NCBI GenBank assembly: GCA_019636755.1
Contig: JAHBWZ010000001.1
Span: forward strand, 372,001-436,000
DNA from: Phycisphaeraceae bacterium
GTDB lineage: Bacteria > Planctomycetota > Phycisphaerae > Phycisphaerales > SM1A02
Direction: 5' to 3'
Length of the DNA stretch: 64,000 bases
Shown: positions 1 to 64,000 of the stretch, piece after piece
Position numbering within the stretch: position 1 is the first letter of the stretch
How the letters are laid out: every line of letters starts with the position of its first letter
Notes under the pieces: generated by a model
Databases searched by the model: none
What the model saw: only the letters and a program-made list of their open reading frames with translations
Told to the model about the DNA's origin: nothing
Translations under genes and position numbers: made by a program

Positions 1-97
1 CCGCGGCGCGCGCCCGCGCGCTCATCGTGGAGAAGATGGAGACGCCGAACGGCGCCAGCCGACGTGCTGCTCGGCGCTCGCCCGGACGAACCGTCAT
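1..97 (-). CDS. PLP-dependent aminotransferase (class I/II), N-terminal fragment
   Basis: The gene reads leftward and leaves the window; only 32 codons are visible. Its ATG (97-95) overlaps the stop of the MFS gene in an ATGA, so the two are probably co-translated. The visible stretch RLAPFGVSIFSTMSARA matches the usual start of the kynurenine/methionine aminotransferase-like fold-type I family, where a similar segment comes just before the INLGQGFPD motif. That motif would lie outside the window, as would the PLP lysine. The family call is therefore inferred from a short N-terminal signature, and the exact substrate cannot be told. Confidence 0.55.
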   Translation of the reverse strand, partial: MTVRPGERRAARRLAPFGVSIFSTMSARARAA

Positions 98-1407
98 GCC
101 TCACCTCCATGACCGGCGGCGGTCACCGCGCGACCGCGTGGCCACCACGGTCGCGCGGCCAGTGCGAGACCCGGAACCAGGACCACCGCGAGCGCCAGCA
201 GCATGCCCGCCTGCGGACTGCCGCCGGCGGCGCGCAGGATGCCCGCGCCGAGCCACGCCACGCCCGGGCCGAGCGCATAGCCCAGGCCGATGAGCGCTTC
301 GTGCCGCCCGCCCGCGTCCACCTCGGCGCGCCCGACCGCCATGCCGTAGTACAGCGCGGCGTGGTAGATCGCGCCGACGCCCGCCCCGAAGCACGCCAGT
401 CCGGCCAGCAGCAGCAGCGCCGTGGGGCCGACCGCGAAGAGCGCAAAGCCGCCGGCCATGAGCGAGGCCGCGAGCAGCAGCGTACTCCCGCGCCCCGCCC
501 AGCGCTGCGAGGCACTCATCCACCCCACCATGCCGACGCGCGCCAGCATCCAGGTGGCCGTCGCCGCGGCGGCCAGCGTGATCCCGACACCGACCGCCTC
601 GAACCGGAACGGCGCCAGTGACGCAAGCGTCGCCACGAGCACGTAGGAGAGCGGCAGCAGCATCCTGGCGCTCCAGGCAAGCGCCCGGTAGGTCGGCGGC
701 ACATGTCCGGCGGCGAGATGCTCGTCGTAGGGCAGCGGACGCGCGGGAAGTCCGGGAATCGCCAGCACCGCCGGTGCGCAGAGCAGTCCCAGCACCGTCA
801 GCACCGCCAGCGGCGCACGCTCCAGCGCCGGGCCCATCACCAGCAGCGGGAACGCGGTCGCGCTCATCCACGTCAGATTGAAGATGCCGATTCCCGAGCG
901 CATCGCACGGCCGTGGCGTCCGGACGAGAGGAACGCATGGACCAGCGGCCAGAGCAGGGCGCTGACGACGGACGCCAGCATCGCCGCGATCCAGAGCAGC
1001 GACTCCCGCGGATACAGCCCGGGCAGCAGGCACGATCCACCCAGCAGCACCAGCAGCACCGCGAGGAACGTGCGGGGCGACCAGCGTCGACCGACGCGCG
1101 CCGTGACATCACCCGCCACGTATGCCGCCAGCGCGTAGGTGAACCCGGTGACGGTGAAGAGCAGCAGGGTCCGCGCGGCGTCGAAGCCGAAGGCCTCCTT
1201 CGCGATGAAGCCGATGGCATTCCAGAAGACGCCGGTGGCGAAGGAGGCGATGACCGTGATGACCAGGAGCGGCGCCAGTCGCGACGGGGCGCCGAGCACC
1301 GGCGCAGGGCCCGCCGTCCATGCGGCAACGCCCCGGCGCGGGGATGTCCGTGATGGAGGAGGCTGCCGGGGCGCGGATCTCATGCGGGGTGGCGCGGCGT
1401 GTAGCAT
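94..1407 (-). CDS. Major facilitator superfamily transporter
   Basis: A 437-residue polytopic inner-membrane protein with about 12 hydrophobic segments, the usual MFS size. The segment after TM2, GDVTARVGRRW, resembles the conserved loop 2-3 MFS motif (G-x-x-x-D-R-x-G-R-R). The frame stays open upstream to 1872, but that extension is Arg/Cys/Ser-rich, not membrane-like, and lies antisense to the WXG100 gene, so the start is placed at the ATG at 1407; an ATG at 1383 is also possible. There is no clear ribosome site. The stop overlaps the start of the aminotransferase gene. The substrate is unknown; a metabolite or drug exporter is possible. Confidence 0.8.
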   Translation of the reverse strand: MLHAAPPRMRSAPRQPPPSRTSPRRGVAAWTAGPAPVLGAPSRLAPLLVITVIASFATGVFWNAIGFIAKEAFGFDAARTLLLFTVTGFTYALAAYVAGDVTARVGRRWSPRTFLAVLLVLLGGSCLLPGLYPRESLLWIAAMLASVVSALLWPLVHAFLSSGRHGRAMRSGIGIFNLTWMSATAFPLLVMGPALERAPLAVLTVLGLLCAPAVLAIPGLPARPLPYDEHLAAGHVPPTYRALAWSARMLLPLSYVLVATLASLAPFRFEAVGVGITLAAAATATWMLARVGMVGWMSASQRWAGRGSTLLLAASLMAGGFALFAVGPTALLLLAGLACFGAGVGAIYHAALYYGMAVGRAEVDAGGRHEALIGLGYALGPGVAWLGAGILRAAGGSPQAGMLLALAVVLVPGLALAARPWWPRGRAVTAAGHGGEA

Positions 1408-1624
1408 AGTGAGCGGCACCCCGGGTCCGGCCGTGACGGCGGCGCGCGGCGCCGGCCGGTGGACGCAGGCCCGCCTCGCCGGCCACGGGGACGGGCACCG
1501 GACCGGGAGGAAGGGTCGGCTGGCGCCGGCCGACGGACCGGGATGGAATCGAAGGCACGCGCCTCCCGCGCGGGACGAGCAGGCATCAGTCGCCCGGCGG
1601 GAACGGCGGGGTCCAGGAGGTCCG

Positions 1625-1897
1625 ATGAGCAAGGCGGTCGTCGATCCAGGTGAACTGCGTCGCTTCGCGAACGACCTGCGGCGGTTCAACAGCGAACTGC
1701 AGTCGCAGATGAAGGTGCTGCACGGGCGGATGCTCCAGCTCTCGCAGACCTGGCGGGACCAGGAACAGACCAGGTTCGCGGAGGCCTTCGAAGAGACGAT
1801 GCGCGTCCTTCTTCGCTTCACCGAGGCGAGCGAGCAGCACGTGCCGTTCCTGCTCCGCAAGGCCGATCGCATCGACGACTACCTGCAGCAGCGATGA
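1625..1897 (+). CDS. WXG100 (ESAT-6-like) small secreted-type protein
   Basis: A 90-residue, almost wholly helical protein of the length typical for WXG100/Esx proteins. Trp43 lies in the centre between two predicted amphipathic helices, as the WXG turn does in EsxA/YukE, but the triplet here is W-R-D, not W-x-G. Phe14, Phe21, Phe51 and Phe55 sit at heptad-like spacing that would pack a helical hairpin. A strong ribosome site AGGAGG lies 4 nt before the ATG. The gene heads a rightward set ending in an EssC/EccC-like FtsK ATPase, which in known type VII systems exports such proteins. The call rests on size, helical pattern, central Trp and context. Confidence 0.72.
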   Translation: MSKAVVDPGELRRFANDLRRFNSELQSQMKVLHGRMLQLSQTWRDQEQTRFAEAFEETMRVLLRFTEASEQHVPFLLRKADRIDDYLQQR

Positions 1898-2016
1898 GCC
1901 TCTCGCCGCACGGCGCATCGGCGTGGCACAGCGCCCCGGCCCTCCGCGGCGCCGCCGTCGCCGTCACCGGCCTCGGGCCGGCGCCGGATCGAGTCACCGG
2001 GGTGCGGCTCGACTGG

Positions 2017-2022
2017 TACGAT
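2017..2022 (+). promoter_or_regulatory. Candidate -10 element (TACGAT) of a near-leaderless promoter
   Basis: TACGAT ends 8 nt before the ATG at 2031, which has no Shine-Dalgarno sequence. The expected transcription start falls within about 2 nt of the start codon. It fits the TANNNT spacing known for leaderless genes in Deinococcus and actinobacteria. No convincing -35 box is visible. Confidence 0.35.
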
Positions 2023-2030
2023 CCGCCTCG

Positions 2031-2594
2031 ATGCGCGACACCGCCTCCGTCCGCTCCTTCGCCGCCTTCACCGAGGCGCGACAGGCCATCGCCGAGTTCC
2101 GCCAGCGCGCCCGCGCGGCGATCGACGAGGCCGGCGGCGAGGCCGCCCGGGTCCGGCAGTGGATCGATCACGACTGTCACATGCACTGGCGGACGCAGGT
2201 CCGGGTGCGCGGCGAGCGCCTGGCGGTCGCGAAATCCGAGTTGAGCCGCGTGCTCCTCGGCATGCACGGGGAGGCCAGCGGTCGTGAACAGCGCGCCCTG
2301 GTCGCGCGGGCGGAACTTCAGCTCGCCGAGGCGGAGCAGAAGGCCCGCGGACTGGGTCACTGGCTGCGCGAGGTGGAGCGCGCGGACACGGTGTACCGCG
2401 GCGGCATCCAGCCGCTGGCCCGCGCGGTCGAGGAGCGGCTCATGCGTGCCGAGTCCCGCCTCGTCCTGCTGCTCGACCGCCTGCAGGCATACCTGAAGGG
2501 CACGGCAGCGCCGCCCGAGAGAACGACCGGCGACGCGGGCGCGGCGGCCACCGACGGATCAGCAGAGGAGTCCGCAGAGGAATCCACACCATGA
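2031..2594 (+). CDS. Coiled-coil protein of the WXG100/FtsK locus, function unknown
   Basis: A 187-residue soluble protein, not recognised as a named family. From about residue 10 to 155 it is nearly continuous charged helix, with an unusual patch DHDCHMHW near residue 45. The tail is acidic and Ala/Thr-rich (repeated AEES). The frame is open further upstream, but that extension is Arg/Pro-rich and non-helical, so the ATG at 2031 is preferred. The stop overlaps the next start (ATGA). Its place between a WXG100 protein and the ATPase suggests a chaperone, adaptor or structural part of the same apparatus; this is inference. Confidence 0.6.
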   Translation: MRDTASVRSFAAFTEARQAIAEFRQRARAAIDEAGGEAARVRQWIDHDCHMHWRTQVRVRGERLAVAKSELSRVLLGMHGEASGREQRALVARAELQLAEAEQKARGLGHWLREVERADTVYRGGIQPLARAVEERLMRAESRLVLLLDRLQAYLKGTAAPPERTTGDAGAAATDGSAEESAEESTP

Positions 2595-2803
2595 GCGCGC
2601 GGGCCGGAGCCGCGAAGCTGCTCTCTGCGTACCGGGATCTCGTGCTCCGCCTGGACCGCATCCGCCCGGAATGGGACGACTCGGTCCGCCGCGCCTTCGA
2701 CCACGAGTTCATCGAGCCGCTCGAACTCGAGGTCCGGGCGGCGATCGCAGCCATGGAAGCACTCGATCACGTGCTGGAGGATGCGCGACGTGCCTGTGCC
2801 TGA
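2591..2803 (+). CDS. Small helical protein of the WXG100/FtsK locus
   Basis: A 70-residue protein predicted as two amphipathic helices broken near the PEWD turn at residues 26-29. It is not recognised as a family member. It could be a second, short Esx-like partner: a single Trp sits between the two helices, but there is no WXG triplet. Its ATG overlaps the previous stop by 4 nt, and its 3' end overlaps the ATPase frame by up to 23 nt. Such tight translational coupling argues that it is real and made in fixed ratio with its neighbours. Confidence 0.55.
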   Translation: MSARAGAAKLLSAYRDLVLRLDRIRPEWDDSVRRAFDHEFIEPLELEVRAAIAAMEALDHVLEDARRACA

Positions 2804-5800
2804 ACCTCCGGGGTCCGCGCCGCCGGTCCCGTCCGGCTTCGCCGGCGATGCGCTGCGGACGCTCGTCGACCTGGCGCACCTGCGGCGCGAGCGACGCGAG
2901 GTCCCGGCCCGACTGGATGACGAGTCGCGCCGCGCCATCGCCGCCGCGGAGCGCCAGCGCGATGAACAGCGCACCGCCGCGGACGCGGCCTGCCGCGCGC
3001 GCGTGACCGAGGTCACGGCCATGCTGGAGTCGCGCTGCGCGGAGATCCAGGCGGAACACGACACCGCCATGGCACGCATCGAGGCGCAGACGGAGCACAA
3101 GAAGGCCTCCATCCGCGAGCGGGCAGACCAGAACCTGGCACAGGCGCGCACGCGGCTGGACGAGGAGATCTGGGTGGCCGAGTCCGTCCACGAAGGTGAG
3201 GGACAGCGCCTGACGGAGCGTGCCCGCGCCGTGGCCGACGCGGTGGCGCGCGAACGTGATCAGATCGCCGAGGCATGGACCACCGTCCGTGCCCGCCTGG
3301 AGTCGCACGGCCTGGGCCACCTGCTCCGCGAGGCGGATCCGCCGCACGGCGCGCCGGCGCGGGAACCGGATTCTGCGGCGCCGTCCGTGCCCGCCGTGCC
3401 CGAGGCCGCGCTGGGCGACCTGGCCGCGGCGCGGGAGCGCGCCGCCGCGGGCGCGGTGGCGGCGACGCGCCTCCGCAGCGCCCGCATCGCCTCCGGGGCG
3501 GCACCGTGGATCCTGCTCACGTGCCTCGTGGCCGTCGGCGCGGGCGCGGGCGCGGTCCTCGGCCAGCAGGGACTGCGGCCCGCCACGGCCAACCCCGCGC
3601 TGCCGGGCATCATCGGGGCCGTCGTCGGGGCGCTGGCCGGCATCATCCTGCGCCTTGTGACGCGGCGGATGGCCCGGCGAGGGGCGCGGCGCATCGTTGC
3701 ATCGCTTCGCGCCGCCGAGGCGGACGGCGCTCGGCACGGCGCCGCCGCGCTCCGGGCCGCGGAAGACGAGCGGCGGCAGGGGCAGGCCCGGGCCGACCGT
3801 GTCCGCGATGCGGAGATCCGCGCGGCGAAGCAGCGCTGGGAACCGGCGATCGCCAAGGTCATGGAACGACGCGAGGCGCACCTGGTCCGGCTCGACGCCA
3901 TCCTGAATGCCCACGCCGCGGAGGTGCGCGACCAGGCCACGGAGCGCCGCGCGGCCGCGGAGGCCGAGGCAGCGCAGGCGATCGCCGCCGCGGAGGCGGT
4001 GCGCCGGGACGCCGCGGCGCGGCTGGAGGCGGCGTTCGCCGATGCGCAGCAGCGCTGCGATCGGGAGTTCACCGAGCAGCGGACCGCGTTCACGGCGTCG
4101 TGGCGACTTCGACTCGATCGCGCGTCGCAGACGATCGATCGACTGCTGCACGCCGAGCGCACGCGATGGATGTCGTTCGACGATCCGGCGTGGGACGCGT
4201 GGCAGCCGGCGCGGCTGGACGGCGGCACCTTCCGGCTGGGGCGCATCGTCGTCGACTCCGCGGAGATTCCCCGCGGCGATGACGGCCGCCCGGAACTCGG
4301 CGCCGACCTGCCCGCATTCGAGGCGCTGCCGTTCGGTCTCGACCTCGCCGGCCCCGCGTCCCTGCTCCTGGAGCATGACGGTGACGGCCGCGAGAATGCG
4401 CTCGCCCTGCTGCACACGGCGATGCTCCGGCTCATCACGCTCCTGCCGCCGGGAACGGCCCGCTTCACGATCATCGATCCCGTGGGTCTCGGGCGCACGT
4501 TCGCGGGCTTCATGCACCTTGCCGACTTCGACGAGCGCCTGGTCACGAGCCGCATCTGGTCGGAGCCGCGCCACCTCGAGCAGCGCCTCGCCGACCTGAC
4601 GGAGCACATGGAGCACGTCATCCAGAAGTACCTGCGCAACGAGTTCGAGTCCATCGAGGCGTACAACGAACAGGCCGGCGAGATCGCCGAGCCCTACCGC
4701 TTCCTCGTCATCGCGGACTTTCCCGCGGGCTTCACGGAATCCGCCGCCAAGCGGCTCGCCAGCGTTGTCTCGAGCGGTGCGCGCTGCGGCGTCCACACGC
4801 TCTGCGCGTGGGACCGCCGCACCCACCCGCCCGCAGGGGTGGACCTGGAACTCATGCGCTCACGCAGCCTGCGGATCCTCTTCGAGCAGGGCCGCACGCG
4901 ACTCGCGGCGGATCCGCCCGGCCGCGGCCGCGTGGAGATCGACACGCCGCCGGACGATGCGCTGGTCACGCGCACGCTCCAGATCGTCGGCGCCGCCGCG
5001 CGCGACGCGGCGCGCGTCGAGGTCCCGTTCAGCGCGGTCGCACCGGCGCCGGACGCCGTGTGGTCACGGCGCTGCGACACCGTGCTCCGCGTCCCGCTGG
5101 GCCGCGCCGGCGCGAGCAAGCTCCAGGAACTGGAAATCGGCATCGGCACCAGCCAGCACGCGCTCCTGGCCGGCAAGACCGGATCGGGAAAGTCGACCCT
5201 GCTGCACGTCCTGGTCACGAACATCGCGCTGTGGTATCCGCCCGACGAGGTGGAGCTGTACCTGGTGGACTTCAAGAAGGGGGTCGAGTTCAAGACATAC
5301 GCAACGCACCGCCTGCCCCACGCGCGGGCGGTGGCGGTCGAGAGCGATCGCGAGTTCGGCGTCAGCGTGCTCCAGCGCGTGGATGCGGTCCTGCGCGAGC
5401 GCGGCGATCTCTTCCGCGCCGCGGGCGTGCAGGACCTGCCGTCCTGGCGCCGGCTGAACCCGGGAAGCCCGATGCCGCGCGTCCTGCTGGTCATCGACGA
5501 GTTCCAGGAGATGTTCGTCGAGGACGACCGCCTGGCGCAGGAGGCATCGCTGGTCCTCGACCGGATCGTCCGCCAGGGTCGCGCCTTCGGCATCCACGTG
5601 CTCCTGGGCTCGCAGACGCTCGGCGGCGCCTACACGCTGGCCCGGAGCACCATCGGCCAGATCCAGGTCCGCATCGCGCTGCAGTGCAGCGAGGCGGACT
5701 CGTACCTCATCCTGAGCGAGGACAACGCCGCGGCGCGCCTGCTGGGCCGGCCCGGCGAGGCCATCTACAACGACGCGGGCGGTCGCATCGAGGGCAACAG

Positions 5801-6782
5801 TCCGTTCCAGATCGTCTGGCTGCCGGACAGTGAGCGGGAGACCTGCCTGCGCACGGTCGAGGCGCGCGCCACCGCGGCCGGCTGGCGCCCCTCGGCGCCG
5901 ATGATCGTCTTCGAGGGCAGCGCCCCCGCGGACCTCGCCACGAACCACCTGCTCCGCGAGACCGCGCAGAGTGCCCCGCCCGCACCGGACATGCCGGTGC
6001 GCACCTGGATCGGCGAAGCGATCGCCATCAAGGGGCCGACCGAGGTCACCTTCCGGCCGCAGAGCGGCGCGAACCTCCTACTCGTCGGTCAGCGTGACGA
6101 GGCCGCGACGGCGATCATCGTGTCCATGCTGGCCTCCGTCGCGGCACGCCGCGGACACGCGGCCTCGGTCAACGGCGAGACGGCCGCGGCCGGTCCGACG
6201 CTCATCCTGATCGACGGCACGCCCGCCGATGCCGCGCTGGCCGGATGCCTGGGATCCGCGGCCGGCGCGCTGCGCCTGGCGCCGCGGATGGTCGGCTTCC
6301 GCGACATCGAGGAGGCCATGCGGGACCTGGGCGCCGAACTCGATCGTCGGCTCGAGGCGACCTCGCCGTCGCCTCCGCTCCTGCTCTTCATCCACGGCCT
6401 CCAGCGCTTCCGCCAGCTCCGCCAGAGCGAGGACTACTCGTTCTCGATGTCCGGCGACAGCGCCCCGGCCGCAGACCGCATCCTTGCCAGGATGATCCGC
6501 GAAGGCCCCGTCGTGCGCATGCACACGATTCTCTGGTGCGATACGCCGGCGAACCTGCTGCGCTTCCTCGATCGCCAGACCCTGCGCGAGTTCGCCCTGC
6601 GCGTCCTGTTCCAGATGGGCGCCGCCGACTCCACCACGCTCATCGACTCCCCCGCCGCGTCCCTGCTGGGCCTGCACCGCGCCCTCCTGCACAATGAGGA
6701 AGAGGGCATCACGGAGAAGTTCCGGCCCTACGCGCTGCCTGAACCCGGGATGCTGGCACACCTGCTCCAGGGACGCGGCTGA
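2781..6782 (+). CDS. Membrane-anchored FtsK/SpoIIIE-type ATPase with coiled coils (EssC/EccC-like)
   Basis: A 1333-residue protein. Order: long coiled coil (about residues 30-210), two transmembrane helices (about 240-262 and 272-292), a second Ala/Arg/Glu coiled coil (about 300-450), a linker, then an FtsK/SpoIIIE motor. Walker A is GKTGSGKS at 798-805 and Walker B VLLVIDEF at 901-908. A further C-terminal domain looks like a second, degenerate ATPase: LLLVGQRDEAATA where a P-loop would be and LLLFIHGLQRF where Walker B would be. Tandem motors, often with degenerate later copies, are typical of EssC/EccC, the type VII secretion motor. GGAGG abuts the ATG at 2781 but lies 9 nt before an in-frame GTG at 2790, which may be the true start. 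Long coiled coils on both sides of the membrane segments are unlike EssC or classical FtsK. Confidence 0.8.
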   Translation: MRDVPVPEPPGSAPPVPSGFAGDALRTLVDLAHLRRERREVPARLDDESRRAIAAAERQRDEQRTAADAACRARVTEVTAMLESRCAEIQAEHDTAMARIEAQTEHKKASIRERADQNLAQARTRLDEEIWVAESVHEGEGQRLTERARAVADAVARERDQIAEAWTTVRARLESHGLGHLLREADPPHGAPAREPDSAAPSVPAVPEAALGDLAAARERAAAGAVAATRLRSARIASGAAPWILLTCLVAVGAGAGAVLGQQGLRPATANPALPGIIGAVVGALAGIILRLVTRRMARRGARRIVASLRAAEADGARHGAAALRAAEDERRQGQARADRVRDAEIRAAKQRWEPAIAKVMERREAHLVRLDAILNAHAAEVRDQATERRAAAEAEAAQAIAAAEAVRRDAAARLEAAFADAQQRCDREFTEQRTAFTASWRLRLDRASQTIDRLLHAERTRWMSFDDPAWDAWQPARLDGGTFRLGRIVVDSAEIPRGDDGRPELGADLPAFEALPFGLDLAGPASLLLEHDGDGRENALALLHTAMLRLITLLPPGTARFTIIDPVGLGRTFAGFMHLADFDERLVTSRIWSEPRHLEQRLADLTEHMEHVIQKYLRNEFESIEAYNEQAGEIAEPYRFLVIADFPAGFTESAAKRLASVVSSGARCGVHTLCAWDRRTHPPAGVDLELMRSRSLRILFEQGRTRLAADPPGRGRVEIDTPPDDALVTRTLQIVGAAARDAARVEVPFSAVAPAPDAVWSRRCDTVLRVPLGRAGASKLQELEIGIGTSQHALLAGKTGSGKSTLLHVLVTNIALWYPPDEVELYLVDFKKGVEFKTYATHRLPHARAVAVESDREFGVSVLQRVDAVLRERGDLFRAAGVQDLPSWRRLNPGSPMPRVLLVIDEFQEMFVEDDRLAQEASLVLDRIVRQGRAFGIHVLLGSQTLGGAYTLARSTIGQIQVRIALQCSEADSYLILSEDNAAARLLGRPGEAIYNDAGGRIEGNSPFQIVWLPDSERETCLRTVEARATAAGWRPSAPMIVFEGSAPADLATNHLLRETAQSAPPAPDMPVRTWIGEAIAIKGPTEVTFRPQSGANLLLVGQRDEAATAIIVSMLASVAARRGHAASVNGETAAAGPTLILIDGTPADAALAGCLGSAAGALRLAPRMVGFRDIEEAMRDLGAELDRRLEATSPSPPLLLFIHGLQRFRQLRQSEDYSFSMSGDSAPAADRILARMIREGPVVRMHTILWCDTPANLLRFLDRQTLREFALRVLFQMGAADSTTLIDSPAASLLGLHRALLHNEEEGITEKFRPYALPEPGMLAHLLQGRG

Positions 6783-6872
6783 GCCGGGACGCGCGTCGCA
6801 TCCCGCGTGCGCACGTCGCGGCGCGCCGCATGCATCCGCCGCGGACATCACCGGCGCGCTGCCGCGCCTCCG

Positions 6873-8879
6873 TCAGACGCGCACGCGGCGCTGCCAGAGC
6901 CACCACTCGAGCATCAGCACGAGCAGCGCGAAGACGACCGCGTACGGCCAGAGCGAGGTGTAGATGAGCGCCGCGCCGCTGTCGCCGCCGACCTGGCTGC
7001 CGCCGATCTCCACGATCTCCGCCGCCTGTGTCCGGGACTCCGATTCGTCGGAGAGATTGACCGCGAAGGCGCGCTGCTGTCGGCCGGGGGCATCCGGAAC
7101 GGTCCACTCCAGCAGGTGCAGGCCGGCCTGCCGCGCCGGTCCCCAGGACAGGAGCGCCGGATCGCGGACCTCCAGGCGCTGGCGATGGCCGTCGGGCTCG
7201 ATGATGTCGATGTCGGTCGCGGCGGCAGGCAGGCGCGTCGCGATCGCGTCACCGGGCGCCAGCGGCCGGTCAGTCACGCCGCTTCCGCTGTGACCGAGGT
7301 AGTCGACCGCGTTGAAGATGAACGACACGAAACTCCGGAGGATCGGCCACGTCGACGCCGCCGGCTCGAACGCCACGTGCACCACGCGGGTCGTCCCCCG
7401 CGACATGAGCACGATGAGCGGGCCTCGTCCGCCCTCGGCCAGCACCTCCACCGCATCCGCCGCGCGGATCGGCCGTGTCCGGCTGATCTCCAGCGGATCG
7501 AAGTCCACGTAGCGCAGGAGAGGATGGCGCCGGTTCGCCGAGAGAACCAGGTCAGGCCCGGGCTCCCCATCCTCGCGCAGCCCCGTGCCGCCCGGCGGCG
7601 TGCCGAACGAGAGATACCGGCCCGGCGGCAGTTCCTCGATCGTCACGTTGTCGAGCACGATCACGTCGAAGCGCTCCAGCGCCGTGCCGGCGGCCGGCGC
7701 GGCAGGATCCGCGATCGCCGCGAAGCGCTCCGGCGTGAGGAGGATCAGTTCCTGGAGCGGCAGCCCTTCGAGCACGGGGCGCACCAGCGATCGCGGGGGT
7801 CCGACCAGCGCCACCGACAGCGGCCGGGGCGGCGGAAGCACGACGACCTGCCGGTTGTCGGCCGCGAGGGCATCGGGCGTGACGACCGCGACCTCGATCA
7901 CCGCACCGCGGGTTTCCTCGAACGGCGTGAACACGACCGACGCGCGCCCCGGCACGAGCCCCCCGGTTGCACCGTCGGTGACCGCGGGCGGCAGCGCCAC
8001 CGGGCGCAGGGCGAGCGCCGCGCCGTCCACGGAGAGCTGGACATCCACGTCGCGCGGAGACGCCGACCAGCTGATGATCGACGCGAAGATCTCCACCTGG
8101 GTCGGGCGATCCTGCGATCGCTCCACCGCGAGCGAAAGCAGCCCCGCGTTGACGGACTCCGTCTCTCCGATGCGGTGATAGACCAGCGTCTCTCCGCGGA
8201 GGACCTCGCCGCCCAGGTCTTCGATCCTTCCATCGCTGAACAGTTCCCACGCGGCCGGATCATCCACCGGACGGTCGGAGTCCGGATCCACGTTCGTCGA
8301 GTAGGCGCGGGCAAGCCGGAACGCATCCGCGATCCGGCTGACGCCGTCCGTCGGGCGGATCCGGTCCACCGCCTCCAGCAGTTCCGCGCGCGACCGCGTG
8401 AACCGGCTGACCACCTCGGCGCGGTCGGAGAACGCCACGATCATCACCTCGGCATCGCTTCCGCGCATGAGCCTGGCACCGGTGATCGTCCCGATCCGGT
8501 CACGGATCCGGCGCTTCGCCTCGTCCAGTCGCGTCAGGCCGCCGGGCGCGTCGGCCACGCGCATCGATGCGGAGCAGTCCACGAAGAACACCACGCGGGC
8601 GCGGTCGACCGCGCCGCCGCGGATGCGCGGCTGCGCGACCGCCGCCGCGATCGCGAGCAGCGCGAGCACCTGGAGCAGGAGGAGTACGCTCGGTCGGAGG
8701 CGCTGAAACGGCGCATTCGCCTGGAGGTCCTCGACCGCCCGGGTCCAGAGCAGCGTCGATGCGATCCGCGCCGGTCGCCGCCGCAGCCGCAGGACATAGA
8801 GCAGGAGCAGCGGCGGAATGAGTGCCGCCGCCAGCAGCACGCCGGCGAGGGGCGTGAGAAAGGGAGACGCGCTGATCAC
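6873..8879 (-). CDS. BatA-like membrane protein with von Willebrand factor A domain
   Basis: 668 residues. Two N-terminal transmembrane helices (about 8-30 and 64-82) match the BatA N-terminal domain of aerotolerance-type proteins. A vWA domain follows, with MIDAS motif DCSAS at 101-105, and then a long extracytoplasmic part. The protein ends in a C-terminal transmembrane helix and a basic tail (about 645-668). It starts with GTG at 8879, overlapping the DUF58 stop (GTGA). It is the last gene of the seven-gene leftward operon. In known moxR-DUF58-vWA clusters these proteins act together with the MoxR ATPase in envelope or metalloenzyme maturation; the client here is unknown. The frame is open upstream of 8879, but that part lies inside the DUF58 gene. 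Confidence 0.8.
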   Translation of the reverse strand: MISASPFLTPLAGVLLAAALIPPLLLLYVLRLRRRPARIASTLLWTRAVEDLQANAPFQRLRPSVLLLLQVLALLAIAAAVAQPRIRGGAVDRARVVFFVDCSASMRVADAPGGLTRLDEAKRRIRDRIGTITGARLMRGSDAEVMIVAFSDRAEVVSRFTRSRAELLEAVDRIRPTDGVSRIADAFRLARAYSTNVDPDSDRPVDDPAAWELFSDGRIEDLGGEVLRGETLVYHRIGETESVNAGLLSLAVERSQDRPTQVEIFASIISWSASPRDVDVQLSVDGAALALRPVALPPAVTDGATGGLVPGRASVVFTPFEETRGAVIEVAVVTPDALAADNRQVVVLPPPRPLSVALVGPPRSLVRPVLEGLPLQELILLTPERFAAIADPAAPAAGTALERFDVIVLDNVTIEELPPGRYLSFGTPPGGTGLREDGEPGPDLVLSANRRHPLLRYVDFDPLEISRTRPIRAADAVEVLAEGGRGPLIVLMSRGTTRVVHVAFEPAASTWPILRSFVSFIFNAVDYLGHSGSGVTDRPLAPGDAIATRLPAAATDIDIIEPDGHRQRLEVRDPALLSWGPARQAGLHLLEWTVPDAPGRQQRAFAVNLSDESESRTQAAEIVEIGGSQVGGDSGAALIYTSLWPYAVVFALLVLMLEWWLWQRRVRV

Positions 8880-9805
8880 TTGAGCAGGCCCCGGCGGCGC
8901 AGGTGTTCCATCAGCAGCGTGTCCAGGTTCGTCCTCGTGTCCGCGGTGACCAGCATCATGCCGCGGCGGACGCAGTACTCGCGGAGCCGCGCGCACCACG
9001 CGTCCAGGTTCTCGCGGTAGCGCCGCAGGAGCGCCGCAGTCACCGTCACCTCCGTGACGCTGCCGTCCTCCAGGTCCGTCAGCCGGAGATCGCCGGTCAG
9101 CCCGTGCCGCCCGGGGTCGAGTTCCTCCGGTGAGAGCACCTGGATGCAGAACGTGTCGAAGCCCCCGCCGGCCAGGTACCGCAGTCCCTTCTCGTAGCCC
9201 TCCTTGAACAGGAAGTCGGAGAGGATCACCATCACCCCCCGCCCCTGCCGCTTGAGCGCGATGCTGCGCATCGCCTCCGTGAAGTCCGCCGGACCGGACG
9301 GCTCCAGCCCGAGCAGCCACGCCCCCAGTTCCCGTGTCCGGCGTCGCCCGCGCAGCGCGGGAAGCGGCCGGACCTGTCCGCCGCCGAAGGCCCACGCGGA
9401 GACACGGTTCAGGTTGACCAGGCCGATGTAGCCCAGCGCCATCGCCAGTCGCCGCGCGAAGTCGAACTTCGACGGGTTGCCCCAGTGCATCGACGCGCTC
9501 GCGTCGACGGCGAGCACGAGCGAGAGGTCCTCCTCCTCCTGGAACATCTTCAGGAAGAGCCGGTCCAGCCGGGCATAGACGTTCCAGTCGATGAAACGGA
9601 GATCGTCGCCGTGCGTGTAGTGCCGGTAGTCGGCGAACTCCACCGAGATCCCGCGCCTGCGGCTGCGGCGCTCGCCCTGGAGCTTCCCGGCGAAGATCTT
9701 GCGACTGGTCACGTCCAGCTGATCGAGCTTCGCCAGCAGGTCGCCGCCGATCAGTTCATCGATACGCCTGGGTGCCGGCGCGGTGGGAACTCCGAACTCC
9801 GCCAT
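8876..9805 (-). CDS. DUF58 domain protein
   Basis: 309 residues. It holds the DUF58 core DYRHYTHGDDLRFIDWNVYARL at about residues 59-80 and then a vWA-like fold with intact MIDAS residues DASAS at 101-105. There are no membrane helices, so it is probably cytoplasmic and works as the MoxR partner. It starts 3 nt after the moxR stop and overlaps the BatA-like gene by 4 nt. DUF58 proteins normally sit between moxR and bat genes, exactly as here. Confidence 0.88.
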   Translation of the reverse strand: MAEFGVPTAPAPRRIDELIGGDLLAKLDQLDVTSRKIFAGKLQGERRSRRRGISVEFADYRHYTHGDDLRFIDWNVYARLDRLFLKMFQEEEDLSLVLAVDASASMHWGNPSKFDFARRLAMALGYIGLVNLNRVSAWAFGGGQVRPLPALRGRRRTRELGAWLLGLEPSGPADFTEAMRSIALKRQGRGVMVILSDFLFKEGYEKGLRYLAGGGFDTFCIQVLSPEELDPGRHGLTGDLRLTDLEDGSVTEVTVTAALLRRYRENLDAWCARLREYCVRRGMMLVTADTRTNLDTLLMEHLRRRGLLK

Positions 9806-9808
9806 GGT

Positions 9809-10871
<1,063 letters not shown>

Positions 10872-10885
<14 letters not shown>

Positions 10886-13868
10886 CGCCGCCCTCTCCGC
10901 GCGCCCGGCGCTTTGCCGCCAGCAGCCGCGACGTGTGTCCTTCGTCATCGGCCGGCGGAGACGCCCCCGGCGCCGGTGCGCGATCGCCCGCGCCGCGCCT
11001 CGTCGCGTCCGGCACCACCGCGGGCCCCGCCGTGGTCTCGACCGGTCGGACCTGGCGCCGCTCCTCCTCCGTGGCTTCGAACCGGATCGCCGCCTCCTCC
11101 CGGGATGGCGCCCGGACCCTGGCCTCCGTCACGTCCTTCGCGCGCTTCCATGCCGAGAGCGTTCCGGTGGTCTGCTCGCCACGGCGCCCCGTCAGCCGGC
11201 GCAGCAGCGACGCGACCGCGCCGGGTTCGATCGCGAGGCGCCGGACCGCGACATCCAGCAGCAGCAGCCCCGCGGCGATGATGGCGACGAGATCCCAGAC
11301 CGGCCTGGGGATGCGCGGCAGGGCGAGCAGCACCGCGTCGAAGATGCCCGCCTGGCGCGGGATCTCCAGGTCGATGATGCGCCCGCCGGTCCGCTCCGCG
11401 AGGTCGATGAGCGCCGCGGCGTTGTGCCTGATCGTGCGGAACTCCGGCGGATACGAAACCGACACCGCCGCCTGGACCGTGCCGGCCTCGCGGGCGTCGC
11501 CCGCGCCGGACTCGTGCAGCACGTTCACGAGATACGCGCCCGCCTCGCGCGTCCGGAAGCGTCCCAGGTACCGCCCGGGCCCCACCTGCTGCAGGGGCAG
11601 CGTCTCGACCGACGCATCGGGCCGCACGACGACGGCGGTGGAACGCAGGAAGTTCAGCGGCGCCGCGTCTTCTCCGACCGCCTGGACCTCCACATAGGCA
11701 TCGTCGCCGGCGATCCTGGTCACGACCTCCACGTTCGTCCGCCCGCTGGGGCGCATTACCCAGCGGATCGCCTGCTGCCAGAAGGTCTCGAAGCGCGGCC
11801 ACGCGAGCCATGCCGCCCCCCACAGGCGCGTCGCGTCCGATGTCCACGCGATGGCGCGCCCGACGCCGAAGTTCCAGTGCGCGAAGAGCGGGTCCTGCGC
11901 CTCGGACGTCGGGATCACGATGGGCGTCTGCGCGAGCCCGCGCCGCTGCACGGTGAGAACATACCCGTCGATGGGCGGCACGGAACTGAATCCGGCGGTC
12001 GGCCCCGGCAGCGAACTGACGACCGCCGGCGTCCACGTGTCGCCGTCCTGGATCAGCGACCGGGAGACGATCTGCGCCTCCTTGATGAAGATCTGGGGGA
12101 GGTCGTTCGGATTCTTCACGTCGTAGAACGTGCCGCCCGTCACGTCGGCGACCGCCTCCATCCGGCTCCGATCCATCGCCGTCCCGTGCCCGCCGACCAT
12201 CACGGTGGTGACGGTGACGCGGTTCGTGACGTAGGCGCGCAGCAGTTCCTCGCTGGGCGGCGACGGGTCACCGTCCGAGATGATGATCGCATGCCGCTGC
12301 GCCGCGGGCGCCCGCATGAGTCCGTCCAGCGCCAGCTGCATCGACGGCATGAAGCTCGGCATGTCGCCCACGGTCATCGTCTGCGTCGCCCGAAGCGCCG
12401 CCTGCTTGTCGCCGACCTGCTGCATCGGGAACGCCCAGCTGGCGCCCTGGAGCATGTCGCCGGGGTTGTTCCAGTTGAACTCCACGATGCCCACGTAGTC
12501 CAGCCTGCTCAGCGCCTCGATGGCCGCCCGCGCCACCTGCTGGCCCCAGTAATTGCCCTGGGGCATCTCGCACGAGTGCATGATGAGCGCGAGCGCGCCG
12601 GACGGCAGCTGTCGTGTCGCCGGCGGGTTGAGTTCCACCGGGAGTGCCCGGGCGGTCTGCGAATCGATCCAGCCCCCCGCGCCGAAGGAGGTGTCTCCGC
12701 CCAGCATGACGAGACCGCCGCCGAGATCGTGCACGTACGCATACAGCGCCCGATCCTGCTCCGCGTCAAATGCGTACCGGGGCACGTTCGCGAGGACCAC
12801 GGCGTCGTAGCCGCTCAGCGCGAGGATCCCCTGGCGCCACTGGTCCGGCGCCATGATGTCCACGACGATGTTGCCCGATCGCAGCGCCGCAGCCAGGAAC
12901 TGCGTCTGGAGCGCGCTGTCCGCCATGACCAGGATCCGGCCCTCGCCGGCGACGAACGTGACCGCATCACCCACGTTGTTCTGGGGAATGACGTCGAACG
13001 CGGGATCGTCCGGCTCGAACCGCACGCGGAATCGCTGCGGTCCCCGGGCGTTCATGGTGAACTGCCGCTCGAAGACGGAGACGCCCGCGTCGAGTTCGAC
13101 CGCCATGCCGCCCGGACCGTCGCCGAGGTCGATCTCGACGTCATTCATCTCGAACCGGATCCGCCCGGTGGCCGGCGCGATGCTGCGCAGCACCGCGCGC
13201 AGCCGGATGGTCTGCCCGATCCGTGCCCTGACCGGCGCAACGAGCTGCTCGACCAGGACCTCGCGGTCGTAGTCATAGGAGAGGATCGCGACGTCCACCG
13301 GCACGCCGTTGGCGCGGGCGAGATCGCCCGCGGTCCGGATCGAGCCCATCGTCTCGTTCCCGTCCGAGACCAGGAGAATCCGGTTCGCCGTGTCGTTGGG
13401 CATGATCGCCATCGCCAGCGAGATGCCTTCTTCGAGGTTCGTCGCCAGCGTATCCGCCGGTTCGGCCGCCACCTCCACCTGCGAGTGCACGTCCGGCAGC
13501 GCCGCGATCTCGGCCGTGCGCCCGACGGTGATGAGCGCGAGCCGGTCCTCGGGGCGCGGGCGCTCCGCCGTCGCCTCGCGCAGCGCGCCCGCGGCGCTGC
13601 GGCGGAGCGCGAGCGGAACCGACTGGCTTCGATCGAGCACGACGGTGACCGTCAGCCCTTCACCCTCCCGGACGAGGAAGGGCCGTGCGAGGGACAGCGT
13701 CAGCGCCGTGATCACGATGGCGCGGAGAATCGCCGCGGTGACCAGGCGTGCCCGCGAGAGCGATCCGCGCGCCCGCCACGCGATCAGGACCACCGGCACC
13801 AGCAGCAGCAGGAGCAGCAGCCAGCGAGGCTCGTCGAACCGGACCGAGATGACTGCGAGTCCCGACAT
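10872..13868 (-). CDS. Large vWA / GATase-like membrane protein
   Basis: 998 residues. Two N-terminal transmembrane helices are followed by a vWA-like domain with MIDAS-type DRSQS. Then comes a class I glutamine amidotransferase-like fold without an obvious catalytic Cys-His pair (GYDAVVLANVP...GGGLVMLGGD). A second vWA-like half contains IIISDGDPSPPSEE. Near the C-terminus there is a transmembrane segment (about 870-895) and a charged cytoplasmic tail. This layout is common in planctomycete MoxR clusters. GTG at 13871 just before the ATG is an alternative start. The stop lies inside the moxR start region, so the two are translationally coupled. It probably forms the extracytoplasmic part of the MoxR system. 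Confidence 0.8.
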
Positions 13869-13895
13869 CACGTGCCCTTCGGCAGACTTCCCCGC

Positions 13896-16649
13896 TCAGA
13901 ACGCCTGCAGCGCCTGCACGCGGTGATTGCCCGAGTCAAGAACGAAGATGCGATCACCGGCCGCCGCGATCGACCATGGATACTGGCATCGTCCGGGCTC
14001 CGAGCCCAGGCCGCCACGCGCCCCCCGGAGGCGAAGCGTCACCGGGTCGATGCGCTGCACCCGGCTGCCCCCGAACTCGCTCACGTAGATGCGGCCGTCG
14101 TCCAGGACGCAGAGTCCGTAAGGAAACGCCAGTCGCCGCGCGCCCGCCACCGCGTCCGATCCGGGATCCGGGAGCCTCCAGGATGGCGACGCCTCGGCGC
14201 CGATGGCGTCGCCTCCTGGATCGCGCTCGGGCGGGTCGTGCTCGACCGGCTCGCGCCGACGGCGGGCGGCCGGTGCGCGGTCCGGATCCTCCGGAATCAC
14301 CGCGAGCGCGGCACCGGTCCGGGGATCGATGATGACGATCCGGTGATTGCACGCGTCGGCAACATACAGCCGCGCGCCGTCCGGCGAGAAGGCGATCGCC
14401 TGCGGGCGGTCGAATGCACCGTCGCCCCGTCCGTGCCGGCCGAAGGCCCGCAGCGCCACGCCCTCACGCGTGAAGACCTGGATGCGATCGTTGCCCCCGT
14501 ACTCCGCGACGAAGATGGTTCCGTCCGGCGCGACGACGGCGTGCGTCGGGTAGATGAACGCGCCGGGCTCCTCGCCGTAGCGCCCGAACCGGCGGAGTTC
14601 CTCGCCGTCCCGGGTGAACTCGATGACCCGGTGGTAGTGCGTATCGGCGACCAGCAGCGTTCCCTCCGGCGTCACCGAGAGGCCGAGCGGCTTGCCCCAC
14701 GCGGACTCGGGCATGCGCCACTGGCGCTCAGGTATCCCGTCGAGCGTGAACCGCTGTATCCGCGCCGACTTGTCCACGATGAAGATCGCGCCCCCCGCGA
14801 CGTCGACGGCGATGCCGCGCGGATAGGAGAACTGGCCGGGCGAGAGCCCCGGTCGTCCGAACATGGACTCGGTCCGCAGCGGCGGCGTGTCCGCGGACCG
14901 GCTGCATCCTGTCATGGGCAGGAGCAGGAGCGGCGCCAGGAGGACCGCGCCGGCGCGGGTGACCGCGGGGTGCAGGACCGGCGCGCGCCCTGTGGTCCGC
15001 GCCAGCAGGAACGCGGCGAAGAGCGTGATGCAGAGCGCGAGCGCGCCGAGCACGCTGCACGCGGCCAGGATCTCCTCGGAGCGCTGGTAGTGCATCGCGT
15101 CGAGCAGTCGCAGCGCCAGGGGACTGGACCCGGGCGGATGCACCCGCGCGGTGGCCGGGACCTCGCTGAGCGCCATCGCGAACCCGATGAGCCCCGCCCC
15201 CGCCGCACCGGCGATGAACTGCGGCCGGGCCGACGCCAGCAGCGGGCCCAGTCGACGGGCACCGTCCAGGCGGCGCAGATCGGCGACCGCGGGCGCTTCC
15301 GCCATTGCCGCCCACCGCCCCAGCAGAACGCCCGCGATGCCACCGCGGGCCACCGCCGCGGCAACCAGGATGGCGGGTGTCATCGCGACCGCCCCCAGCG
15401 CGGCGCCGATGGTGCCGGCGCCGGCCGCATCGTCCGCCATTGCGGTTCCGGGCAGCAGCGGCCGCCGATATCCCGCGTCCAGCAGCGCACCGACCGTCGT
15501 CCCCGGAATCGCCGCCAGGATGCAGAACAGAAGCGTGGTGCATGCCGCGAGGAGGCGGACGCCGCGCGACCGGTCATGGGCCGCGGCGACCATGCCCGCC
15601 GCGAGCGCCGCGCCGCATCCCGCCGCCGCAAGCGCGACCGCGAGCGACTCGACCAGGCTCCCGCCGTAGAGCGAGAGGAACCGCATGACCCCGGCGGGTC
15701 CGCCCGACCGCGCCAGGACAAGCGCCGCGGGCACGACCCCTGTCACCACCACGATGCACGCGACCGCGCCCTTCATGCGCCGTCCCGTCGGCCCCGCCGC
15801 GTGAGCGGCGGGCCCCGCGTGACGGCGCGGTGCACCGACGAGTCTCCAGGCCGCCACGGCCCCGAGCACGGTGACGCCCACGGCGGGCAGCGAGGCGCGC
15901 AGCACCGAGCCCGGATCGGCGCCGAGCGCCGAGATCGCCCGCAGTTCATTGCCGACCGAGAAGACCTGGGCCAGGTCGAAACTCGCGGTCTGCGTGAAGA
16001 CCAGCAGGAAGACCACGAGCATGCCGAGCGCGAGACCGCGCGCATCCTCCGACCACGCCGCGCGCAGTCGCCGCGGCCAGCGCGCACCGTCGAGGCGCAG
16101 GAGTTCCGCCGTGGGCGACGGAGCGGTCCGGCCCGCGGCGACGCACCACGCGGCGATCGGCCACGCCCAGGCCGCGAGCCCGAGCACGAGCGTGGCGCCG
16201 CGGGCCTCGACAAGGCGTCTCGCCTCGACGGCCAGCGAGAAGAACCAGGATCCGGGCGGCCACGACTGCCACCACGCGTAGAAGACGACGTAGGCAGGAA
16301 GCGCCATCGGGAGGAGGATCAGCAGGTGGCGCAGGATCATCCGCGCCGATCGGCGCGGCGCCGACGGCGCGCCGTCGCTTGCCGGGGCGTCTCCACCGGC
16401 GCCGAGCAGCCGACCGGGCAGCCATCCGAGCGCCGCGGCCAGGACCGCCACCGCACCGGCCCACGCGGCGGTCTCGAGGACCAGTTGCCACATCGGCCGG
16501 ATGCCCGGGATGTCCATGGCGGCGGTCCCGGATGCGCTCGCGGTGCCGAGCACGACGGCGCCGCCCGCGACGATCGGCCACGCGCCCACGATGAGCAGCA
16601 GTGCCACCGCAGGGAGAAGCAGCGCTCTGGAGGAAACCGACCGGATCAT
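13896..16649 (-). CDS. Fe3+-type ABC transporter permease fused to NHL-repeat propeller
   Basis: 917 residues in one uninterrupted frame. Residues 1-560 are a two-module binding-protein-dependent permease with about 12 membrane segments, of the FbpB/ThiP type; each half carries an EAA-like loop with RLDGARW / RLDGARR. At about 565-582 there is a hydrophobic stretch ending LLLLPMTGCS, which looks like a lipoprotein signal (Cys582). Residues 590-917 form NHL-like repeats (YPRGIAVD, FIYPTHAVVAPDGTIFVAEYGGNDRIQVF, LYVADACNHRIV and so on). No ATG, GTG or TTG start lies in the linker just before the lipobox. The ATG overlaps the binding-protein stop (ATGA). This is either a genuine fusion or a former permease-lipoprotein gene pair whose stop was lost. 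Confidence 0.75.
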   Translation of the reverse strand: MIRSVSSRALLLPAVALLLIVGAWPIVAGGAVVLGTASASGTAAMDIPGIRPMWQLVLETAAWAGAVAVLAAALGWLPGRLLGAGGDAPASDGAPSAPRRSARMILRHLLILLPMALPAYVVFYAWWQSWPPGSWFFSLAVEARRLVEARGATLVLGLAAWAWPIAAWCVAAGRTAPSPTAELLRLDGARWPRRLRAAWSEDARGLALGMLVVFLLVFTQTASFDLAQVFSVGNELRAISALGADPGSVLRASLPAVGVTVLGAVAAWRLVGAPRRHAGPAAHAAGPTGRRMKGAVACIVVVTGVVPAALVLARSGGPAGVMRFLSLYGGSLVESLAVALAAAGCGAALAAGMVAAAHDRSRGVRLLAACTTLLFCILAAIPGTTVGALLDAGYRRPLLPGTAMADDAAGAGTIGAALGAVAMTPAILVAAAVARGGIAGVLLGRWAAMAEAPAVADLRRLDGARRLGPLLASARPQFIAGAAGAGLIGFAMALSEVPATARVHPPGSSPLALRLLDAMHYQRSEEILAACSVLGALALCITLFAAFLLARTTGRAPVLHPAVTRAGAVLLAPLLLLPMTGCSRSADTPPLRTESMFGRPGLSPGQFSYPRGIAVDVAGGAIFIVDKSARIQRFTLDGIPERQWRMPESAWGKPLGLSVTPEGTLLVADTHYHRVIEFTRDGEELRRFGRYGEEPGAFIYPTHAVVAPDGTIFVAEYGGNDRIQVFTREGVALRAFGRHGRGDGAFDRPQAIAFSPDGARLYVADACNHRIVIIDPRTGAALAVIPEDPDRAPAARRRREPVEHDPPERDPGGDAIGAEASPSWRLPDPGSDAVAGARRLAFPYGLCVLDDGRIYVSEFGGSRVQRIDPVTLRLRGARGGLGSEPGRCQYPWSIAAAGDRIFVLDSGNHRVQALQAF

Positions 16650-17758
16650 CTCGCGCCGCCGGCGAGCTGTTCCATGGCCATGCGGATCGCATCCGTCCGC
16701 TGGCCGGCGGCGCGGCGGTAGTCGATCTCGAGGCGATCCCCGGGAACGTACGGCACGAGTTCCGCGGGGACGGGCGCGAGCACCGGGACGTTCCGCGACG
16801 ACGTCCCGGCGATGCACAACTCGACCTCCGGGGACAGCAGGAAGTCGGCGAGCAGGCGCGCCGCGTCGGGATTCGGCCCGCCGGCAACGACCGCCACCGT
16901 GGAGGGGATCACCAGTGTCCCGGTCCCGGGACCGTCCTCGCCCGAGTGCGCGGGAAAGACCACGCCGAGATCGTGTCCCCGATCCTGCATGACCCAGATG
17001 TCATCGCCGTCGGTCAGACCGAGATCGACCTCGCCGTCGAGCACGGCCCGGACGACACCCGCATTCCCGCTCGGAAGCAGGCGGATCCGGTTCTCCGCGA
17101 GGCCGGAGAGCCACGCGCCGTAGTACCCCGGTCCCGCGTGCCGGTCCCAGTACGCCTTCATGGCACCGAGGTGTCCGCCCGTCGTGCCGAACCGGGGATC
17201 CGCCATGGCCAGCCGGCCGCGATAGCGCGACTGCGCGAGCATCATCCAGGTCGTCGGGATCTCGTCGGCGGCGACGCGCTGCGGCGCGTACACGATCGCG
17301 CGCGGTCGCCCCGCGAACCCGTGCCATCGACGATCCGGATCGCGCAGCCCGGACGGCACCGCGTCCGACGCCGCGCTCACATGCGGCGCAAGCAGACCGT
17401 CATCCGCCAGCGCGATCGTCTGGAAGACTTCGCCCGACCAGAAGACATCCGCGACGGGTCGCGTTCGCTCCGCGCGGATCCGCTCCACGAGCCCGGTCGT
17501 CTTGACCGCCTCCGAGTCCCCCACGACGCGCACGCGGATCTCCGGGTGCGCCCGGTTGAACAGTCGGATCACATCGCGGATCACGTAGTCATCGATCGAG
17601 GCGTACAGCACCACGTCCGCACGGTCGGACGGCCGGCAGGATGCCGCCGCGGACACGGCGATGACCGCGAACGCCACCAGGCGCACGATCCGCGCCGGCG
17701 AGCGCCGCCCGGGTCGCCCCGCGTCGCGCGCGCCCGGCCGCGCACGCTCACTCCGCAT
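16646..17758 (-). CDS. Periplasmic Fe3+-type substrate-binding lipoprotein (FbpA/AfuA-like)
   Basis: 370 residues. The signal ends in the lipobox AVSAAASC (Cys41). The mature part, VVLYASIDDYVIRDVIRLFNRAHPEIRV, is the typical start of class-1 ferric/thiamine-type extracellular binding proteins, followed by VFWSGE, YRGRLAMADPRFGTTGGH and NPDAARLLADFLLS family signatures. The start ATG at 17758 has a strong GGAGGGGGAG ribosome site; the frame is open upstream, but that part lies inside the preceding gene. It overlaps the preceding gene by 11 nt and the permease by 4 nt. No ABC ATPase gene lies nearby, so the importer would need one from elsewhere. The ligand is not certain from sequence. Confidence 0.85.
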   Translation of the reverse strand: MRSERARPGARDAGRPGRRSPARIVRLVAFAVIAVSAAASCRPSDRADVVLYASIDDYVIRDVIRLFNRAHPEIRVRVVGDSEAVKTTGLVERIRAERTRPVADVFWSGEVFQTIALADDGLLAPHVSAASDAVPSGLRDPDRRWHGFAGRPRAIVYAPQRVAADEIPTTWMMLAQSRYRGRLAMADPRFGTTGGHLGAMKAYWDRHAGPGYYGAWLSGLAENRIRLLPSGNAGVVRAVLDGEVDLGLTDGDDIWVMQDRGHDLGVVFPAHSGEDGPGTGTLVIPSTVAVVAGGPNPDAARLLADFLLSPEVELCIAGTSSRNVPVLAPVPAELVPYVPGDRLEIDYRRAAGQRTDAIRMAMEQLAGGAR

Positions 17759-19454
17759 CGGGCTTCTCCCCCTCCGCGGGCGTCTCGGCGAGCGCGCGGA
17801 CGCGCGCCTCGAGATCACCGAAGTAGTGACGCTGCGCGTCGCGGTACCGGCGCGGGAGCGCCTCTTCGCCGACGGCCTCGTCGACGCCCGCCGCTTCCGC
17901 GCGGATGACCTCGACCAGCCTCGCGCGCGACTCGCCCCGGATCGGAACCCCCTCGATCAGCGTGCGGGCGATGATGCCGCCTTCGACCACCGGCGCGTGT
18001 TCCTTGCGCAGGCGACGACGGGTCGGCGTCGGCGCGAGTTCGGCGCGGCCGCCCTCCCCGATCCCCCCCTCGCCCATCCCGCCACCCGGCTGAAGCTGCT
18101 CCCGCCACTGGTCGAGCGCCCGCTGCAGTCCGAGTCCCTGGCCCATGCGCTGACCGGCGCCCTGGCACATGCCCTGCATCGCCTCGGCCTGCCGCAGCAG
18201 CTGCTCGAGCTGTTCGAGTTCGGAGAGCTGGTCGGAGGCCTGCTGCAGGCCTTCGCCCATCATGCCGTCTCCGGCCTGCGCCATCTGGCGGAGTGCGTCA
18301 CCGAGTGACTGGCACATGCTGCAGGCCTCCTGCAGCGCGTCCGCCGCCTGCTGGAGCTGCTGCTTCTGCTCGTCCGTCAACCCTTCGGCCTGCCTGATCG
18401 CCTCCCGCATCGCCTCCGGATCCCGGGCAAGGCCGGGATCCAGGCCCGCATCGCGGAGCATGCGCTCCATCGCCCCCTGGTTCTGTGCCGCCCGCTCCAG
18501 CTGTTCCGCGATGCGCGCCGCGGCATCGGCAACGGCCCGCTGCATCGCGGGGTCGGACGCGTCGGCGGCCGCCTTCGCCATGCGCTCCAGTGCTTCACGC
18601 GCGGCCGCGAAGTCATTCATCCGCAGCGCTTCCGCAAGCTCCCGCCCGGGGCCGCTCTCCGGCGCGACGGAGCGAAGCATGTTCTCCAGCTGCTCCATGA
18701 CCCTGGCCTGGTCCCCGCGGAGGATCTGGTCCAGGCGCTCGGAGAGCGCGGTCATCTGCCGGACGCCGTCGCGGCGGATGTCTTCCGGTCGGTCGCTCGG
18801 CCGCCCGGAGATCGAATCGCCGGTCTCCAGCCCGGCCAGGAGTTCCGCGAGTTCCCGGTTGAGTTCAGGCATCTTCTCCAGTTCCTGGACCACCGCGCGG
18901 ACCGTGGTGCTGACCTCGGTGCGCGCGGCCGCGAGCACCTCCCGGTCGGGCTCCGGTGCGTCGATGATCGAGAACTGCGGAAGCAGGAGACAGAGCCCGC
19001 CGAGCAGCCCGAGCCCCACCCCGCCGAGCGCCCGCGGCCCCGGATCGATCGGCGCCGCCTGCGGAATCCGCGCGCGGAGCGCGGGATCCCGGGCCGCCTT
19101 GAGGCCGTCGTTCACCGCCGCCTGCGCGAAGGGCGTATCGATCGACCTGAACGCCACCGCATTGGAGAGGCGTTCCCGCAGGTCGAGACGCTCGTCAAGA
19201 AGGGCGGCGACGGCAAGGTCGCTGTGATGGGCCCGCCGGGCATACAGGATGACCGCCCCCCCCAGAAAGAGGGCAACGAGAAGCGGCAGCGCCCACACCC
19301 AGGGCACGATCGGCGCCGGGCCGATCCGGTCCGCGATGGCCAGGAGGAGCACGGCCCCGCCGGCCGGCCAGGCGGCTGCGGCGAGTGCATCGATCGCGAT
19401 CCGGCTCCGAAGCCGGCGTCTCGCGAGCGTGATCAGGCGTCTCATCTCGTCCAT
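17748..19454 (-). CDS. Membrane protein with long Gln/Met-rich coiled coil (DUF4175-like)
   Basis: 568 residues. Two N-terminal membrane helices (about 20-70) and one near residue 160 precede a long helical part (about 190-480) rich in Glu, Gln, Met and Ala, with many AEQLERAAQNQ / QQLQQAADALQ heptads. A Gly-rich hinge and a charged C-terminal domain follow. It resembles the DUF4175-like coiled-coil proteins often seen beside moxR/bat genes in planctomycetes, but the family call is tentative. The start ATG (19454) has AAGGAG 10 nt upstream. It is the first gene of the leftward seven-gene operon, so the operon promoter should lie within 19455-19709, a divergent intergenic region. Confidence 0.65.
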   Translation of the reverse strand: MDEMRRLITLARRRLRSRIAIDALAAAAWPAGGAVLLLAIADRIGPAPIVPWVWALPLLVALFLGGAVILYARRAHHSDLAVAALLDERLDLRERLSNAVAFRSIDTPFAQAAVNDGLKAARDPALRARIPQAAPIDPGPRALGGVGLGLLGGLCLLLPQFSIIDAPEPDREVLAAARTEVSTTVRAVVQELEKMPELNRELAELLAGLETGDSISGRPSDRPEDIRRDGVRQMTALSERLDQILRGDQARVMEQLENMLRSVAPESGPGRELAEALRMNDFAAAREALERMAKAAADASDPAMQRAVADAAARIAEQLERAAQNQGAMERMLRDAGLDPGLARDPEAMREAIRQAEGLTDEQKQQLQQAADALQEACSMCQSLGDALRQMAQAGDGMMGEGLQQASDQLSELEQLEQLLRQAEAMQGMCQGAGQRMGQGLGLQRALDQWREQLQPGGGMGEGGIGEGGRAELAPTPTRRRLRKEHAPVVEGGIIARTLIEGVPIRGESRARLVEVIRAEAAGVDEAVGEEALPRRYRDAQRHYFGDLEARVRALAETPAEGEKPDAE

Positions 19455-19709
19455 GGATCGGATGCTCCTTGTCCACCCGTGGGTATCGGCACGCCGCCGG
19501 TGCCCGGCGAATCGGTGGCCGCCCGACGGCCCGGCCGCCGCGGGTCTCCCGCGCGCGGCGCGAGGGGATAGTACGATCTGCGTTCGGCGCCTGAGCGGAT
19601 GAAGTTGACCGCGATCGTCACGTCGCCGGCGTTCCCGGCCGATGCTCCCTCCGACCGCCATCGCCGCATCGCCCGGCACTGCCGCTCACGTCCCCGGAGA
19701 TCCTCCACC

Positions 19710-20516
19710 ATGCGACTCACGCCGCCGTCTGCTGCCGCGATCGTCCCCGTGATGCTGGCGCTGCTGCTCGCCCCCGCCGGTCTGCGGACCGCCTCGGGCC
19801 AGGGGAGCACCGCGGATCTGCGCCGGGAGAACGAGCGACTGCGCGCCGAGAACGAGGCGCTGCGCCGCGAGGTGGAGCGGCTCTCTGCCGAGCGGGATCG
19901 ACTGGAGGCCCGGGTCCTCGAACTCGAGCGTGGCGTCGCGTCGGAGCCCGAACGTCCGGCGGACTCCTCGGCGCCGGAGAAGCCGGCACCGGTACCGGCG
20001 ATCGACCCGGGCGTCTTCGCCTCGCCCCGCACCATGACCGCCTTCGCGCAGGCCCGCTACCGCGAGGAGTTCGATGCCCGCCCGCTGGACTTTACGGGGC
20101 CCGACGCCGCGGTCGAACTCCGGCGACTCGAGGACTGGCGGCGGCGGACGGAGCGCCAGCTGATGGGCCGCGTGGACTGGCGGGCACGGATCGTCTCGAT
20201 CTCCCGTGACGGCGCCGCACTCCGCGTGGAGCTGGATCTCCTGGAGTCGACCGGTGAGCGCGTGATCGGTGAGCGCGTCACCACCACCGTCTCGCGGGCC
20301 GTCGCCCGCGCGCTGGACGCGATGGATCGACGGGGCGACCTCGACACCCCGGTCGTGGTCCGCGGACTGGCGCGCGGCACCCTCCTGGTGAACCCCGAGC
20401 GGGAGAAGGTCGGCCCATTTGACCGGCCGCCGTTCGTGGGACGCTTCATCGAGTTCGGCGTCATCCTGGACATTCAGAATGTCGGACGACTGCGCCCGGA
20501 ACCGTCCGGCGGGTGA
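19710..20516 (+). CDS. Exported protein with leucine-zipper-like coiled coil, unknown function
   Basis: 268 residues. An N-terminal signal peptide (AAAIVPVMLALLLAPAGLRTASG) has a likely cleavage near residue 30. A short coiled coil of the LRRENERLRAENEALRREVERL type spans about 34-70. A Pro/Ala linker and a globular C-terminal domain follow, which is not recognised. The upstream in-frame extension to 19599 is not hydrophobic and lacks a ribosome site; the chosen ATG has GGAGA about 10 nt upstream. It is transcribed away from the seven-gene operon and convergent with the DHH gene. An envelope-associated role is inferred from the signal peptide only. Confidence 0.65.
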   Translation: MRLTPPSAAAIVPVMLALLLAPAGLRTASGQGSTADLRRENERLRAENEALRREVERLSAERDRLEARVLELERGVASEPERPADSSAPEKPAPVPAIDPGVFASPRTMTAFAQARYREEFDARPLDFTGPDAAVELRRLEDWRRRTERQLMGRVDWRARIVSISRDGAALRVELDLLESTGERVIGERVTTTVSRAVARALDAMDRRGDLDTPVVVRGLARGTLLVNPEREKVGPFDRPPFVGRFIEFGVILDIQNVGRLRPEPSGG

Positions 20517-20569
20517 CACGGCGCGAAGGCCGCTGACATCCTCCGGGCGCCCCGCGAGCCGCGCGTGCG

Positions 20570-21604
20570 TCACGGCGCGGACGGCGCCTCGATCTCCTCG
20601 GCCACCGCGGCGCAGATCGCCTGCGCCGCGGCCTCGAGTCCCATGTGCAGCGTCACGCCGGCCGCCTGCCTGTGGCCGCCGCCCCCGAGGCGCCCGGCCA
20701 CGGCATTGACATCCAGCGCCGGACCGCCGTCCGCGGCGATCTTCGATCGCAGGCTGACCTTGACGACCGACGGCTGCCGCTCGACAAGCAGCGCGGCCAC
20801 CTGCACCGGTTCCGCGACGAGCGGGTGATTCACGACGCCGGCCAGCATCTCGGAGCCCCCGGCCGCATCGTCGAAATCCGCGCCGGACAGGCACTGGATT
20901 GCGAGCCGGCCGCCGAGTTCCAGCCGCAGCGACGCGAGCGCCTTCGCCTCCAGCCTGAGGCGCTCGATCGGGTGCGTCTCCTCGACCTCCCGGTAGAGCC
21001 GCGCCTTGTCCACGCCCAGCGCCAGGAGCCGCGCCGCGTCCGCGTAGACCCGGACGCCCGCGTTCGCGAATCGGAACCAGCCCGTGTCCGTCGCCAGCCC
21101 GAGGAAGATCGCCTCCGCGGATTCGCGATCGAGGTCCCATCCGGCCACGTCACCCATGTGCAGGATGACCTGCGTCGTCGACGCGCAGTCGATGTCGACC
21201 AGGCGACGGGTACCGACCGGGTCACCATGCGCGTGGTGATCGATGATGAGCGTGCTCTCCTCCCGGCCGCGCAGCAGCGCACCGGCTTCCGCGACCTGGC
21301 TCCATGCACCGGTATCCACGACCACCGCGCACCGGAAGTCGTCCGGAGCCGGGGCGCCGTGTGCAAGATCGCGATACCCCGCGCGCCGGGCGAACCGCTC
21401 GATGGCACCGGCCATCCCGCCGGCCAGCCAGATCGTCGCGTTCCCGCCTCTGCGACGGATGCGCCGCGCGATCGCTGCCGCCGCGCCCACCGCGTCGCCG
21501 TCGGGTCGGGCATGCGTGAAGATCGCGACCTGGGATGCGGCGTCGATCGCCGTCGCCATCTCGATCGGGGTGACGGTGCTCTCGTACCTGAATCGTTCGC
21601 TCAT
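20570..21604 (-). CDS. DHH family phosphoesterase (NrnA-like oligoribonuclease/pAp phosphatase)
   Basis: 344 residues. DHH-domain metal ligands are visible: HARPDGDAVG (31-40), VVDTGAW (95-101) and DHH (122-124). The C-terminal DHHA1 domain ends with GRLGGGGHRQAAG. This is the arrangement of NrnA, which degrades short RNA and dephosphorylates pAp in the cytoplasm. The ATG overlaps the ribF stop (ATGA), so it is expressed with ribF; the pairing of NrnA-type genes with ribF is common in bacteria (in many genomes within rbfA-truB-ribF clusters). Confidence 0.88.
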   Translation of the reverse strand: MSERFRYESTVTPIEMATAIDAASQVAIFTHARPDGDAVGAAAAIARRIRRRGGNATIWLAGGMAGAIERFARRAGYRDLAHGAPAPDDFRCAVVVDTGAWSQVAEAGALLRGREESTLIIDHHAHGDPVGTRRLVDIDCASTTQVILHMGDVAGWDLDRESAEAIFLGLATDTGWFRFANAGVRVYADAARLLALGVDKARLYREVEETHPIERLRLEAKALASLRLELGGRLAIQCLSGADFDDAAGGSEMLAGVVNHPLVAEPVQVAALLVERQPSVVKVSLRSKIAADGGPALDVNAVAGRLGGGGHRQAAGVTLHMGLEAAAQAICAAVAEEIEAPSAP

Positions 21605-22722
21605 TCCCGACGCTCCAGTGCCTCGACCCGCGCGCAGTCCCGCTCGATCTGAGCCACCAGGGCCTCGACCGAGTCGAATCGGAACTGCGCCCGTACATGG
21701 GCGTGAAACTCCAGCCGGATGGTCCATCCGTAGTGATCGAGTGGACCGCGCCATCCGGGCAGGTATGCCTCGCAGGCCCGGACGGTGCCGTCGAAGGTCG
21801 GCTTCGTCCCGATGCTGATGGCCGCGACCCGGCGGGCGCCGTCCGGGAGCAGCGCGTGCCCGGCGTAGATGCCGTCGGCGGGCAGCAGTACGCCCTCCCA
21901 GCGGACATTCGCCGTGGGATACCCGATCCCACGGCCGCGCTGATCGCCGCGCTCGACCGGACCCTCGATCGCATACGGACGACCCAGCAGGGACGCCGCG
22001 TCGGCGACACGGCCCAGTGCGAGCAGGCGCCGGATCAGTGAACTGGAGATCGGGACGTGAAAACCGTCGACGAGCACCGCCGTGGCCGAGGGAACCGGCA
22101 GCAGCCGCGCCCCGAGCGGCTCGATCAGGCGCGCGAGGTCCGCCAGGCCTGCTTCGCGCCCCCGGCCGAACCGGAAGTCAGGTCCCTCCACCAGCCAGGC
22201 GGGCCGGAGCGGCGCGATGACCTCCGCGACGAAGCCGGCGGCGGACATCGACAGCAGACCGCCGCGCGGGTCCAGCGTGACGATCTCGTCCGCGCCCGCG
22301 TCCCGCAGGTACCGGGCGCGCATCGCGTCGCTCGCGAGCCGCTCCGGCGCCCGGTCCGGGCGCAGCACCCGCGCCGGGGACGGAGAGAAGGTGACGGCGA
22401 TGACCCGGCCGCGCCTGCCGGCGACGGTGCGCGCCGCCTCCAGCAGCGCGCGATGACCGCGATGGACGCCATCGAACATGCCGACGGTGACCGCCGTCGC
22501 GATCGGCCCCGTCGCCGGCGCCGCGCCACGCCCGGACACGGACCCGCGCGGCGCCGCGCCGCCCGCCGGACTTCCGGCAGGCCCGTCCGCGGCAACGCGG
22601 TCCGGGCCCCGACCCGGACGGGGGCCGGCAGCAGACGCGGCGGCATCGCGGCGCGCCGCCCCCGCTCCGGCGTCAGGCAGGCACGGGCACCACGGTGCCG
22701 GAGACGGAGCAGACACGGTCAT
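21601..22722 (-). CDS. ribF: Bifunctional riboflavin kinase / FAD synthetase
   Basis: 373 residues. The N-terminal FAD synthetase module has the nucleotidyltransferase signature TVGMFDGVHRGH (about 79-90) and ISSSLIRRLL. The C-terminal riboflavin kinase module has GRGIGYPTANVRW and DGIYAGHA. It makes FMN and then FAD in the cytoplasm. About 70 Pro/Ala/Gly/Arg-rich residues precede the catalytic core, which most RibF proteins lack. The ATG at 22722 has no ribosome site, so the true start may be further in, at one of the in-frame GTG codons. It is divergent from the glutamate dehydrogenase gene. Confidence 0.92.
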   Translation of the reverse strand: MTVSAPSPAPWCPCLPDAGAGAARRDAAASAAGPRPGRGPDRVAADGPAGSPAGGAAPRGSVSGRGAAPATGPIATAVTVGMFDGVHRGHRALLEAARTVAGRRGRVIAVTFSPSPARVLRPDRAPERLASDAMRARYLRDAGADEIVTLDPRGGLLSMSAAGFVAEVIAPLRPAWLVEGPDFRFGRGREAGLADLARLIEPLGARLLPVPSATAVLVDGFHVPISSSLIRRLLALGRVADAASLLGRPYAIEGPVERGDQRGRGIGYPTANVRWEGVLLPADGIYAGHALLPDGARRVAAISIGTKPTFDGTVRACEAYLPGWRGPLDHYGWTIRLEFHAHVRAQFRFDSVEALVAQIERDCARVEALERRE

Positions 22723-22889
22723 GTGACGGAGACGAGGGCGATGCGGTCGGCGAGGCCCGTTCGGAGGGGCCGGGTCGTGGGGAAGGCGGGGTCCCGGAGC
22801 GCGGACATGACGGACACGAGGCTGAACCCGGGCGGCATTCCCGTCCGCGCTCCTTGCCGGTTCCCCACCGCCCCGGTAATTCTACTTCA

Positions 22890-25865
22890 ATGAATCCCGA
22901 CGCCGTGAGCGCGGCACCCTCGCATCGCCCCCGCCTTCTCGACGACATCACGCGCAGCCTCCAGCAGACCGCGGAGGAAGTGGCGCCGTGGTTCCTGGAG
23001 AAGATGCCGCGGTTCTACTTCCAGGACACCGACTACGCGACCCAGCTGGTGCACCTCCGCGCGATCATCGCCGCCCAGGCGTCGGGGCGGCCGGTCGAAC
23101 TCACCCTGCGCAGCGAGGACGGCCTCGAATGGACCAGCATGCGGCCCCTCGACCGCGCGGGCATCCTCGCGGAACTGGTCGCCGAACTCCCCCATGACAA
23201 GCCGCTGCGGACGGCGAAGATCCACACGGCGATCGACGGCACGCTGGTCCTCGACACCTTCGTCTTCGGCGAGGCGCCCCGGGCCGACCTCAACGATGCC
23301 GAGCAGGCGATCCGGCTCGACGCCATCATCGCCTACGCCGCGCAGAAGGGAGGCCGGTACACGCCGGAGGAACTCCGCAGCCACTTCGGCCGGTGCAGCG
23401 CCGAGTACGTGCTGACCGTGACCCCCCTGCGGTTCTGCAACCAGTACGAGATCTGGCGCGAGATCTCCGGGACCGACGGCACCGCCGTCCGGCTTGAGCG
23501 CGAGTCCGATCCGACCCAGTCGCGGATCATCGTCGCGGTCGGGAACGCGACCACGCGGCGGATGCTGGAACGCATCGCGACGCGCCTCGCGCATGCGCGG
23601 ATCAACATCCACCGCGCCTACCTCGACGTCCTGGACGATTCCCCCAACGGCACGATCAGCCTGCTCGGCTTCGTCGTCCAGGGACCGGACGGCGGCCCGA
23701 TCGACGAGTCCGGCGACGCATGGAAGGTCGTCCGCCGCGACCTCCTGCGGAACAAGTGGATCGACCATCGGGCGCTCAAGCTTTCCTACCGGAACCCGTC
23801 GATCGACATTCCGCTCGCCGAGGTCATCACCGGCCTGCTCGACCTCTCGCACCAGATCCTGGTCAAGGAGAACGGCTATGCGTTCAATCTTGACCGCATC
23901 CACCGGCTGGCGGAACGCAATCTCGAGCACTCGGCGGCGATCGCCCGCCTCTTCTTCGCGTGGTTCGACCCGGCGGCACCGATGCAGCAGGAGGCGTTCG
24001 ACGCCGCGTGCCGCGAACTCGAGCAGCGGATCCAGACCGAGGTGGACCTGGAGGACACGCGCACGATCCTCCGGAAGATGCTGCTCGCGGTCCGATCGAC
24101 GAAGCGGACCAACCTGTACGTCGAGAACCGCTACGGCCTGGCGATGCGCATTGACCCGGCGTTTCTCGCCACCGAGGAGCGATCGGAACTGCCGTTCGGT
24201 GTCTACTTCGTGCACGGCCGCTCGTTCAACGGGTTCCATGTCCGATTCCGGGACATTGCCCGCGGCGGCCTCCGCGCGATCATGACCCGCAGCGAGGAAC
24301 AGCACGCGCTGGAGGCGGAACGTCTCTACGACGAGGCCTACAACCTCGCCTTCGCCCAGCAGCTCAAGAACAAGGACATTCCCGAGGGCGGCGCCAAGGC
24401 GGCGGTACTCCTGGACCCCTACGCCCGCCTCGATCGCGCCGTCAAGGGCACCGTCGACTGCCTGCTGGACCTCATCACGCAGGATGAAGCAACGCAGTCG
24501 AAGGTCCTCGACCGTCTCGGCCGCGAGGAACTGCTGTACCTGGGCCCGGACGAGAACGTCACGCCGGAGTTCATCGTCTGGATCTGCAATCGCGCGAGGC
24601 GCCGCGGCTACAAGCTCGGTTCCGCGCTCATGAGTTCGAAGCCCGGCGCGGGCATGAACCACAAGGAGTTCGGCGTCACCAGCGAAGGCGTCAACGTCTT
24701 TCTGGAGGTCGGGCTTCGCTCGATCGGCATCGACCCGGCACGCCAGCCGTTCACGATCAAGATGACCGGTGGACCGGACGGCGACGTCGGCGGAAACCTC
24801 ATCCGCATCCTCGCACGCGACTACGGCGCCAACGCCCGGATCGTCGGCATTGCCGACGGCAGCGGCAGCGGCGAGGATCCCGACGGTCTCGACCAGCAGG
24901 AACTGCTCCGGCTCTTCCACGCCGGGCTCCCGATCGGCGCGTTCGATCGCGCCCGCCTGGGACCGCGCGGCCGGGTGGTGAGCGTGACGGAACCCGACGG
25001 CTTCCAGCTCCGCAACTCGCTGCATTTCCGGGTGACCGCCGATGCGTTCGTGCCCTGCGGCGGCCGCCCCAACACGATCCACGCCGGCAACTGGAAGGAG
25101 TTCCTCCGACCCGACGGAACGCCCTCCAGCCGCCTCATCGTGGAGGGCGCCAACATCTTCCTGACCGCTGACGCGCGCAATGAACTTTCCGACAGCGGCG
25201 TCCTCATCATGAAGGACAGCTCCGCCAACAAGTGCGGCGTCATCACCTCCAGCTACGAGATCATCTCGAACATGCTGATCTCCGAGGAGGAGTTCCTCCG
25301 GGTCAAGCCGGCGTTCGTCGCCGATGTCCTGGCGAAACTCCGTGACTTCGCCCGCCGCGAGGCACAGCTGCTCGTCCGGGTCCACCAGCACCACCCCCAC
25401 GTCCCGCTCCCGCTCACCTCCACGCGCCTCAGCCGCGTGATGATCCGCACGTCCGACGCGATCGAGGCGGCGATGGACGGGCTCTCCGCCGACCGCCGCG
25501 CCCTGCTGCGCCGGCTCGTCCTCGATCACCTCCCGAAGACGCTGATCGACCTCGCGGGCGAGTCGATCTGGACGCGCCTGCCGGAGGCGTATCTCCGGTG
25601 GCTCATGGCCAAGTCGCTCGCCGCCAGGATCGTGTACCGCGAGGGCTTCGAGTACCTCGATGCCATGCCGACGCAGGCGGTCGCCGAACTCGCCGTGGAC
25701 TATCTGGCCCGCGAGATCGAACGGGAGTCCCTGGCGAAGAAGGTGATCGACTCCAGCATCCCGGAGCGGCAGCGGATCGCCGACCTGCTCCTGGCGAGCG
25801 GCATACTTTCCACGATGGGCGGTCGGCTCACGTCGACACCAGCGACACCGGCGGCGGCCGGCTGA
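22890..25865 (+). CDS. Large NAD-dependent glutamate dehydrogenase
   Basis: 991 residues, in the size range of the large (about 115 kDa) NAD-GDH class rather than the 450-residue hexameric enzymes. The catalytic core is recognisable by RDIARGGLRAIMTRSEEQHALEAERLYDEAYNLAFAQQLKNKDIPEGGAKA, with the substrate-binding Lys in this stretch. A nucleotide-binding region follows with KMTGGPDGDVGGN and GIADGSGSGED, and then PCGGRPNTIHAGN. It converts glutamate to 2-oxoglutarate and ammonia. No Shine-Dalgarno site precedes the ATG; TAATTC lies 7 nt upstream. The frame is open further upstream to 22695, but that part is Arg/Gly-rich and antisense to the ribF start. Confidence 0.9.
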   Translation: MNPDAVSAAPSHRPRLLDDITRSLQQTAEEVAPWFLEKMPRFYFQDTDYATQLVHLRAIIAAQASGRPVELTLRSEDGLEWTSMRPLDRAGILAELVAELPHDKPLRTAKIHTAIDGTLVLDTFVFGEAPRADLNDAEQAIRLDAIIAYAAQKGGRYTPEELRSHFGRCSAEYVLTVTPLRFCNQYEIWREISGTDGTAVRLERESDPTQSRIIVAVGNATTRRMLERIATRLAHARINIHRAYLDVLDDSPNGTISLLGFVVQGPDGGPIDESGDAWKVVRRDLLRNKWIDHRALKLSYRNPSIDIPLAEVITGLLDLSHQILVKENGYAFNLDRIHRLAERNLEHSAAIARLFFAWFDPAAPMQQEAFDAACRELEQRIQTEVDLEDTRTILRKMLLAVRSTKRTNLYVENRYGLAMRIDPAFLATEERSELPFGVYFVHGRSFNGFHVRFRDIARGGLRAIMTRSEEQHALEAERLYDEAYNLAFAQQLKNKDIPEGGAKAAVLLDPYARLDRAVKGTVDCLLDLITQDEATQSKVLDRLGREELLYLGPDENVTPEFIVWICNRARRRGYKLGSALMSSKPGAGMNHKEFGVTSEGVNVFLEVGLRSIGIDPARQPFTIKMTGGPDGDVGGNLIRILARDYGANARIVGIADGSGSGEDPDGLDQQELLRLFHAGLPIGAFDRARLGPRGRVVSVTEPDGFQLRNSLHFRVTADAFVPCGGRPNTIHAGNWKEFLRPDGTPSSRLIVEGANIFLTADARNELSDSGVLIMKDSSANKCGVITSSYEIISNMLISEEEFLRVKPAFVADVLAKLRDFARREAQLLVRVHQHHPHVPLPLTSTRLSRVMIRTSDAIEAAMDGLSADRRALLRRLVLDHLPKTLIDLAGESIWTRLPEAYLRWLMAKSLAARIVYREGFEYLDAMPTQAVAELAVDYLAREIERESLAKKVIDSSIPERQRIADLLLASGILSTMGGRLTSTPATPAAAG

Positions 25866-25890
25866 CTCGATCGGCGCCCGAGCGCCCGGA

Positions 25891-27348
25891 TCATCGCCCC
25901 GAGAGACGCGCGTACAACGACAGGTACTCGCGCCCCTGCCGCTCCCACGAGAAGTCCTGCGCCATGCCGCGCTGCATGAGTCGCGTCCACGCCAGGCGGT
26001 CGCGCTCGAACAGGTCCACGGCCTGCTGCATCCCCCAGCGCAGCCCCTGCGCGGTCGGATGATCGAACAGGAACCCCGTCCCGGAGTCCGTCGCCGGGTC
26101 GTACTGCCGGATGGTGTCCGCGAGTCCGCCGGTGCGCCGGACGACCGGAACGGTCCCGTAGCGCAGGCTGTACATCTGGTTGAGACCGCAGGGCTCGAAC
26201 CGCGACGGCATGAGGAAGACATCCGCACCCGCTTCGATCATGTGTGCCAGGCGGTTCTGGTATCCGCGGAAGTACCCCGCGCGGCGCGGGAACGCCTTCT
26301 GCAGCCCGTGCAGGAACTCCTCGTACCGCGACTCACCGCTGCCCAGCGCGACGAAGCGCACGCGCCGTGATCGCAGCAGCTCCGGGACCGTCTCGAACAT
26401 GAGATCGATGCCCTTCTGACCGGTCAGCCGCGTGACCACGGCGACGATGCAGGCGCTCTCGTCGACGTCCAGCCCCATCGTCTCCAGCAGCGCGCGGCGG
26501 CACGCCGCCTTGCCGGACAGGTCGTGCCGCGAGAAGTTCCGGGCGATGTGCGGATCCGTCTCCGGGTTCCAGTCGTGATAGTCCACGCCGTTGACGATGC
26601 CGCTCAGGTGATCGGCGCGGGCCCGGAGCATCGACTCCAGCCCCATTCCGAACTCCTCCGTCTGGATCTCCCGCGCGTACGTCCGGCTGACCGCCGTCAG
26701 CCAGTCCGCCCAGATGATCCCGTGACGCAGGTAGCTCATCGTCCCGCTGTTGAGATCATCCTGGTGCAGCATCCCGCGATGCTCCGCGAAGCCGATCTCA
26801 TCGGCCGCCTGCGCGGCGAACCATCCCTGGTAGGCCAGGTTGTGCAGCGTGAGGACGGTCCGGCTCCCGGCGAACAGCCGGTCCCATGCGTAGATCGTCT
26901 TCAGGTAGAGCGGCACGAGCGCGGTGTGCCAGTCGTGGACATGGAAGATGTCCGGGCCGAAGCCCATCCGCTGACACGACTCGATGGCGGCGCGGCAGAG
27001 GAACGCGAAGCGGATGTGCTCGTCACCGTCCGACCGGTACAGACCGTCCCGGTGGAAGAGTTCCGGGCAGTTGACCAGGTGGACCCACTGCCGCGTCGAC
27101 CCGACCTGCACCGTCTCCAGCGTGAAGACGCGCTTCCGTCCTCCGAGTTCGATGCCGACGTTCCGCGCGAACTCCACCGGCTGCGGCGTCCGCCCGCCGA
27201 GATCCATCCCCCGGTAGAACGGCAGAAACACGCGCACATCCTGGCCGAGGTCCACCAGGTACCGCGAAAGGCCGGCGGTGACGTCCGCCAGTCCGCCGGT
27301 CTTGGCGAAGGGTGCGAACTCGGACGCGACAAAGCAGATTCGCAGCAC
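25891..27348 (-). CDS. glgA: Glycogen synthase (ADP-glucose type)
   Basis: 485 residues, normal GlgA length. The GT5 N-terminal motif FAKTGGLADV (14-23) binds ADP-glucose. The C-terminal half has the retaining GT-B signature MPSRFEPCGLNQMYSLRYGTVPVVRRTGGLADTI with the catalytic Glu. It adds glucose from ADP-glucose to growing alpha-1,4-glucan. It starts with GTG at 27348, 3 nt after the glgC stop, so the two steps of glycogen synthesis form one operon. Confidence 0.95.
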   Translation of the reverse strand: MLRICFVASEFAPFAKTGGLADVTAGLSRYLVDLGQDVRVFLPFYRGMDLGGRTPQPVEFARNVGIELGGRKRVFTLETVQVGSTRQWVHLVNCPELFHRDGLYRSDGDEHIRFAFLCRAAIESCQRMGFGPDIFHVHDWHTALVPLYLKTIYAWDRLFAGSRTVLTLHNLAYQGWFAAQAADEIGFAEHRGMLHQDDLNSGTMSYLRHGIIWADWLTAVSRTYAREIQTEEFGMGLESMLRARADHLSGIVNGVDYHDWNPETDPHIARNFSRHDLSGKAACRRALLETMGLDVDESACIVAVVTRLTGQKGIDLMFETVPELLRSRRVRFVALGSGESRYEEFLHGLQKAFPRRAGYFRGYQNRLAHMIEAGADVFLMPSRFEPCGLNQMYSLRYGTVPVVRRTGGLADTIRQYDPATDSGTGFLFDHPTAQGLRWGMQQAVDLFERDRLAWTRLMQRGMAQDFSWERQGREYLSLYARLSGR

Positions 27349-27351
27349 GGA

Positions 27352-28647
27352 TCAGATCACCGTTCCGGGAGGGATGACCGCTCCGCGCGGGACGACGATG
27401 ACGCCGTCGCGGATGCAGTGGTGTTCACCGTCGGCATGCTGCACGCCCGCTTCGTTCAGCAGCTTCGAATCGGCCCCGATCCTTGCGTCCAGATCGATGA
27501 TCGCGCGCCGCACGTGACAGCGCGGACCGATCGTCCGCAGGACCTGGCCATCGTCGTGGAGCGAACGTTCGAAGCTCGTCGCTCCCATGATGTATGACGT
27601 CTCGATGGTCGAGCCTGCCTGCAGGACGGCGCGGACCCCGATGATCGAGTCCTTGACCTTGCAGTTCGAGATGATGCAGCCGTCACAGACGATCGATCGC
27701 GTCACCTCGCACTGGCTGATCTTGGCACCCGGCAGGAAGCGGGGATGCGTGTAGATCGGATAGTCGGGGTCGTAGAGATTCAGCGAGGGAAGCGGCGACG
27801 TCAGCTCCAGGTTCGCCTGGTGGAACGTCTCGATCGTCCCGATGTCCCGCCAGTACCCCGTGTGGATGAAGCTGTAGACGCGGTGGCTCCCGATCGCCCC
27901 GGGGATGATCTCCTTCCCGAAGTCCATCGCATTCGAGTCATCCAGCAGGCGCCGCAGAATTCCGGATCTGAACGTGTAGATGCCCATGCTCGCGAGGACC
28001 ATGCCCGGCTCCGCATCGATGCCCAGGCGGTCGATCGAGGCCTGGTCGAGGGCGAGCCGCGCGATCACCGCGGGGTCCTGCGGCTTCTCGACGAACTCGA
28101 CGATCCGCCCGTCGGGCTCGATGCGCATCACGCCCAGGCCCCGTGCCTCCCGCGCCGTCACCGGCTTCACCGCGACCGTGAAGTCCGCCTCGCAGTCCCG
28201 GTGTCGCTCGATGAACCGGCGCAGCTCCATGATGTAGAGCTGGTCTCCGGAGAGGATCAGAACGTCGCGCGGCTGCGCCTCGGTGATGCGATCGAGGTTC
28301 TGCCGGACGGCGTCCGCCGTTCCCTGGTACCAGGTCCGGTCGCGCAGTCCCTGTTCCGCCGCGAGGATGTTGACGAACCCGTTGCTGAAGACGTCGAACC
28401 GGTAGGTCTGCGCGATGTGCCGATGCAGGCTTGCGCTCAGGAACTGCGTCATCACGTAGATGCGGTCGATCCCGGCGTGAAGACTGTTCGAGATCGGAAT
28501 GTCGATGAGCCGGAACTTCCCACCCACTGGAACGGCCGGCTTGGCGCGATACACCGTGAGAGGCCAGAGTCGCAGCCCCTGTCCACCGCCGAGAATCGCT
28601 GTGACCACGTCCTTCACCGGCCGGTACTCCGTCGGCGGCCGCCGCAT
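27352..28647 (-). CDS. glgC: Glucose-1-phosphate adenylyltransferase
   Basis: 431 residues. The pyrophosphorylase motif GGGQGLRLWPLT (20-31), the substrate segment WYQGTADAVRQN and the metal/substrate site SGDQLYIM are all present. The C-terminal half is a left-handed beta-helix of the type that binds allosteric effectors. It makes ADP-glucose for GlgA, which follows 3 nt downstream. The ATG at 28647 is preferred over an upstream in-frame ATG at 28716 whose extra 23 residues are Arg/Pro-rich. The 164 nt between this gene and nuoN hold no other gene. Confidence 0.95.
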   Translation of the reverse strand: MRRPPTEYRPVKDVVTAILGGGQGLRLWPLTVYRAKPAVPVGGKFRLIDIPISNSLHAGIDRIYVMTQFLSASLHRHIAQTYRFDVFSNGFVNILAAEQGLRDRTWYQGTADAVRQNLDRITEAQPRDVLILSGDQLYIMELRRFIERHRDCEADFTVAVKPVTAREARGLGVMRIEPDGRIVEFVEKPQDPAVIARLALDQASIDRLGIDAEPGMVLASMGIYTFRSGILRRLLDDSNAMDFGKEIIPGAIGSHRVYSFIHTGYWRDIGTIETFHQANLELTSPLPSLNLYDPDYPIYTHPRFLPGAKISQCEVTRSIVCDGCIISNCKVKDSIIGVRAVLQAGSTIETSYIMGATSFERSLHDDGQVLRTIGPRCHVRRAIIDLDARIGADSKLLNEAGVQHADGEHHCIRDGVIVVPRGAVIPPGTVI

Positions 28648-28811
28648 CGATGCCGCGGGCGCCGGCGCAGAGCGTACCAGACCCGTCCTGCGCGCGCCGC
28701 TCGTCCGGCGCTGCACGTCCGATGCGGCGCCGGCCGCGCATGCCGCCGCCGTCGACCGATCGGTCCGCGGTCAGATGCGTCCCGCGTCCTGCCGTCCGGG
28801 TACACCGATCA

Positions 28812-30353
28812 TCATCGCCGCGCCGCCGCGGCGGACGCCGGGTCCGGCGCGGCTCGGACCGCGGTGCCCGCATCGATGCGGGGCGCCAGTCGGGCGGCGA
28901 CGATCGGGAGAAGCACCACCAGCACCGCGGCCAGGACCGCGGCGACCCGCGGCCAGCGGGACGGCACGGCATCCACGGTCTCGCTGCGTGCCGTGGGCGC
29001 CCCGAGGATCGGCACGCCGACAAGGATCAGGTAGTACCACGCGCTGATGGCGCTGTTGATCGCCCCGATCACCACGAGCAGGACCTGGCCCGCTTCAACG
29101 CCCGCGATGAACAGGTACAGCTTTCCGACGAAGCCGAGAAGCGGCGGGAACCCGAGCAGCGATCCCGCGCAGAGGGCCAGCGCCACCGCGAGCGCGGGAT
29201 GCCGGTGGCGCAGTCCGGCCAGGTCCTCCACGTCCTCGATCTCGCGGCCGCGCCGCTCCAGCGACGCGAGCACGGCGAAGGCGCCGGTGTTCATGACACC
29301 GTACGCGACGAGATACAGGATCACCGCCGTGATCCCGAGACCGGGCCCCGCGATGATGCCGATGAGCAGGTAGCCGCTGTGCGCGATCGAGCTGTACGCC
29401 AGCATGCGCTTCACCGACTTCTGCAGGAGCGCCCCGATGTTCCCCAGCGTCATCGTCAGGACCGCGGACATCCAGAGCGTGGTCAGGACCGGCTCGGGCA
29501 GCCCGCCCTCCCAGCCCACGGCGCCGAGCACGATGAGCATCGCCACCGCGCCGGCAGCCTTGGGGACGTATCCCAGGAACGCGGTCACCGGCGCCGCGGC
29601 GCCCTCGTACACGTCCGCGGCGTAGAAGTGCATCGGGACCGCGGCGATCTTGTAGCCGATGCCGACGATCGCGAGGACCAGCCCGACGTTGGCGACCAGC
29701 GGGATGCCGTCCCCCGCCCGCTGTGCCGCGAATGCAGCGGACATCTCGCTGAAGATCAGGGTCCCGGTCGCACCGTACAGGAGCGCGAAGCCGTACAGAA
29801 AGATCGCCGCCGAGAGCGCGCCCAGGAAGAAGTACTTCATCGCCGCTTCCTGCGCCCGCCGGGACGGCCGGCTCATCGCGACCATCACATACGTCGGCAG
29901 GCTCGTCAGTTCCAGGGCGACGAAGAGCCAGATCAGGTCGGTCGCGCTCGTGCAGAGCAGCAGCCCGATGATGCTCAGCAGGAAGAACGCGTGAAACTCT
30001 CCGCGGCCGGCCATCAGCGGGTTGAAGTCGAGTCGCCCGGCCTGGACATCGGCCTCCAGCCGCCGGTCGATGGTGCCGACGGTCAGCAGGCTGAGCAGCG
30101 CGGCGATGCCGCACGTCGCGAGTCGGACCCAGCCGGTCAGCGCCGGCATCGGCGTCAGGACGGCCGCGACCGCGGCGCGCTCGCCGCTGTGAACGAAGGC
30201 GACCGCCGCCATCGCGACGAGCAGGAAGCCCGCGGTGATCCCGGGAAGTGCGCGGCGGATCTCCCGTCGCGGTGAAAGGCCGGCGACGGCCACGAGGACA
30301 GCGCCGGCGAACAGCACGAGTTCGGGGAGCAGCAGCAGGAGTCGATCAGCCAC
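28812..30353 (-). CDS. nuoN: NADH-quinone oxidoreductase subunit N
   Basis: 513 residues with about 14 membrane helices. The antiporter-like fold shows ELTSLPTYVMVAM (helix 5 Glu), KYFFLGALSAAIFLYG, YKIAAVPMHFYAADVYEGA (helix 7/8) and LAYSSIAHSGYLLIG. It is a proton-translocating subunit of respiratory complex I. The start is taken as GTG at 30353, with GGGAG upstream and an 8 nt overlap with nuoM; the frame is open beyond it only inside nuoM. It is the last gene of the nuoJKLMN operon. Confidence 0.93.
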   Translation of the reverse strand: MADRLLLLLPELVLFAGAVLVAVAGLSPRREIRRALPGITAGFLLVAMAAVAFVHSGERAAVAAVLTPMPALTGWVRLATCGIAALLSLLTVGTIDRRLEADVQAGRLDFNPLMAGRGEFHAFFLLSIIGLLLCTSATDLIWLFVALELTSLPTYVMVAMSRPSRRAQEAAMKYFFLGALSAAIFLYGFALLYGATGTLIFSEMSAAFAAQRAGDGIPLVANVGLVLAIVGIGYKIAAVPMHFYAADVYEGAAAPVTAFLGYVPKAAGAVAMLIVLGAVGWEGGLPEPVLTTLWMSAVLTMTLGNIGALLQKSVKRMLAYSSIAHSGYLLIGIIAGPGLGITAVILYLVAYGVMNTGAFAVLASLERRGREIEDVEDLAGLRHRHPALAVALALCAGSLLGFPPLLGFVGKLYLFIAGVEAGQVLLVVIGAINSAISAWYYLILVGVPILGAPTARSETVDAVPSRWPRVAAVLAAVLVVLLPIVAARLAPRIDAGTAVRAAPDPASAAAARR

Positions 30354-32139
30354 GGACCCGCTCCCTGACCACGTCGCCGGTCGCGTCCGCGGCATCCGCG
30401 CGCGGCAGATCGTCACCCGTCCCCTCCGCGTGTCCGGATGCGCCGCCGCCCGTGTCCGCATCCTGCGGCCGTGCGACGGTCGCCGCGGCCGACGCCGCCG
30501 CGGAGGCGGCCAGCGCCTGCTCGATCGGTCGCGCCAGCGCGTCCGTCAGCAGCCCGGGCCGGACGCCGAGCACGATGCACAGCAGCGCGATCGGAATCAG
30601 CACGCCGATCTCACGGCGCGTCAGGTCCGGTGGCAGCGCGGCGCCGTCCCCGTGCGCGTCGGCGGCATGGCCGGCATGGCCCGCATGACCGTGACCGCCG
30701 CCGTGACCGCCGCCGTGACCGCCGCCGTGACCATGGCCCCCGGGCAGATGCGTCGGTCCGAAGACCACCTTGCCCGTCATGATGAGGAGGTACATGGCCG
30801 CGAGGATCATCCCGGTCCCGGCGAATGCGGCGTACCACGGTCCGAGCCGGCCCGGGTACCCGGTCTGCGCATCGACCGAGGCGGTGAAGGCGCCGAGCAG
30901 GCAGTAGAACTCGCTCACGAAGCCGTTCAGTCCCGGCAGACCGACGGACGAGAGCACGAAAAACACCATGAACAGCGACCACACCGGCATGACGCGCGCG
31001 AGGCCGCCGATCCGGTTCATGTCACGGGTGTGGTGACGTTCATACATCATGCCGATCAGGAGGAAGAGCGCGCCCGTACTCAGCCCGTGGTTGATCATGT
31101 ACAGCACGGACCCCTGGACGCCGATCGGGTTGAGGGCGAAGAGCCCGAGGACGCAGAAGCCAAGGTGACTGACCGAGGAATACGCGACGAGTTTCTTGAC
31201 GTCGTCCTGCACCCAGCAGATCAGGGCGCCGTACACGATTCCCACGATGGCGAGCACGGCGATGAACGGCGCGTACGCCACGACCGCATCGGGCACCATC
31301 GGCAGCACGAAGCGGTAGAGCCCGTAGGTCCCCAGTTTCAGCAGCACGCCGGCGAGGATGACCGATCCCGCCGTGGGTGCCTCGGTGTGCGCGAGGGGCA
31401 GCCAGGTGTGCACGGGGAAGAGCGGGACCTTGACCGCGAAGCCGGCCATCAGCGCCAGGAGGATCCAGGCCTGCTCACCGCTCGAGAGCCCGGACTGCGC
31501 GAACGCCGTAAGCGTCGGGATGTCGAAGGTCCAGGTGCCCAGGCGGTCCGCGTGGGCCCAGGCCACCCAGAGCAGCCCGGCGAGCGTCAGCATCGATCCG
31601 GTGAACGTGTAGATGAAGAACTTCAGGGCGGCCCGCGCCCGGTTCTCACCGCCGTAGATGGCGATGAGGAAGTACATCGGCACGAGCGTGAACTCGAAGC
31701 AGATGTAGAAGAACACCAGGTCCCTGGCGAGGAACACGCCGGTCATCGCCGCCTGGAGAACGAGCAGCCATCCGTAATACTCCCGCTGCCGCGCCGTGAT
31801 CGCGCTGAACGACGCGAAGATGCACAGCGGCATGAGCAGCAGCGTGAGCAGGATCAGCAGGAGGGAGACGGCATCCACGTGCATGTTCAGCGTGATGCCC
31901 AGGTCAGCAAGCCAGTCGACGCCGGCATGCAGTCCGAAACTCCCGTCGCGCCATCCCTCGAACTGCATCGCCGCCACCACGCCGACCGCGGCCGTCACGA
32001 GCGTGCAGACGGCGGCGATCCAGCGCGGCCCGGTCCGCGACCCGGCGCGGGCGCCGGCCACGTCGCGCCGACCGGCCGGGCCGAACGCGATCAGCGCGGC
32101 GCCCAGCAGCGGCAGCAGCAGGAGCAGCGACGCGATCAT
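30346..32139 (-). CDS. nuoM: NADH-quinone oxidoreductase subunit M
   Basis: 597 residues. Antiporter-like complex I subunit with FYICFEFTLVPMYFLI (conserved Glu), KFFIYTFTGSMLTL, KVPLFPVHTWLPLAHTEAPTAGSVILAGVLLKLGTYG and LVAYSSVSHLGFCVLG. After helix 13 there is a His/Gly-rich insert and then a hydrophobic segment and an Ala/Asp-rich C-terminal tail, both beyond usual NuoM. The ATG shares one base with the nuoL stop (TGATG). It pumps protons together with NuoL and NuoN in the inner membrane. Confidence 0.94.
   Translation of the reverse strand: MIASLLLLLPLLGAALIAFGPAGRRDVAGARAGSRTGPRWIAAVCTLVTAAVGVVAAMQFEGWRDGSFGLHAGVDWLADLGITLNMHVDAVSLLLILLTLLLMPLCIFASFSAITARQREYYGWLLVLQAAMTGVFLARDLVFFYICFEFTLVPMYFLIAIYGGENRARAALKFFIYTFTGSMLTLAGLLWVAWAHADRLGTWTFDIPTLTAFAQSGLSSGEQAWILLALMAGFAVKVPLFPVHTWLPLAHTEAPTAGSVILAGVLLKLGTYGLYRFVLPMVPDAVVAYAPFIAVLAIVGIVYGALICWVQDDVKKLVAYSSVSHLGFCVLGLFALNPIGVQGSVLYMINHGLSTGALFLLIGMMYERHHTRDMNRIGGLARVMPVWSLFMVFFVLSSVGLPGLNGFVSEFYCLLGAFTASVDAQTGYPGRLGPWYAAFAGTGMILAAMYLLIMTGKVVFGPTHLPGGHGHGGGHGGGHGGGHGHAGHAGHAADAHGDGAALPPDLTRREIGVLIPIALLCIVLGVRPGLLTDALARPIEQALAASAAASAAATVARPQDADTGGGASGHAEGTGDDLPRADAADATGDVVRERVRG
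30691..30726. repeat. Three tandem 12-nt units in nuoM encoding a His/Gly-rich loop
   Basis: Three perfect copies of gtgaccgccgcc (plus strand) lie inside nuoM and encode a (H-G-G-G)-like repeat. The same 24 nt double unit occurs in nuoL at 32793-32816. More degenerate His codons continue on both sides. Confidence 0.85.
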
Positions 32140-34418
32140 CAGCCACCACCTCCCAGAATCGTGCCCAGCTTCGCGATGAGTTCAGGCATGAAGAGGACGA
32201 GCAGCGCCACGAGCGCGACGCCGCCGGCCATGAAGAGCGCGTACGACTGCAGCAGTCCGCCGTAGAGCGGCTGGAAGGCGCGGGCGAGCAGGCGGGGCAG
32301 GCGGGCGGTGCAGTCCACGAGCAGCAGGTCGATCACGATGCGATCGATGCTCGCCAGCACGTGGCCCAGGACCCACAGCGGCTGCCGGATGAGCGCGTCG
32401 TAGATCTCGTCGACGTACCACTTGCGCTCCATCGCCACCGGCAGCCATCGCAGCGCCGGGTTGCCCAGCAGCCGGCCGCGCAGGCGGTCCGCGGCCGCGC
32501 GATCGGCCAGGTGCAGTCGCCACGCGACGGCGATGCCGACCAGGCCCACCGCGGCGGAGACGACGTACATGGCCGTGTGCGGGTCAAGGCCGAGGAACGT
32601 GCCGTGCGCGCCGCCGGAGGCGGGCAGGCCCGCCGCCGCGCTGGAACCGGCGACCATGCCCGCGACCCAGCCGCCGGCCACGCCTTCCACGCCGCTGGGC
32701 AGGAAGTACGGGATCGCGGCCAGGAGCGCGCACGCCGTGATCACCAGCAGGACCAGGTTGATCGCGATGCCGGGCGCGTGCGGATGACTCCCGTGACCGC
32801 CGCCGTGACCGCCGCCGTGGCCTGCATCACCGGCATGGCCCCCGGCATGGCCCCCGGCATGGCCCCCGGGATGGCCCCCGGGATGGCCCCCGGCATGCCC
32901 GGCGCCCGCGCCGTGCGCAGCGTCGTCGCCGTGGTGTTCATCGCCCATCTCGTAGTGCGCCGGTCCGGCGCACACGCGGAACCAGACGCGGAACGTGTAG
33001 TACGCGGTGAGTCCGGCCACCACGAGCGCGAGCCAGCCGAGCATCGCGGCGCCGGTGCCTCCGTGGCTGAAGGCCTCGGCGATGATCGCGTCCTTGGAGA
33101 AGAACCCGCTGGTCAGGGGGAAGCCCGCCAGGCAGAGACAGCCGACGAGCATCGTGTACGAGGTGATCCGCCACCCCGGCATGTGCCGCAGGCCGGAGAG
33201 CCGCCGCAGGTCGAGCTGCCCGGCGAAGCCGTGCATGACGGCGCCGCAGGTCAGGAAGAGAACCGCCTTGAAGAAGGCATGCGTGAAGACGTGATACGCG
33301 GCCCCGAACGTGGTTCCCACGCCGATGCCCAGGAACATGTACCCGAGCTGGCTGACCGTCGAGTACGCCATGATCCGCTTGATGTCGTACTGAGCCATGC
33401 CGATCGTCGCGGCCAGCAGCGCCGTCAGGCCGCCGATCCACGCCACGGCCGGAAGCGCCGCAGGATGCAGGGTCAGCAGCGGGAAGAGCCGCGCCAGCAG
33501 GTACACGCCGGCGGTCACCATGGTCGCCGCGTGAATGAGCGCAGACACCGGCGTCGGACCTTCCATCGCATCCGGGAGCCAGACGTACAGCGGCAGTTGC
33601 GCGCTCTTCCCGAACGCGCCGAGCATGAGCAGGAAGGGAATCGCCTGCACCGACCAGCCGCCGTGCAGCAGCGCCTCCCCGGCGGCACCGTTCCGCAGCG
33701 CCGTGAAGAGCCCCTGGTACTCCACCGTGCCGAACGTACTCCAGACCAGGTACAGGCCCAGCGCCAGCCCGAGATCACCGATCCGGTTGACGATGAAGGC
33801 CTTCTTGGCGGCGGCGACGGCGCTCGGCCGGGTGTAGAAGTACCCGATGAGCCAGTACGACGCGAAGCCGACGCCCTCCCACCCCAGGTAGAGCAGGACG
33901 AGGTTGTCGCCCATCACCAGGCAGCTCATCGCGAACAGGAAGACGCTGACGCCCGCGAAGAACCGGGCGTACCCGCGTCCGCGATCACCGGCCATGTACT
34001 CGCTGGCATACAGCGCGATCAGCGTGCCGAGCCCCGTGACGAAGAGCATCCACAGCAGGGTGAGACGATCCACGTAGAGCGAGAAATTCGCGGTGAATCC
34101 GCCTGCCTCACCCGCTTCCGACCGCCAGTCCAGGACCAGCCAGTCGAAGAGGTGAATGATGATCGGCGCATCGACGCGCGTGAAGAGCACCGCGGTCGTG
34201 ACGAACGCCAGGCCGAGGGACACCACCGTGATCCACGCCGGCAGTTTCGACCTGGTCCCGGAGAGCCAGCAGAGACCGCAGCCCAGCAGCGAGAGCAGCG
34301 GCAGCCAGAGGATGAGCCCCGCCCACCCGAAACCGGCGGCGGGCGCGGCGATGGGCCAGTCCGGAAGGCCGGTGGCGCCCTCCGCCGATACGGCGAGCAT
34401 CGGGAACAGGGTCGTCAT
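32139..34418 (-). CDS. nuoL: NADH-quinone oxidoreductase subunit L
   Basis: 759 residues. Typical NuoL signatures are LGWEGVGFASYWLIGYFY, KAFIVNRIGDLGL, AQLPLYVWLPDAMEGPTPVSALIHAATMVTAGVYL and IMAYSTVSQLGYMFLG. The C-terminal lateral helix and last membrane helix follow a His/Gly/Ala-rich insert (about residues 490-555) that ordinary NuoL lacks. The ATG overlaps the nuoK stop (ATGA). The longer open frame upstream of 34418 is inside nuoK. Confidence 0.95.
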   Translation of the reverse strand: MTTLFPMLAVSAEGATGLPDWPIAAPAAGFGWAGLILWLPLLSLLGCGLCWLSGTRSKLPAWITVVSLGLAFVTTAVLFTRVDAPIIIHLFDWLVLDWRSEAGEAGGFTANFSLYVDRLTLLWMLFVTGLGTLIALYASEYMAGDRGRGYARFFAGVSVFLFAMSCLVMGDNLVLLYLGWEGVGFASYWLIGYFYTRPSAVAAAKKAFIVNRIGDLGLALGLYLVWSTFGTVEYQGLFTALRNGAAGEALLHGGWSVQAIPFLLMLGAFGKSAQLPLYVWLPDAMEGPTPVSALIHAATMVTAGVYLLARLFPLLTLHPAALPAVAWIGGLTALLAATIGMAQYDIKRIMAYSTVSQLGYMFLGIGVGTTFGAAYHVFTHAFFKAVLFLTCGAVMHGFAGQLDLRRLSGLRHMPGWRITSYTMLVGCLCLAGFPLTSGFFSKDAIIAEAFSHGGTGAAMLGWLALVVAGLTAYYTFRVWFRVCAGPAHYEMGDEHHGDDAAHGAGAGHAGGHPGGHPGGHAGGHAGGHAGDAGHGGGHGGGHGSHPHAPGIAINLVLLVITACALLAAIPYFLPSGVEGVAGGWVAGMVAGSSAAAGLPASGGAHGTFLGLDPHTAMYVVSAAVGLVGIAVAWRLHLADRAAADRLRGRLLGNPALRWLPVAMERKWYVDEIYDALIRQPLWVLGHVLASIDRIVIDLLLVDCTARLPRLLARAFQPLYGGLLQSYALFMAGGVALVALLVLFMPELIAKLGTILGGGG
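32793..32893. repeat. Tandem 12-nt repeats in nuoL encoding a His/Gly-rich loop
   Basis: Two gtgaccgccgcc units (32793-32816) and, 17 nt further on, five consecutive copies of [c/g]atggcccccgg (32834-32893) encode (HGGG)n and (PGGH/AGGH)n stretches. The first type is identical to the nuoM repeat. Slippage and gene conversion between the two subunit genes are possible. Confidence 0.85.
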
Positions 34419-34762
34419 GCCTCCCGCAGCTCCGACCATGCGTCCGCGCTCAGCGTCGGCTGCTTGCGGTACAGCAGGACGATCAGCCCGAGCGCCAGCG
34501 CCGCCTCCGCGGCCGCGATCGTCAGGATGAAGATGACGAAGACCTGGCCGGAGACGTCCGCATGGAACCGGCCGAAGGCGATCATGGCAAGCGCCGCGCC
34601 CTGGAACATCAGTTCCGTGCAGAGGAACATCACGATCATGTTCCGGCGGACGAGGAATCCGACGACGCCGATCGAGAACAGCAGCGCACTCGTGACGAGC
34701 GGCACCGCCAGGTCGCCGTGCGCGAGCGGCGGGAAGCTCTGGGCAAGCATGGCGGCTGTCAC
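34415..34762 (-). CDS. nuoK: NADH-quinone oxidoreductase subunit K
   Basis: 115 residues with three membrane helices. The two conserved glutamates that carry protons in NuoK are visible in MFLCTELMFQGA and IAAAEAALALGLIVLLYR. It starts with GTG at 34762 overlapping the nuoJ stop (GTGA) and its stop overlaps nuoL (ATGA). It is slightly longer than the usual 100 residues because of about 15 extra N-terminal residues; an internal ATG four codons in is an alternative start. Confidence 0.93.
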   Translation of the reverse strand: MTAAMLAQSFPPLAHGDLAVPLVTSALLFSIGVVGFLVRRNMIVMFLCTELMFQGAALAMIAFGRFHADVSGQVFVIFILTIAAAEAALALGLIVLLYRKQPTLSADAWSELREA

Positions 34763-35862
34763 GTGAGCCCCTCCCCCTGCAGTCCCGGCTCTCCCGGACG
34801 ACCGCCCTCCCCCGCCTCATCGTGATGCCCGAGTCGCGCCATGCCGGCCGCCTCCCGCTTCTCGTCCTCCGTCAGTTCGATCTGGCGGCGGGCGAGGATC
34901 ACCGCGCCGAACATCGCCATGAGCAGGATGATGCCGGCGATCTCCAGGGAGGCCGGGAAGCGCGTGATGAGCGCCAGGCCGACGGACTGCACGTTGTCCG
35001 GGATGAAGGCATCGTCCAGCGGCACCGTCACGATCCGGCCGTCGCCGAACCGGAGCACCGCCGATGCCGCCAGCGTGGCGTGATCGACCTCCAGCACGGG
35101 CAGCACGTCGCCCGTGCGGACCGCCGCCAGGTCAGCCTCCGCCACGGTTCCCCCGCGTGCGGATGCCTCGGCGACAAGCGCCTCCGCCGTGGCGGTGCGC
35201 AGGTGTCCGGGCATGGACTCCAGCCGTTCCCATGCCTCGATGGCCGCCATCCGGTCCGTGGCGCGAGGCACCAGCGGCGGCACGCCCTCGGACACGAGCC
35301 GCGTGAGCAGCGCGATGAGCAGCAGTCCCACGACCACGCCCGCCGCCGGTTCCCGGGGGGCGCGATCGTACGCCGCCTGCCCGGCGGGATCCGCCGGATC
35401 GGGCGACTGCTGCGCCAGCATCAGCACGAACATGTAGGTGATCAGGATCGCGCCGGCGTACACGATGACGAGCGCGAAGGCCAGGAACTCCGCCTCCAGG
35501 ACCAGGAAGAGCGCCGCGGACGCAAGGACGACGATGACGAACCAGAGCGCGGCGTACACCGGCCGCGTCGACGCGACCATGCGCACCGCCGCCATCACGG
35601 CGATGACGGCGAAGACGAGCATGAATCCATGCGCCACCGGCCGGGCCGACTCGTCTCCCGCCGCCGCATCGCGCACGGACGCGGGAAGCTGGATGAGCAG
35701 GCCGCCGAGCGCCGCCACGCCAAGGACAGCGCCGAGGGTCCGCGTGGCGCGCATCGACATCCGGCCGGCCTCGCCTCTGCCCGGACCGGCCGGTCGGACA
35801 AGCAGGTAGAGGCCGGCGGCACCGAGCAGGCAGATGAGGTACAGAAGGACGGGATCCACCAC
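34759..35862 (-). CDS. nuoJ: NADH-quinone oxidoreductase subunit J, with large insert
   Basis: 367 residues, about twice the usual NuoJ. The conserved helix 3 region EAEFLAFALVIVYAGAILITYMFVLML and the last helix SLEIAGIILLMAMFGAVILARR are intact. Between helices 4 and 5, about 110 extra residues (about 195-305) form a hydrophilic domain, probably on the outer face of the membrane, and the C-terminus carries about 30 extra polar residues. It starts with GTG at 35862 (a second GTG follows directly), with GGAAG upstream. It is the first gene of nuoJKLMN; nuoA-I are not adjacent. Confidence 0.88.
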   Translation of the reverse strand: MVDPVLLYLICLLGAAGLYLLVRPAGPGRGEAGRMSMRATRTLGAVLGVAALGGLLIQLPASVRDAAAGDESARPVAHGFMLVFAVIAVMAAVRMVASTRPVYAALWFVIVVLASAALFLVLEAEFLAFALVIVYAGAILITYMFVLMLAQQSPDPADPAGQAAYDRAPREPAAGVVVGLLLIALLTRLVSEGVPPLVPRATDRMAAIEAWERLESMPGHLRTATAEALVAEASARGGTVAEADLAAVRTGDVLPVLEVDHATLAASAVLRFGDGRIVTVPLDDAFIPDNVQSVGLALITRFPASLEIAGIILLMAMFGAVILARRQIELTEDEKREAAGMARLGHHDEAGEGGRPGEPGLQGEGLT

Positions 35863-35995
35863 TCGCTTCCAGTTCCGCGCCGACGCGCACGTCGGCGGCT
35901 GCGCAGAGCGGGGAGAATACGCAGGGGGTGAATCGCCTGCAACCGATGCGCCGCCGTCGAGGCGGACGCACCCGGGGGCGGGGCGGATGCCCGGT

Positions 35996-36001
35996 TAGGA
36001 T
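35996..36001 (+). promoter_or_regulatory. Candidate -10 element (TAGGAT) of a leaderless promoter
   Basis: TAGGAT ends 6 nt before the pgsA ATG, so transcription would begin at the A of the start codon. The site lies in the short divergent region between nuoJ and pgsA. GGAG within the same stretch could instead be a ribosome site. Confidence 0.35.
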
Positions 36002-36007
36002 GGAGCG

Positions 36008-36661
36008 ATGCCCGCAGACCTCCGCGGCCATATCCCGAACGCGCTGACCGTTCTCCGCCTCCTTCTGGCCGCCGCGTTCTTCGCGCTGCTCGGTTCCTTT
36101 CAGTTCCCGGTGACCGGCGTGGCGGCGGGCAACGGCGCCGTTGCCTTCTTCATCGCAGCAGCGCTCACCGACTGGCTGGACGGCTCCCTGGCGCGGCGAT
36201 GGAACGCCGTCACCGTCTTCGGGCGGATCATGGATCCGTTCTGCGACAAGGTGCTGATCCTGGGCGCCTTCGTGTACCTCGCCGGTCCCGGCTTCATGCT
36301 CCCCGCCGACACCGCGGCGGCCGCCGGGCTCAGCATGTCGACCGGCGTCTATCCGTGGATGGTCGTCGTCATCCTCGCGCGCGAACTGCTCGTCACCTCG
36401 ATCCGCGGCGTCGCGGAGTCATCGGGCACCGGGTTCGGCGCCAGGACGCTGGGGAAGGCGAAGATGATCCTGCAGTCGTGCGCCGTGCCGGTGATGCTCC
36501 TGCTGGCCATCAACTTCCGGCCGGACCTGCATCCCCCGCTCCTGTGGGTTACTCATGGCCTCGCCCTGCTCACGACGGCGGTCACCGTGCTCTCGGTGTG
36601 GCCGTACCTCGGGATGATGCGGCCGTTTCTCCGGAGCGAGCCCGGGGGCGCGGCGTCGTGA
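36008..36661 (+). CDS. pgsA: CDP-diacylglycerol-glycerol-3-phosphate 3-phosphatidyltransferase
   Basis: 217 residues and several membrane helices. It has the complete CDP-alcohol phosphotransferase motif D-x2-D-G-x2-A-R-x8-G-x3-D-x3-D: Asp55, Asp58, Gly59, Ala62, Arg63, Gly72, Asp76, Asp80. It makes phosphatidylglycerophosphate at the inner membrane. The next gene, pgpA, overlaps by 4 nt (GTGA) and removes the phosphate, giving phosphatidylglycerol. The substrate is inferred partly from this pairing. Confidence 0.93.
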   Translation: MPADLRGHIPNALTVLRLLLAAAFFALLGSFQFPVTGVAAGNGAVAFFIAAALTDWLDGSLARRWNAVTVFGRIMDPFCDKVLILGAFVYLAGPGFMLPADTAAAAGLSMSTGVYPWMVVVILARELLVTSIRGVAESSGTGFGARTLGKAKMILQSCAVPVMLLLAINFRPDLHPPLLWVTHGLALLTTAVTVLSVWPYLGMMRPFLRSEPGGAAS

Positions 36662-37173
36662 ACGGCGTGCCGGGATGGATGCTGACCGCGGGCGGGCTCG
36701 GGTATCTCCGCCCGGCCTCGGGAACGTTCGGCTCGCTGCCGCCGCCGCTGATCGCCCTGCTCGTGCTCGTGCTCGCGGGCGGCGACGCGCGCGGCGGCGC
36801 GGCGGTCACGGTCACGATGATCGTCCTCGGCGCGCTCTTCGCGTTCGCCTGCCTGCACTGGGGCTGGTGGGCGGAGGCGTGGTGGGGCCGCAAGGATCCG
36901 GGCCGGCTGGTGGCGGACGAGGTCGCGGGCCAGTCGCTGACCCTGCTGTTTCTTCCCTGGCACCCGGTGCACAGCGCGGGCGACCTCGGACGCAACGCGC
37001 TCATCGCGCTCGTCGCATTCCTCGCATTCCGGATCTGCGACATCATCAAGCCGCCGCCCGCGCGCCGACTCGAATCGCTGCGGGGCGGCGCCGGGATCCT
37101 GCTCGATGATCTCGTCGCCGGCCTGTATGCCGCGCTCCTGACGCAGTCCATCGTCCGCACGATGCTCGCCTGA
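36658..37173 (+). CDS. pgpA: Phosphatidylglycerophosphatase A
   Basis: 171 residues. It shows the PgpA pattern: GLGYLRPASGTFGSL at the N-terminus, DPGRLVADEVAGQSL (catalytic acidic cluster), FRICDIIKPPPARRLESL and GILLDDLVAGLYAAL. It dephosphorylates phosphatidylglycerophosphate in the inner membrane. The start GTG at 36658 overlaps the pgsA stop; the frame is open upstream, but that part is the shadow of pgsA. Confidence 0.93.
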   Translation: MNGVPGWMLTAGGLGYLRPASGTFGSLPPPLIALLVLVLAGGDARGGAAVTVTMIVLGALFAFACLHWGWWAEAWWGRKDPGRLVADEVAGQSLTLLFLPWHPVHSAGDLGRNALIALVAFLAFRICDIIKPPPARRLESLRGGAGILLDDLVAGLYAALLTQSIVRTMLA

Positions 37174-37185
37174 GCCGGCACGGCA

Positions 37186-38082
37186 TCAGTGCGGGGTGAA
37201 CGACCACGTACCGGCGACGTCGATGCGCACGACGCCGGCACGCGTGTTGAAGATCGCCTCGGTCGCGCCGAGCGAGCGCATCCAGCGGAAGAGCGCGGCA
37301 GGCGTCCCGATCACGCGCTTGTACACGAGCGTCGCGCGCGGACCGGCGACCACGTGCGTCTCGTCCAGCAGCGCGTGGTCGAACGGATCGGGCAGCGCCG
37401 TCGCGCCCGAGGCGATGATCCGGACCTCCACCCGGTCGGGCGCCTCGATGGCCGCCCCGGCGGCGGCCGGGTCTGCGCCGGCCGGCCGGGCGGGAAGATG
37501 GAGTTCCGCATACAGCGACGGCCGCACCGCGCCGTCCGCCGGCGCGCCGACGGGAACGTCGTACTCGGCCAGCACCTGCTCCGGCGGCTCGGTGAAGGCG
37601 ACGCCGACCGGCGCCGCGGGGAACTCGATGTACGCATGCCGGACACCGGAGAGCCGGACATATCTGACGACCGTCACCCCCGGGGCGGTCGGCGGTCCCT
37701 CGACGCCCCGGAGTTCCTCCGCCGGGCGCAGGGGCGACGTCACGGTGGGCGGCCACGTCTCCGGACGCACCACGAGTCCTCCGCTGCGGTCCCGTCCGAC
37801 CAGCAGCGCCCGTCCATCCTCGGCGATGACGCGCTGCACCCCGGGCGCGTGCGCGCCATCGGCCCAGGCCACCGGGAGCCGCCCGTCCGCCGGCCCCCCG
37901 AGGACCACGCGCCCGTATCCCGTGCAGCCGGACATCGTCGCCGCGCCTGTTGCCACGGCCACCATCATCCACATCCCCCGCACGGCCCGCGCCGCGATCC
38001 CCCCGCGCCGCGCCCCCCGCGCCCGACCGCGTTGCGCCACGCGCCATGCCGTCCGCCCACCCGCCCCATGCCCCTGCGTCAT
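37186..38082 (-). CDS. Predicted lipoprotein, unknown function
   Basis: 298 residues. A long Arg/Gly-rich N-region leads into a hydrophobic stretch (MWMMVAVATGAATM) and a lipobox-like TMSGC with Cys53. The mature part contains strand-rich segments such as VTVVRYVRLSGVRHAYIEF and ATLVYKRVIGTPAALFRWMRSLGATEAIFNTR, which I cannot assign. The ATG at 38082 has GGGGGAGA upstream; a later ATG nearer the hydrophobic core would give a more normal signal. It ends 12 nt from pgpA on the opposite strand. Confidence 0.65.
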   Translation of the reverse strand: MTQGHGAGGRTAWRVAQRGRARGARRGGIAARAVRGMWMMVAVATGAATMSGCTGYGRVVLGGPADGRLPVAWADGAHAPGVQRVIAEDGRALLVGRDRSGGLVVRPETWPPTVTSPLRPAEELRGVEGPPTAPGVTVVRYVRLSGVRHAYIEFPAAPVGVAFTEPPEQVLAEYDVPVGAPADGAVRPSLYAELHLPARPAGADPAAAGAAIEAPDRVEVRIIASGATALPDPFDHALLDETHVVAGPRATLVYKRVIGTPAALFRWMRSLGATEAIFNTRAGVVRIDVAGTWSFTPH

Positions 38083-38926
38083 CGTGTCTCCCCCGGTGCC
38101 TCCGCCGACGCCCTCGTCGCCCCGGACCCCGTGCCCGGGCCCCAGCCCTCCGCTGGTTTCGGCGCCCCGGGGCCACAGTGCCCCGGGGACCACGCCACAC
38201 ACGTCACGGGCGCGGCTCGCGGCCCGGCGCGGCCATCCACCGCCGCCCGTCAGACGGCGCCGATGTCCCGCGCCGGCCGGCACGGCGCCCGCGGCGCGAC
38301 CGACGGGGCGCACGGTACCGCGGCGCGCGGCGCATCCTGAAGAACATCACGCAAATGCATCGCAGCGCCGTCGCCGTCGTGCGTCGCGGTTGTCCGGAAA
38401 CGATCCGCGTGCGCGCGGCATCCCTTGACACGCTTCGCATGTCAGGCGTACCATCCGCGTTCTTCCACCGAGGCGTCGCACGGACACGGTCGCGTTTCAG
38501 ACCGACTGCGGGTGTTCGCCTCTCCCTGTGTCATTCGGCCGTGTCATGCGGCCGCGCCATGCGGCGGTTCCGCTGCCTCCTCTCCGGGTCACTGTGGGTC
38601 GCGTGGGGGTCGGGTGGGCTGTGTCACGTTCCGTCCGGATGCGCTGCGCATGAAGGCGCGGCGCCGGAGACGCGCATGATGCAGTGGGGATGCAGTCGGG
38701 ATGCAGTCGGGATTGCAGGCAGGCGTTCAGCACTCCGGGGCGTACCGGTGACTTCCGGGGGATTCAGGCCAGGTTCCGGGAAATCATCCGGGGGAGTTCG
38801 CTCCCGGGGGCGTCGGGCGAACTTCGGCGATGATCGCCGGGGAACGCCCGGATTCATGCTCTGATGCATACTCCTCCGTCATCCCCGCACACACGAACGA
38901 TCACTCTCACTCGAGTACACGCACCC
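38083..38926. other. 844-nt intergenic region, one promoter-like site, no confident gene
   Basis: Open frames here are Arg/Pro/Ser-rich and without family features. The stretch holds a sigma70-like promoter (38425-38454) and a short duplication gatgcagtcgg (38694-38715). From 38750 to 38850 G-runs recur (ggggg flanked by attcagg / atcatcc). It could hold a non-coding RNA or a long 5' leader of the gene at 38927. Confidence 0.5.
38425..38454 (+). promoter_or_regulatory. Sigma70-like promoter
   Basis: TTGACA (38425-38430), 18 nt spacer, TACCAT (38449-38454). This is the clearest -35/-10 pair in the window. It points toward the gene at 38927, about 465 nt downstream of the expected start site. 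No start codon lies at the predicted transcript start. Confidence 0.5.
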
Positions 38927-39457
38927 ATGCCGGTCCCACGCCCGCTGACCCGCCGTCCGGCCGCTCCCGTCGGCCTTTCCGTCAATCAACTCAGTCTCGC
39001 CGAACTCCACCAGGAGGTCCTGCGACGCGTCCGCGTGCTGCAGGAGAAGAAGGGCGAACTGCTGCGCGAACTCGAACGCATCGATGCAGAACTCGCCGCG
39101 ATCGGCGATATCGGCGCTGCAACAGGCACGGCGGGGTCCGGCAGGTCGGCCGCGCTCGGCCTCAGCAGCGCCGCCCGCACCCGCAGGATCAACGCCCGTT
39201 CGCTCAAGGATGTGCTCATCAGCGCCCTGCATGGCCGCGCGATGACCACGCGGGAAGCGGCCGAGGCGGCCCTGGCCGCCGGTTACGTGACCTCGAGCCA
39301 GAACTTCGTGAACAGCGTCGGCGTCGCGATGAACGGCGACGACCGCTTCGAGCGCGTCGACGGGAAGTGGCAGCTCCGGCCGGGCGTCGAACCGGCGGAC
39401 CTGCATGATGATGATGATGATGACGACGACGATGATGACGACGCGTACGGCGCCTGA
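38927..39457 (+). CDS. Small coiled-coil / winged-helix-like protein with poly-Asp tail
   Basis: 176 residues. A coiled coil (LHQEVLRRVRVLQEKKGELLRELERIDAEL, about residues 28-60) is followed by a hinge and a compact domain (about 85-150). That domain reads SLKDVLISALHGRAMTTREAAEAALAAGYVTSSQNFVNSVGVAMNGDDRFERVDGKWQLR, a pattern like a HARE-type winged helix, so nucleic-acid binding is possible but inferred. It ends with 12 Asp residues. No Shine-Dalgarno site; TACACG lies 5 nt before the ATG. An ATG at 38864 would add 21 residues. Confidence 0.65.
   Translation: MPVPRPLTRRPAAPVGLSVNQLSLAELHQEVLRRVRVLQEKKGELLRELERIDAELAAIGDIGAATGTAGSGRSAALGLSSAARTRRINARSLKDVLISALHGRAMTTREAAEAALAAGYVTSSQNFVNSVGVAMNGDDRFERVDGKWQLRPGVEPADLHDDDDDDDDDDDDAYGA
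39407..39442 (+). repeat. GAT/GAC codon repeat encoding 12 aspartates
   Basis: Twelve consecutive Asp codons in mixed runs of gat and gac, 4 codons before the stop. A trinucleotide run like this can change length by slippage; the mixture of two codons argues for selection on the acidic tail. Confidence 0.9.
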
Positions 39458-39484
39458 TCCGGCGCCACGCGACCGACATCCCGG

Positions 39485-41059
39485 TCACCGCGGCCGTGCC
39501 GCGCCCGGACGCATCGCGAACCCCGACAGCGGATCACCGACCTCGATGACCGCCAGACGGTTCGTCGCGCGCGCCATGCCCAGCGGCTCGCCGGCGAGCA
39601 GGATCACGCGATCGCCGGCGCGCGCGCGATGGGTTTCCTGGACGTAGCGATCCACCAGTCGCGAGAGGGCCGCGAGATCCTCCGGGACATCCACGCACAG
39701 CGGCGCCACGCCGCGGAGCAGCTGCATCTGCCGCGCCGCCCGCGGATCGCTCGTCAGCGCGATGATCGGGATGCTGAAGTTGTTCTGACTGAGCAGGCGG
39801 GCGCCGCCGCCGGCCTGTGACCAGACCGCGATGCAGGCGGCACCGAGATCCCGCGCCGCCAGCCAGGCGCCGTGCGCAAGCGCGGCGGTCCGGTCGCGCA
39901 GTTCGCGCGGCCGTGCCGGTGCCTCGGACTCCGCGGGCAGCGTGCCGAGATAGGCCTCGGTGTACCGCGCCACGCGGCGCATCTGCTCGACCGCCAGCGC
40001 CGGATGCCGTCCGGTGGCCGTCTCCGCCGAGAGCATCACCGCGTCCGCCTTGTCGAAGATGGCGGTCGCGACGTCGGAGACCTCGGCGCGCGTCGGCATC
40101 GACGACTCGATCATCGATTCGAGCATCTGCGTGGCGACGATGGCCGGCTTCCCGTAGTCCTGCGCGATCGCCAGGAGCCGCTTCTGGATGACCGGCACCA
40201 GCGCGACGTCCAGTTCCACGCCCAGGTCGCCCCGCGCCACCATGATCGCGTCCGACGCCTGCACGATCGCTTCGATCCGCCGCAGCGCGGAGGGCACCTC
40301 GATCTTCGCGACGATCGGCAGCCGGAAGTCCTCCAGCCCCAGCGCCGACGCGCGCTGCCGGATCCCGCTGCGCAGCGCCTCGATGTCTTCCTCGTGGCGG
40401 ACGAAGGAGAGCGCCAGGAAGTCGAGCCCGTGCGCCACCGCGAAATCCACGCAGCGCCAGTCGTCGTCGGTGATCGTGCGCACGCTCAGCAGGGACTCGG
40501 GCATGTTGAGCCCCTTGCCCGACGTCACGCGGCCGCCGGTGGTGACGGTGCAGACCAGCGTGCCCTCCCCCGCCTCCAGCACCAGCATGCGGATCTGGCC
40601 GTCGTTGACCAGGAGACGGGCGCCGGGCACGACATCCCTCGACAGCGAGGGCAGCGTCGTCCCGAACTCGGCCGCCCGGCCATCGCCGGCGGGACGCGCC
40701 TCGATGGGCCGGTCGTGCATGATGATCCGCTCGCCCGGCTCCACCACGATGCCCGGATCCGGGACCCGGCCGATGCGGATCTTCGGACCGCAGAGGTCTC
40801 CCAGGACGGCGACCGGGCTCCCGCTCCCGCCGGCGGCCTCGCGGATCGTCCGGAGCGTCGCCGCGTGCCCCGCGAGGTCGCCGTGACTGAAGTTGAGCCG
40901 GAACACGCTCACGCCCGCCTCGATCAGGCGCTCGATCATCTCCCGCGATCGCGACGCCGGCCCCACGGTCGCGACGATCCGCGTCAGGGCATCTCCCTGC
41001 GCCAGCCTGCCCGGGACCGCGAGGATCCGTTCCAGTGTGCTCGACATGGGACTCTTCAT
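39485..41059 (-). CDS. pyk: Pyruvate kinase
   Basis: 524 residues. All family motifs are present: FRLNFSHG, GDLCGPKIRIG, NDGQIRMLV, IVAKIEVPSALRRIEAI (catalytic Lys and Mg-binding Glu), IMVARGDLGVELD and AVMLSAETATGRHPALAV. The C-terminal alpha/beta domain for allosteric control follows. It makes pyruvate and ATP from phosphoenolpyruvate and ADP. Two candidate starts exist, ATG at 41059 and ATG at 41047; neither has a strong ribosome site. Confidence 0.95.
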   Translation of the reverse strand: MKSPMSSTLERILAVPGRLAQGDALTRIVATVGPASRSREMIERLIEAGVSVFRLNFSHGDLAGHAATLRTIREAAGGSGSPVAVLGDLCGPKIRIGRVPDPGIVVEPGERIIMHDRPIEARPAGDGRAAEFGTTLPSLSRDVVPGARLLVNDGQIRMLVLEAGEGTLVCTVTTGGRVTSGKGLNMPESLLSVRTITDDDWRCVDFAVAHGLDFLALSFVRHEEDIEALRSGIRQRASALGLEDFRLPIVAKIEVPSALRRIEAIVQASDAIMVARGDLGVELDVALVPVIQKRLLAIAQDYGKPAIVATQMLESMIESSMPTRAEVSDVATAIFDKADAVMLSAETATGRHPALAVEQMRRVARYTEAYLGTLPAESEAPARPRELRDRTAALAHGAWLAARDLGAACIAVWSQAGGGARLLSQNNFSIPIIALTSDPRAARQMQLLRGVAPLCVDVPEDLAALSRLVDRYVQETHRARAGDRVILLAGEPLGMARATNRLAVIEVGDPLSGFAMRPGAARPR

Positions 41060-41183
41060 CGGCCCGGCGGTCCCGGGGGATCGATCGGACCCGCGCCCGG
41101 GCGGGGCCGGGCGGCCGGGGGCGCGGATCGCGGCACCCGCCTCACCGCCGTCCTCGCGCCCCGGTGACCCGGGATACCGCCGG

Positions 41184-41189
41184 TAGGAT
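41184..41189 (+). promoter_or_regulatory. Candidate -10 element (TAGGAT) of a near-leaderless promoter
   Basis: TAGGAT ends 7 nt before the hydrolase ATG at 41197, identical in sequence and nearly in spacing to the pgsA site. Confidence 0.35.
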
Positions 41190-41196
41190 CCCGCGC

Positions 41197-42990
41197 ATGG
41201 TCACCCCGCCGAGGCGCGTCGCGCCGATCCTTCTTCCTCTGCTGCTGCGGCTGCTGCTCCTGGTGCCGGCCGCGTGCCCCACGGTCGCCACCGGCGCCGC
41301 GCCCGTCGACGCCGCGCTCCGCGGCCTCGCCTTCTCGTATCAGCGCTTCGAGCAGATCTACGCCCGGATCCCGCCGGACGAGCGACCGGTCGGCCCGGCG
41401 CGGGCCGCGCTCGCGCAGCGCCTGGACCAGGTGACGCGGGCGTTCTTCAGCGGCGCGTTCGGGCGGGTGCGCGAAACGCTTGATCGCGCCGCAGCACACG
41501 CGTGCGGGCGCGCGGAAGACGCCGCGCTGCTGGGGCTGCTCGCGCTCGACGCCGCCGTCGTTCCCGCCGTGCATGACGCCGACCGCGCCGCGGCCCAGGC
41601 GCCCGCCGAAGCCGCACGGATCGATCCCGCGACGCACCGGGTGATCCGGCTCTCCCCGGCCTGGGACGCGCCGGCGCGCGACGCGGACGCCGACCGCATC
41701 ATCACGCTCACCGTCACGCTGCGCCGCGACGGCGATCCCGCCGCGGCCGTGCGGCAGACCGTGGACCTTCCGCCGGCCGCGTTCGCGCGCGGCGCACCTG
41801 TGCACACGGCGCCGTTCGACATCACCGGACTGCCCGAAGCGCTCTGGCGGATCGACGTGCAGGGCGCGGATGGGTTCACCGCCCACGCCGGATCGTGGCT
41901 GCACACCGTTCCGCCCGCGCTGGACGACACCGCGGAGCGCCTCCGCGCGCACCTGGACCGCGCGCGGGCGGCGCACGAGCGCGCCCGGTCGGCCACGGAG
42001 ATCCCGACCGACCCGGCGGCACACGCCGCCCTGCTGGAGGACGCCCTGGACGTGGCCGCCAGCCGGCTGGCGCGCCTGCGCGACACGCCGCGCGCCGATG
42101 TGACAGGCATCGTCCTGGACCGCGCCCGGCTGCGCCGCGATCTCGAGCGTGAGATCGCGGCGCTGGACCAGGGCCGCGATCCCTACCACGCCGCCGCGGT
42201 CGACCTCTGGTTCGAACTGCCGCTCCGGGACGGTGCCGCGATGCCCTGCCGGCTGCTCGTGCCGCCCGCCGCTGCCGGAAGAAGAGGAGACGGAGGCGAA
42301 GAAGGACGCGGTGCCGGGACCGCTGGTGATGATGACGGTCCGCCGTCGCCGCGCCCCCTGCTCATCCTGCTGCACGGCATGGGCGGCAACGAGCATCTCT
42401 TCATGGACGGTCACGGCGGCGGGATGATCCCGGATCGCGCGCGGCGCGAGGGCTGGATCGTCGTCGCCCCGTCCACGATGGCGATCGGTCGCGACGGCGC
42501 GTTCGAGCGGCTCCTGGACTTCATCCGGTCGCGCTGGCCGGTGGACCACACGCGCGTCGCGGTGATCGGTCACTCCATGGGCGGCGGCATGGCCACGCGC
42601 CTGGCCAGCGCGCACCCGGAAACCATCCGGACCGTCGTCGCGATCGCCGGCGCGGGCGCGCTGCGCACCCCGCCATCGGTCCGGGCCCGCTTCTACGGCG
42701 CTGCACTGGACACGATCGTGCCCGCATCCCGCGTCCGCCAGGCCGCGGAAGCCTCACGCCGCGGAGCGGATGGTGGTGGTGGTGCTGGTGGTGGTGCTGG
42801 TGGCGACGGTTCGGGCGTGGTCATCAGGACCATCGAGTACATCGAGCTGCCGGATGCGGATCACCTGCTGTGCGTGGCGGAGGCGCTGGAGAGTGCGCTG
42901 CGGTTCGCGGTGGAGGGTGGTGCCGACTCGCCCGATCCTTCCGCGGTGCCTGAACCCCAACCCTTGCGAGAAGCTCCCAGACGGCGGTAA
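41197..42990 (+). CDS. Exported alpha/beta-hydrolase (esterase-like)
   Basis: 597 residues with an N-terminal signal peptide (ILLPLLLRLLLLVPAACP). The first 300 residues are helical and of unknown role. The C-terminal half is an alpha/beta-hydrolase: oxyanion-hole HGMGG (393-397) and nucleophile GHSMGGG with Ser460. DTIVPASRVRQAAEA resembles the acid strand and DADHLL holds a likely catalytic His. A Gly/Asp-rich insert lies before the catalytic domain and a GGGGAGGGAGG run (42769-42803) within it. The layout resembles esterase D / poly-ester depolymerase-type hydrolases, but the substrate is unknown. Confidence 0.8.
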   Translation: MVTPPRRVAPILLPLLLRLLLLVPAACPTVATGAAPVDAALRGLAFSYQRFEQIYARIPPDERPVGPARAALAQRLDQVTRAFFSGAFGRVRETLDRAAAHACGRAEDAALLGLLALDAAVVPAVHDADRAAAQAPAEAARIDPATHRVIRLSPAWDAPARDADADRIITLTVTLRRDGDPAAAVRQTVDLPPAAFARGAPVHTAPFDITGLPEALWRIDVQGADGFTAHAGSWLHTVPPALDDTAERLRAHLDRARAAHERARSATEIPTDPAAHAALLEDALDVAASRLARLRDTPRADVTGIVLDRARLRRDLEREIAALDQGRDPYHAAAVDLWFELPLRDGAAMPCRLLVPPAAAGRRGDGGEEGRGAGTAGDDDGPPSPRPLLILLHGMGGNEHLFMDGHGGGMIPDRARREGWIVVAPSTMAIGRDGAFERLLDFIRSRWPVDHTRVAVIGHSMGGGMATRLASAHPETIRTVVAIAGAGALRTPPSVRARFYGAALDTIVPASRVRQAAEASRRGADGGGGAGGGAGGDGSGVVIRTIEYIELPDADHLLCVAEALESALRFAVEGGADSPDPSAVPEPQPLREAPRRR

Positions 42991-43377
42991 CGGTCGCTGC
43001 GGATGTCCCGGCGTCGTGACTGCGCGTCCATGCGGACGGCCTCTGTCCGCCTGTGGCCGGTCTGGTCTCATGCCCCCCCTGCGGTCACAAATCGTGCCCC
43101 CCCTGAGATCGTGGGGGATCATCCCGTTGAGGTTGGCGTTCAGCGTGCCTTGTCCCTTCACGGGCAGGACGAAGCGCGGCTCGGGGTCGAGTCTGAGTCA
43201 GATCACGAATCCGAGCCGCGTTCAGCGGTACGGCGGGCGACTCTCCGATTGTCACGCCAGCAGGCGACCCCCATCTGCGACTTGCCGTTAGGGTCGGTCC
43301 GGCCCAGACCAACTCGGCTCTTTGGCTGCGACAGGCCACTTCTGGGCAGAGACCACGGCCAGATCCCCTAGAATCCG
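42991..43377. other. 387-nt non-coding left boundary of the accessory island
   Basis: No gene could be supported. Two identical TGCCCCCCCT decamers lie 24 nt apart (43071 and 43095). On the minus strand, 43080-43175 reads as a short plausible peptide (PEPRFVLPVKGQGTLNANLNG) cut by stops upstream, so it may be a gene remnant that I cannot name. Base composition falls to the right of here. Confidence 0.5.
43071..43104. repeat. Direct repeat TGCCCCCCCT, two copies
   Basis: Copies at 43071-43080 and 43095-43104, both followed by G-purine-G (gcg / gag). They sit where the GC content changes, next to the accessory genes. Confidence 0.6.
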
Positions 43378-44106
43378 ATGATCTCAGACCCAGCAATTCG
43401 CACCCCGAAGATGCCCCAGCAGTTCACGAGAGAATCCGAAATGGTGGCGTCGGCTTCTCGCTGGTTGAGAGCCCGTCGGTTAGTCGTCAAACCGGAATTC
43501 GTGACTCCCTGGGGTATCTGCGACCTGGTCGGCGCGCGCCTCAACAAGACCAACGTCATGCACCGACTGCGCTGTCGACAGACCAGTCAGCTCTCGTCGA
43601 TCACGCGTACTGCCCTTCTGCTCAAGATACCGGAAGTGGAGACCGGCAAGTCTGCGTGCTTGAAGCGAATGGTCCGCGACTGGGCTCCGGCGATGCCCGA
43701 GGAGATTGTGACCAGAGAACTCCGCAAACTGGAAGCAGACGGCTTTGTCCGTCGAGATCCGCTCGGGCGATGGCAGCGATTGAATGGCTGGATGCCTCTT
43801 CACGACTCGCTGGTTGCCGTGGAGTTGAAGCTCTCCCGCATCGATGAGGCGCTGCACCAAGCCCGTCAGAATCTCGGATTTGCCGATCAGTCCTTCGTTG
43901 GACTTCCGTCGGATGTGGCTAAGAGAGTCAAGGCAACGTCTGCTCGTTGGAGTGAGTTCTTTGACGACGGAATCGGACTCCTCAGCGTCGGCGATTCGCA
44001 CTGCAGAGTCTTGATCCCAGCCGGTAAGTCGCGCCAGGGAGCAGACAGCGCGATTCAGCTCTACTGCGTAGACAAATTCTGGCGCGATCACGTCAGAGGC
44101 AGTTGA
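43378..44106 (+). CDS. PD-(D/E)XK nuclease-like protein with winged-helix insert
   Basis: 242 residues. Candidate nuclease residues: ICDLVG (Asp49) and VAVELKLSRIDEALHQARQNLGFADQSFVGLP (Glu149-x-Lys151 followed by the usual helix). Between them, about residues 75-137 look like a winged helix (TALLLKIPE... MPEEIVTRELRKLEADGFVRRDPLGRWQRL). Such folds bind or cut DNA; activity here is inferred. GC content is about 58% in the part counted. TAGAAT lies 3 nt before the ATG at 43378; an ATG at 43411 would fit that promoter better. It overlaps the convergent gene by 14 nt. Confidence 0.6.
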   Translation: MISDPAIRTPKMPQQFTRESEMVASASRWLRARRLVVKPEFVTPWGICDLVGARLNKTNVMHRLRCRQTSQLSSITRTALLLKIPEVETGKSACLKRMVRDWAPAMPEEIVTRELRKLEADGFVRRDPLGRWQRLNGWMPLHDSLVAVELKLSRIDEALHQARQNLGFADQSFVGLPSDVAKRVKATSARWSEFFDDGIGLLSVGDSHCRVLIPAGKSRQGADSAIQLYCVDKFWRDHVRGS

Positions 44107-45277
44107 GCATCAGAGGCTCTACGACGGATTCCGGTCGCCGGGCCCCGCCCTCGTCTTCCAAGTCAGGTAGTGACTTCCCAAGCGCGTAGGCGGCGGACAG
44201 GTCCTGAAACAACGCCATAGACCTCCCTGCCTTGGGGGTTGAGGCGATGGTATCGAACCACCCCTTGTAGGCCTTCGCTACCTGTACCCGCGCCCGCTCC
44301 CGATGATTGAGGACCGTGATGTTCCCGCGAATCCCGCTGAACTCACCGTGAGCAGGATGGGACGGCGCCAGTCTCGTGATCGCTGCATCGAGCCATACCC
44401 TTAGCGACGGCCCGACCTTGACGCGACGCCTGAGCGATTGCAACGCGAGTCTGGCGCTCGGAGGATTCGCGTGTCCACCGGGGAGGGCGTACTGGTAGCC
44501 TGATCCGATGCCGATCGCTGGGAAGTCGACCAGTCCTCGCGCCCAGAGAACAAGATTCAGCCCCCAGTATGGGCCGGCAATCCTGATCTTCGATGAAATG
44601 CACTCGTTGAGTTCCTCGTGAAGGCCAAGCACGGCGGGGAACCGTCTGCTTCGCAATGTGCCAGAGCCATTGTCATCCGACAGACTCTTGTCCACGACCC
44701 AGAACCCGTCCGCCTGCGCGTCGTGATAACAGCGTCCGACCTGCTGCACCCTTGGGTTACGAGCGGTCTTGCCGACTATCTGAGCCTGATGGGTCACTAC
44801 GATTGGCAGTATGAGCCGTCCTCTATAACCGTGGCTGCTCTTCCACTTGCCCGTCGCGACCGCGAGCGCGCGATTGATCTTGGCTCGTCTCTTATCGTTC
44901 GCCATTGGCAGTTGGGGCACCGAAATCCAAGCAGGCCTGTGCCGCACGCACCTGCCCATCACTTCCCTCACAAACGCTTCCACCTCTGCGGCGACTGGTG
45001 CGGAATGAAACGAGTGCGATCCCATCTGCTCAAAGTGAGGCAGTTCTCTCATGTACTCAAACCATGAGTTCGTCCTACCTGGTCTGCTCTGCCTGCCGTC
45101 CAGGTCATCCAGTCCATCGACACACGGATCGATCCAGACCTTCACGTTCGCCGACCGAGTACTTGGGGACTTGCCAACTCGCTCGATGGGAAGCCGTACG
45201 AACTCCGAGTCCGGATAAACGCTGCTGACGATCCTGTCACCGTCCTCGCCACTTATGAATGGGATGTGATCAGCCAT
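44093..45277 (-). CDS. Unrecognised protein at end of restriction-type operon, possible TIM barrel
   Basis: 394 residues, no family recognised. Alternating strand-helix pattern: WIDPCVDG, AWISVPQLP, LILPIVVTHQ, GFWVVDKSL, IAGPYWGLNLVLWARGLVDFPAIGIGSG. This is reminiscent of a TIM barrel and faintly of tRNA-guanine transglycosylase-like or phage beta-family proteins, but no catalytic motif can be fixed. There is no signal peptide. It starts 8 nt after the FRG gene stop, so it is the sixth gene of the operon. Its 3' end overlaps the facing PD-(D/E)XK gene by 14 nt. GC is lower than in the flanking core genes. Confidence 0.55.
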   Translation of the reverse strand: MADHIPFISGEDGDRIVSSVYPDSEFVRLPIERVGKSPSTRSANVKVWIDPCVDGLDDLDGRQSRPGRTNSWFEYMRELPHFEQMGSHSFHSAPVAAEVEAFVREVMGRCVRHRPAWISVPQLPMANDKRRAKINRALAVATGKWKSSHGYRGRLILPIVVTHQAQIVGKTARNPRVQQVGRCYHDAQADGFWVVDKSLSDDNGSGTLRSRRFPAVLGLHEELNECISSKIRIAGPYWGLNLVLWARGLVDFPAIGIGSGYQYALPGGHANPPSARLALQSLRRRVKVGPSLRVWLDAAITRLAPSHPAHGEFSGIRGNITVLNHRERARVQVAKAYKGWFDTIASTPKAGRSMALFQDLSAAYALGKSLPDLEDEGGARRPESVVEPLMLNCL

Positions 45278-45285
45278 CAGTTACC

Positions 45286-46101
45286 TCACAGCTTCGCGGT
45301 GCGTCGCAAGTGCGAGCAGACGTGTTCTGGCTCAGGGAATATGAACATCTCACCGATGCCAACTCGTTCCAGTTCGTTCGCAAGGGACTCTTTATGCTCG
45401 CGGAGTATCGGAACATACAACAGCGAGCTGGCTTGGTTCCGATCGAGTTCGAACCTGCGTGATCCGTGAAGAGTAAACGCGCCCTGCTGCATAGCTATAC
45501 GCTCCGTGTTCCACGTTGGGTTCAGAGCGATCGTCGGTCTGCCTCTGACGCTCAAGCGCGCTCCGAGGGAGAGATACGGCCTGATGATATGTCCATCCTT
45601 CTGTGGGTTGAATATCCGTGGTGATCGCGGGTCGACCTTCTGATTCAGCTCGATGGGGTTCAGGATGACGACGAGTCCATCGTGGTCTACGTCCTTGCAA
45701 CATGCGAAGAACAGTGCGACCGCCGCGTTGTGTGTCCAGTCCAGAAGGCGGGTCGGAAGCCCGTAGTGCTGGGCCACCTGCATCCACCCCAGATCGTCAT
45801 CGACCGCTGGAGGACGAGCGAGCTTCAACTCCATATACCTCTTCATATCGGCGATCAATCCAAGAGCTCGCTCTCGTCTACCGTGCTCGTCGTATCGCAA
45901 CGCGGATGGAGCAAGTCGATGGTCGACTCTCGGGTGACCACGGAACCAGAACACCTTGCTGGGCTCAAGCAGTGAGTGAAAGACCCCGAAGAAGTCGGCC
46001 AGACTTGCGATCTCCTGATCAACATGCATCGGGCAGTCTATCAGGCACTTCCGAAAGCGACGCCTGATCTGGCTCCGAGTGCTTCGCGTAGAGACTGCCA
46101 T
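45286..46101 (-). CDS. FRG domain protein
   Basis: 271 residues. The FRG signature VFWFRGHPRVDHRLAPSALR (Phe53-Arg54-Gly55) and the second hallmark QHYGLPTRLLDWTHNAAVALFFAC (111-134) are both present. FRG proteins have no established enzymatic role but are often found in phage-defence islands. The ATG at 46101 has an AAGGAAG ribosome site; the open frame above it is the shadow of the Res-like gene. It lies 14 nt after the Res-like gene and 8 nt before the unknown gene, so it belongs to the same transcript. Confidence 0.8.
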   Translation of the reverse strand: MAVSTRSTRSQIRRRFRKCLIDCPMHVDQEIASLADFFGVFHSLLEPSKVFWFRGHPRVDHRLAPSALRYDEHGRRERALGLIADMKRYMELKLARPPAVDDDLGWMQVAQHYGLPTRLLDWTHNAAVALFFACCKDVDHDGLVVILNPIELNQKVDPRSPRIFNPQKDGHIIRPYLSLGARLSVRGRPTIALNPTWNTERIAMQQGAFTLHGSRRFELDRNQASSLLYVPILREHKESLANELERVGIGEMFIFPEPEHVCSHLRRTAKL

Positions 46102-46115
46102 GGACTTCCTTCCAC

Positions 46116-49100
46116 TCACGGGGAGGCAAGGACGCGCGGCCGCAGGCTTGCCATGAGGCTGTGTATGTAGGTCGTCGCATCGTCCGACTGGAAGAGGACT
46201 CCAAGCGCTTCGACCTCTGCCTTCGTCATCAACTCCCCTGACCCGCTGGACCAGCCGAGGCTTGCAAACGGTGTGCTGGAGAGGATGAAGGCATGCAGCT
46301 GCAGGTCGGGCGCCTGCCGCGCCACGATCTCCTGCAGGCGTGGAATGTCCCGTGTTGCGAACTGGATCTTCGGATCTGCCGGATCGAAGTGGTGCAACCC
46401 CTTGGGATCCACGAATGCCAGGTGCTGATGCGCACCCTCCTGCACCCACAGGAGGAAATCGGGAAAGAAGTTGGCCGCCTGGAAGAAGCCGAGGCCGGTC
46501 ACCGCCTGGTTCCGCAGCAGGTACACCTCCCGCTCACGGTGGGCTGCACACCACCTCGCAAGATCCTGAACAAACTGGGCCTCCCACGTGTCCAGGGCAA
46601 CCGGGCTGATCCTGATCTCGGCGTTCCTGCCGACGTGCAACAGTGGCTGATACATGTGGCCGTTGAACGGCACGGTCCGCCATCGTCCGCCCCACTGGCT
46701 CCAGGGCGCGAGGTGGTTCAAGCCGAGGGCGACCTTGAGGTCATTGATGAACGTCTCGATCCGTCCGATCTCCTCAGCAGTCTGCGCCAGTTCTGTCGTC
46801 TCGATGGTGTATCCATCGACGATGCTCGGATCGTCTGGCGCAAGATCCACGACCTCGAGGTACGGCGCCTCCCATCGTCCACGTACATAGCGGTAGAACC
46901 TCTCCGCGTACGCGTTCAGGAGTTGCTGCGCCATCCGCTGCCACTGTGCGCGGTTCTCGTACCGATCCAGTCGCATGTCATCGGCGGTCGCCATCAGTTC
47001 GTACCAGTCATCGCGCGCGAGCATGGCGCGGACCGCGCCCCGATCGGCGTGCAGCCGGTCCAGTCCTCTTGTCGCCTTGAATGCCTCGATGCCGAACAGC
47101 AGGGCATCGACATCGAACATGAAGGCGGGAATCGTCTTCAGTGTCTGACGCGGCAGGTCACCGGCCTGTCCGATGGCCCCTGTGATCGCCTGGTTCGCAC
47201 CGGCGATTCCTCGGACGCGTGGCAGCCAGTTCAGCCGAGTCCGACGGTGCCGGAGCCACGCATCCTCCGGCGCCGTCTCGTCCGGCGGCCGCAGACGCAC
47301 CAGCGGCCCGAGCCTCCGGAAGGCCTGGCCACGCTCCACGGCTTCTCCGTCGATCTCCTCACGCAGTCGCAGCGTCCTGAGCCTTCGCTCCGGCAGGGTC
47401 TTCACCACGGGCAGATCCCAGATCTGCTTGTCCTGGGCCTCCGGTACCTCACTGAGGATCCAGTCCCGGAACTGGTTCATGTAACTCGCCTTGACCCCGA
47501 ACACCTGGAGAGTCTCGACCTGCCGCAGATTGCGGGGCACCGGTGGCTTCTCTGCAATCACCGATGATCGACGAAGGCTCATGCGGTATCCCCGCAGGCG
47601 CACGCCCCGTCCGAACAGCTGGATGATCTGCGTACCTTCGCCCCTGCCCATCCGCATCAGTCCGATCGACGACACCCGCCACGAGTTCCACCCTTCGGTG
47701 AACTTGCGGGAGCCGACCAGCAGGTTGATCGGGCTGTCGTCCCGGTTGATGCCATTGAACAGCGACCCGCGGTTCGCGTCGTCCTCCAGCCGCACGAGGT
47801 GCTTCCCAGCGCAGGCGTCCGCGACCGCTCCCGGATCACCGACATTGACCACGCCGAACGGATCATTCTCACCGACCCTCAGGGCCAGCTCTCCGGCTGC
47901 ACTTTTGAGCAGTTGCACGGCGAGCACGCCGCCGCCGGGCGCCCGGAACACGTCCCGCAGAATGCCCTCGTGCAACCTCCGCGCCTCCGCCGCCTTGTCA
48001 CCGGAGACATCGATGTGGGGAAGCCGGTGTGCCAGCAGGTCGCGCCCCCTCTGGTCCTGGAACCCCTCCTCGAGCAGGCTCTGAATCACCGCGACAGACT
48101 CGTCAGGCGCGGCCAGGAACGCATGCAGAAAGAGAAGGACTTCGACGACGTCTGAAACAGACTCCTTGTCGTCCACGGTCGAGGCCTTGCCGCCGGTGAC
48201 CGTGTGTCCGACGAACACCCACAGCGGTTTGTCGACCTGAAAGGGCTTCATGGCGTCGCCGCCGTCCATCCACACCCGCAACTGCTGATAGAACAGCAGG
48301 AGTGCCGCCGTCAGGTAGCGGCTCTGGTTCCTGTCGTCCTCCAGGTTCAGAATCGTGAAGTCCTTGCCATAGCCATCGCGGTAGAAGCTGCGGTAGGCGT
48401 AGTCGAACAGGACGCTCCGCGCATAGCGGTCCTTCATCTCCTCGTCGTTGCCGATGGCCTCCTTGAACGTCGCCGAGTACTCGATGCAGAATCCGTCCCT
48501 GGAAAGCTGGTCCCGCCTTGCAATCCACTTGCCCTCGCCGCCGCGTCCCGCGCCGCGGTGCCCCTCGTCCACCAGCACGAGATTGCACCCCTCGAACGCC
48601 TCGGTCGCCACCGTCGCCTTGCCGTGGTCGTCCTGGAACTTGTGAATGGACAGAATCCTGATCGCGCGCTGCGCCAGCGGCGCGAACAGCCCGTCCACGC
48701 CCTGCTCGCCGACGGTGACGACCTCGAATCCGGACTGGGTGAACTCCGTCGCGTGCTGGGCGCTCAAGCCGTCGTTCGGCGTAACGAGGATGACCTGGTC
48801 GAGTCTCGGCCACGTTCCGGCGGCGAACGCGGCGGCATGATACTGCCGGAACTGGCGGACATGGACATGCATGAGCAGCGTCTTGCCGCTCCCGGTTGCG
48901 CACCAGAATGCCAGCCGGGCCAGTTGGCGGCGTGGATCCGCATCATCGCCCTCCCGCGCCTCCGTCGGGAACAGCGCCACCCGGTCCGGCGCTGCGGCCT
49001 CCGCGTTGTGCCCGGTGATCGTGGCGTTGATCTCATCGCGGAGCGCGCCTGCATCCCGGAAGTACCGGTCGAGGAACAGTTCCGTGAACAGGAGCGCCAG

Positions 49101-49442
49101 GTACTGGTGGTACTTCCAGTCGATCCGCGGCTGGTTGTGACGCAGGCGGGAGGTGTTGATCTCCTGCGTGTGCTCCAGGATATTCTGCTCATAGACGCGC
49201 AGGCGATCCACGGGAACAACGTCGGCGTCCGCGACAGTCGGCATCACGCCGGCGATCGCCTCGAAGAAGCGGTGCAGGCCGGTTCGCTCGTCGATGCCCT
49301 CCGGGCTGTCGGGCGAGACCTGAAACCGGTCCTTGAACTGCTTCAGATCGTGCACCCCCACCTTCGCGAGTGCCCACTGAAACAGAACCGTCTGACGGTG
49401 AAAGTCAGGCCTGGGTCTAGCTCTCCGTGGCCCCTCAGCCAT
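46116..49442 (-). CDS. Type III restriction Res-like DEAD helicase with C-terminal nuclease motif
   Basis: 1108 residues. Walker A ATGSGKT (182-188) and the Walker B box DEGH (292-295) start an SF2 helicase. ATFKEAI is a motif III-like segment, and GSRKFTEGWNSWRVSSIGLM ... QIIQLFGRGVRLRG correspond to motifs V and VI. Near the C-terminus, FFPDFLLWVQ and LAFVDPKGL give a D...D-P-K pattern of a PD-(D/E)XK nuclease. Res subunits cut unmodified DNA after ATP-driven movement. The ATG at 49442 overlaps the RhuM-like gene by 8 nt. It differs from classical Res in lying after a RhuM-like gene and beside an SNF2 protein. Confidence 0.85.
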   Translation of the reverse strand: MAEGPRRARPRPDFHRQTVLFQWALAKVGVHDLKQFKDRFQVSPDSPEGIDERTGLHRFFEAIAGVMPTVADADVVPVDRLRVYEQNILEHTQEINTSRLRHNQPRIDWKYHQYLALLFTELFLDRYFRDAGALRDEINATITGHNAEAAAPDRVALFPTEAREGDDADPRRQLARLAFWCATGSGKTLLMHVHVRQFRQYHAAAFAAGTWPRLDQVILVTPNDGLSAQHATEFTQSGFEVVTVGEQGVDGLFAPLAQRAIRILSIHKFQDDHGKATVATEAFEGCNLVLVDEGHRGAGRGGEGKWIARRDQLSRDGFCIEYSATFKEAIGNDEEMKDRYARSVLFDYAYRSFYRDGYGKDFTILNLEDDRNQSRYLTAALLLFYQQLRVWMDGGDAMKPFQVDKPLWVFVGHTVTGGKASTVDDKESVSDVVEVLLFLHAFLAAPDESVAVIQSLLEEGFQDQRGRDLLAHRLPHIDVSGDKAAEARRLHEGILRDVFRAPGGGVLAVQLLKSAAGELALRVGENDPFGVVNVGDPGAVADACAGKHLVRLEDDANRGSLFNGINRDDSPINLLVGSRKFTEGWNSWRVSSIGLMRMGRGEGTQIIQLFGRGVRLRGYRMSLRRSSVIAEKPPVPRNLRQVETLQVFGVKASYMNQFRDWILSEVPEAQDKQIWDLPVVKTLPERRLRTLRLREEIDGEAVERGQAFRRLGPLVRLRPPDETAPEDAWLRHRRTRLNWLPRVRGIAGANQAITGAIGQAGDLPRQTLKTIPAFMFDVDALLFGIEAFKATRGLDRLHADRGAVRAMLARDDWYELMATADDMRLDRYENRAQWQRMAQQLLNAYAERFYRYVRGRWEAPYLEVVDLAPDDPSIVDGYTIETTELAQTAEEIGRIETFINDLKVALGLNHLAPWSQWGGRWRTVPFNGHMYQPLLHVGRNAEIRISPVALDTWEAQFVQDLARWCAAHREREVYLLRNQAVTGLGFFQAANFFPDFLLWVQEGAHQHLAFVDPKGLHHFDPADPKIQFATRDIPRLQEIVARQAPDLQLHAFILSSTPFASLGWSSGSGELMTKAEVEALGVLFQSDDATTYIHSLMASLRPRVLASP

Positions 49443-50529
49443 TCGTGCCCCCGCGCTTCCCCTTCTTCCCCCTGGCCTCGCCACGCTGCGGCCCGGCCGG
49501 TCGCCTCCTGTCCAACTTCTTCACCTTGTTCACAGCCTCGTCAAAGTGCTCATCGACCGGCTGAGGCAACGATGCCTGCTGCCCCCGGTACTTCTCGAAC
49601 TCATCCGAAGCCCTGGCCAGCGCCGCATCGTGCGAAACCCGGCCCGCGTGTGTCAGTATCTGCCGCTCGCTCAGCCGCAGGAAATCGTCCAGCTTCTCGA
49701 TCCAATCCTGCATCCGCATCGGCCGCCGGTTCAGCGCCTGCAGCTCCGCAAAGTCCAGGTACGCGGACACAATCAGATTCAACGCCTTCAACTCGTCTTC
49801 GTCGAGGTAGTTCTTCGCCGTCCCGATGTCGGTCCTGCGCGGCTTCTCCCCCGCCCAGGTCGTCAAGCCCATGTTGGGCTTGCTCGCATCCGCCCGGCGA
49901 TGGATCACCTCCGCCGCGGTCTGTCCGTGGATCGCCCAGTGCATCTTGTTCTGCACGGTCTGAAAGAACACCTGTGACGCCTCGGCCCCCGCGTCATAGT
50001 CGACGCTTGTTGCGTAGATATCGAGCACTTTCCGCCAGAAGACCCGCTCGGACGAGCGGATGTCCCGAATCCGCGCCAGCAGTTCCTCGAAGTATCCCCC
50101 GCCGCCGGCCGCCTTGAGCCGGTCGTCGTCCATCGCAAAGCCCTTGACGATGTACTCGCGCAGCCGCTGCGTCGCCCAGATGCGGAACTGCGTACCCCGC
50201 ACTGACCTCACGCGGTAGCCAACCGAGATGACGACGTCCAGGTTGAAGTACTCAACCAGCCGTTCGACGGTTCGCCCCCCCTCGGTCTGAACTGTTGCAT
50301 ATTCTGCAACAGTTGCCCCTCGCTCCAATTCCCTGTCGGCAAAGACGTTGGCGATGTGCCGGGAAATGACCGACTTGTCCCGGTCGAAGAGCGCCGCCAT
50401 CTGGTTGAGCGAGAGCCACACCGTCTCGCCACGGATCCGCACTTCAACCCGGGTCAGGCCGTCCTCGGTCTGGTACAGCAGGAACTCACCCCCGCCCGGA
50501 CCGCCTCCGGAAGCGATCTCCGTGCTCAC
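49435..50529 (-). CDS. RhuM family protein
   Basis: 364 residues. The N-terminal part TRVEVRIRGETVWLSLNQMAALFDRDKSVISRHIANVF is the RhuM/Bro-type DNA-binding-like domain. VEYFNLDVVISVGYRVRSVRGTQFRIWATQRLREYIVKGFAMDDDRL is the RhuM core. The C-terminal third is basic (RGKKGKRGG). RhuM was first named in a Salmonella pathogenicity island; such genes are often found in R-M loci, with unproven role. It overlaps the methyltransferase (ATGA) and the Res-like gene (8 nt). Confidence 0.85.
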   Translation of the reverse strand: MSTEIASGGGPGGGEFLLYQTEDGLTRVEVRIRGETVWLSLNQMAALFDRDKSVISRHIANVFADRELERGATVAEYATVQTEGGRTVERLVEYFNLDVVISVGYRVRSVRGTQFRIWATQRLREYIVKGFAMDDDRLKAAGGGGYFEELLARIRDIRSSERVFWRKVLDIYATSVDYDAGAEASQVFFQTVQNKMHWAIHGQTAAEVIHRRADASKPNMGLTTWAGEKPRRTDIGTAKNYLDEDELKALNLIVSAYLDFAELQALNRRPMRMQDWIEKLDDFLRLSERQILTHAGRVSHDAALARASDEFEKYRGQQASLPQPVDEHFDEAVNKVKKLDRRRPAGPQRGEARGKKGKRGGTNG

Positions 50530-53500
50530 AGCCCACCCCCATCCGAATCCTCAAACATCTTCGCCTTGAACGTCTCCTCCGTCGGGTACACCGTGCGGAT
50601 CTCTGCCGTCGGCTGCGGCAGGGTCACCGGGCCGTTGATGTAGATCAGGTGGTAGTCGCGGTGCGCCGTCCGCTCGCGCGTGCTCTCGCGGTGACGGGCC
50701 ATCCATGCGTCGAGCACGGCGGCGTCCTTCTCCGGGTCGTCGGTCAGCGTGCGCCACACCACCAGCACGCGTGTGCTGTTCCCGTCGTTCAGTTCGCCCT
50801 CGACGCGATGGAACACATAGGGTCCGTTCGCGTCACGCCGGAGGCGACCGGTCAGCCTCAGCCGGCCCAGACCGTCCTCGTGCGGCGCTCGCTCGAAGTC
50901 CGCGCTGTACCGCTCCACCGGCCCGTATGCGTGGACTTTCAGACCGATCAGGTAGTTGAAGGTCTCGACCAGATCGACACGGTGCCGCCTGATCTCGGCA
51001 TCACCTGCCAGTTGGGCGTTGATGGTGTATCCCCACGGGTCGCGGAACGCATCGAGATCGAGGAGGTGCGGGCCGAGTTCGAGGTCGAGGGCGTAGGTGA
51101 GGAGGGCATCCTTCTCCGAATCGGAGCAACCATCAAGGAGCCCGTCTACTGGCGCGGGAAGGTTGTTGAGGGCATCGTCGTAGGACTCCAACGAGAAGTA
51201 CTTGACCAACGCACCACCGGGCACGCCGGCGCCGTGTGACTGGGCTTCGCCGCCCCTCCAATCCGGGCTGTAAAGAACCTTTGCAATGCGCGGCTTGAGA
51301 ACAGTATGAAAGTACGCACCCATTTCGACAAGGATGAACTTCCGATTGCCGCCCCCGTCAGTCTCACGATTCATCTTGACAACCGCATGTCCCGTGGTGC
51401 CTGATCCTGCAAAGTAGTCCAGCACAACCGCACTTTGATCATCTGCAACGACAGAGTGAAGCGCGTCAAACGTGTTGAACAGCGACTTCGGATAGACGAA
51501 CTCTCCTCGCGATCCGAGCAGATCTTTGATCAAGTTTGTGCCATGCGACGATGCATCGTACTTCGAATCGTACCACAGTGTCTTTGGCTTCCTGCCGCCC
51601 TTGATGCGATCCTTCAGCAGAATTGAATACACGCCGGGGCCGCCCTTCACGACAAAGTCGCCCCTTCTTGCGTGCATCAGTAGCTTGTGGCGATCCGACC
51701 AACGCCACACCCTTCGCCCGCCATCGCTGTCCACCGGCATAATCGCCGTGACGTTCGGGCGTTCGATCGCATCATCGTAATCGACACGTACTACTTCGCC
51801 TCGCTCGTCAAGAAAGAGTGCATGCGACGAGTCATACGCCGCTGGATATGGTGTGGCTCGTGGACCGCCAACGCCGACGACGGTGCGCGCCAGAGTATCA
51901 ACAAAGATGGAGAATTCGGAGTTCGGTCGATCCAGGGGTGTCGACAGACCACCGCTTCGCCGAAATGGCAGCAACCGGAATGTGGATTCCTCGTCACTGC
52001 CAGCGTAGCTCGCCTCCTGTTCCTCGGTAAGCGGCTGATCGATGATCTCAACGTCTTCTTGGCTCAGAGATGTACAGATGATGTAGTCGTGGCTTGTTGC
52101 GTAGTGACTATTGATACCTCGTCCTCTCGGATTCGTTTGAACCGCCAGAGTTCCCAGATAGTTCTCCTCGCCAAAGAGATGATCTACAACCGACTTCGCG
52201 CGATGGAACTCAGCATCGTCGATTGCGAGCTGAAGGCAACCACCACGCGAGATAGTCTTGATTGCAACTCGGAGCCTGTCGATCAGCATGGCAAGCCACG
52301 ATGAGTGGCGATACATGTTTTTGTAGACGAACGTCGCCTCACTGGTGTTATATGGAGGGTCGAGGTAGATACACTTGACTGCTGCGCGATATCGTTGCTG
52401 GATTAGCATGACGGCCTGAAAGTTCTCCGAATGGATCAGGACGCCAGTAACCGCTTCCTCCAGTGGTATCCTTCTATCGCCACCGATGACCTCCTCGGTG
52501 GCGAGGAGTTCGGCCTTGAAGCCGCACTCGAAGATTGCGGTATCAACGACGAGGCTACGTCCGAGATTCGAGTCCAAGTACTCGCGTGTGGCCCATGGGA
52601 GATCATCGAGTAACGGCACATCGGCCACCGCGCTGACAGTTGGCTTGAACCCCAACCGCTCCCACTCCGCCCACTGCTCGGCATTCTCCGCGACCACATC
52701 GCGCAGGGCAGGCGGGATCCGGTCCACGGTCACCAGCCAGTTCGTGTTCAGCACGAACTTCTTCTTGAGCCACATCTTCTTCTGGAAGTCCTCGATCGAG
52801 GCAAGGAACGCGATCAGGCGACCGGCGACGGTGCGGATGGCCTTTACCCTGCCCTGCACGCGCTGCAGGTGATCCGGCGGCAGGCTCTCGAGGTCGTCCA
52901 GGCGCATGACGTCGTTCTTGATGTAGAAGTCGAGCTCGCGGCGAAGGAATCCACCAAGATCCTTGTGGATGAAGTAGTCGAAGGTGTTGCGGGCAGTGAA
53001 GTGATCCAGGTGCTTTCCAAGGAGCGTGCGGTCAGGCTTGTCTGCCGTCGCGGCAGCGCCGGGAGTACCAACGAGCGACCGCCACGCCTCGGACATCGCG
53101 GCGATGGCCCGCTTCTCCGCGTCGGCGCAATACTGCTCTCGATCGTCGCCCTTCTTGGGGTTGGTGGGCTTTGCGTAGTCGCCGCCGAAGATAGCGACAG
53201 CACCAGCGGCGGCACGGTCCTTGTCGGCCTGCGTCGGCACCCGGAACTCGAAGCGCAGTGTCAGCTCGCTCGCCGTCGCCTCGACCGGGCTCTCGATCGC
53301 GAGGATGTACCGACGCCTGGCATCATCGGCCTCCTTGTTGTTGCCCGCTTCCTGCGTGGCCTCGACAAGTCTGAAGCGGACGATCTTCTCGCCATCGCCG
53401 ACCTTGAACCGGTAGTCCTTATGCCACTCGCCGGACTTGATGTAGTACTGGTCCTTGTTGGCCCAGTGGAGCGTCACTTCCTCGCCGCTGTAGGGAATGG

Positions 53501-53942
53501 CGTAGGTGTCGCCCTTGTACCGGCGCTGGGAGATGAAGTCGCCCTCGTCGTAATAGCGACTGAAAAAGGCAAGCAGGTGGTTGTAGATGTCGGCCTCCAG
53601 GTCGGCCGATGCTGCGCCGCCCGCAGACTCCAGCCGGGCCCGGAGTTCCCTCACCCTGGGAAGCGTGTCCGGATCGGCCCCGAGCGTGCGGGCCTGCTCG
53701 ATCGCCTTGTCCAGGTCGGCCTGCACCTGATCAGCCGCCCCGGCGCCATGAGCCGCGAGCGTGGCCTTGACAACGTCTTTGAGCTGTCGATCGAGAAACG
53801 CTGTGACTTCCTTGTTCCTGGCCGCCATGATGCGGTAGATGCCGAAGTCCAGGTCGGATTTGTCGAGCTCGAACAACTCCCTCAGCTTGGCCTTGAGGGC
53901 GTTGAACCTGTTGTCCGTGATGGTCGTGGTGGCTGGGGGCAT
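50526..53942 (-). CDS. Beta-class DNA N6-adenine/N4-cytosine methyltransferase (Mod-like)
   Basis: 1138 residues. Motif IV DPPYN at 528-532 precedes motif I DYFAGSGTTG (842-851), the beta-class order. About 310 residues between them probably hold the target-recognition domain. The N-terminal 500 residues are a helical/beta module not typical of small Mod subunits. The C-terminal 250 residues form a further domain. It is expected to methylate the host site so that the Res-like protein spares it. DNA from about 51.25 to 52.6 kb, covering the catalytic and recognition part, has much lower GC than both ends. It starts 21 nt after the SNF2 gene and overlaps RhuM by 4 nt. Confidence 0.87.
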   Translation of the reverse strand: MPPATTTITDNRFNALKAKLRELFELDKSDLDFGIYRIMAARNKEVTAFLDRQLKDVVKATLAAHGAGAADQVQADLDKAIEQARTLGADPDTLPRVRELRARLESAGGAASADLEADIYNHLLAFFSRYYDEGDFISQRRYKGDTYAIPYSGEEVTLHWANKDQYYIKSGEWHKDYRFKVGDGEKIVRFRLVEATQEAGNNKEADDARRRYILAIESPVEATASELTLRFEFRVPTQADKDRAAAGAVAIFGGDYAKPTNPKKGDDREQYCADAEKRAIAAMSEAWRSLVGTPGAAATADKPDRTLLGKHLDHFTARNTFDYFIHKDLGGFLRRELDFYIKNDVMRLDDLESLPPDHLQRVQGRVKAIRTVAGRLIAFLASIEDFQKKMWLKKKFVLNTNWLVTVDRIPPALRDVVAENAEQWAEWERLGFKPTVSAVADVPLLDDLPWATREYLDSNLGRSLVVDTAIFECGFKAELLATEEVIGGDRRIPLEEAVTGVLIHSENFQAVMLIQQRYRAAVKCIYLDPPYNTSEATFVYKNMYRHSSWLAMLIDRLRVAIKTISRGGCLQLAIDDAEFHRAKSVVDHLFGEENYLGTLAVQTNPRGRGINSHYATSHDYIICTSLSQEDVEIIDQPLTEEQEASYAGSDEESTFRLLPFRRSGGLSTPLDRPNSEFSIFVDTLARTVVGVGGPRATPYPAAYDSSHALFLDERGEVVRVDYDDAIERPNVTAIMPVDSDGGRRVWRWSDRHKLLMHARRGDFVVKGGPGVYSILLKDRIKGGRKPKTLWYDSKYDASSHGTNLIKDLLGSRGEFVYPKSLFNTFDALHSVVADDQSAVVLDYFAGSGTTGHAVVKMNRETDGGGNRKFILVEMGAYFHTVLKPRIAKVLYSPDWRGGEAQSHGAGVPGGALVKYFSLESYDDALNNLPAPVDGLLDGCSDSEKDALLTYALDLELGPHLLDLDAFRDPWGYTINAQLAGDAEIRRHRVDLVETFNYLIGLKVHAYGPVERYSADFERAPHEDGLGRLRLTGRLRRDANGPYVFHRVEGELNDGNSTRVLVVWRTLTDDPEKDAAVLDAWMARHRESTRERTAHRDYHLIYINGPVTLPQPTAEIRTVYPTEETFKAKMFEDSDGGGL

Positions 53943-53963
53943 GGTGTTCCGGGGCAGGCTCGT

Positions 53964-56843
53964 TCAGACCGCCTGAAAGCGCAGGATAAACAGTGTCTCG
54001 CTGAAATGATGCTGCTGGCAGCGGGCCCGGAGTTGCTCAAGGAGCCGCTGCCGCTCGGACTCCACCTCGGCCTCGACTTCGTCCAGACGGCGGAAGGCCC
54101 GTCGACGCTCGGCCTCCAGACGCGTGATCTCCGGCTGGGCCTGCTGCTGTGCCGCGACCGTCTCAGCCAGTTCAGCGCGTCGGCGGGCCGCTCGTGTGTC
54201 GCGCCGGATGCCCTCGATCTCGGCCTCAGCGGCGGCAATCCTGTCGTCGGCCCATTGATTGACCTGGGTCTGAACCGCCCTGAAGCGACTGTCGCCTGCC
54301 TCGCTGGCCCGGGCCAGCGTTGCCTGCGTGAGCCGGTCAGCGTCGGCCGCGAGCCGATCCGCGGGTAGGGATGGCGGGTCTTCGTGCAGCACCTCGCCGG
54401 AGACATCCATGAGTCGCTGGGAGAGTTCCTGGTCGATGTTCTCGCCATCGTCGGTCATCGCGGTGAAGAGCAGGAACTCCTCGCGCGCATCGCTCTCCCG
54501 GGTGAGTTTGTCCAGCCGCAGCCAGCCGCTCCTGCCGACGAGGGGCTTGAGCATGCTGATCCTGCGGTCATACCCGGACACGTCGAAGCGGACGGTCACG
54601 ACAGGGAGCACCTGTGCCTTGGCGCTGGTCATGAGCCACTGCCCGAGCGGGCTGGAAAGTCGGAGCAGATGAGCCTCGGTGGAGACGTACTCGGCCTCCG
54701 ATCGAACCGCCGAGATGAGACGGTATCGCCCCGCCGCAATGTCCGGCGCGGGGGCCGCCGCAAGGTCGAACTCCAGGCGGCTGTCATCGAACGTGGCCTG
54801 CCCGTCGAGCCCCCAGCGCGCCAACCGCCAGAAGCGTTCGCCCACGCGGTCGAGCGCGACCTGTGCACTCTGACCCCGGAGCTTGAGCCGCTCGTGAACA
54901 TCCGCATCGAAGTGCTCGAAGAGCTGCTGCTGTGCCTGCGTCATCTTCTGCGAGATCGTGCCCTCCAGTTCCCGCTGGAGCGCATCGAATGCGCGGTTGA
55001 TCTCCTCCTCCGTACGACATGACTTGAGGATATCGAGGACGCGCTTCTCGAAGTCGACACCCTCCTCGATCGCGCCAAGGACCTCGTCACTCGCGCCGAA
55101 CAGCCCGTCGAACAGGCTGAACTTCTGCTGGAGCAGATCCTGTACTCGGCGGTCGGCCAGGTTGTCCTGCGAAAGAAAGTTGACGACGACGACGTCGTGC
55201 TGCTGGCCGTATCGGTGGCATCGCCCGATGCGCTGCTCGATGCGTTGCGGGTTCCAGGGAAGATCGTAGTTGACGACGAGTGAGCAGAACTGAAGGTTGA
55301 CCCCCTCGGCGGCGGCCTCGGTGGCAAGCAGGATCTCCGCGTGGTCACGGAACTCCTCGATCAGCGCCGACCGGATGTCTACGGCCTTCGAGCCGGTCAA
55401 CTTGTCTGTTCCCGCGTGCTTCCGGGTGAACCGTTCGTAGGCCTGCCTGGCGCTCGGATGGGTGTTCGAACCGTTGAAGGTGACCACCTTGCCCGCGTAG
55501 CCATTCGACTCGAGGAACGCCGCCAGGAACGCCTGCGTCCTGCGGCTCTCGGTGAAGATCAGCGCCTTGCGCTTCGCGCCGAGTTCCCTGAGTCGGTCGA
55601 ATGCGACCGCAAGCGCCTTGAGGAGGGCCTTCGACTTGCTGTCGATTCCGATCTTCTCAGCGCGGGTGATGAGTGATTCGATCTGGGCCAGCTCGGTCGC
55701 CAGAAGCCGGCCCTCGACGACCCGGCCCGTGCCGTTCGATGCACTGTCCGACCCATCCAACTGCTCGACGAGTGCGTCGATGTCCAGATCCTCGTCCTCG
55801 ACAAGGGCCTCCACGAGATCGTCCTCAGAGCCCTCGGGCAGGCCGTCCCTCAGCGCGATCAGGCGATTGCGCATCGTGCCAAGGGTGCTTGCGAGCGCCT
55901 GGGGAGAGGAGGCGAGTGTCTTGAAGAGGATCATCTCGATGAGTTGGCGCTGGCGCTGCGGAAACGCGAAACTGATGTCCCGCGTCATGAAGTCCATCAC
56001 GTCCTGGTGAAGCGCCTTCTCTTCATCCGTCTGCGGGAACGGATGCGTCATCGCCTGGCGCTTCTTGTAGTTGATGTAGGAGCAGTCCCTTCGCAGTGTG
56101 CGCTTGCACACCTGAGAGAGTCGCGCCCTCAGTCCGGCAAGATCCCCACCGGCGCTGCAGTAGCGGGACTGAAACGCACTCCGGTCACCGAAGACATGGT
56201 CACCGATCAGCCAGCCCAGCCCGTACAGCTCCAGCAGGCTGTTCTGAAGAGGCGTTGCCGTGAGCAGCAGCTTCTGCCGCAACTCAAAGGCCCATCGCAC
56301 GTCCTGTCCGCCCCGTCGACTCGGCTGGTAGGCGTTGCGAAGTTTGTGGGCCTCGTCCATGACCACGAGGTCGAACGGTATGGCCCGAAGATCATTCTTC
56401 ATCCGCGCCGCGAAGCCGTAAGAGATGACGATGATCCTGCCGCAGTCGAAGGGGTCGGACTGCCCGTCGGCACGCATCTGACTCCACACGCGACGATCCA
56501 GTACGACGGCGGGGAGAGTGAACTTCTCTGCCAATTCCGACTGCCACTGCTTCCGGATGTGTGCGGGGCACACGACGATGAGGCGGCGCCGCCGCTCGGC
56601 CCAGCGCTGGCACAGAACAAGGCCCGCCTCGATGGTCTTTCCGAGTCCCACCTCATCCGCGAGGATGACGCCGCTGCGGAGCGGGTTCGAGATGGCGAAC
56701 AGGGCTGCTTCAACCTGGTGTGGATTGAGGTCGACCTTCGAGTCGAAGAGTGTCGTGGACAGCCGGTCCATTTCCCCGACCGCGCCGAGACGGGTGAGTT
56801 CGTGGGCGTAGAAACAGGCTTGATGCGGCGCGATGTTCGTCAC
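53964..56843 (-). CDS. SNF2/RapA-like helicase with C-terminal coiled coil
   Basis: 959 residues. SNF2-type motor: LNPHQVEAALFA (Q-like motif), ADEVGLGKT (62-70, Walker A), VMDEAHKLRN with DEAH at 163-166, LLLTATPLQN (motif III), and motifs V/VI LLATEAAAEGVNLQFCSLVVNYDLPWNPQRIEQRIGRCHRYGQ. The last 250 residues hold a coiled coil rich in Arg, Ala and Glu. It probably moves along double-stranded DNA. GTG start at 56843, GGAGG upstream. It is the first gene of the six-gene operon. Its closest relatives by motif are RapA/HepA-like and DISARM DrmD-like proteins, but DUF1998 partners of DISARM are absent. Confidence 0.88.
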   Translation of the reverse strand: MTNIAPHQACFYAHELTRLGAVGEMDRLSTTLFDSKVDLNPHQVEAALFAISNPLRSGVILADEVGLGKTIEAGLVLCQRWAERRRRLIVVCPAHIRKQWQSELAEKFTLPAVVLDRRVWSQMRADGQSDPFDCGRIIVISYGFAARMKNDLRAIPFDLVVMDEAHKLRNAYQPSRRGGQDVRWAFELRQKLLLTATPLQNSLLELYGLGWLIGDHVFGDRSAFQSRYCSAGGDLAGLRARLSQVCKRTLRRDCSYINYKKRQAMTHPFPQTDEEKALHQDVMDFMTRDISFAFPQRQRQLIEMILFKTLASSPQALASTLGTMRNRLIALRDGLPEGSEDDLVEALVEDEDLDIDALVEQLDGSDSASNGTGRVVEGRLLATELAQIESLITRAEKIGIDSKSKALLKALAVAFDRLRELGAKRKALIFTESRRTQAFLAAFLESNGYAGKVVTFNGSNTHPSARQAYERFTRKHAGTDKLTGSKAVDIRSALIEEFRDHAEILLATEAAAEGVNLQFCSLVVNYDLPWNPQRIEQRIGRCHRYGQQHDVVVVNFLSQDNLADRRVQDLLQQKFSLFDGLFGASDEVLGAIEEGVDFEKRVLDILKSCRTEEEINRAFDALQRELEGTISQKMTQAQQQLFEHFDADVHERLKLRGQSAQVALDRVGERFWRLARWGLDGQATFDDSRLEFDLAAAPAPDIAAGRYRLISAVRSEAEYVSTEAHLLRLSSPLGQWLMTSAKAQVLPVVTVRFDVSGYDRRISMLKPLVGRSGWLRLDKLTRESDAREEFLLFTAMTDDGENIDQELSQRLMDVSGEVLHEDPPSLPADRLAADADRLTQATLARASEAGDSRFRAVQTQVNQWADDRIAAAEAEIEGIRRDTRAARRRAELAETVAAQQQAQPEITRLEAERRRAFRRLDEVEAEVESERQRLLEQLRARCQQHHFSETLFILRFQAV

Positions 56844-57455
56844 GCCTTGCCTCCACGTGATCCGTCAATCCATCGATCGGTCCGCGCCACCCGGCACCGC
56901 CGAGACCACCAGGCCCCCACCCACCCACGTCGGCGCGCACCACCCCCCCCTCCACCCCCCACCAACCCGGACCGCCACAAAGCGCGCAGAGCGGTCCACT
57001 GTCGCCGGATCACACCCACACCCGGCATGTAAGTTGATCCCGCCCCCCCCGTCAACCACGCGCCGCGCCAGCGCACCAGCCGGCCAGCAACCCAGCGAGC
57101 AAGCCAGCGCACCAGCCAGCAAGCACGGCCGCGAGCAAGCCAGCGCACCCGGCACTCCGCCCCCCCTGGCCGCGGGCGCCGGCCACCACCACTGCCGCCG
57201 CTGCACCAGGCCTCTGCGTTCCGTTGTCACCCTCCGCCGGCCGCGCCCGCGGCTGTGACGGTGACCCGCACGCGCGCGGAGCAGCCTGCCCGGCCCGCGA
57301 TCGACGTGCCGCCGATCAGCCGTGGCGCCAGAGCGATTGCGCTCTGCGCCCCGCCTTCCGCGGGCACGCGCCTGCAGGATTTCATCGAGATTCCGGCGGA
57401 CTGCAGGGACATGCGCACGGTCGATCGCCCGATCGTGACCGCGCGGCCAGGTGGC
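56844..57455. other. 612-nt non-coding right boundary of the island, repetitive
   Basis: No gene could be supported. 56930-56970 is a C-run tract (ccacccccc type), and 57035-57055 has TTGA...TCAA around an eight-C run. 57065-57150 holds imperfect tandem CCAGC-type repeats. The promoter of the leftward six-gene operon should lie at its left end, but no clear -35/-10 pair was found. Confidence 0.5.
57065..57150. repeat. Imperfect tandem repeat of CCAGCGCACC/CCAGCAAG units
   Basis: gcgagcaagccagcgcacc occurs at 57095-57113 and 57131-57149 without a mismatch; ccagcgcaccagcc recurs at 57067 and 57104. The tract is outside any gene. Confidence 0.8.
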
Positions 57456-59282
57456 TCAGACCCAGTGGCTGAGGAGGACGAGCAGATCGGACCCGCCCAC
57501 GGTGCCGTCTCCGGTCAGGTCCGCCGGGCAGTCGCCCGGGTCGCCGCACGAACCCCACTGGCTGAGCAGGATCAGCAGGTCCGCGGCACCGATCATGCCA
57601 TCACCGTTGAGGTCGCCCGGAATGCCGGGCGGCCGGGACTCGAAGACGCCGAGATCGACGATGGCGGCCGAGTCGCCGTTGCCGTCCACGACGCGAGCGC
57701 CGCCATCGAGGTCGACGATCGCCTCCGGCGGTACGGCGGCGTTCGATCCGGCGTCGATGCAGGGCGAGCCGTCGAGCAGATGCACGTCACCCGCGCCGAG
57801 GCCCGACAGGAGCGGATCGTCGTCGAAGCAGTCGGGGAAGTGCTCGGGATCCGGGGGATCCTCCCCCGCCTCGCCGATCAGCATGTTCTGGATGCAGGAG
57901 AAGCGCGCCCCGGCGCCCTTGATCTGCGATGTGCCGACCATGCCGTCCTGGTCCGTGTTCGCCCAGAGGATGCCGTTGACGACATCGGCGTCGGCGGACT
58001 GCATGAAGCGCAGTCCGCCGCCCTTCTTCGCGGAGTTCTGCACCACGGTGCAGTTGATCACCTGGACGAGCGTGCCGGTGAATGCACTGGCCCCGATGGC
58101 CCCGCCAAGCCCGCCCCAGCCGCCCTGCTGGGCCTGGTACTCCGGCGCCTGGTTGAGACGGAAGAGGCTGTTGACGATGCGCGCATCGCGCCAGGTCCAG
58201 ATCGCGCCGCCTGCATTCGAACGATTGCCGATGAAGCGGGAACGGTTCACGGTCAGTGCACCGCCCATGTGATGGATCGCGCCGCCGTAGCCACCGGCGG
58301 TGCTTCCGCTGGGGTAGAAGTTCTCGGCCACATTGGACTGGAACGTGCTGTGTTCGACCACGAGATCGACGTCGAACCCGGTGGCGATGGCGCCGCCGGC
58401 CGCCTCCGGCGTGCTGCCGATGCTCCGGTTCTCCGTGAACACGCAGTCGCGGACAGCCACCGCCGCCGGGCCGGCCGCGTAGATCCCCGCGCCCTGGCCG
58501 AGGTGGACCCAGTTCTGTATGAAGGCACAGTCGATGAACGTCGGATCGGCGTCATGGACGTACACGCCGCCGCCGTGTCCGAAGGCCGCGAGGTTGCGCA
58601 GGAAGGTGCAGTTCCGGATGGTCGGTCCGCCGCCCACGACCATCAGCCCGCCGCCCGCGCTGCTCGTGGCGCGACCGGCGGTGATGGTGAATCCGTCCAG
58701 GATGGCCGTCGCGTCGGCATCCTGCGCGGTGAGAACGTGCAGCGAGTTCGGCGTGTGGATGTTCCATCCGCTGTACCACACCGGGTTCCCGTAGACGTCA
58801 TCGTCACCGACGTCCCCGGACAGGATGGTCTCGTGGGCGATCCAGTCGCGCTGGTCCCTGGATGATTCTCCGCCGGCGAATCCGCCGTAGATCGCCAGGC
58901 CGCTGCGCAGCTGGAAGCTGGATCCGATGTCGTCCGGCGCCGCGGGGACATAGCGACCCCGGGCGACCCAGATCTCCGTGATCGTCGCGCCGGGTTCGCC
59001 GGCGAGCGCGAGCGCCTCTCGCAGGCCGGGCAGGGCATTCGCCCAGTCCGACCCGTCGCCGCCGGGCGCATTGGCGGCATCGACGAACAGCGTCCCGCCG
59101 CCGGCGGCGGCCGCGGTCGCCACACACATCGCCAGTGCCCCCGCCGCGGCCACGCGGCCGCCCGGCCGCGTCGGCCGGGCGCCGGCATATCCGAACGTGG
59201 ATATCCAATGGACGAGACCGGTGCGGTTTCGACCGGACGGTACGCAGGGCTGGATCACGGTTTTCCCCGAGGCTCCGGGCAT
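57456..59282 (-). CDS. Secreted right-handed parallel beta-helix protein with dockerin-like C-terminus
   Basis: 608 residues. An Ala-rich signal segment (RVAAAGALAMCVATAAAAGG, about residues 42-61) is preceded by a long polar N-region, so the real start may be later. The core (about 62-530) has repeated beta-helix coils of the GGGLMVVGGGPTIRNCTFLRN / GGGVYVHDADPTFIDCAFIQN kind, as in cell-surface or polysaccharide-active proteins. The C-terminus has two Ca-binding dockerin-like units, GDLNGDGMIGAADLLILL and ADLTGDGTVGGSDLLVLL, a planctomycete surface-sorting tail. No active site could be assigned. The upstream GTG at 59300 is possible. Confidence 0.8.
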   Translation of the reverse strand: MPGASGKTVIQPCVPSGRNRTGLVHWISTFGYAGARPTRPGGRVAAAGALAMCVATAAAAGGGTLFVDAANAPGGDGSDWANALPGLREALALAGEPGATITEIWVARGRYVPAAPDDIGSSFQLRSGLAIYGGFAGGESSRDQRDWIAHETILSGDVGDDDVYGNPVWYSGWNIHTPNSLHVLTAQDADATAILDGFTITAGRATSSAGGGLMVVGGGPTIRNCTFLRNLAAFGHGGGVYVHDADPTFIDCAFIQNWVHLGQGAGIYAAGPAAVAVRDCVFTENRSIGSTPEAAGGAIATGFDVDLVVEHSTFQSNVAENFYPSGSTAGGYGGAIHHMGGALTVNRSRFIGNRSNAGGAIWTWRDARIVNSLFRLNQAPEYQAQQGGWGGLGGAIGASAFTGTLVQVINCTVVQNSAKKGGGLRFMQSADADVVNGILWANTDQDGMVGTSQIKGAGARFSCIQNMLIGEAGEDPPDPEHFPDCFDDDPLLSGLGAGDVHLLDGSPCIDAGSNAAVPPEAIVDLDGGARVVDGNGDSAAIVDLGVFESRPPGIPGDLNGDGMIGAADLLILLSQWGSCGDPGDCPADLTGDGTVGGSDLLVLLSHWV

Positions 59283-59396
59283 CGTTCGTGCAGGCGTCAC
59301 GCCGCACCTGTCTCGGACCTCGGTGTAGGGTACTCCCTGAACCGGCCGCCGGCCACGCCGATCTGCGATCGTCTGCAGATCCGCGGAGTCGCCCCG

Positions 59397-60935
59397 TCAC
59401 CCGCCCGCGCCGGACCCACCCTCCCCCGACACCACCGCGCGGTAGTTCGCGCGGAAGGCGGCCGTGGCCACGCGGCGCAGCGCGTCGCGGCCGCCCAGTT
59501 CCGGGTGCCACAGTGCCGCGTCGCGCCAGCCGCCGCGGAGCCAGCCCTGGCGGACGGGCTCCAGCGCCGCGGTGTCGTCCAGGTCGAAGCGGGCGCCCTC
59601 CGGGCCGGCGACGACCGGCATCGCGTCGAACCGCCGCAGCAGGTTGCGCAGCTCCGGGTCGCGCACGTCGTCTGCCAGGACCAGCCCGCGCGCATCGTGC
59701 GGCCAGGCGGGATGGTCGACCAGGCGCCGCCAGGCGCGCCGCAGGTCGCCGTGGGCGTCGATCGCCATGGCGGCGAAGAGCGGTCCCACGAAGTCGCGCA
59801 GGCCCGGGTACGGATGGCGCGGCGGCCGGGCGGTGGCGTAGGGATCGATCGGGTCGATCAGGCGCGCCGCGTGCCGCTGCGCGAAGCCGCCGCGGATCGG
59901 CAGCCGCCGCAGTTCGAACCGCGCGGGCCCCGGCGGCTCGCCCGCGTCGTCGCGCCGGAACTGCCAGAGCGCCTGGCCTTCCTCGCTGATCGTGAACTCG
60001 ATGAAGCGGCGTGCCAGGACCGGGTCCGGCGCGCCGCGCAGCAGGGAGATCGGATCCGGATCGATCGGGGAGCCGTCCGGCGCGACGAAGTCCATGCGCC
60101 CGGGCGCACCGGCATCGGTCACGGACTGCACCTGGAAACGCCCGTAGAAATCGATCGAGAGTCCGGCCGCGGCATCGGCGGCGGCGACATCCGCCGGCGG
60201 CTTCAGGCTGCTTCCGGAGAACTCGCGCGCGTTCGCCGCCAGGCGGCGCAGGATCGCCCAGCCGCGCGTCCAGCCCTCGTCTTCCAGGATCGACGTGAAC
60301 GCGGTGGCGATGGATCCCGACTGCAGCGGATTCACCAGTGCCAGCCGACCGGCGTACGCGGGGTGCGCCAGGTCGGCCCACGTGGTCGGGTCGGGACGGC
60401 CGAGCCGCGCCACCGCTTCGCGGTTGAAGACGATGCCGAAGCCGGAGAGCGCCGTGCCGAACCAGTACCCGTCGGCGTCGAAGAGACGCGTCCCGGCCAG
60501 CCAGCCGTCGCCGTACACCTCGTCGAGCAGCCCCTGCTCCAGCGCGACCGGGGCGGTGATCGGCTCGCGTCGCCCGTCGACCACGATGCCCTCGCGCAGC
60601 AGCGCGTGCTCGCGCGTCCCGCCGCCGAAGATGAGATCCGCGCTCCCGCCGGGCTCGCGCCCGGACTCGTGTGCGCGCCGGTGCTCCGCCTCCAGCATCC
60701 GCCGGATCTCCACCGTGCCGCCGGGGACCAGCCAGACGATGGACGCCGGTTCCCCGTGCACGCGCTCATGCCAGCGCTGGAACGCCCGCCCGAACTCGAA
60801 GCGGATCTGCTCGTTGTGCGGGGTCAGGATGACGAGCCGGCGGCCCCCCGCCGCGCGCGGCGATTCGTCCGTGCGCAGCAGCAGCGGCCCGGCAACGAGC
60901 AGGAGGAAGAGCAGGAACGGGATCGCGCGACTCAT
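59397..60935 (-). CDS. Extracellular substrate-binding protein, Fe3+/thiamine type, enlarged
   Basis: 512 residues. N-terminal signal anchor SRAIPFLLFLLLVAGPLLL; no lipobox Cys. The body reads VILTPHNEQIRFEFGRAFQRWHERVHG, LIFGGGTREHALL, FGTALSGFGIVFNREAV, AGRLALVNPLQSGSIATAF and ARRFIEFTISEEGQALWQFR, all typical of class-1 binding proteins of iron-type importers. About 140 extra residues follow the usual end. The ATG overlaps the pyrF stop (ATGA). No permease or ATPase gene is near, so its transporter is elsewhere or it is an orphan sensor. Confidence 0.75.
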   Translation of the reverse strand: MSRAIPFLLFLLLVAGPLLLRTDESPRAAGGRRLVILTPHNEQIRFEFGRAFQRWHERVHGEPASIVWLVPGGTVEIRRMLEAEHRRAHESGREPGGSADLIFGGGTREHALLREGIVVDGRREPITAPVALEQGLLDEVYGDGWLAGTRLFDADGYWFGTALSGFGIVFNREAVARLGRPDPTTWADLAHPAYAGRLALVNPLQSGSIATAFTSILEDEGWTRGWAILRRLAANAREFSGSSLKPPADVAAADAAAGLSIDFYGRFQVQSVTDAGAPGRMDFVAPDGSPIDPDPISLLRGAPDPVLARRFIEFTISEEGQALWQFRRDDAGEPPGPARFELRRLPIRGGFAQRHAARLIDPIDPYATARPPRHPYPGLRDFVGPLFAAMAIDAHGDLRRAWRRLVDHPAWPHDARGLVLADDVRDPELRNLLRRFDAMPVVAGPEGARFDLDDTAALEPVRQGWLRGGWRDAALWHPELGGRDALRRVATAAFRANYRAVVSGEGGSGAGG

Positions 60936-61816
60936 CCCGCCACCGCCAGCGCCTGCGTGACCTCGTCGGCCAGCGCCGTCGCCGCCTGGTGGATCGCGGC
61001 CCGGACATCGGGCGCTTCCGGCGCGGCGTAGAGCACGGAGCGGCTGGCCGTGACGACCGCCCCGGTGATACCGCGCAGGAAGCACGCGCGGATCTCGGCG
61101 CCGCCCGCGCCCTGCGCGCCGTAGCCCGGCACCAGGAAGATCGCGTGGGGCATCCGCGCCCGCAGGCGCGCCGCATCCTCCGGGCGCGTCGCACCGACGA
61201 CGGCGCCGACCGCGCCGAAGCCGCCCGACCGGTCGCCGCGCGTGGCCATCGCCAGGCGTTCCACCTCGTCCGCCACCGCCTCCGCGACCGTCCGGCCGTC
61301 GGCCAGCGGGAGTGCCTGGATCGCATCGCCCGAGGGATTGCTCGTGCGGACCAGCGCGAACGCGCCCAGGCCCGCGTCGACGAACGGCCGGATGCCCTCG
61401 TCGCCCAGGTAGGGACTCACGGTGACCCAGTGGGCACCGAGCGACACGGCGGCCGCCGCGTAGTGCGCGGTCGAGAGGCCGATGTCGCCGCGCTTCGCGT
61501 CCAGGATGACGATCAGCCCGAGCGCCCGGGCCTCGGCGATCAGCCGCGCCATGACCGCGAACCCCGCGGCGCCGTAGCGCTCAAAGCACGCCGACTGGAC
61601 CTTGACGCAGGGGACGGCGGGTGCGACCGCCTCGATCACCGCCCGGCTGAAGGCCTCGATCCCGCGCACCGGGTCGTCGCCCGCGGCCGACCGGATCGGC
61701 GCGGGCAGGCGCTCGGCCACGGGGTCCAGGCCGACGCAGACTGGCGCGCCGACGCGCTCGACGGCGGCGGTCAGGCACGATGCCGGGTCAGGATGCCTGG
61801 GCCGGGACGCATGCAC
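60932..61816 (-). CDS. pyrF: Orotidine 5'-phosphate decarboxylase (type 2)
   Basis: 294 residues, the size of the longer (type 2) OMP decarboxylases. It has VGLDP (28-32), VKVQSACFERYG, the catalytic DAKRGD (106-111; Lys and Asp residues), TVSPYLGDEGI and FLVPGYGAQG. It makes UMP in the last step of pyrimidine synthesis. The GTG at 61816 is preferred because the longer frame lacks family features and because TACAGT lies 6 nt upstream. It is divergent from the DUF971 gene. Confidence 0.92.
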   Translation of the reverse strand: MHASRPRHPDPASCLTAAVERVGAPVCVGLDPVAERLPAPIRSAAGDDPVRGIEAFSRAVIEAVAPAVPCVKVQSACFERYGAAGFAVMARLIAEARALGLIVILDAKRGDIGLSTAHYAAAAVSLGAHWVTVSPYLGDEGIRPFVDAGLGAFALVRTSNPSGDAIQALPLADGRTVAEAVADEVERLAMATRGDRSGGFGAVGAVVGATRPEDAARLRARMPHAIFLVPGYGAQGAGGAEIRACFLRGITGAVVTASRSVLYAAPEAPDVRAAIHQAATALADEVTQALAVAG

Positions 61817-61822
61817 CGCGGC

Positions 61823-61828
61823 ACTGTA
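61823..61828 (-). promoter_or_regulatory. Candidate -10 element (TACAGT) of a leaderless promoter
   Basis: On the minus strand TACAGT ends 6 nt before the pyrF GTG, so transcription would begin on the start codon. There is no Shine-Dalgarno site. Confidence 0.35.
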
Positions 61829-61908
61829 CCAGCCGCTGCCGGCTCCGGCGATGACGCGGGGCGCGGGTGTTTTCCGTCGTACGCTGTAGAATCGCGCCCG
61901 GGCAGCGC

Positions 61909-62259
61909 ATGCGACCACGCCACATCGATCTCAAGCGCGACGAGCGGCTTCTCATCGAATGGGAGGACGGCTCCCGCAGCACGTGGCCCATCGCATGGCT
62001 GCGCCGGATGTCGCCGTCGGCGGACATGCGCGAACTCCGCGAAGAGATGGCGCGGAATCCGCTCGCGGTCCTGCCGGCATCGATGGCCGCCGGCCCGGTG
62101 ACGGCGATCGACGCCGAACTCGTCGGAACCTACGCGCTCCGCATCCGCTTCTCCGACGGCCACGACACGGGGATCTACACCTGGGCGTATCTCCGGAGCA
62201 TCGAGGCGCCGGCCGCGCCCGATGCCGCACCGCTGCCGCGCGGAGCGCCGCCGAGATGA
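61909..62259 (+). CDS. DUF971 (GBBH-like N-terminal) domain protein
   Basis: 116 residues. The pattern RHIDLKRDERLLIEWEDGSRSTWPIAWLRRMSPSADMR and ELVGTYALRIRFSDGHDTGIYTWAYLRSIE is the DUF971 fold, first seen at the N-terminus of gamma-butyrobetaine hydroxylase and often found near Fe-S assembly genes. Its cellular role is not known. TAGAAT (61887-61892) is a possible -10 element; the leader would be about 10 nt. The gene is separated by 73 nt from the glycosyltransferase gene. Confidence 0.85.
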   Translation: MRPRHIDLKRDERLLIEWEDGSRSTWPIAWLRRMSPSADMRELREEMARNPLAVLPASMAAGPVTAIDAELVGTYALRIRFSDGHDTGIYTWAYLRSIEAPAAPDAAPLPRGAPPR

Positions 62260-62332
62260 CCCGTCGCCCGTGGACTGCGGAGGACGGCGCGCGGATCGAC
62301 CGCAGGCACCCGCGCGGTGCAGGGGGACGCCG

Positions 62333-63430
62333 ATGCATGTCGCCCTGATGCTCGATGCGGACCGCATGCGGGAGGAACTTCCGCTGCTCAACCGTCTTGT
62401 CGTGGGTCTCATGGCCGAGGGCATCCGCGTCACGCGGCTCGTCCCGGAAGGCCCGGTCGATGAGTTCCGTGAACAGGACGAGGCGCGCATCGCCCTGACG
62501 CGCCGGATCGAGATCCCGGGCCAGTCGATCCCCTGGCTGACGCGCTGGCGCGCGGAGCGCATCGCCGAGCAGCTGGAGCGCGATCCGCCTGACTGCCTGC
62601 TCCTGTCCGCCACGGATCACCTGCCCCTGGCCGCGCGGCTGGCGGCGCGGCTGGAGATCCCGCTCGCGATGGAGGTCTGGGAGGCGCGCCAGGCGATGCA
62701 CCCGCCGTCGCGCCGCCGGGTCGACCGCGTTTCGGCGTTCATCGCGCGCGGCGGACGGCTCGCGGAGACGCTTCGCGGCCGCGTCGATCCGGGCCTCGTC
62801 GCATGCGTTCCACTGGGCGTGGCGATTCCCGCCGAGCCCGCGCAGCCGCTGCCCGAGGACGGGCGGACGCTGGCGGTCGCCGCCGTCGGCCTGGGCGAGG
62901 ACGTGCCGGCGTATGTCGCCATGCTCGCGGGACTGGCGCGGTTTCTCCGGGAGTCCGATCTCGCGGTCAACGTCTTTCTCGAACTCAGGGACCGGCACGA
63001 TCGCGAGATCTGGCGCGAGGTGCGGCGCCATGACCTGCTCGGCGCCGTCTCCACGTTCCAGCACGCCGCGGCCCACCGCACGCTGCTCACCGCGTGCGAC
63101 CTGCTGCTCGTCCCGGAGCGCTCGGGCGTGCTTCGCTCGATTCTCCTGGAGGTGATGGTCCGGGGCGTCCCGGTCATCGCGGGCCTGGACCCGTTCCAGG
63201 ATGCACTCATCGCCGACGAGACCGCCCTCCTGATCGAGGCACCGGAGCCGGACGGCTGGCATGCGGCCCTGCTCCGGATCACCGGGGATCGCGCCGCGGC
63301 GCGGGCGCTCGGCGCGCGCGGCCGGGACCACGTCCAGGCGCATCACGGTTCGACGCAGCAGATCGAGCAGCTGGCCGGGGTGCTCCGTCTGCTGCGCAGC
63401 GGCGGGTCGTGGCGACTGGACGACCAGTGA
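62333..63430 (+). CDS. Glycosyltransferase, GT4-like
   Basis: 365 residues, GT-B fold. The N-terminal half starts HVALMLDADRMREELPLLNRLVVGLMAEGIRVTRLVPEG and contains SAFIARGGRLAETLRGRVDPGLVACVPLGV. The C-terminal half has LLTACDLLLVPERSGVLRSILLEVMVRGVPVIAGLDPFQDALIADETALLIEAPEPDGW, the usual donor-binding pattern with the conserved Glu replaced by a VPERSG-type loop. AGGGGG precedes the ATG by 6 nt. Donor and acceptor are unknown. Confidence 0.75.
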   Translation: MHVALMLDADRMREELPLLNRLVVGLMAEGIRVTRLVPEGPVDEFREQDEARIALTRRIEIPGQSIPWLTRWRAERIAEQLERDPPDCLLLSATDHLPLAARLAARLEIPLAMEVWEARQAMHPPSRRRVDRVSAFIARGGRLAETLRGRVDPGLVACVPLGVAIPAEPAQPLPEDGRTLAVAAVGLGEDVPAYVAMLAGLARFLRESDLAVNVFLELRDRHDREIWREVRRHDLLGAVSTFQHAAAHRTLLTACDLLLVPERSGVLRSILLEVMVRGVPVIAGLDPFQDALIADETALLIEAPEPDGWHAALLRITGDRAAARALGARGRDHVQAHHGSTQQIEQLAGVLRLLRSGGSWRLDDQ

Positions 63431-63601
63431 ACCGGCGCCCGGGAGTCCCGGCTCGCGGCCCCGGCGTTCATGCCTCCCGGGCGCCGGCGCCGCCCTTCGA
63501 AGGACGACTGCACAATCTGTCAAGAGTTCAGGCCGGCCTTGCCGAAGAGCAGGCGCGGGGATCCTCGCCCCGGATCGACTCATGCTGCTTTCTCCCCTCC
63601 G

Positions 63602-63638
63602 CCCCGCTGGCCACCTCGGTGGTCCAGCGGGGTTTTTT
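63602..63638 (+). terminator. Rho-independent terminator
   Basis: Perfect stem CCCCGCTGG (63602-63610) with CCAGCGGGG (63624-63632), inner stem CCAC/GTGG around a CTCG loop, then six T (63633-63638). It closes the glycosyltransferase transcript and lies just 23 nt before the pdxA ATG. Confidence 0.9.
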
Positions 63639-63650
63639 CACGTCGCCGAG

Positions 63651-63656
63651 TACCAT
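63651..63656 (+). promoter_or_regulatory. Candidate -10 element (TACCAT) of a leaderless promoter
   Basis: TACCAT ends 5 nt before the pdxA ATG. It is the only way to start a pdxA transcript after the terminator at 63602-63638, unless the terminator is an attenuator. Confidence 0.35.
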
Positions 63657-63661
63657 CCGGC

Positions 63662-64000
63662 ATGGCCCTCGTGCGGCGTCCACTCGACCAGCGACCGGTG
63701 ATCGGGATCACCCTCGGCGATCCGATGGGGATCGGCCCGGAGATCATCCTCCGCGCCCTCGCCGAGCCGGAGATCCGCCGCCTCGGGCGTTTCACGATCT
63801 ACGGCATCAACACGCAGCTCACGCATGACGCGGAGCGCGCCGCCATCGAACCGTTCTGGTACCGCGTGCCGGCGGAGTCCCCCCGCGCCATGGAGCCGAT
63901 GACCGAGCCGGTCGTGGTCCTGGACCACACCGGGTTCGACCTGCCGGCGTGGGGCGAGCGCTCGTCGTCGCGGATCGGCGGGCTGGCGTCGAAGGCGTTC
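63662..64000 (+). CDS. pdxA: 4-hydroxythreonine-4-phosphate dehydrogenase, N-terminal part
   Basis: 113 codons are visible; the gene runs off the window. VIGITLGDPMGIGPEIILRAL is the conserved PdxA N-terminus; GRFTIYGI and the nearby RIGGLASKAF also fit. PdxA oxidises 4-phosphohydroxy-threonine in pyridoxal phosphate synthesis. The metal-binding histidines lie outside the window. There is no Shine-Dalgarno site. Confidence 0.88.
   Translation, partial: MALVRRPLDQRPVIGITLGDPMGIGPEIILRALAEPEIRRLGRFTIYGINTQLTHDAERAAIEPFWYRVPAESPRAMEPMTEPVVVLDHTGFDLPAWGERSSSRIGGLASKAF

Follow-up and report, generated by a model that had tools for sequence, protein, structure and literature searches.

Membrane polyproteins that are processed by signal peptidases are known from the cytochrome b/c1 proteins; the FbcH cytochrome b/c1 polyprotein of Bradyrhizobium is cut by signal peptidase I, and its relatives carry the two parts as separate genes. 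Covalent fusions of a permease with a receptor are also known among ABC importers (e.g., OpuA and GlnPQ). In MoxR-vWA-beta-propeller ternary systems, a propeller occurs together with MoxR and a vWA protein (Kaur et al. 2020, PMC7159879). Here we describe a locus in a 64,000-nucleotide stretch of a Phycisphaeraceae genome (contig JAHBWZ010000001.1, positions 372,001 to 436,000; referred to as the window) in which a permease, a lipoprotein signal, and an NHL propeller share one gene. The gene encodes a true fusion, maintained in evolution, between an FbpB-like permease and the precursor of a lipoprotein, and its product is, in our view, quite likely a polyprotein that LspA would cut to free a lipid-anchored propeller.

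A permease, a lipoprotein signal, and an NHL propeller in a single frame

The fused gene (Table 1) is a single open frame of 917 codons plus a stop on the minus strand, running from the ATG at 16649 to the stop at 13898-13896, and its first codon and the stop codon of the preceding solute-binding protein (SBP) gene overlap (ATGA). A first-pass annotation of this DNA had reported one frame of 917 codons with about 12 membrane segments, a lipobox at Cys582, and NHL-like repeats after it, leaving the strand unstated; the frame is real, and all three parts were recovered. A plus-strand reading of 13896-16649 gives a translation that differs from the described protein and was rejected.

An AlphaFold2 model built from 62 sequences (mean pLDDT, 86.1; pTM, 0.87) places about 12 helices in residues 5 to 552, followed by a lower-confidence loop, a separate helix (residues 561 to 579), a low-confidence stretch (residues 582 to 584), and a propeller from about residue 590. 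In Foldseek, the permease part matched Thermus thermophilus FbpB (9j4r; TMt, 0.72), and a 62-row sequence profile matched 9j4r over most of the permease (E, 1.3e-21). No solved structure was matched by phmmer with the permease part alone; only the 62-row profile gave a match. The twelve-helix, two-half fold of FbpB-type permeases is thus present according to the profile, the model, and Foldseek. The propeller, a six-bladed NHL fold in the model, matched the six-bladed NHL domain 6d69 in Foldseek (TMt, 0.87) and 6xg7 in VIA-align (Z, 40.3; 276 residues; 2.1 Å), and a Pfam scan of the window protein returned NHL repeats (110.7 bits) and other propeller families only.

Table 1. Features of the fused gene and its neighbors in the window
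Feature	Position	Strand	Basis
Fused gene for a 917-aa protein (FbpB-like permease, lipoprotein signal inside the chain, NHL propeller), stop included	13896..16649	-	frame, homologs, AlphaFold2 model
Permease part (residues 1-552), two halves with about 12 transmembrane helices in total	14994..16649	-	AlphaFold2 model, FbpB 9j4r profile match, Foldseek
First EAA-like coupling loop (residues 179-201), which retains LDGA and has lost I-x-LP	16047..16115	-	alignment, model
Second EAA-like coupling loop (residues 453-473), which retains LDGA and has lost I-x-LP	15231..15293	-	alignment, model
Internal lipoprotein signal, residues 561-582: Arg565, 16 uncharged residues, MTGC	14904..14969	-	pattern, alignment
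Cys582 codon in the lipobox MTGC (residues 579-582), predicted lipidation/cleavage site	14906-14904	-	sequence
Six-bladed NHL propeller, residues 590-917	13899..14882	-	Pfam NHL 110.7 bits, model, fold matches
Low-confidence charged insertion in the propeller, residues ~786-836	14142..14294	-	pLDDT <50 at 791-835
Upstream SBP gene, SBP_bac_6/SBP_bac_1 type, own lipobox-like Cys61, ATGA overlap with the fused gene	16646..17818	-	
Upstream conserved membrane/coiled-coil protein, neighbor cluster c2, provisional start	17748..19679	-	no Pfam/NCBIfam match; conserved neighbor
Downstream vWA + GATase1-like domain protein, most constant propeller neighbor	10872..13871	-	
MoxR-type AAA+ ATPase, same cluster	9809..10948	-	AAA_3 204.7 bits
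DUF58 protein, same cluster	8876..9805	-	
BatA-type vWA protein, same cluster, provisional start	6873..9080	-	

The same fusion is common among homologs, a search for which had been proposed in the first-pass annotation, and it recurs well beyond what chance would produce. The first homolog search yielded 66 single-frame loci, including that of the window, or 62 distinct loci when near-identical ones were counted once; after more loci of the class were added, the distinct single-frame fusions numbered 93 (window included). The junction cysteine is present in all 93 and is preceded by Gly in 84, Ser in 5, and Ala in 4. The first charged residue upstream of this cysteine is always positive (Arg in 85 fusions and Lys in 8), the uncharged run between them is 12 to 24 residues long, and the 15-residue segment that has this charged residue at its end carries a net charge of +2 to +6. 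As a control, we took uncharged runs of at least 14 residues from the permease portions of these fusions; 26 of the 1,072 runs had [AGS]C near their C-terminal end. Within residues 528 to 597 of the 62-row alignment, only G581 (60/62) and C582 (62/62) are at least 85% conserved, and C582 is likewise invariant in a second alignment; in the locus surveys the lipobox was picked out as [GASP]C or [AGS]C close to where it was expected, a rule on which neither alignment depends.

The features of a lipoprotein signal (i.e., a positive n-region, a hydrophobic h-region, and a small residue before an invariant cysteine) are all present at the junction. Their location is atypical for a lipoprotein, since they follow about 12 helices (residues 561 to 582) instead of forming the N terminus of the precursor, as they do in the separate-gene relatives. 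A strict lipobox pattern (PROSITE PS00013) was matched by 44 of the 62 fusions, and a relaxed one by 60. The window lipobox has Pro at position -4 and fails the strict pattern; Pro occupies position -2 in 14 of the 93 fusions. The source genome encodes both LspA (one match) and Lgt (two matches).

Two-gene relatives and fusions with an ABC ATPase

With near-identical loci counted once, the 187 loci collected represent 173 distinct ones, comprising 93 fused loci, 34 in which the two genes are adjacent, 6 in which they lie apart, and 40 with a propeller and no permease match, the last group including paralogs. An [AGS]C lipobox occurs in all 93 fused loci, 31 of the 34 adjacent loci (the propellers of L078, L087, and L155 have no such cysteine), all 6 loci with the genes apart, and 29 of the 40 propeller-only loci. 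Two loci of the window's own family represent the separated states. In L105, the permease closes with RLIRR and a stop that overlaps the start codon of the lipoprotein (ATGA), exactly at the position of the junction; in L104, about 4 kb with opposite-strand open reading frames separates the permease from the lipoprotein. The lipobox is kept in both.

On an unrooted propeller tree of 163 rows, obtained from a quick search, 6 changes between the fused and adjacent states are needed, compared with a mean of 29 and a minimum of 23 in 200 shuffled data sets; for this count, L065 and L073 were scored as fused and L112, L164, L093, and L094 were dropped. Changes between fused and separate states number 10 to 13, depending on doubtful rows. 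Among these rows, L065, which a contig end cuts, and L073, whose frame is broken upstream, fell into the "apart" class under the scoring rule though in both the end of the permease reads into the propeller; L112 begins at a contig end, which leaves its fused or separate state undecided; and L181 (scored "nhl_only") and L182 (scored "apart") are ATPase fusions. The tree leaves out L002 to L006, L075, L100 to L103, L114, and L116 (paralogs or gene-less loci), as well as rows shorter than 130 residues and hence L105. A single origin of the fusion had fitted a 91-row tree with 5 changes, read as one gain and four losses; this scenario was dropped after class-wide loci were added, which included many touching two-gene relatives. 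The fusions L184 to L189 and L191 to L193 are nested among two-gene relatives in other families and keep the cysteine and the small residue before it. The 6 fused/adjacent and 10 to 13 fused/separate changes indicate that fusion and fission recur.

A second fusion partner was found in family f6, another family of the window's taxonomic order, whose cluster consists of SBP, permease, ABC ATPase, propeller, and vWA protein. The ATPase and the propeller form one unbroken frame in seven genomes of this family (G280, G162, G347, G197, G342, G335, and G382); G363 has an eighth such fusion, interrupted only inside the propeller, and in three others (G322, G228, and G388), the ATPase and the propeller are separate frames. 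Pfam scans of five of the unbroken fusions gave ABC_tran at 75 to 90 bits and NHL repeats at 55 to 71 bits. A lipobox lies at the ATPase-propeller join in all eight loci, following a positively charged stretch. This one lipoprotein precursor has thus acquired two unrelated fusion partners that end in the cytoplasm, and both kinds of fusion have kept the cutting signal. On balance, we consider that in Phycisphaerae-type planctomycetes a lipoprotein precursor has repeatedly been fused to, and split from, an upstream ABC gene for a permease or an ATPase, that every fusion examined retains the internal lipobox, and that LspA would thus be the enzyme that processes the polyprotein.

Processing of the fused protein and alternative explanations

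If the junction works as a lipoprotein signal, the fused protein would be made as one chain, with helices 1 to 12 of the permease inserting co-translationally and the C terminus of helix 12 ending in the cytoplasm. The Arg-containing loop would then serve as the n-region of a signal peptide and the helix at residues 561 to 579 as its h-region, and the propeller would be exported. Lgt would lipidate Cys582, and LspA would subsequently cut before it. The predicted products of a single translation are, at a ratio of 1:1, a permease to which the spent signal helix remains attached and an NHL propeller of 336 residues with a lipid anchor. The released propeller would most likely act at the outer face of the membrane, together with the product of the neighboring vWA/GATase-like gene and the MoxR-DUF58-BatA set. 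The SBP-permease module is linked to these genes but has been lost in many relatives.

The first-pass annotation had left two outcomes side by side, namely, release of a lipid-anchored propeller from a polyprotein and retention of the propeller on the permease as a built-in sensor or binding part. The former is supported by the cysteine in 93 of 93 fusions, 31 of 34 adjacent loci, and 8 of 8 ATPase fusions and by the LspA and Lgt genes of the source genome. The strongest argument for cleavage is that a small residue and a cysteine have been kept in all fusions examined, though an uncut tether would need neither. As in polyproteins known to be processed by signal peptidases, a polytopic protein and an exported protein are joined in a single frame through a signal peptide, and relatives encode them as separate genes. 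The points that speak against a polyprotein are the strict-pattern matches in only 44 of 62 fusions, the missing cysteine in 3 of 34 adjacent propellers, and the potential start codons 10 to 45 codons upstream of the cysteine in 59 of 62 fusions. LspA is not known, from structures or other data, to take substrates that are extended by 12 helices or by an ATPase.

A separate issue, compatible with cleavage by LspA, is whether the permease of the window's family still transports or whether it is a degenerate scaffold or SBP receptor, with the propeller-vWA module as the only active part; both readings can hold together, and we regard degeneration as possible but doubtful. Two tblastn queries with ABC ATPases matched none of 105 permease-fused loci, 25 of which exceed 12 kb, and detected no cognate ABC ATPase gene beside the permease in the window. 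The EAA loops in the window's family keep LDGA and lose I-x-LP. Pfam BPD_transp_1 is absent from the window protein at an E value of 0.001 and from L036 at an E value of 1, and in L056 it reaches 21.4 bits, below the cutoff of 26.4. Degeneration is countered by the canonical EAA loops in rows from Sedimentisphaerales, by the ABC ATPase in the same cluster in family f6, and by L115 (genome G011), a member of the window's family with an ABC_tran gene about 3 kb from the permease. A blanket statement that no ABC ATPase lies near the permease was accordingly abandoned; it holds for the permease-fused loci only. A TOBE_2-type ABC ATPase on contig C18 could also serve in trans. The source genome has 49 ABC_tran matches and two TOBE_2 matches, and the TOBE_2 ATPase on C18 lies between the parB and pntB genes, on a contig that has no BPD_transp_1 match.

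Among the readings that compete with cleavage, the best surviving is an uncleaved fusion, in which a 13th helix would tether the propeller to the permease as a built-in sensor or docking part and Cys582 would perhaps be lipidated and left uncut. This arrangement would agree with the continuous frame in 93 distinct homologs, with the SBP gene, which precedes the fused gene in 35 of the 37 loci that were testable and would supply a ligand source, and with the permease-receptor fusions of OpuA and GlnPQ. However, it leaves unexplained the small residue before the cysteine in 93 of 93 fusions, a residue that LspA requires; the propeller persists in many relatives that have no permease (with a vWA neighbor in 18 of 31 testable loci), and the same signal is kept where the partner is a cytoplasmic ABC ATPase. 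We therefore consider a permanently tethered propeller improbable.

An independent lipoprotein could alternatively be produced alongside the fusion from an internal translation start. In-frame ATG, GTG, or TTG codons occur 10 to 45 codons before the cysteine in 59 of the 62 fusions (ATG in 40), and GTG and TTG are presumably frequent in the hydrophobic stretches of GC-rich genes. However, 3 of the 62 fusions, that of the window included, have none of these codons in that interval, and 22 have no ATG there; the positions of the candidate codons differ among relatives, and SD-like sites are rare. In the ATPase fusion L198, the only candidate in this interval is a TTG 14 codons upstream, within the hydrophobic stretch. 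The window frame contains CTG but no ATG, GTG, or TTG between codons -48 and -4 relative to the cysteine; one CTG, 54 codons upstream, has an SD-like site. The in-frame candidates nearest Cys582 are ATG579, 3 codons upstream and useless for a signal peptide, and GTG533, which lies 49 codons upstream inside helix 12, and neither is preceded by an SD-like site. The earlier remark that the ATG of MTGC is the sole start immediately before the lipobox therefore holds, and the independent lipoprotein that was named as a possible refutation finds no support in the window frame. An internal start is unlikely in the window; some relatives may have one, but to an independent lipoprotein made in this way besides the fusion we give little credence.

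Finally, the joining of two genes by a sequencing error (i.e., a lost stop codon or a frameshift) can practically be dismissed: 34 adjacent two-gene relatives with touching or overlapping ends do exist, as the first-pass annotation had envisaged, but the error that it coupled with them does not stand against 93 distinct fusions, large clades that are almost wholly fused, and 62 fused rows that align through the junction.

Gene neighborhood and comparison with known systems

The Phycisphaerae gene order is a membrane protein with no family match, the SBP, the permease-propeller, the vWA/GATase-like protein, MoxR, the DUF58 protein, and a BatA-like protein. Among testable loci, the gene directly downstream of the propeller encodes a vWA protein in 77 of 87 where permease and propeller are fused, in 28 of 32 where their genes are adjacent, and in 5 of 6 where they lie apart; for propeller-only loci the figure is 18 of 31. 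The vWA gene is thus the most constant partner of the propeller. An SBP gene is located upstream in 35 of the 37 testable fused loci. The window SBP resembles Fe3+ SBPs, and TDxDD is invariant (27/27 rows) where the aligned Fe3+ SBPs from the PDB show tyrosines; iron as the ligand is unsupported because of this replacement. For MoxR in the window, PF20030 gives 45.4 bits (cutoff, 27), and AAA_3 fits far better (204.7 bits).

If the fused protein is processed as proposed, lipoprotein signals need not be N-terminal, and a signal helix attached to a large polytopic protein or to a cytoplasmic ATPase would be a substrate for both Lgt and LspA. This would bear on signal peptide recognition, on lipoprotein prediction programs, which examine N termini, and on how planctomycete "permease" and "ATPase" genes are annotated. 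The fused, touching, and split homologs, some of them within one family, represent a natural test series. The finding also highlights a conserved cluster of an SBP, a permease, a propeller lipoprotein, two vWA proteins, MoxR, and DUF58, for which our search returned no published description.

The MoxR-vWA-beta-propeller ternary systems, conflict systems with the propeller as third component, resemble this cluster in their combination of proteins (PMC7159879). The window MoxR exceeds the PF20030 cutoff but fits AAA_3 far better, and the cluster may or may not be the same system. The words "NHL" and "permease" are absent from the main text of that article, and the passages considered describe no such gene cluster. 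The propeller shares the six-bladed NHL fold with Thin, the TRIM71 NHL domain, and the extracellular domain of PknD; unlike these, it belongs to a lipoprotein, is encoded in a bacterial vWA/MoxR cluster, and is fused to a permease. The FbpB permease of the Thermus thermophilus FbpBC system (9j4r) has the same permease fold, and the SBP encoded next to the fused gene resembles Fe3+ SBPs. In contrast to that system, the present protein has a C-terminal lipoprotein, the permease-fused loci gave no ATPase match, and the SBP carries TDxDD in place of tyrosines. A search of open-access papers gave no precedent for an internal lipobox or a lipoprotein-type polyprotein; membrane polyproteins processed by signal peptidases are known, and the lipoprotein-signal version is, as far as we have checked, new. 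A close parallel is FbcH, in which an internal signal peptide likewise links a polytopic membrane protein with an exported one and which likewise has separate-gene relatives. FbcH is cut by signal peptidase I, whereas the lipobox described here predicts that LspA cuts and that the exported protein is anchored by a lipid; an ABC ATPase can also take the place of the permease as fusion partner.

Junctions in separate-gene relatives

In ten loci (L134 to L139, L141, L149, L168, and L169), just one stop codon stands between the permease frame and the propeller frame, which are in phase, and thus a single point mutation could fuse or split the pair. Three propellers encoded next to, but separately from, the permease (L078, L087, and L155) lack the lipobox Cys; an uncleaved helix at the N-terminus appears to serve as their anchor. 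Locus L067, on a contig titled Chitinophaga pinensis, is near-identical to the Phycisphaera-labelled L042 and L049; the contig is probably from a mislabelled MAG.

ATPase-lipoprotein fusions and candidate ATPases

In f6, another family of the window's order, the NHL lipoprotein is joined in frame to an ABC ATPase, with an internal lipobox between them (L194, L195, L196, L200, L202, L203, and L205). Unlike these fusions, the two are separate genes in genome G322 (L197). The I-x-LP part of the EAA coupling loops of the permease is lost in the window's family, and the loops of the Sedimentisphaerales rows are canonical. A TOBE_2-type ABC ATPase gene flanked by parB and pntB lies on C18, a contig of the window's own genome with no BPD_transp_1 match, and its product is a candidate trans-acting ATPase. 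In G011, a genome of the same family, an ABC_tran gene lies ~3 kb from the permease gene; the permease and propeller are both at contig ends.

Coordinates of the features discussed
Sequence	Position	Strand	Feature
Window	15231-15293	-	EAA coupling loop
Window	16047-16115	-	EAA coupling loop
Window	16646-17818	-	SBP
Window	17748-19679	-	Membrane/coiled-coil protein
L114 (C18, ~247.9-249.3 kb)	5915-7315		TOBE_2-type ABC ATPase
L115 (G011)	4958-5749	-	ABC_tran gene
L194 (f6)	2667-4493		ABC ATPase-NHL lipoprotein fusion
L195 (f6)	3042-4868		ABC ATPase-NHL lipoprotein fusion
L196 (f6)	6212-8035		ABC ATPase-NHL lipoprotein fusion

Upstream solute-binding protein

The gene adjoining that of the solute-binding protein (SBP) encodes a conserved membrane/coiled-coil protein, for which searches of Pfam and NCBIfam returned no match. 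The SBP itself resembles Fe3+ SBPs and shares an invariant TDxDD motif with 26 homologues. Judging from its sequence, the ligand of this SBP type is probably not ferric iron: the Fe3+ SBPs in the alignment carry tyrosines where the window SBP and its homologues have TDxDD.
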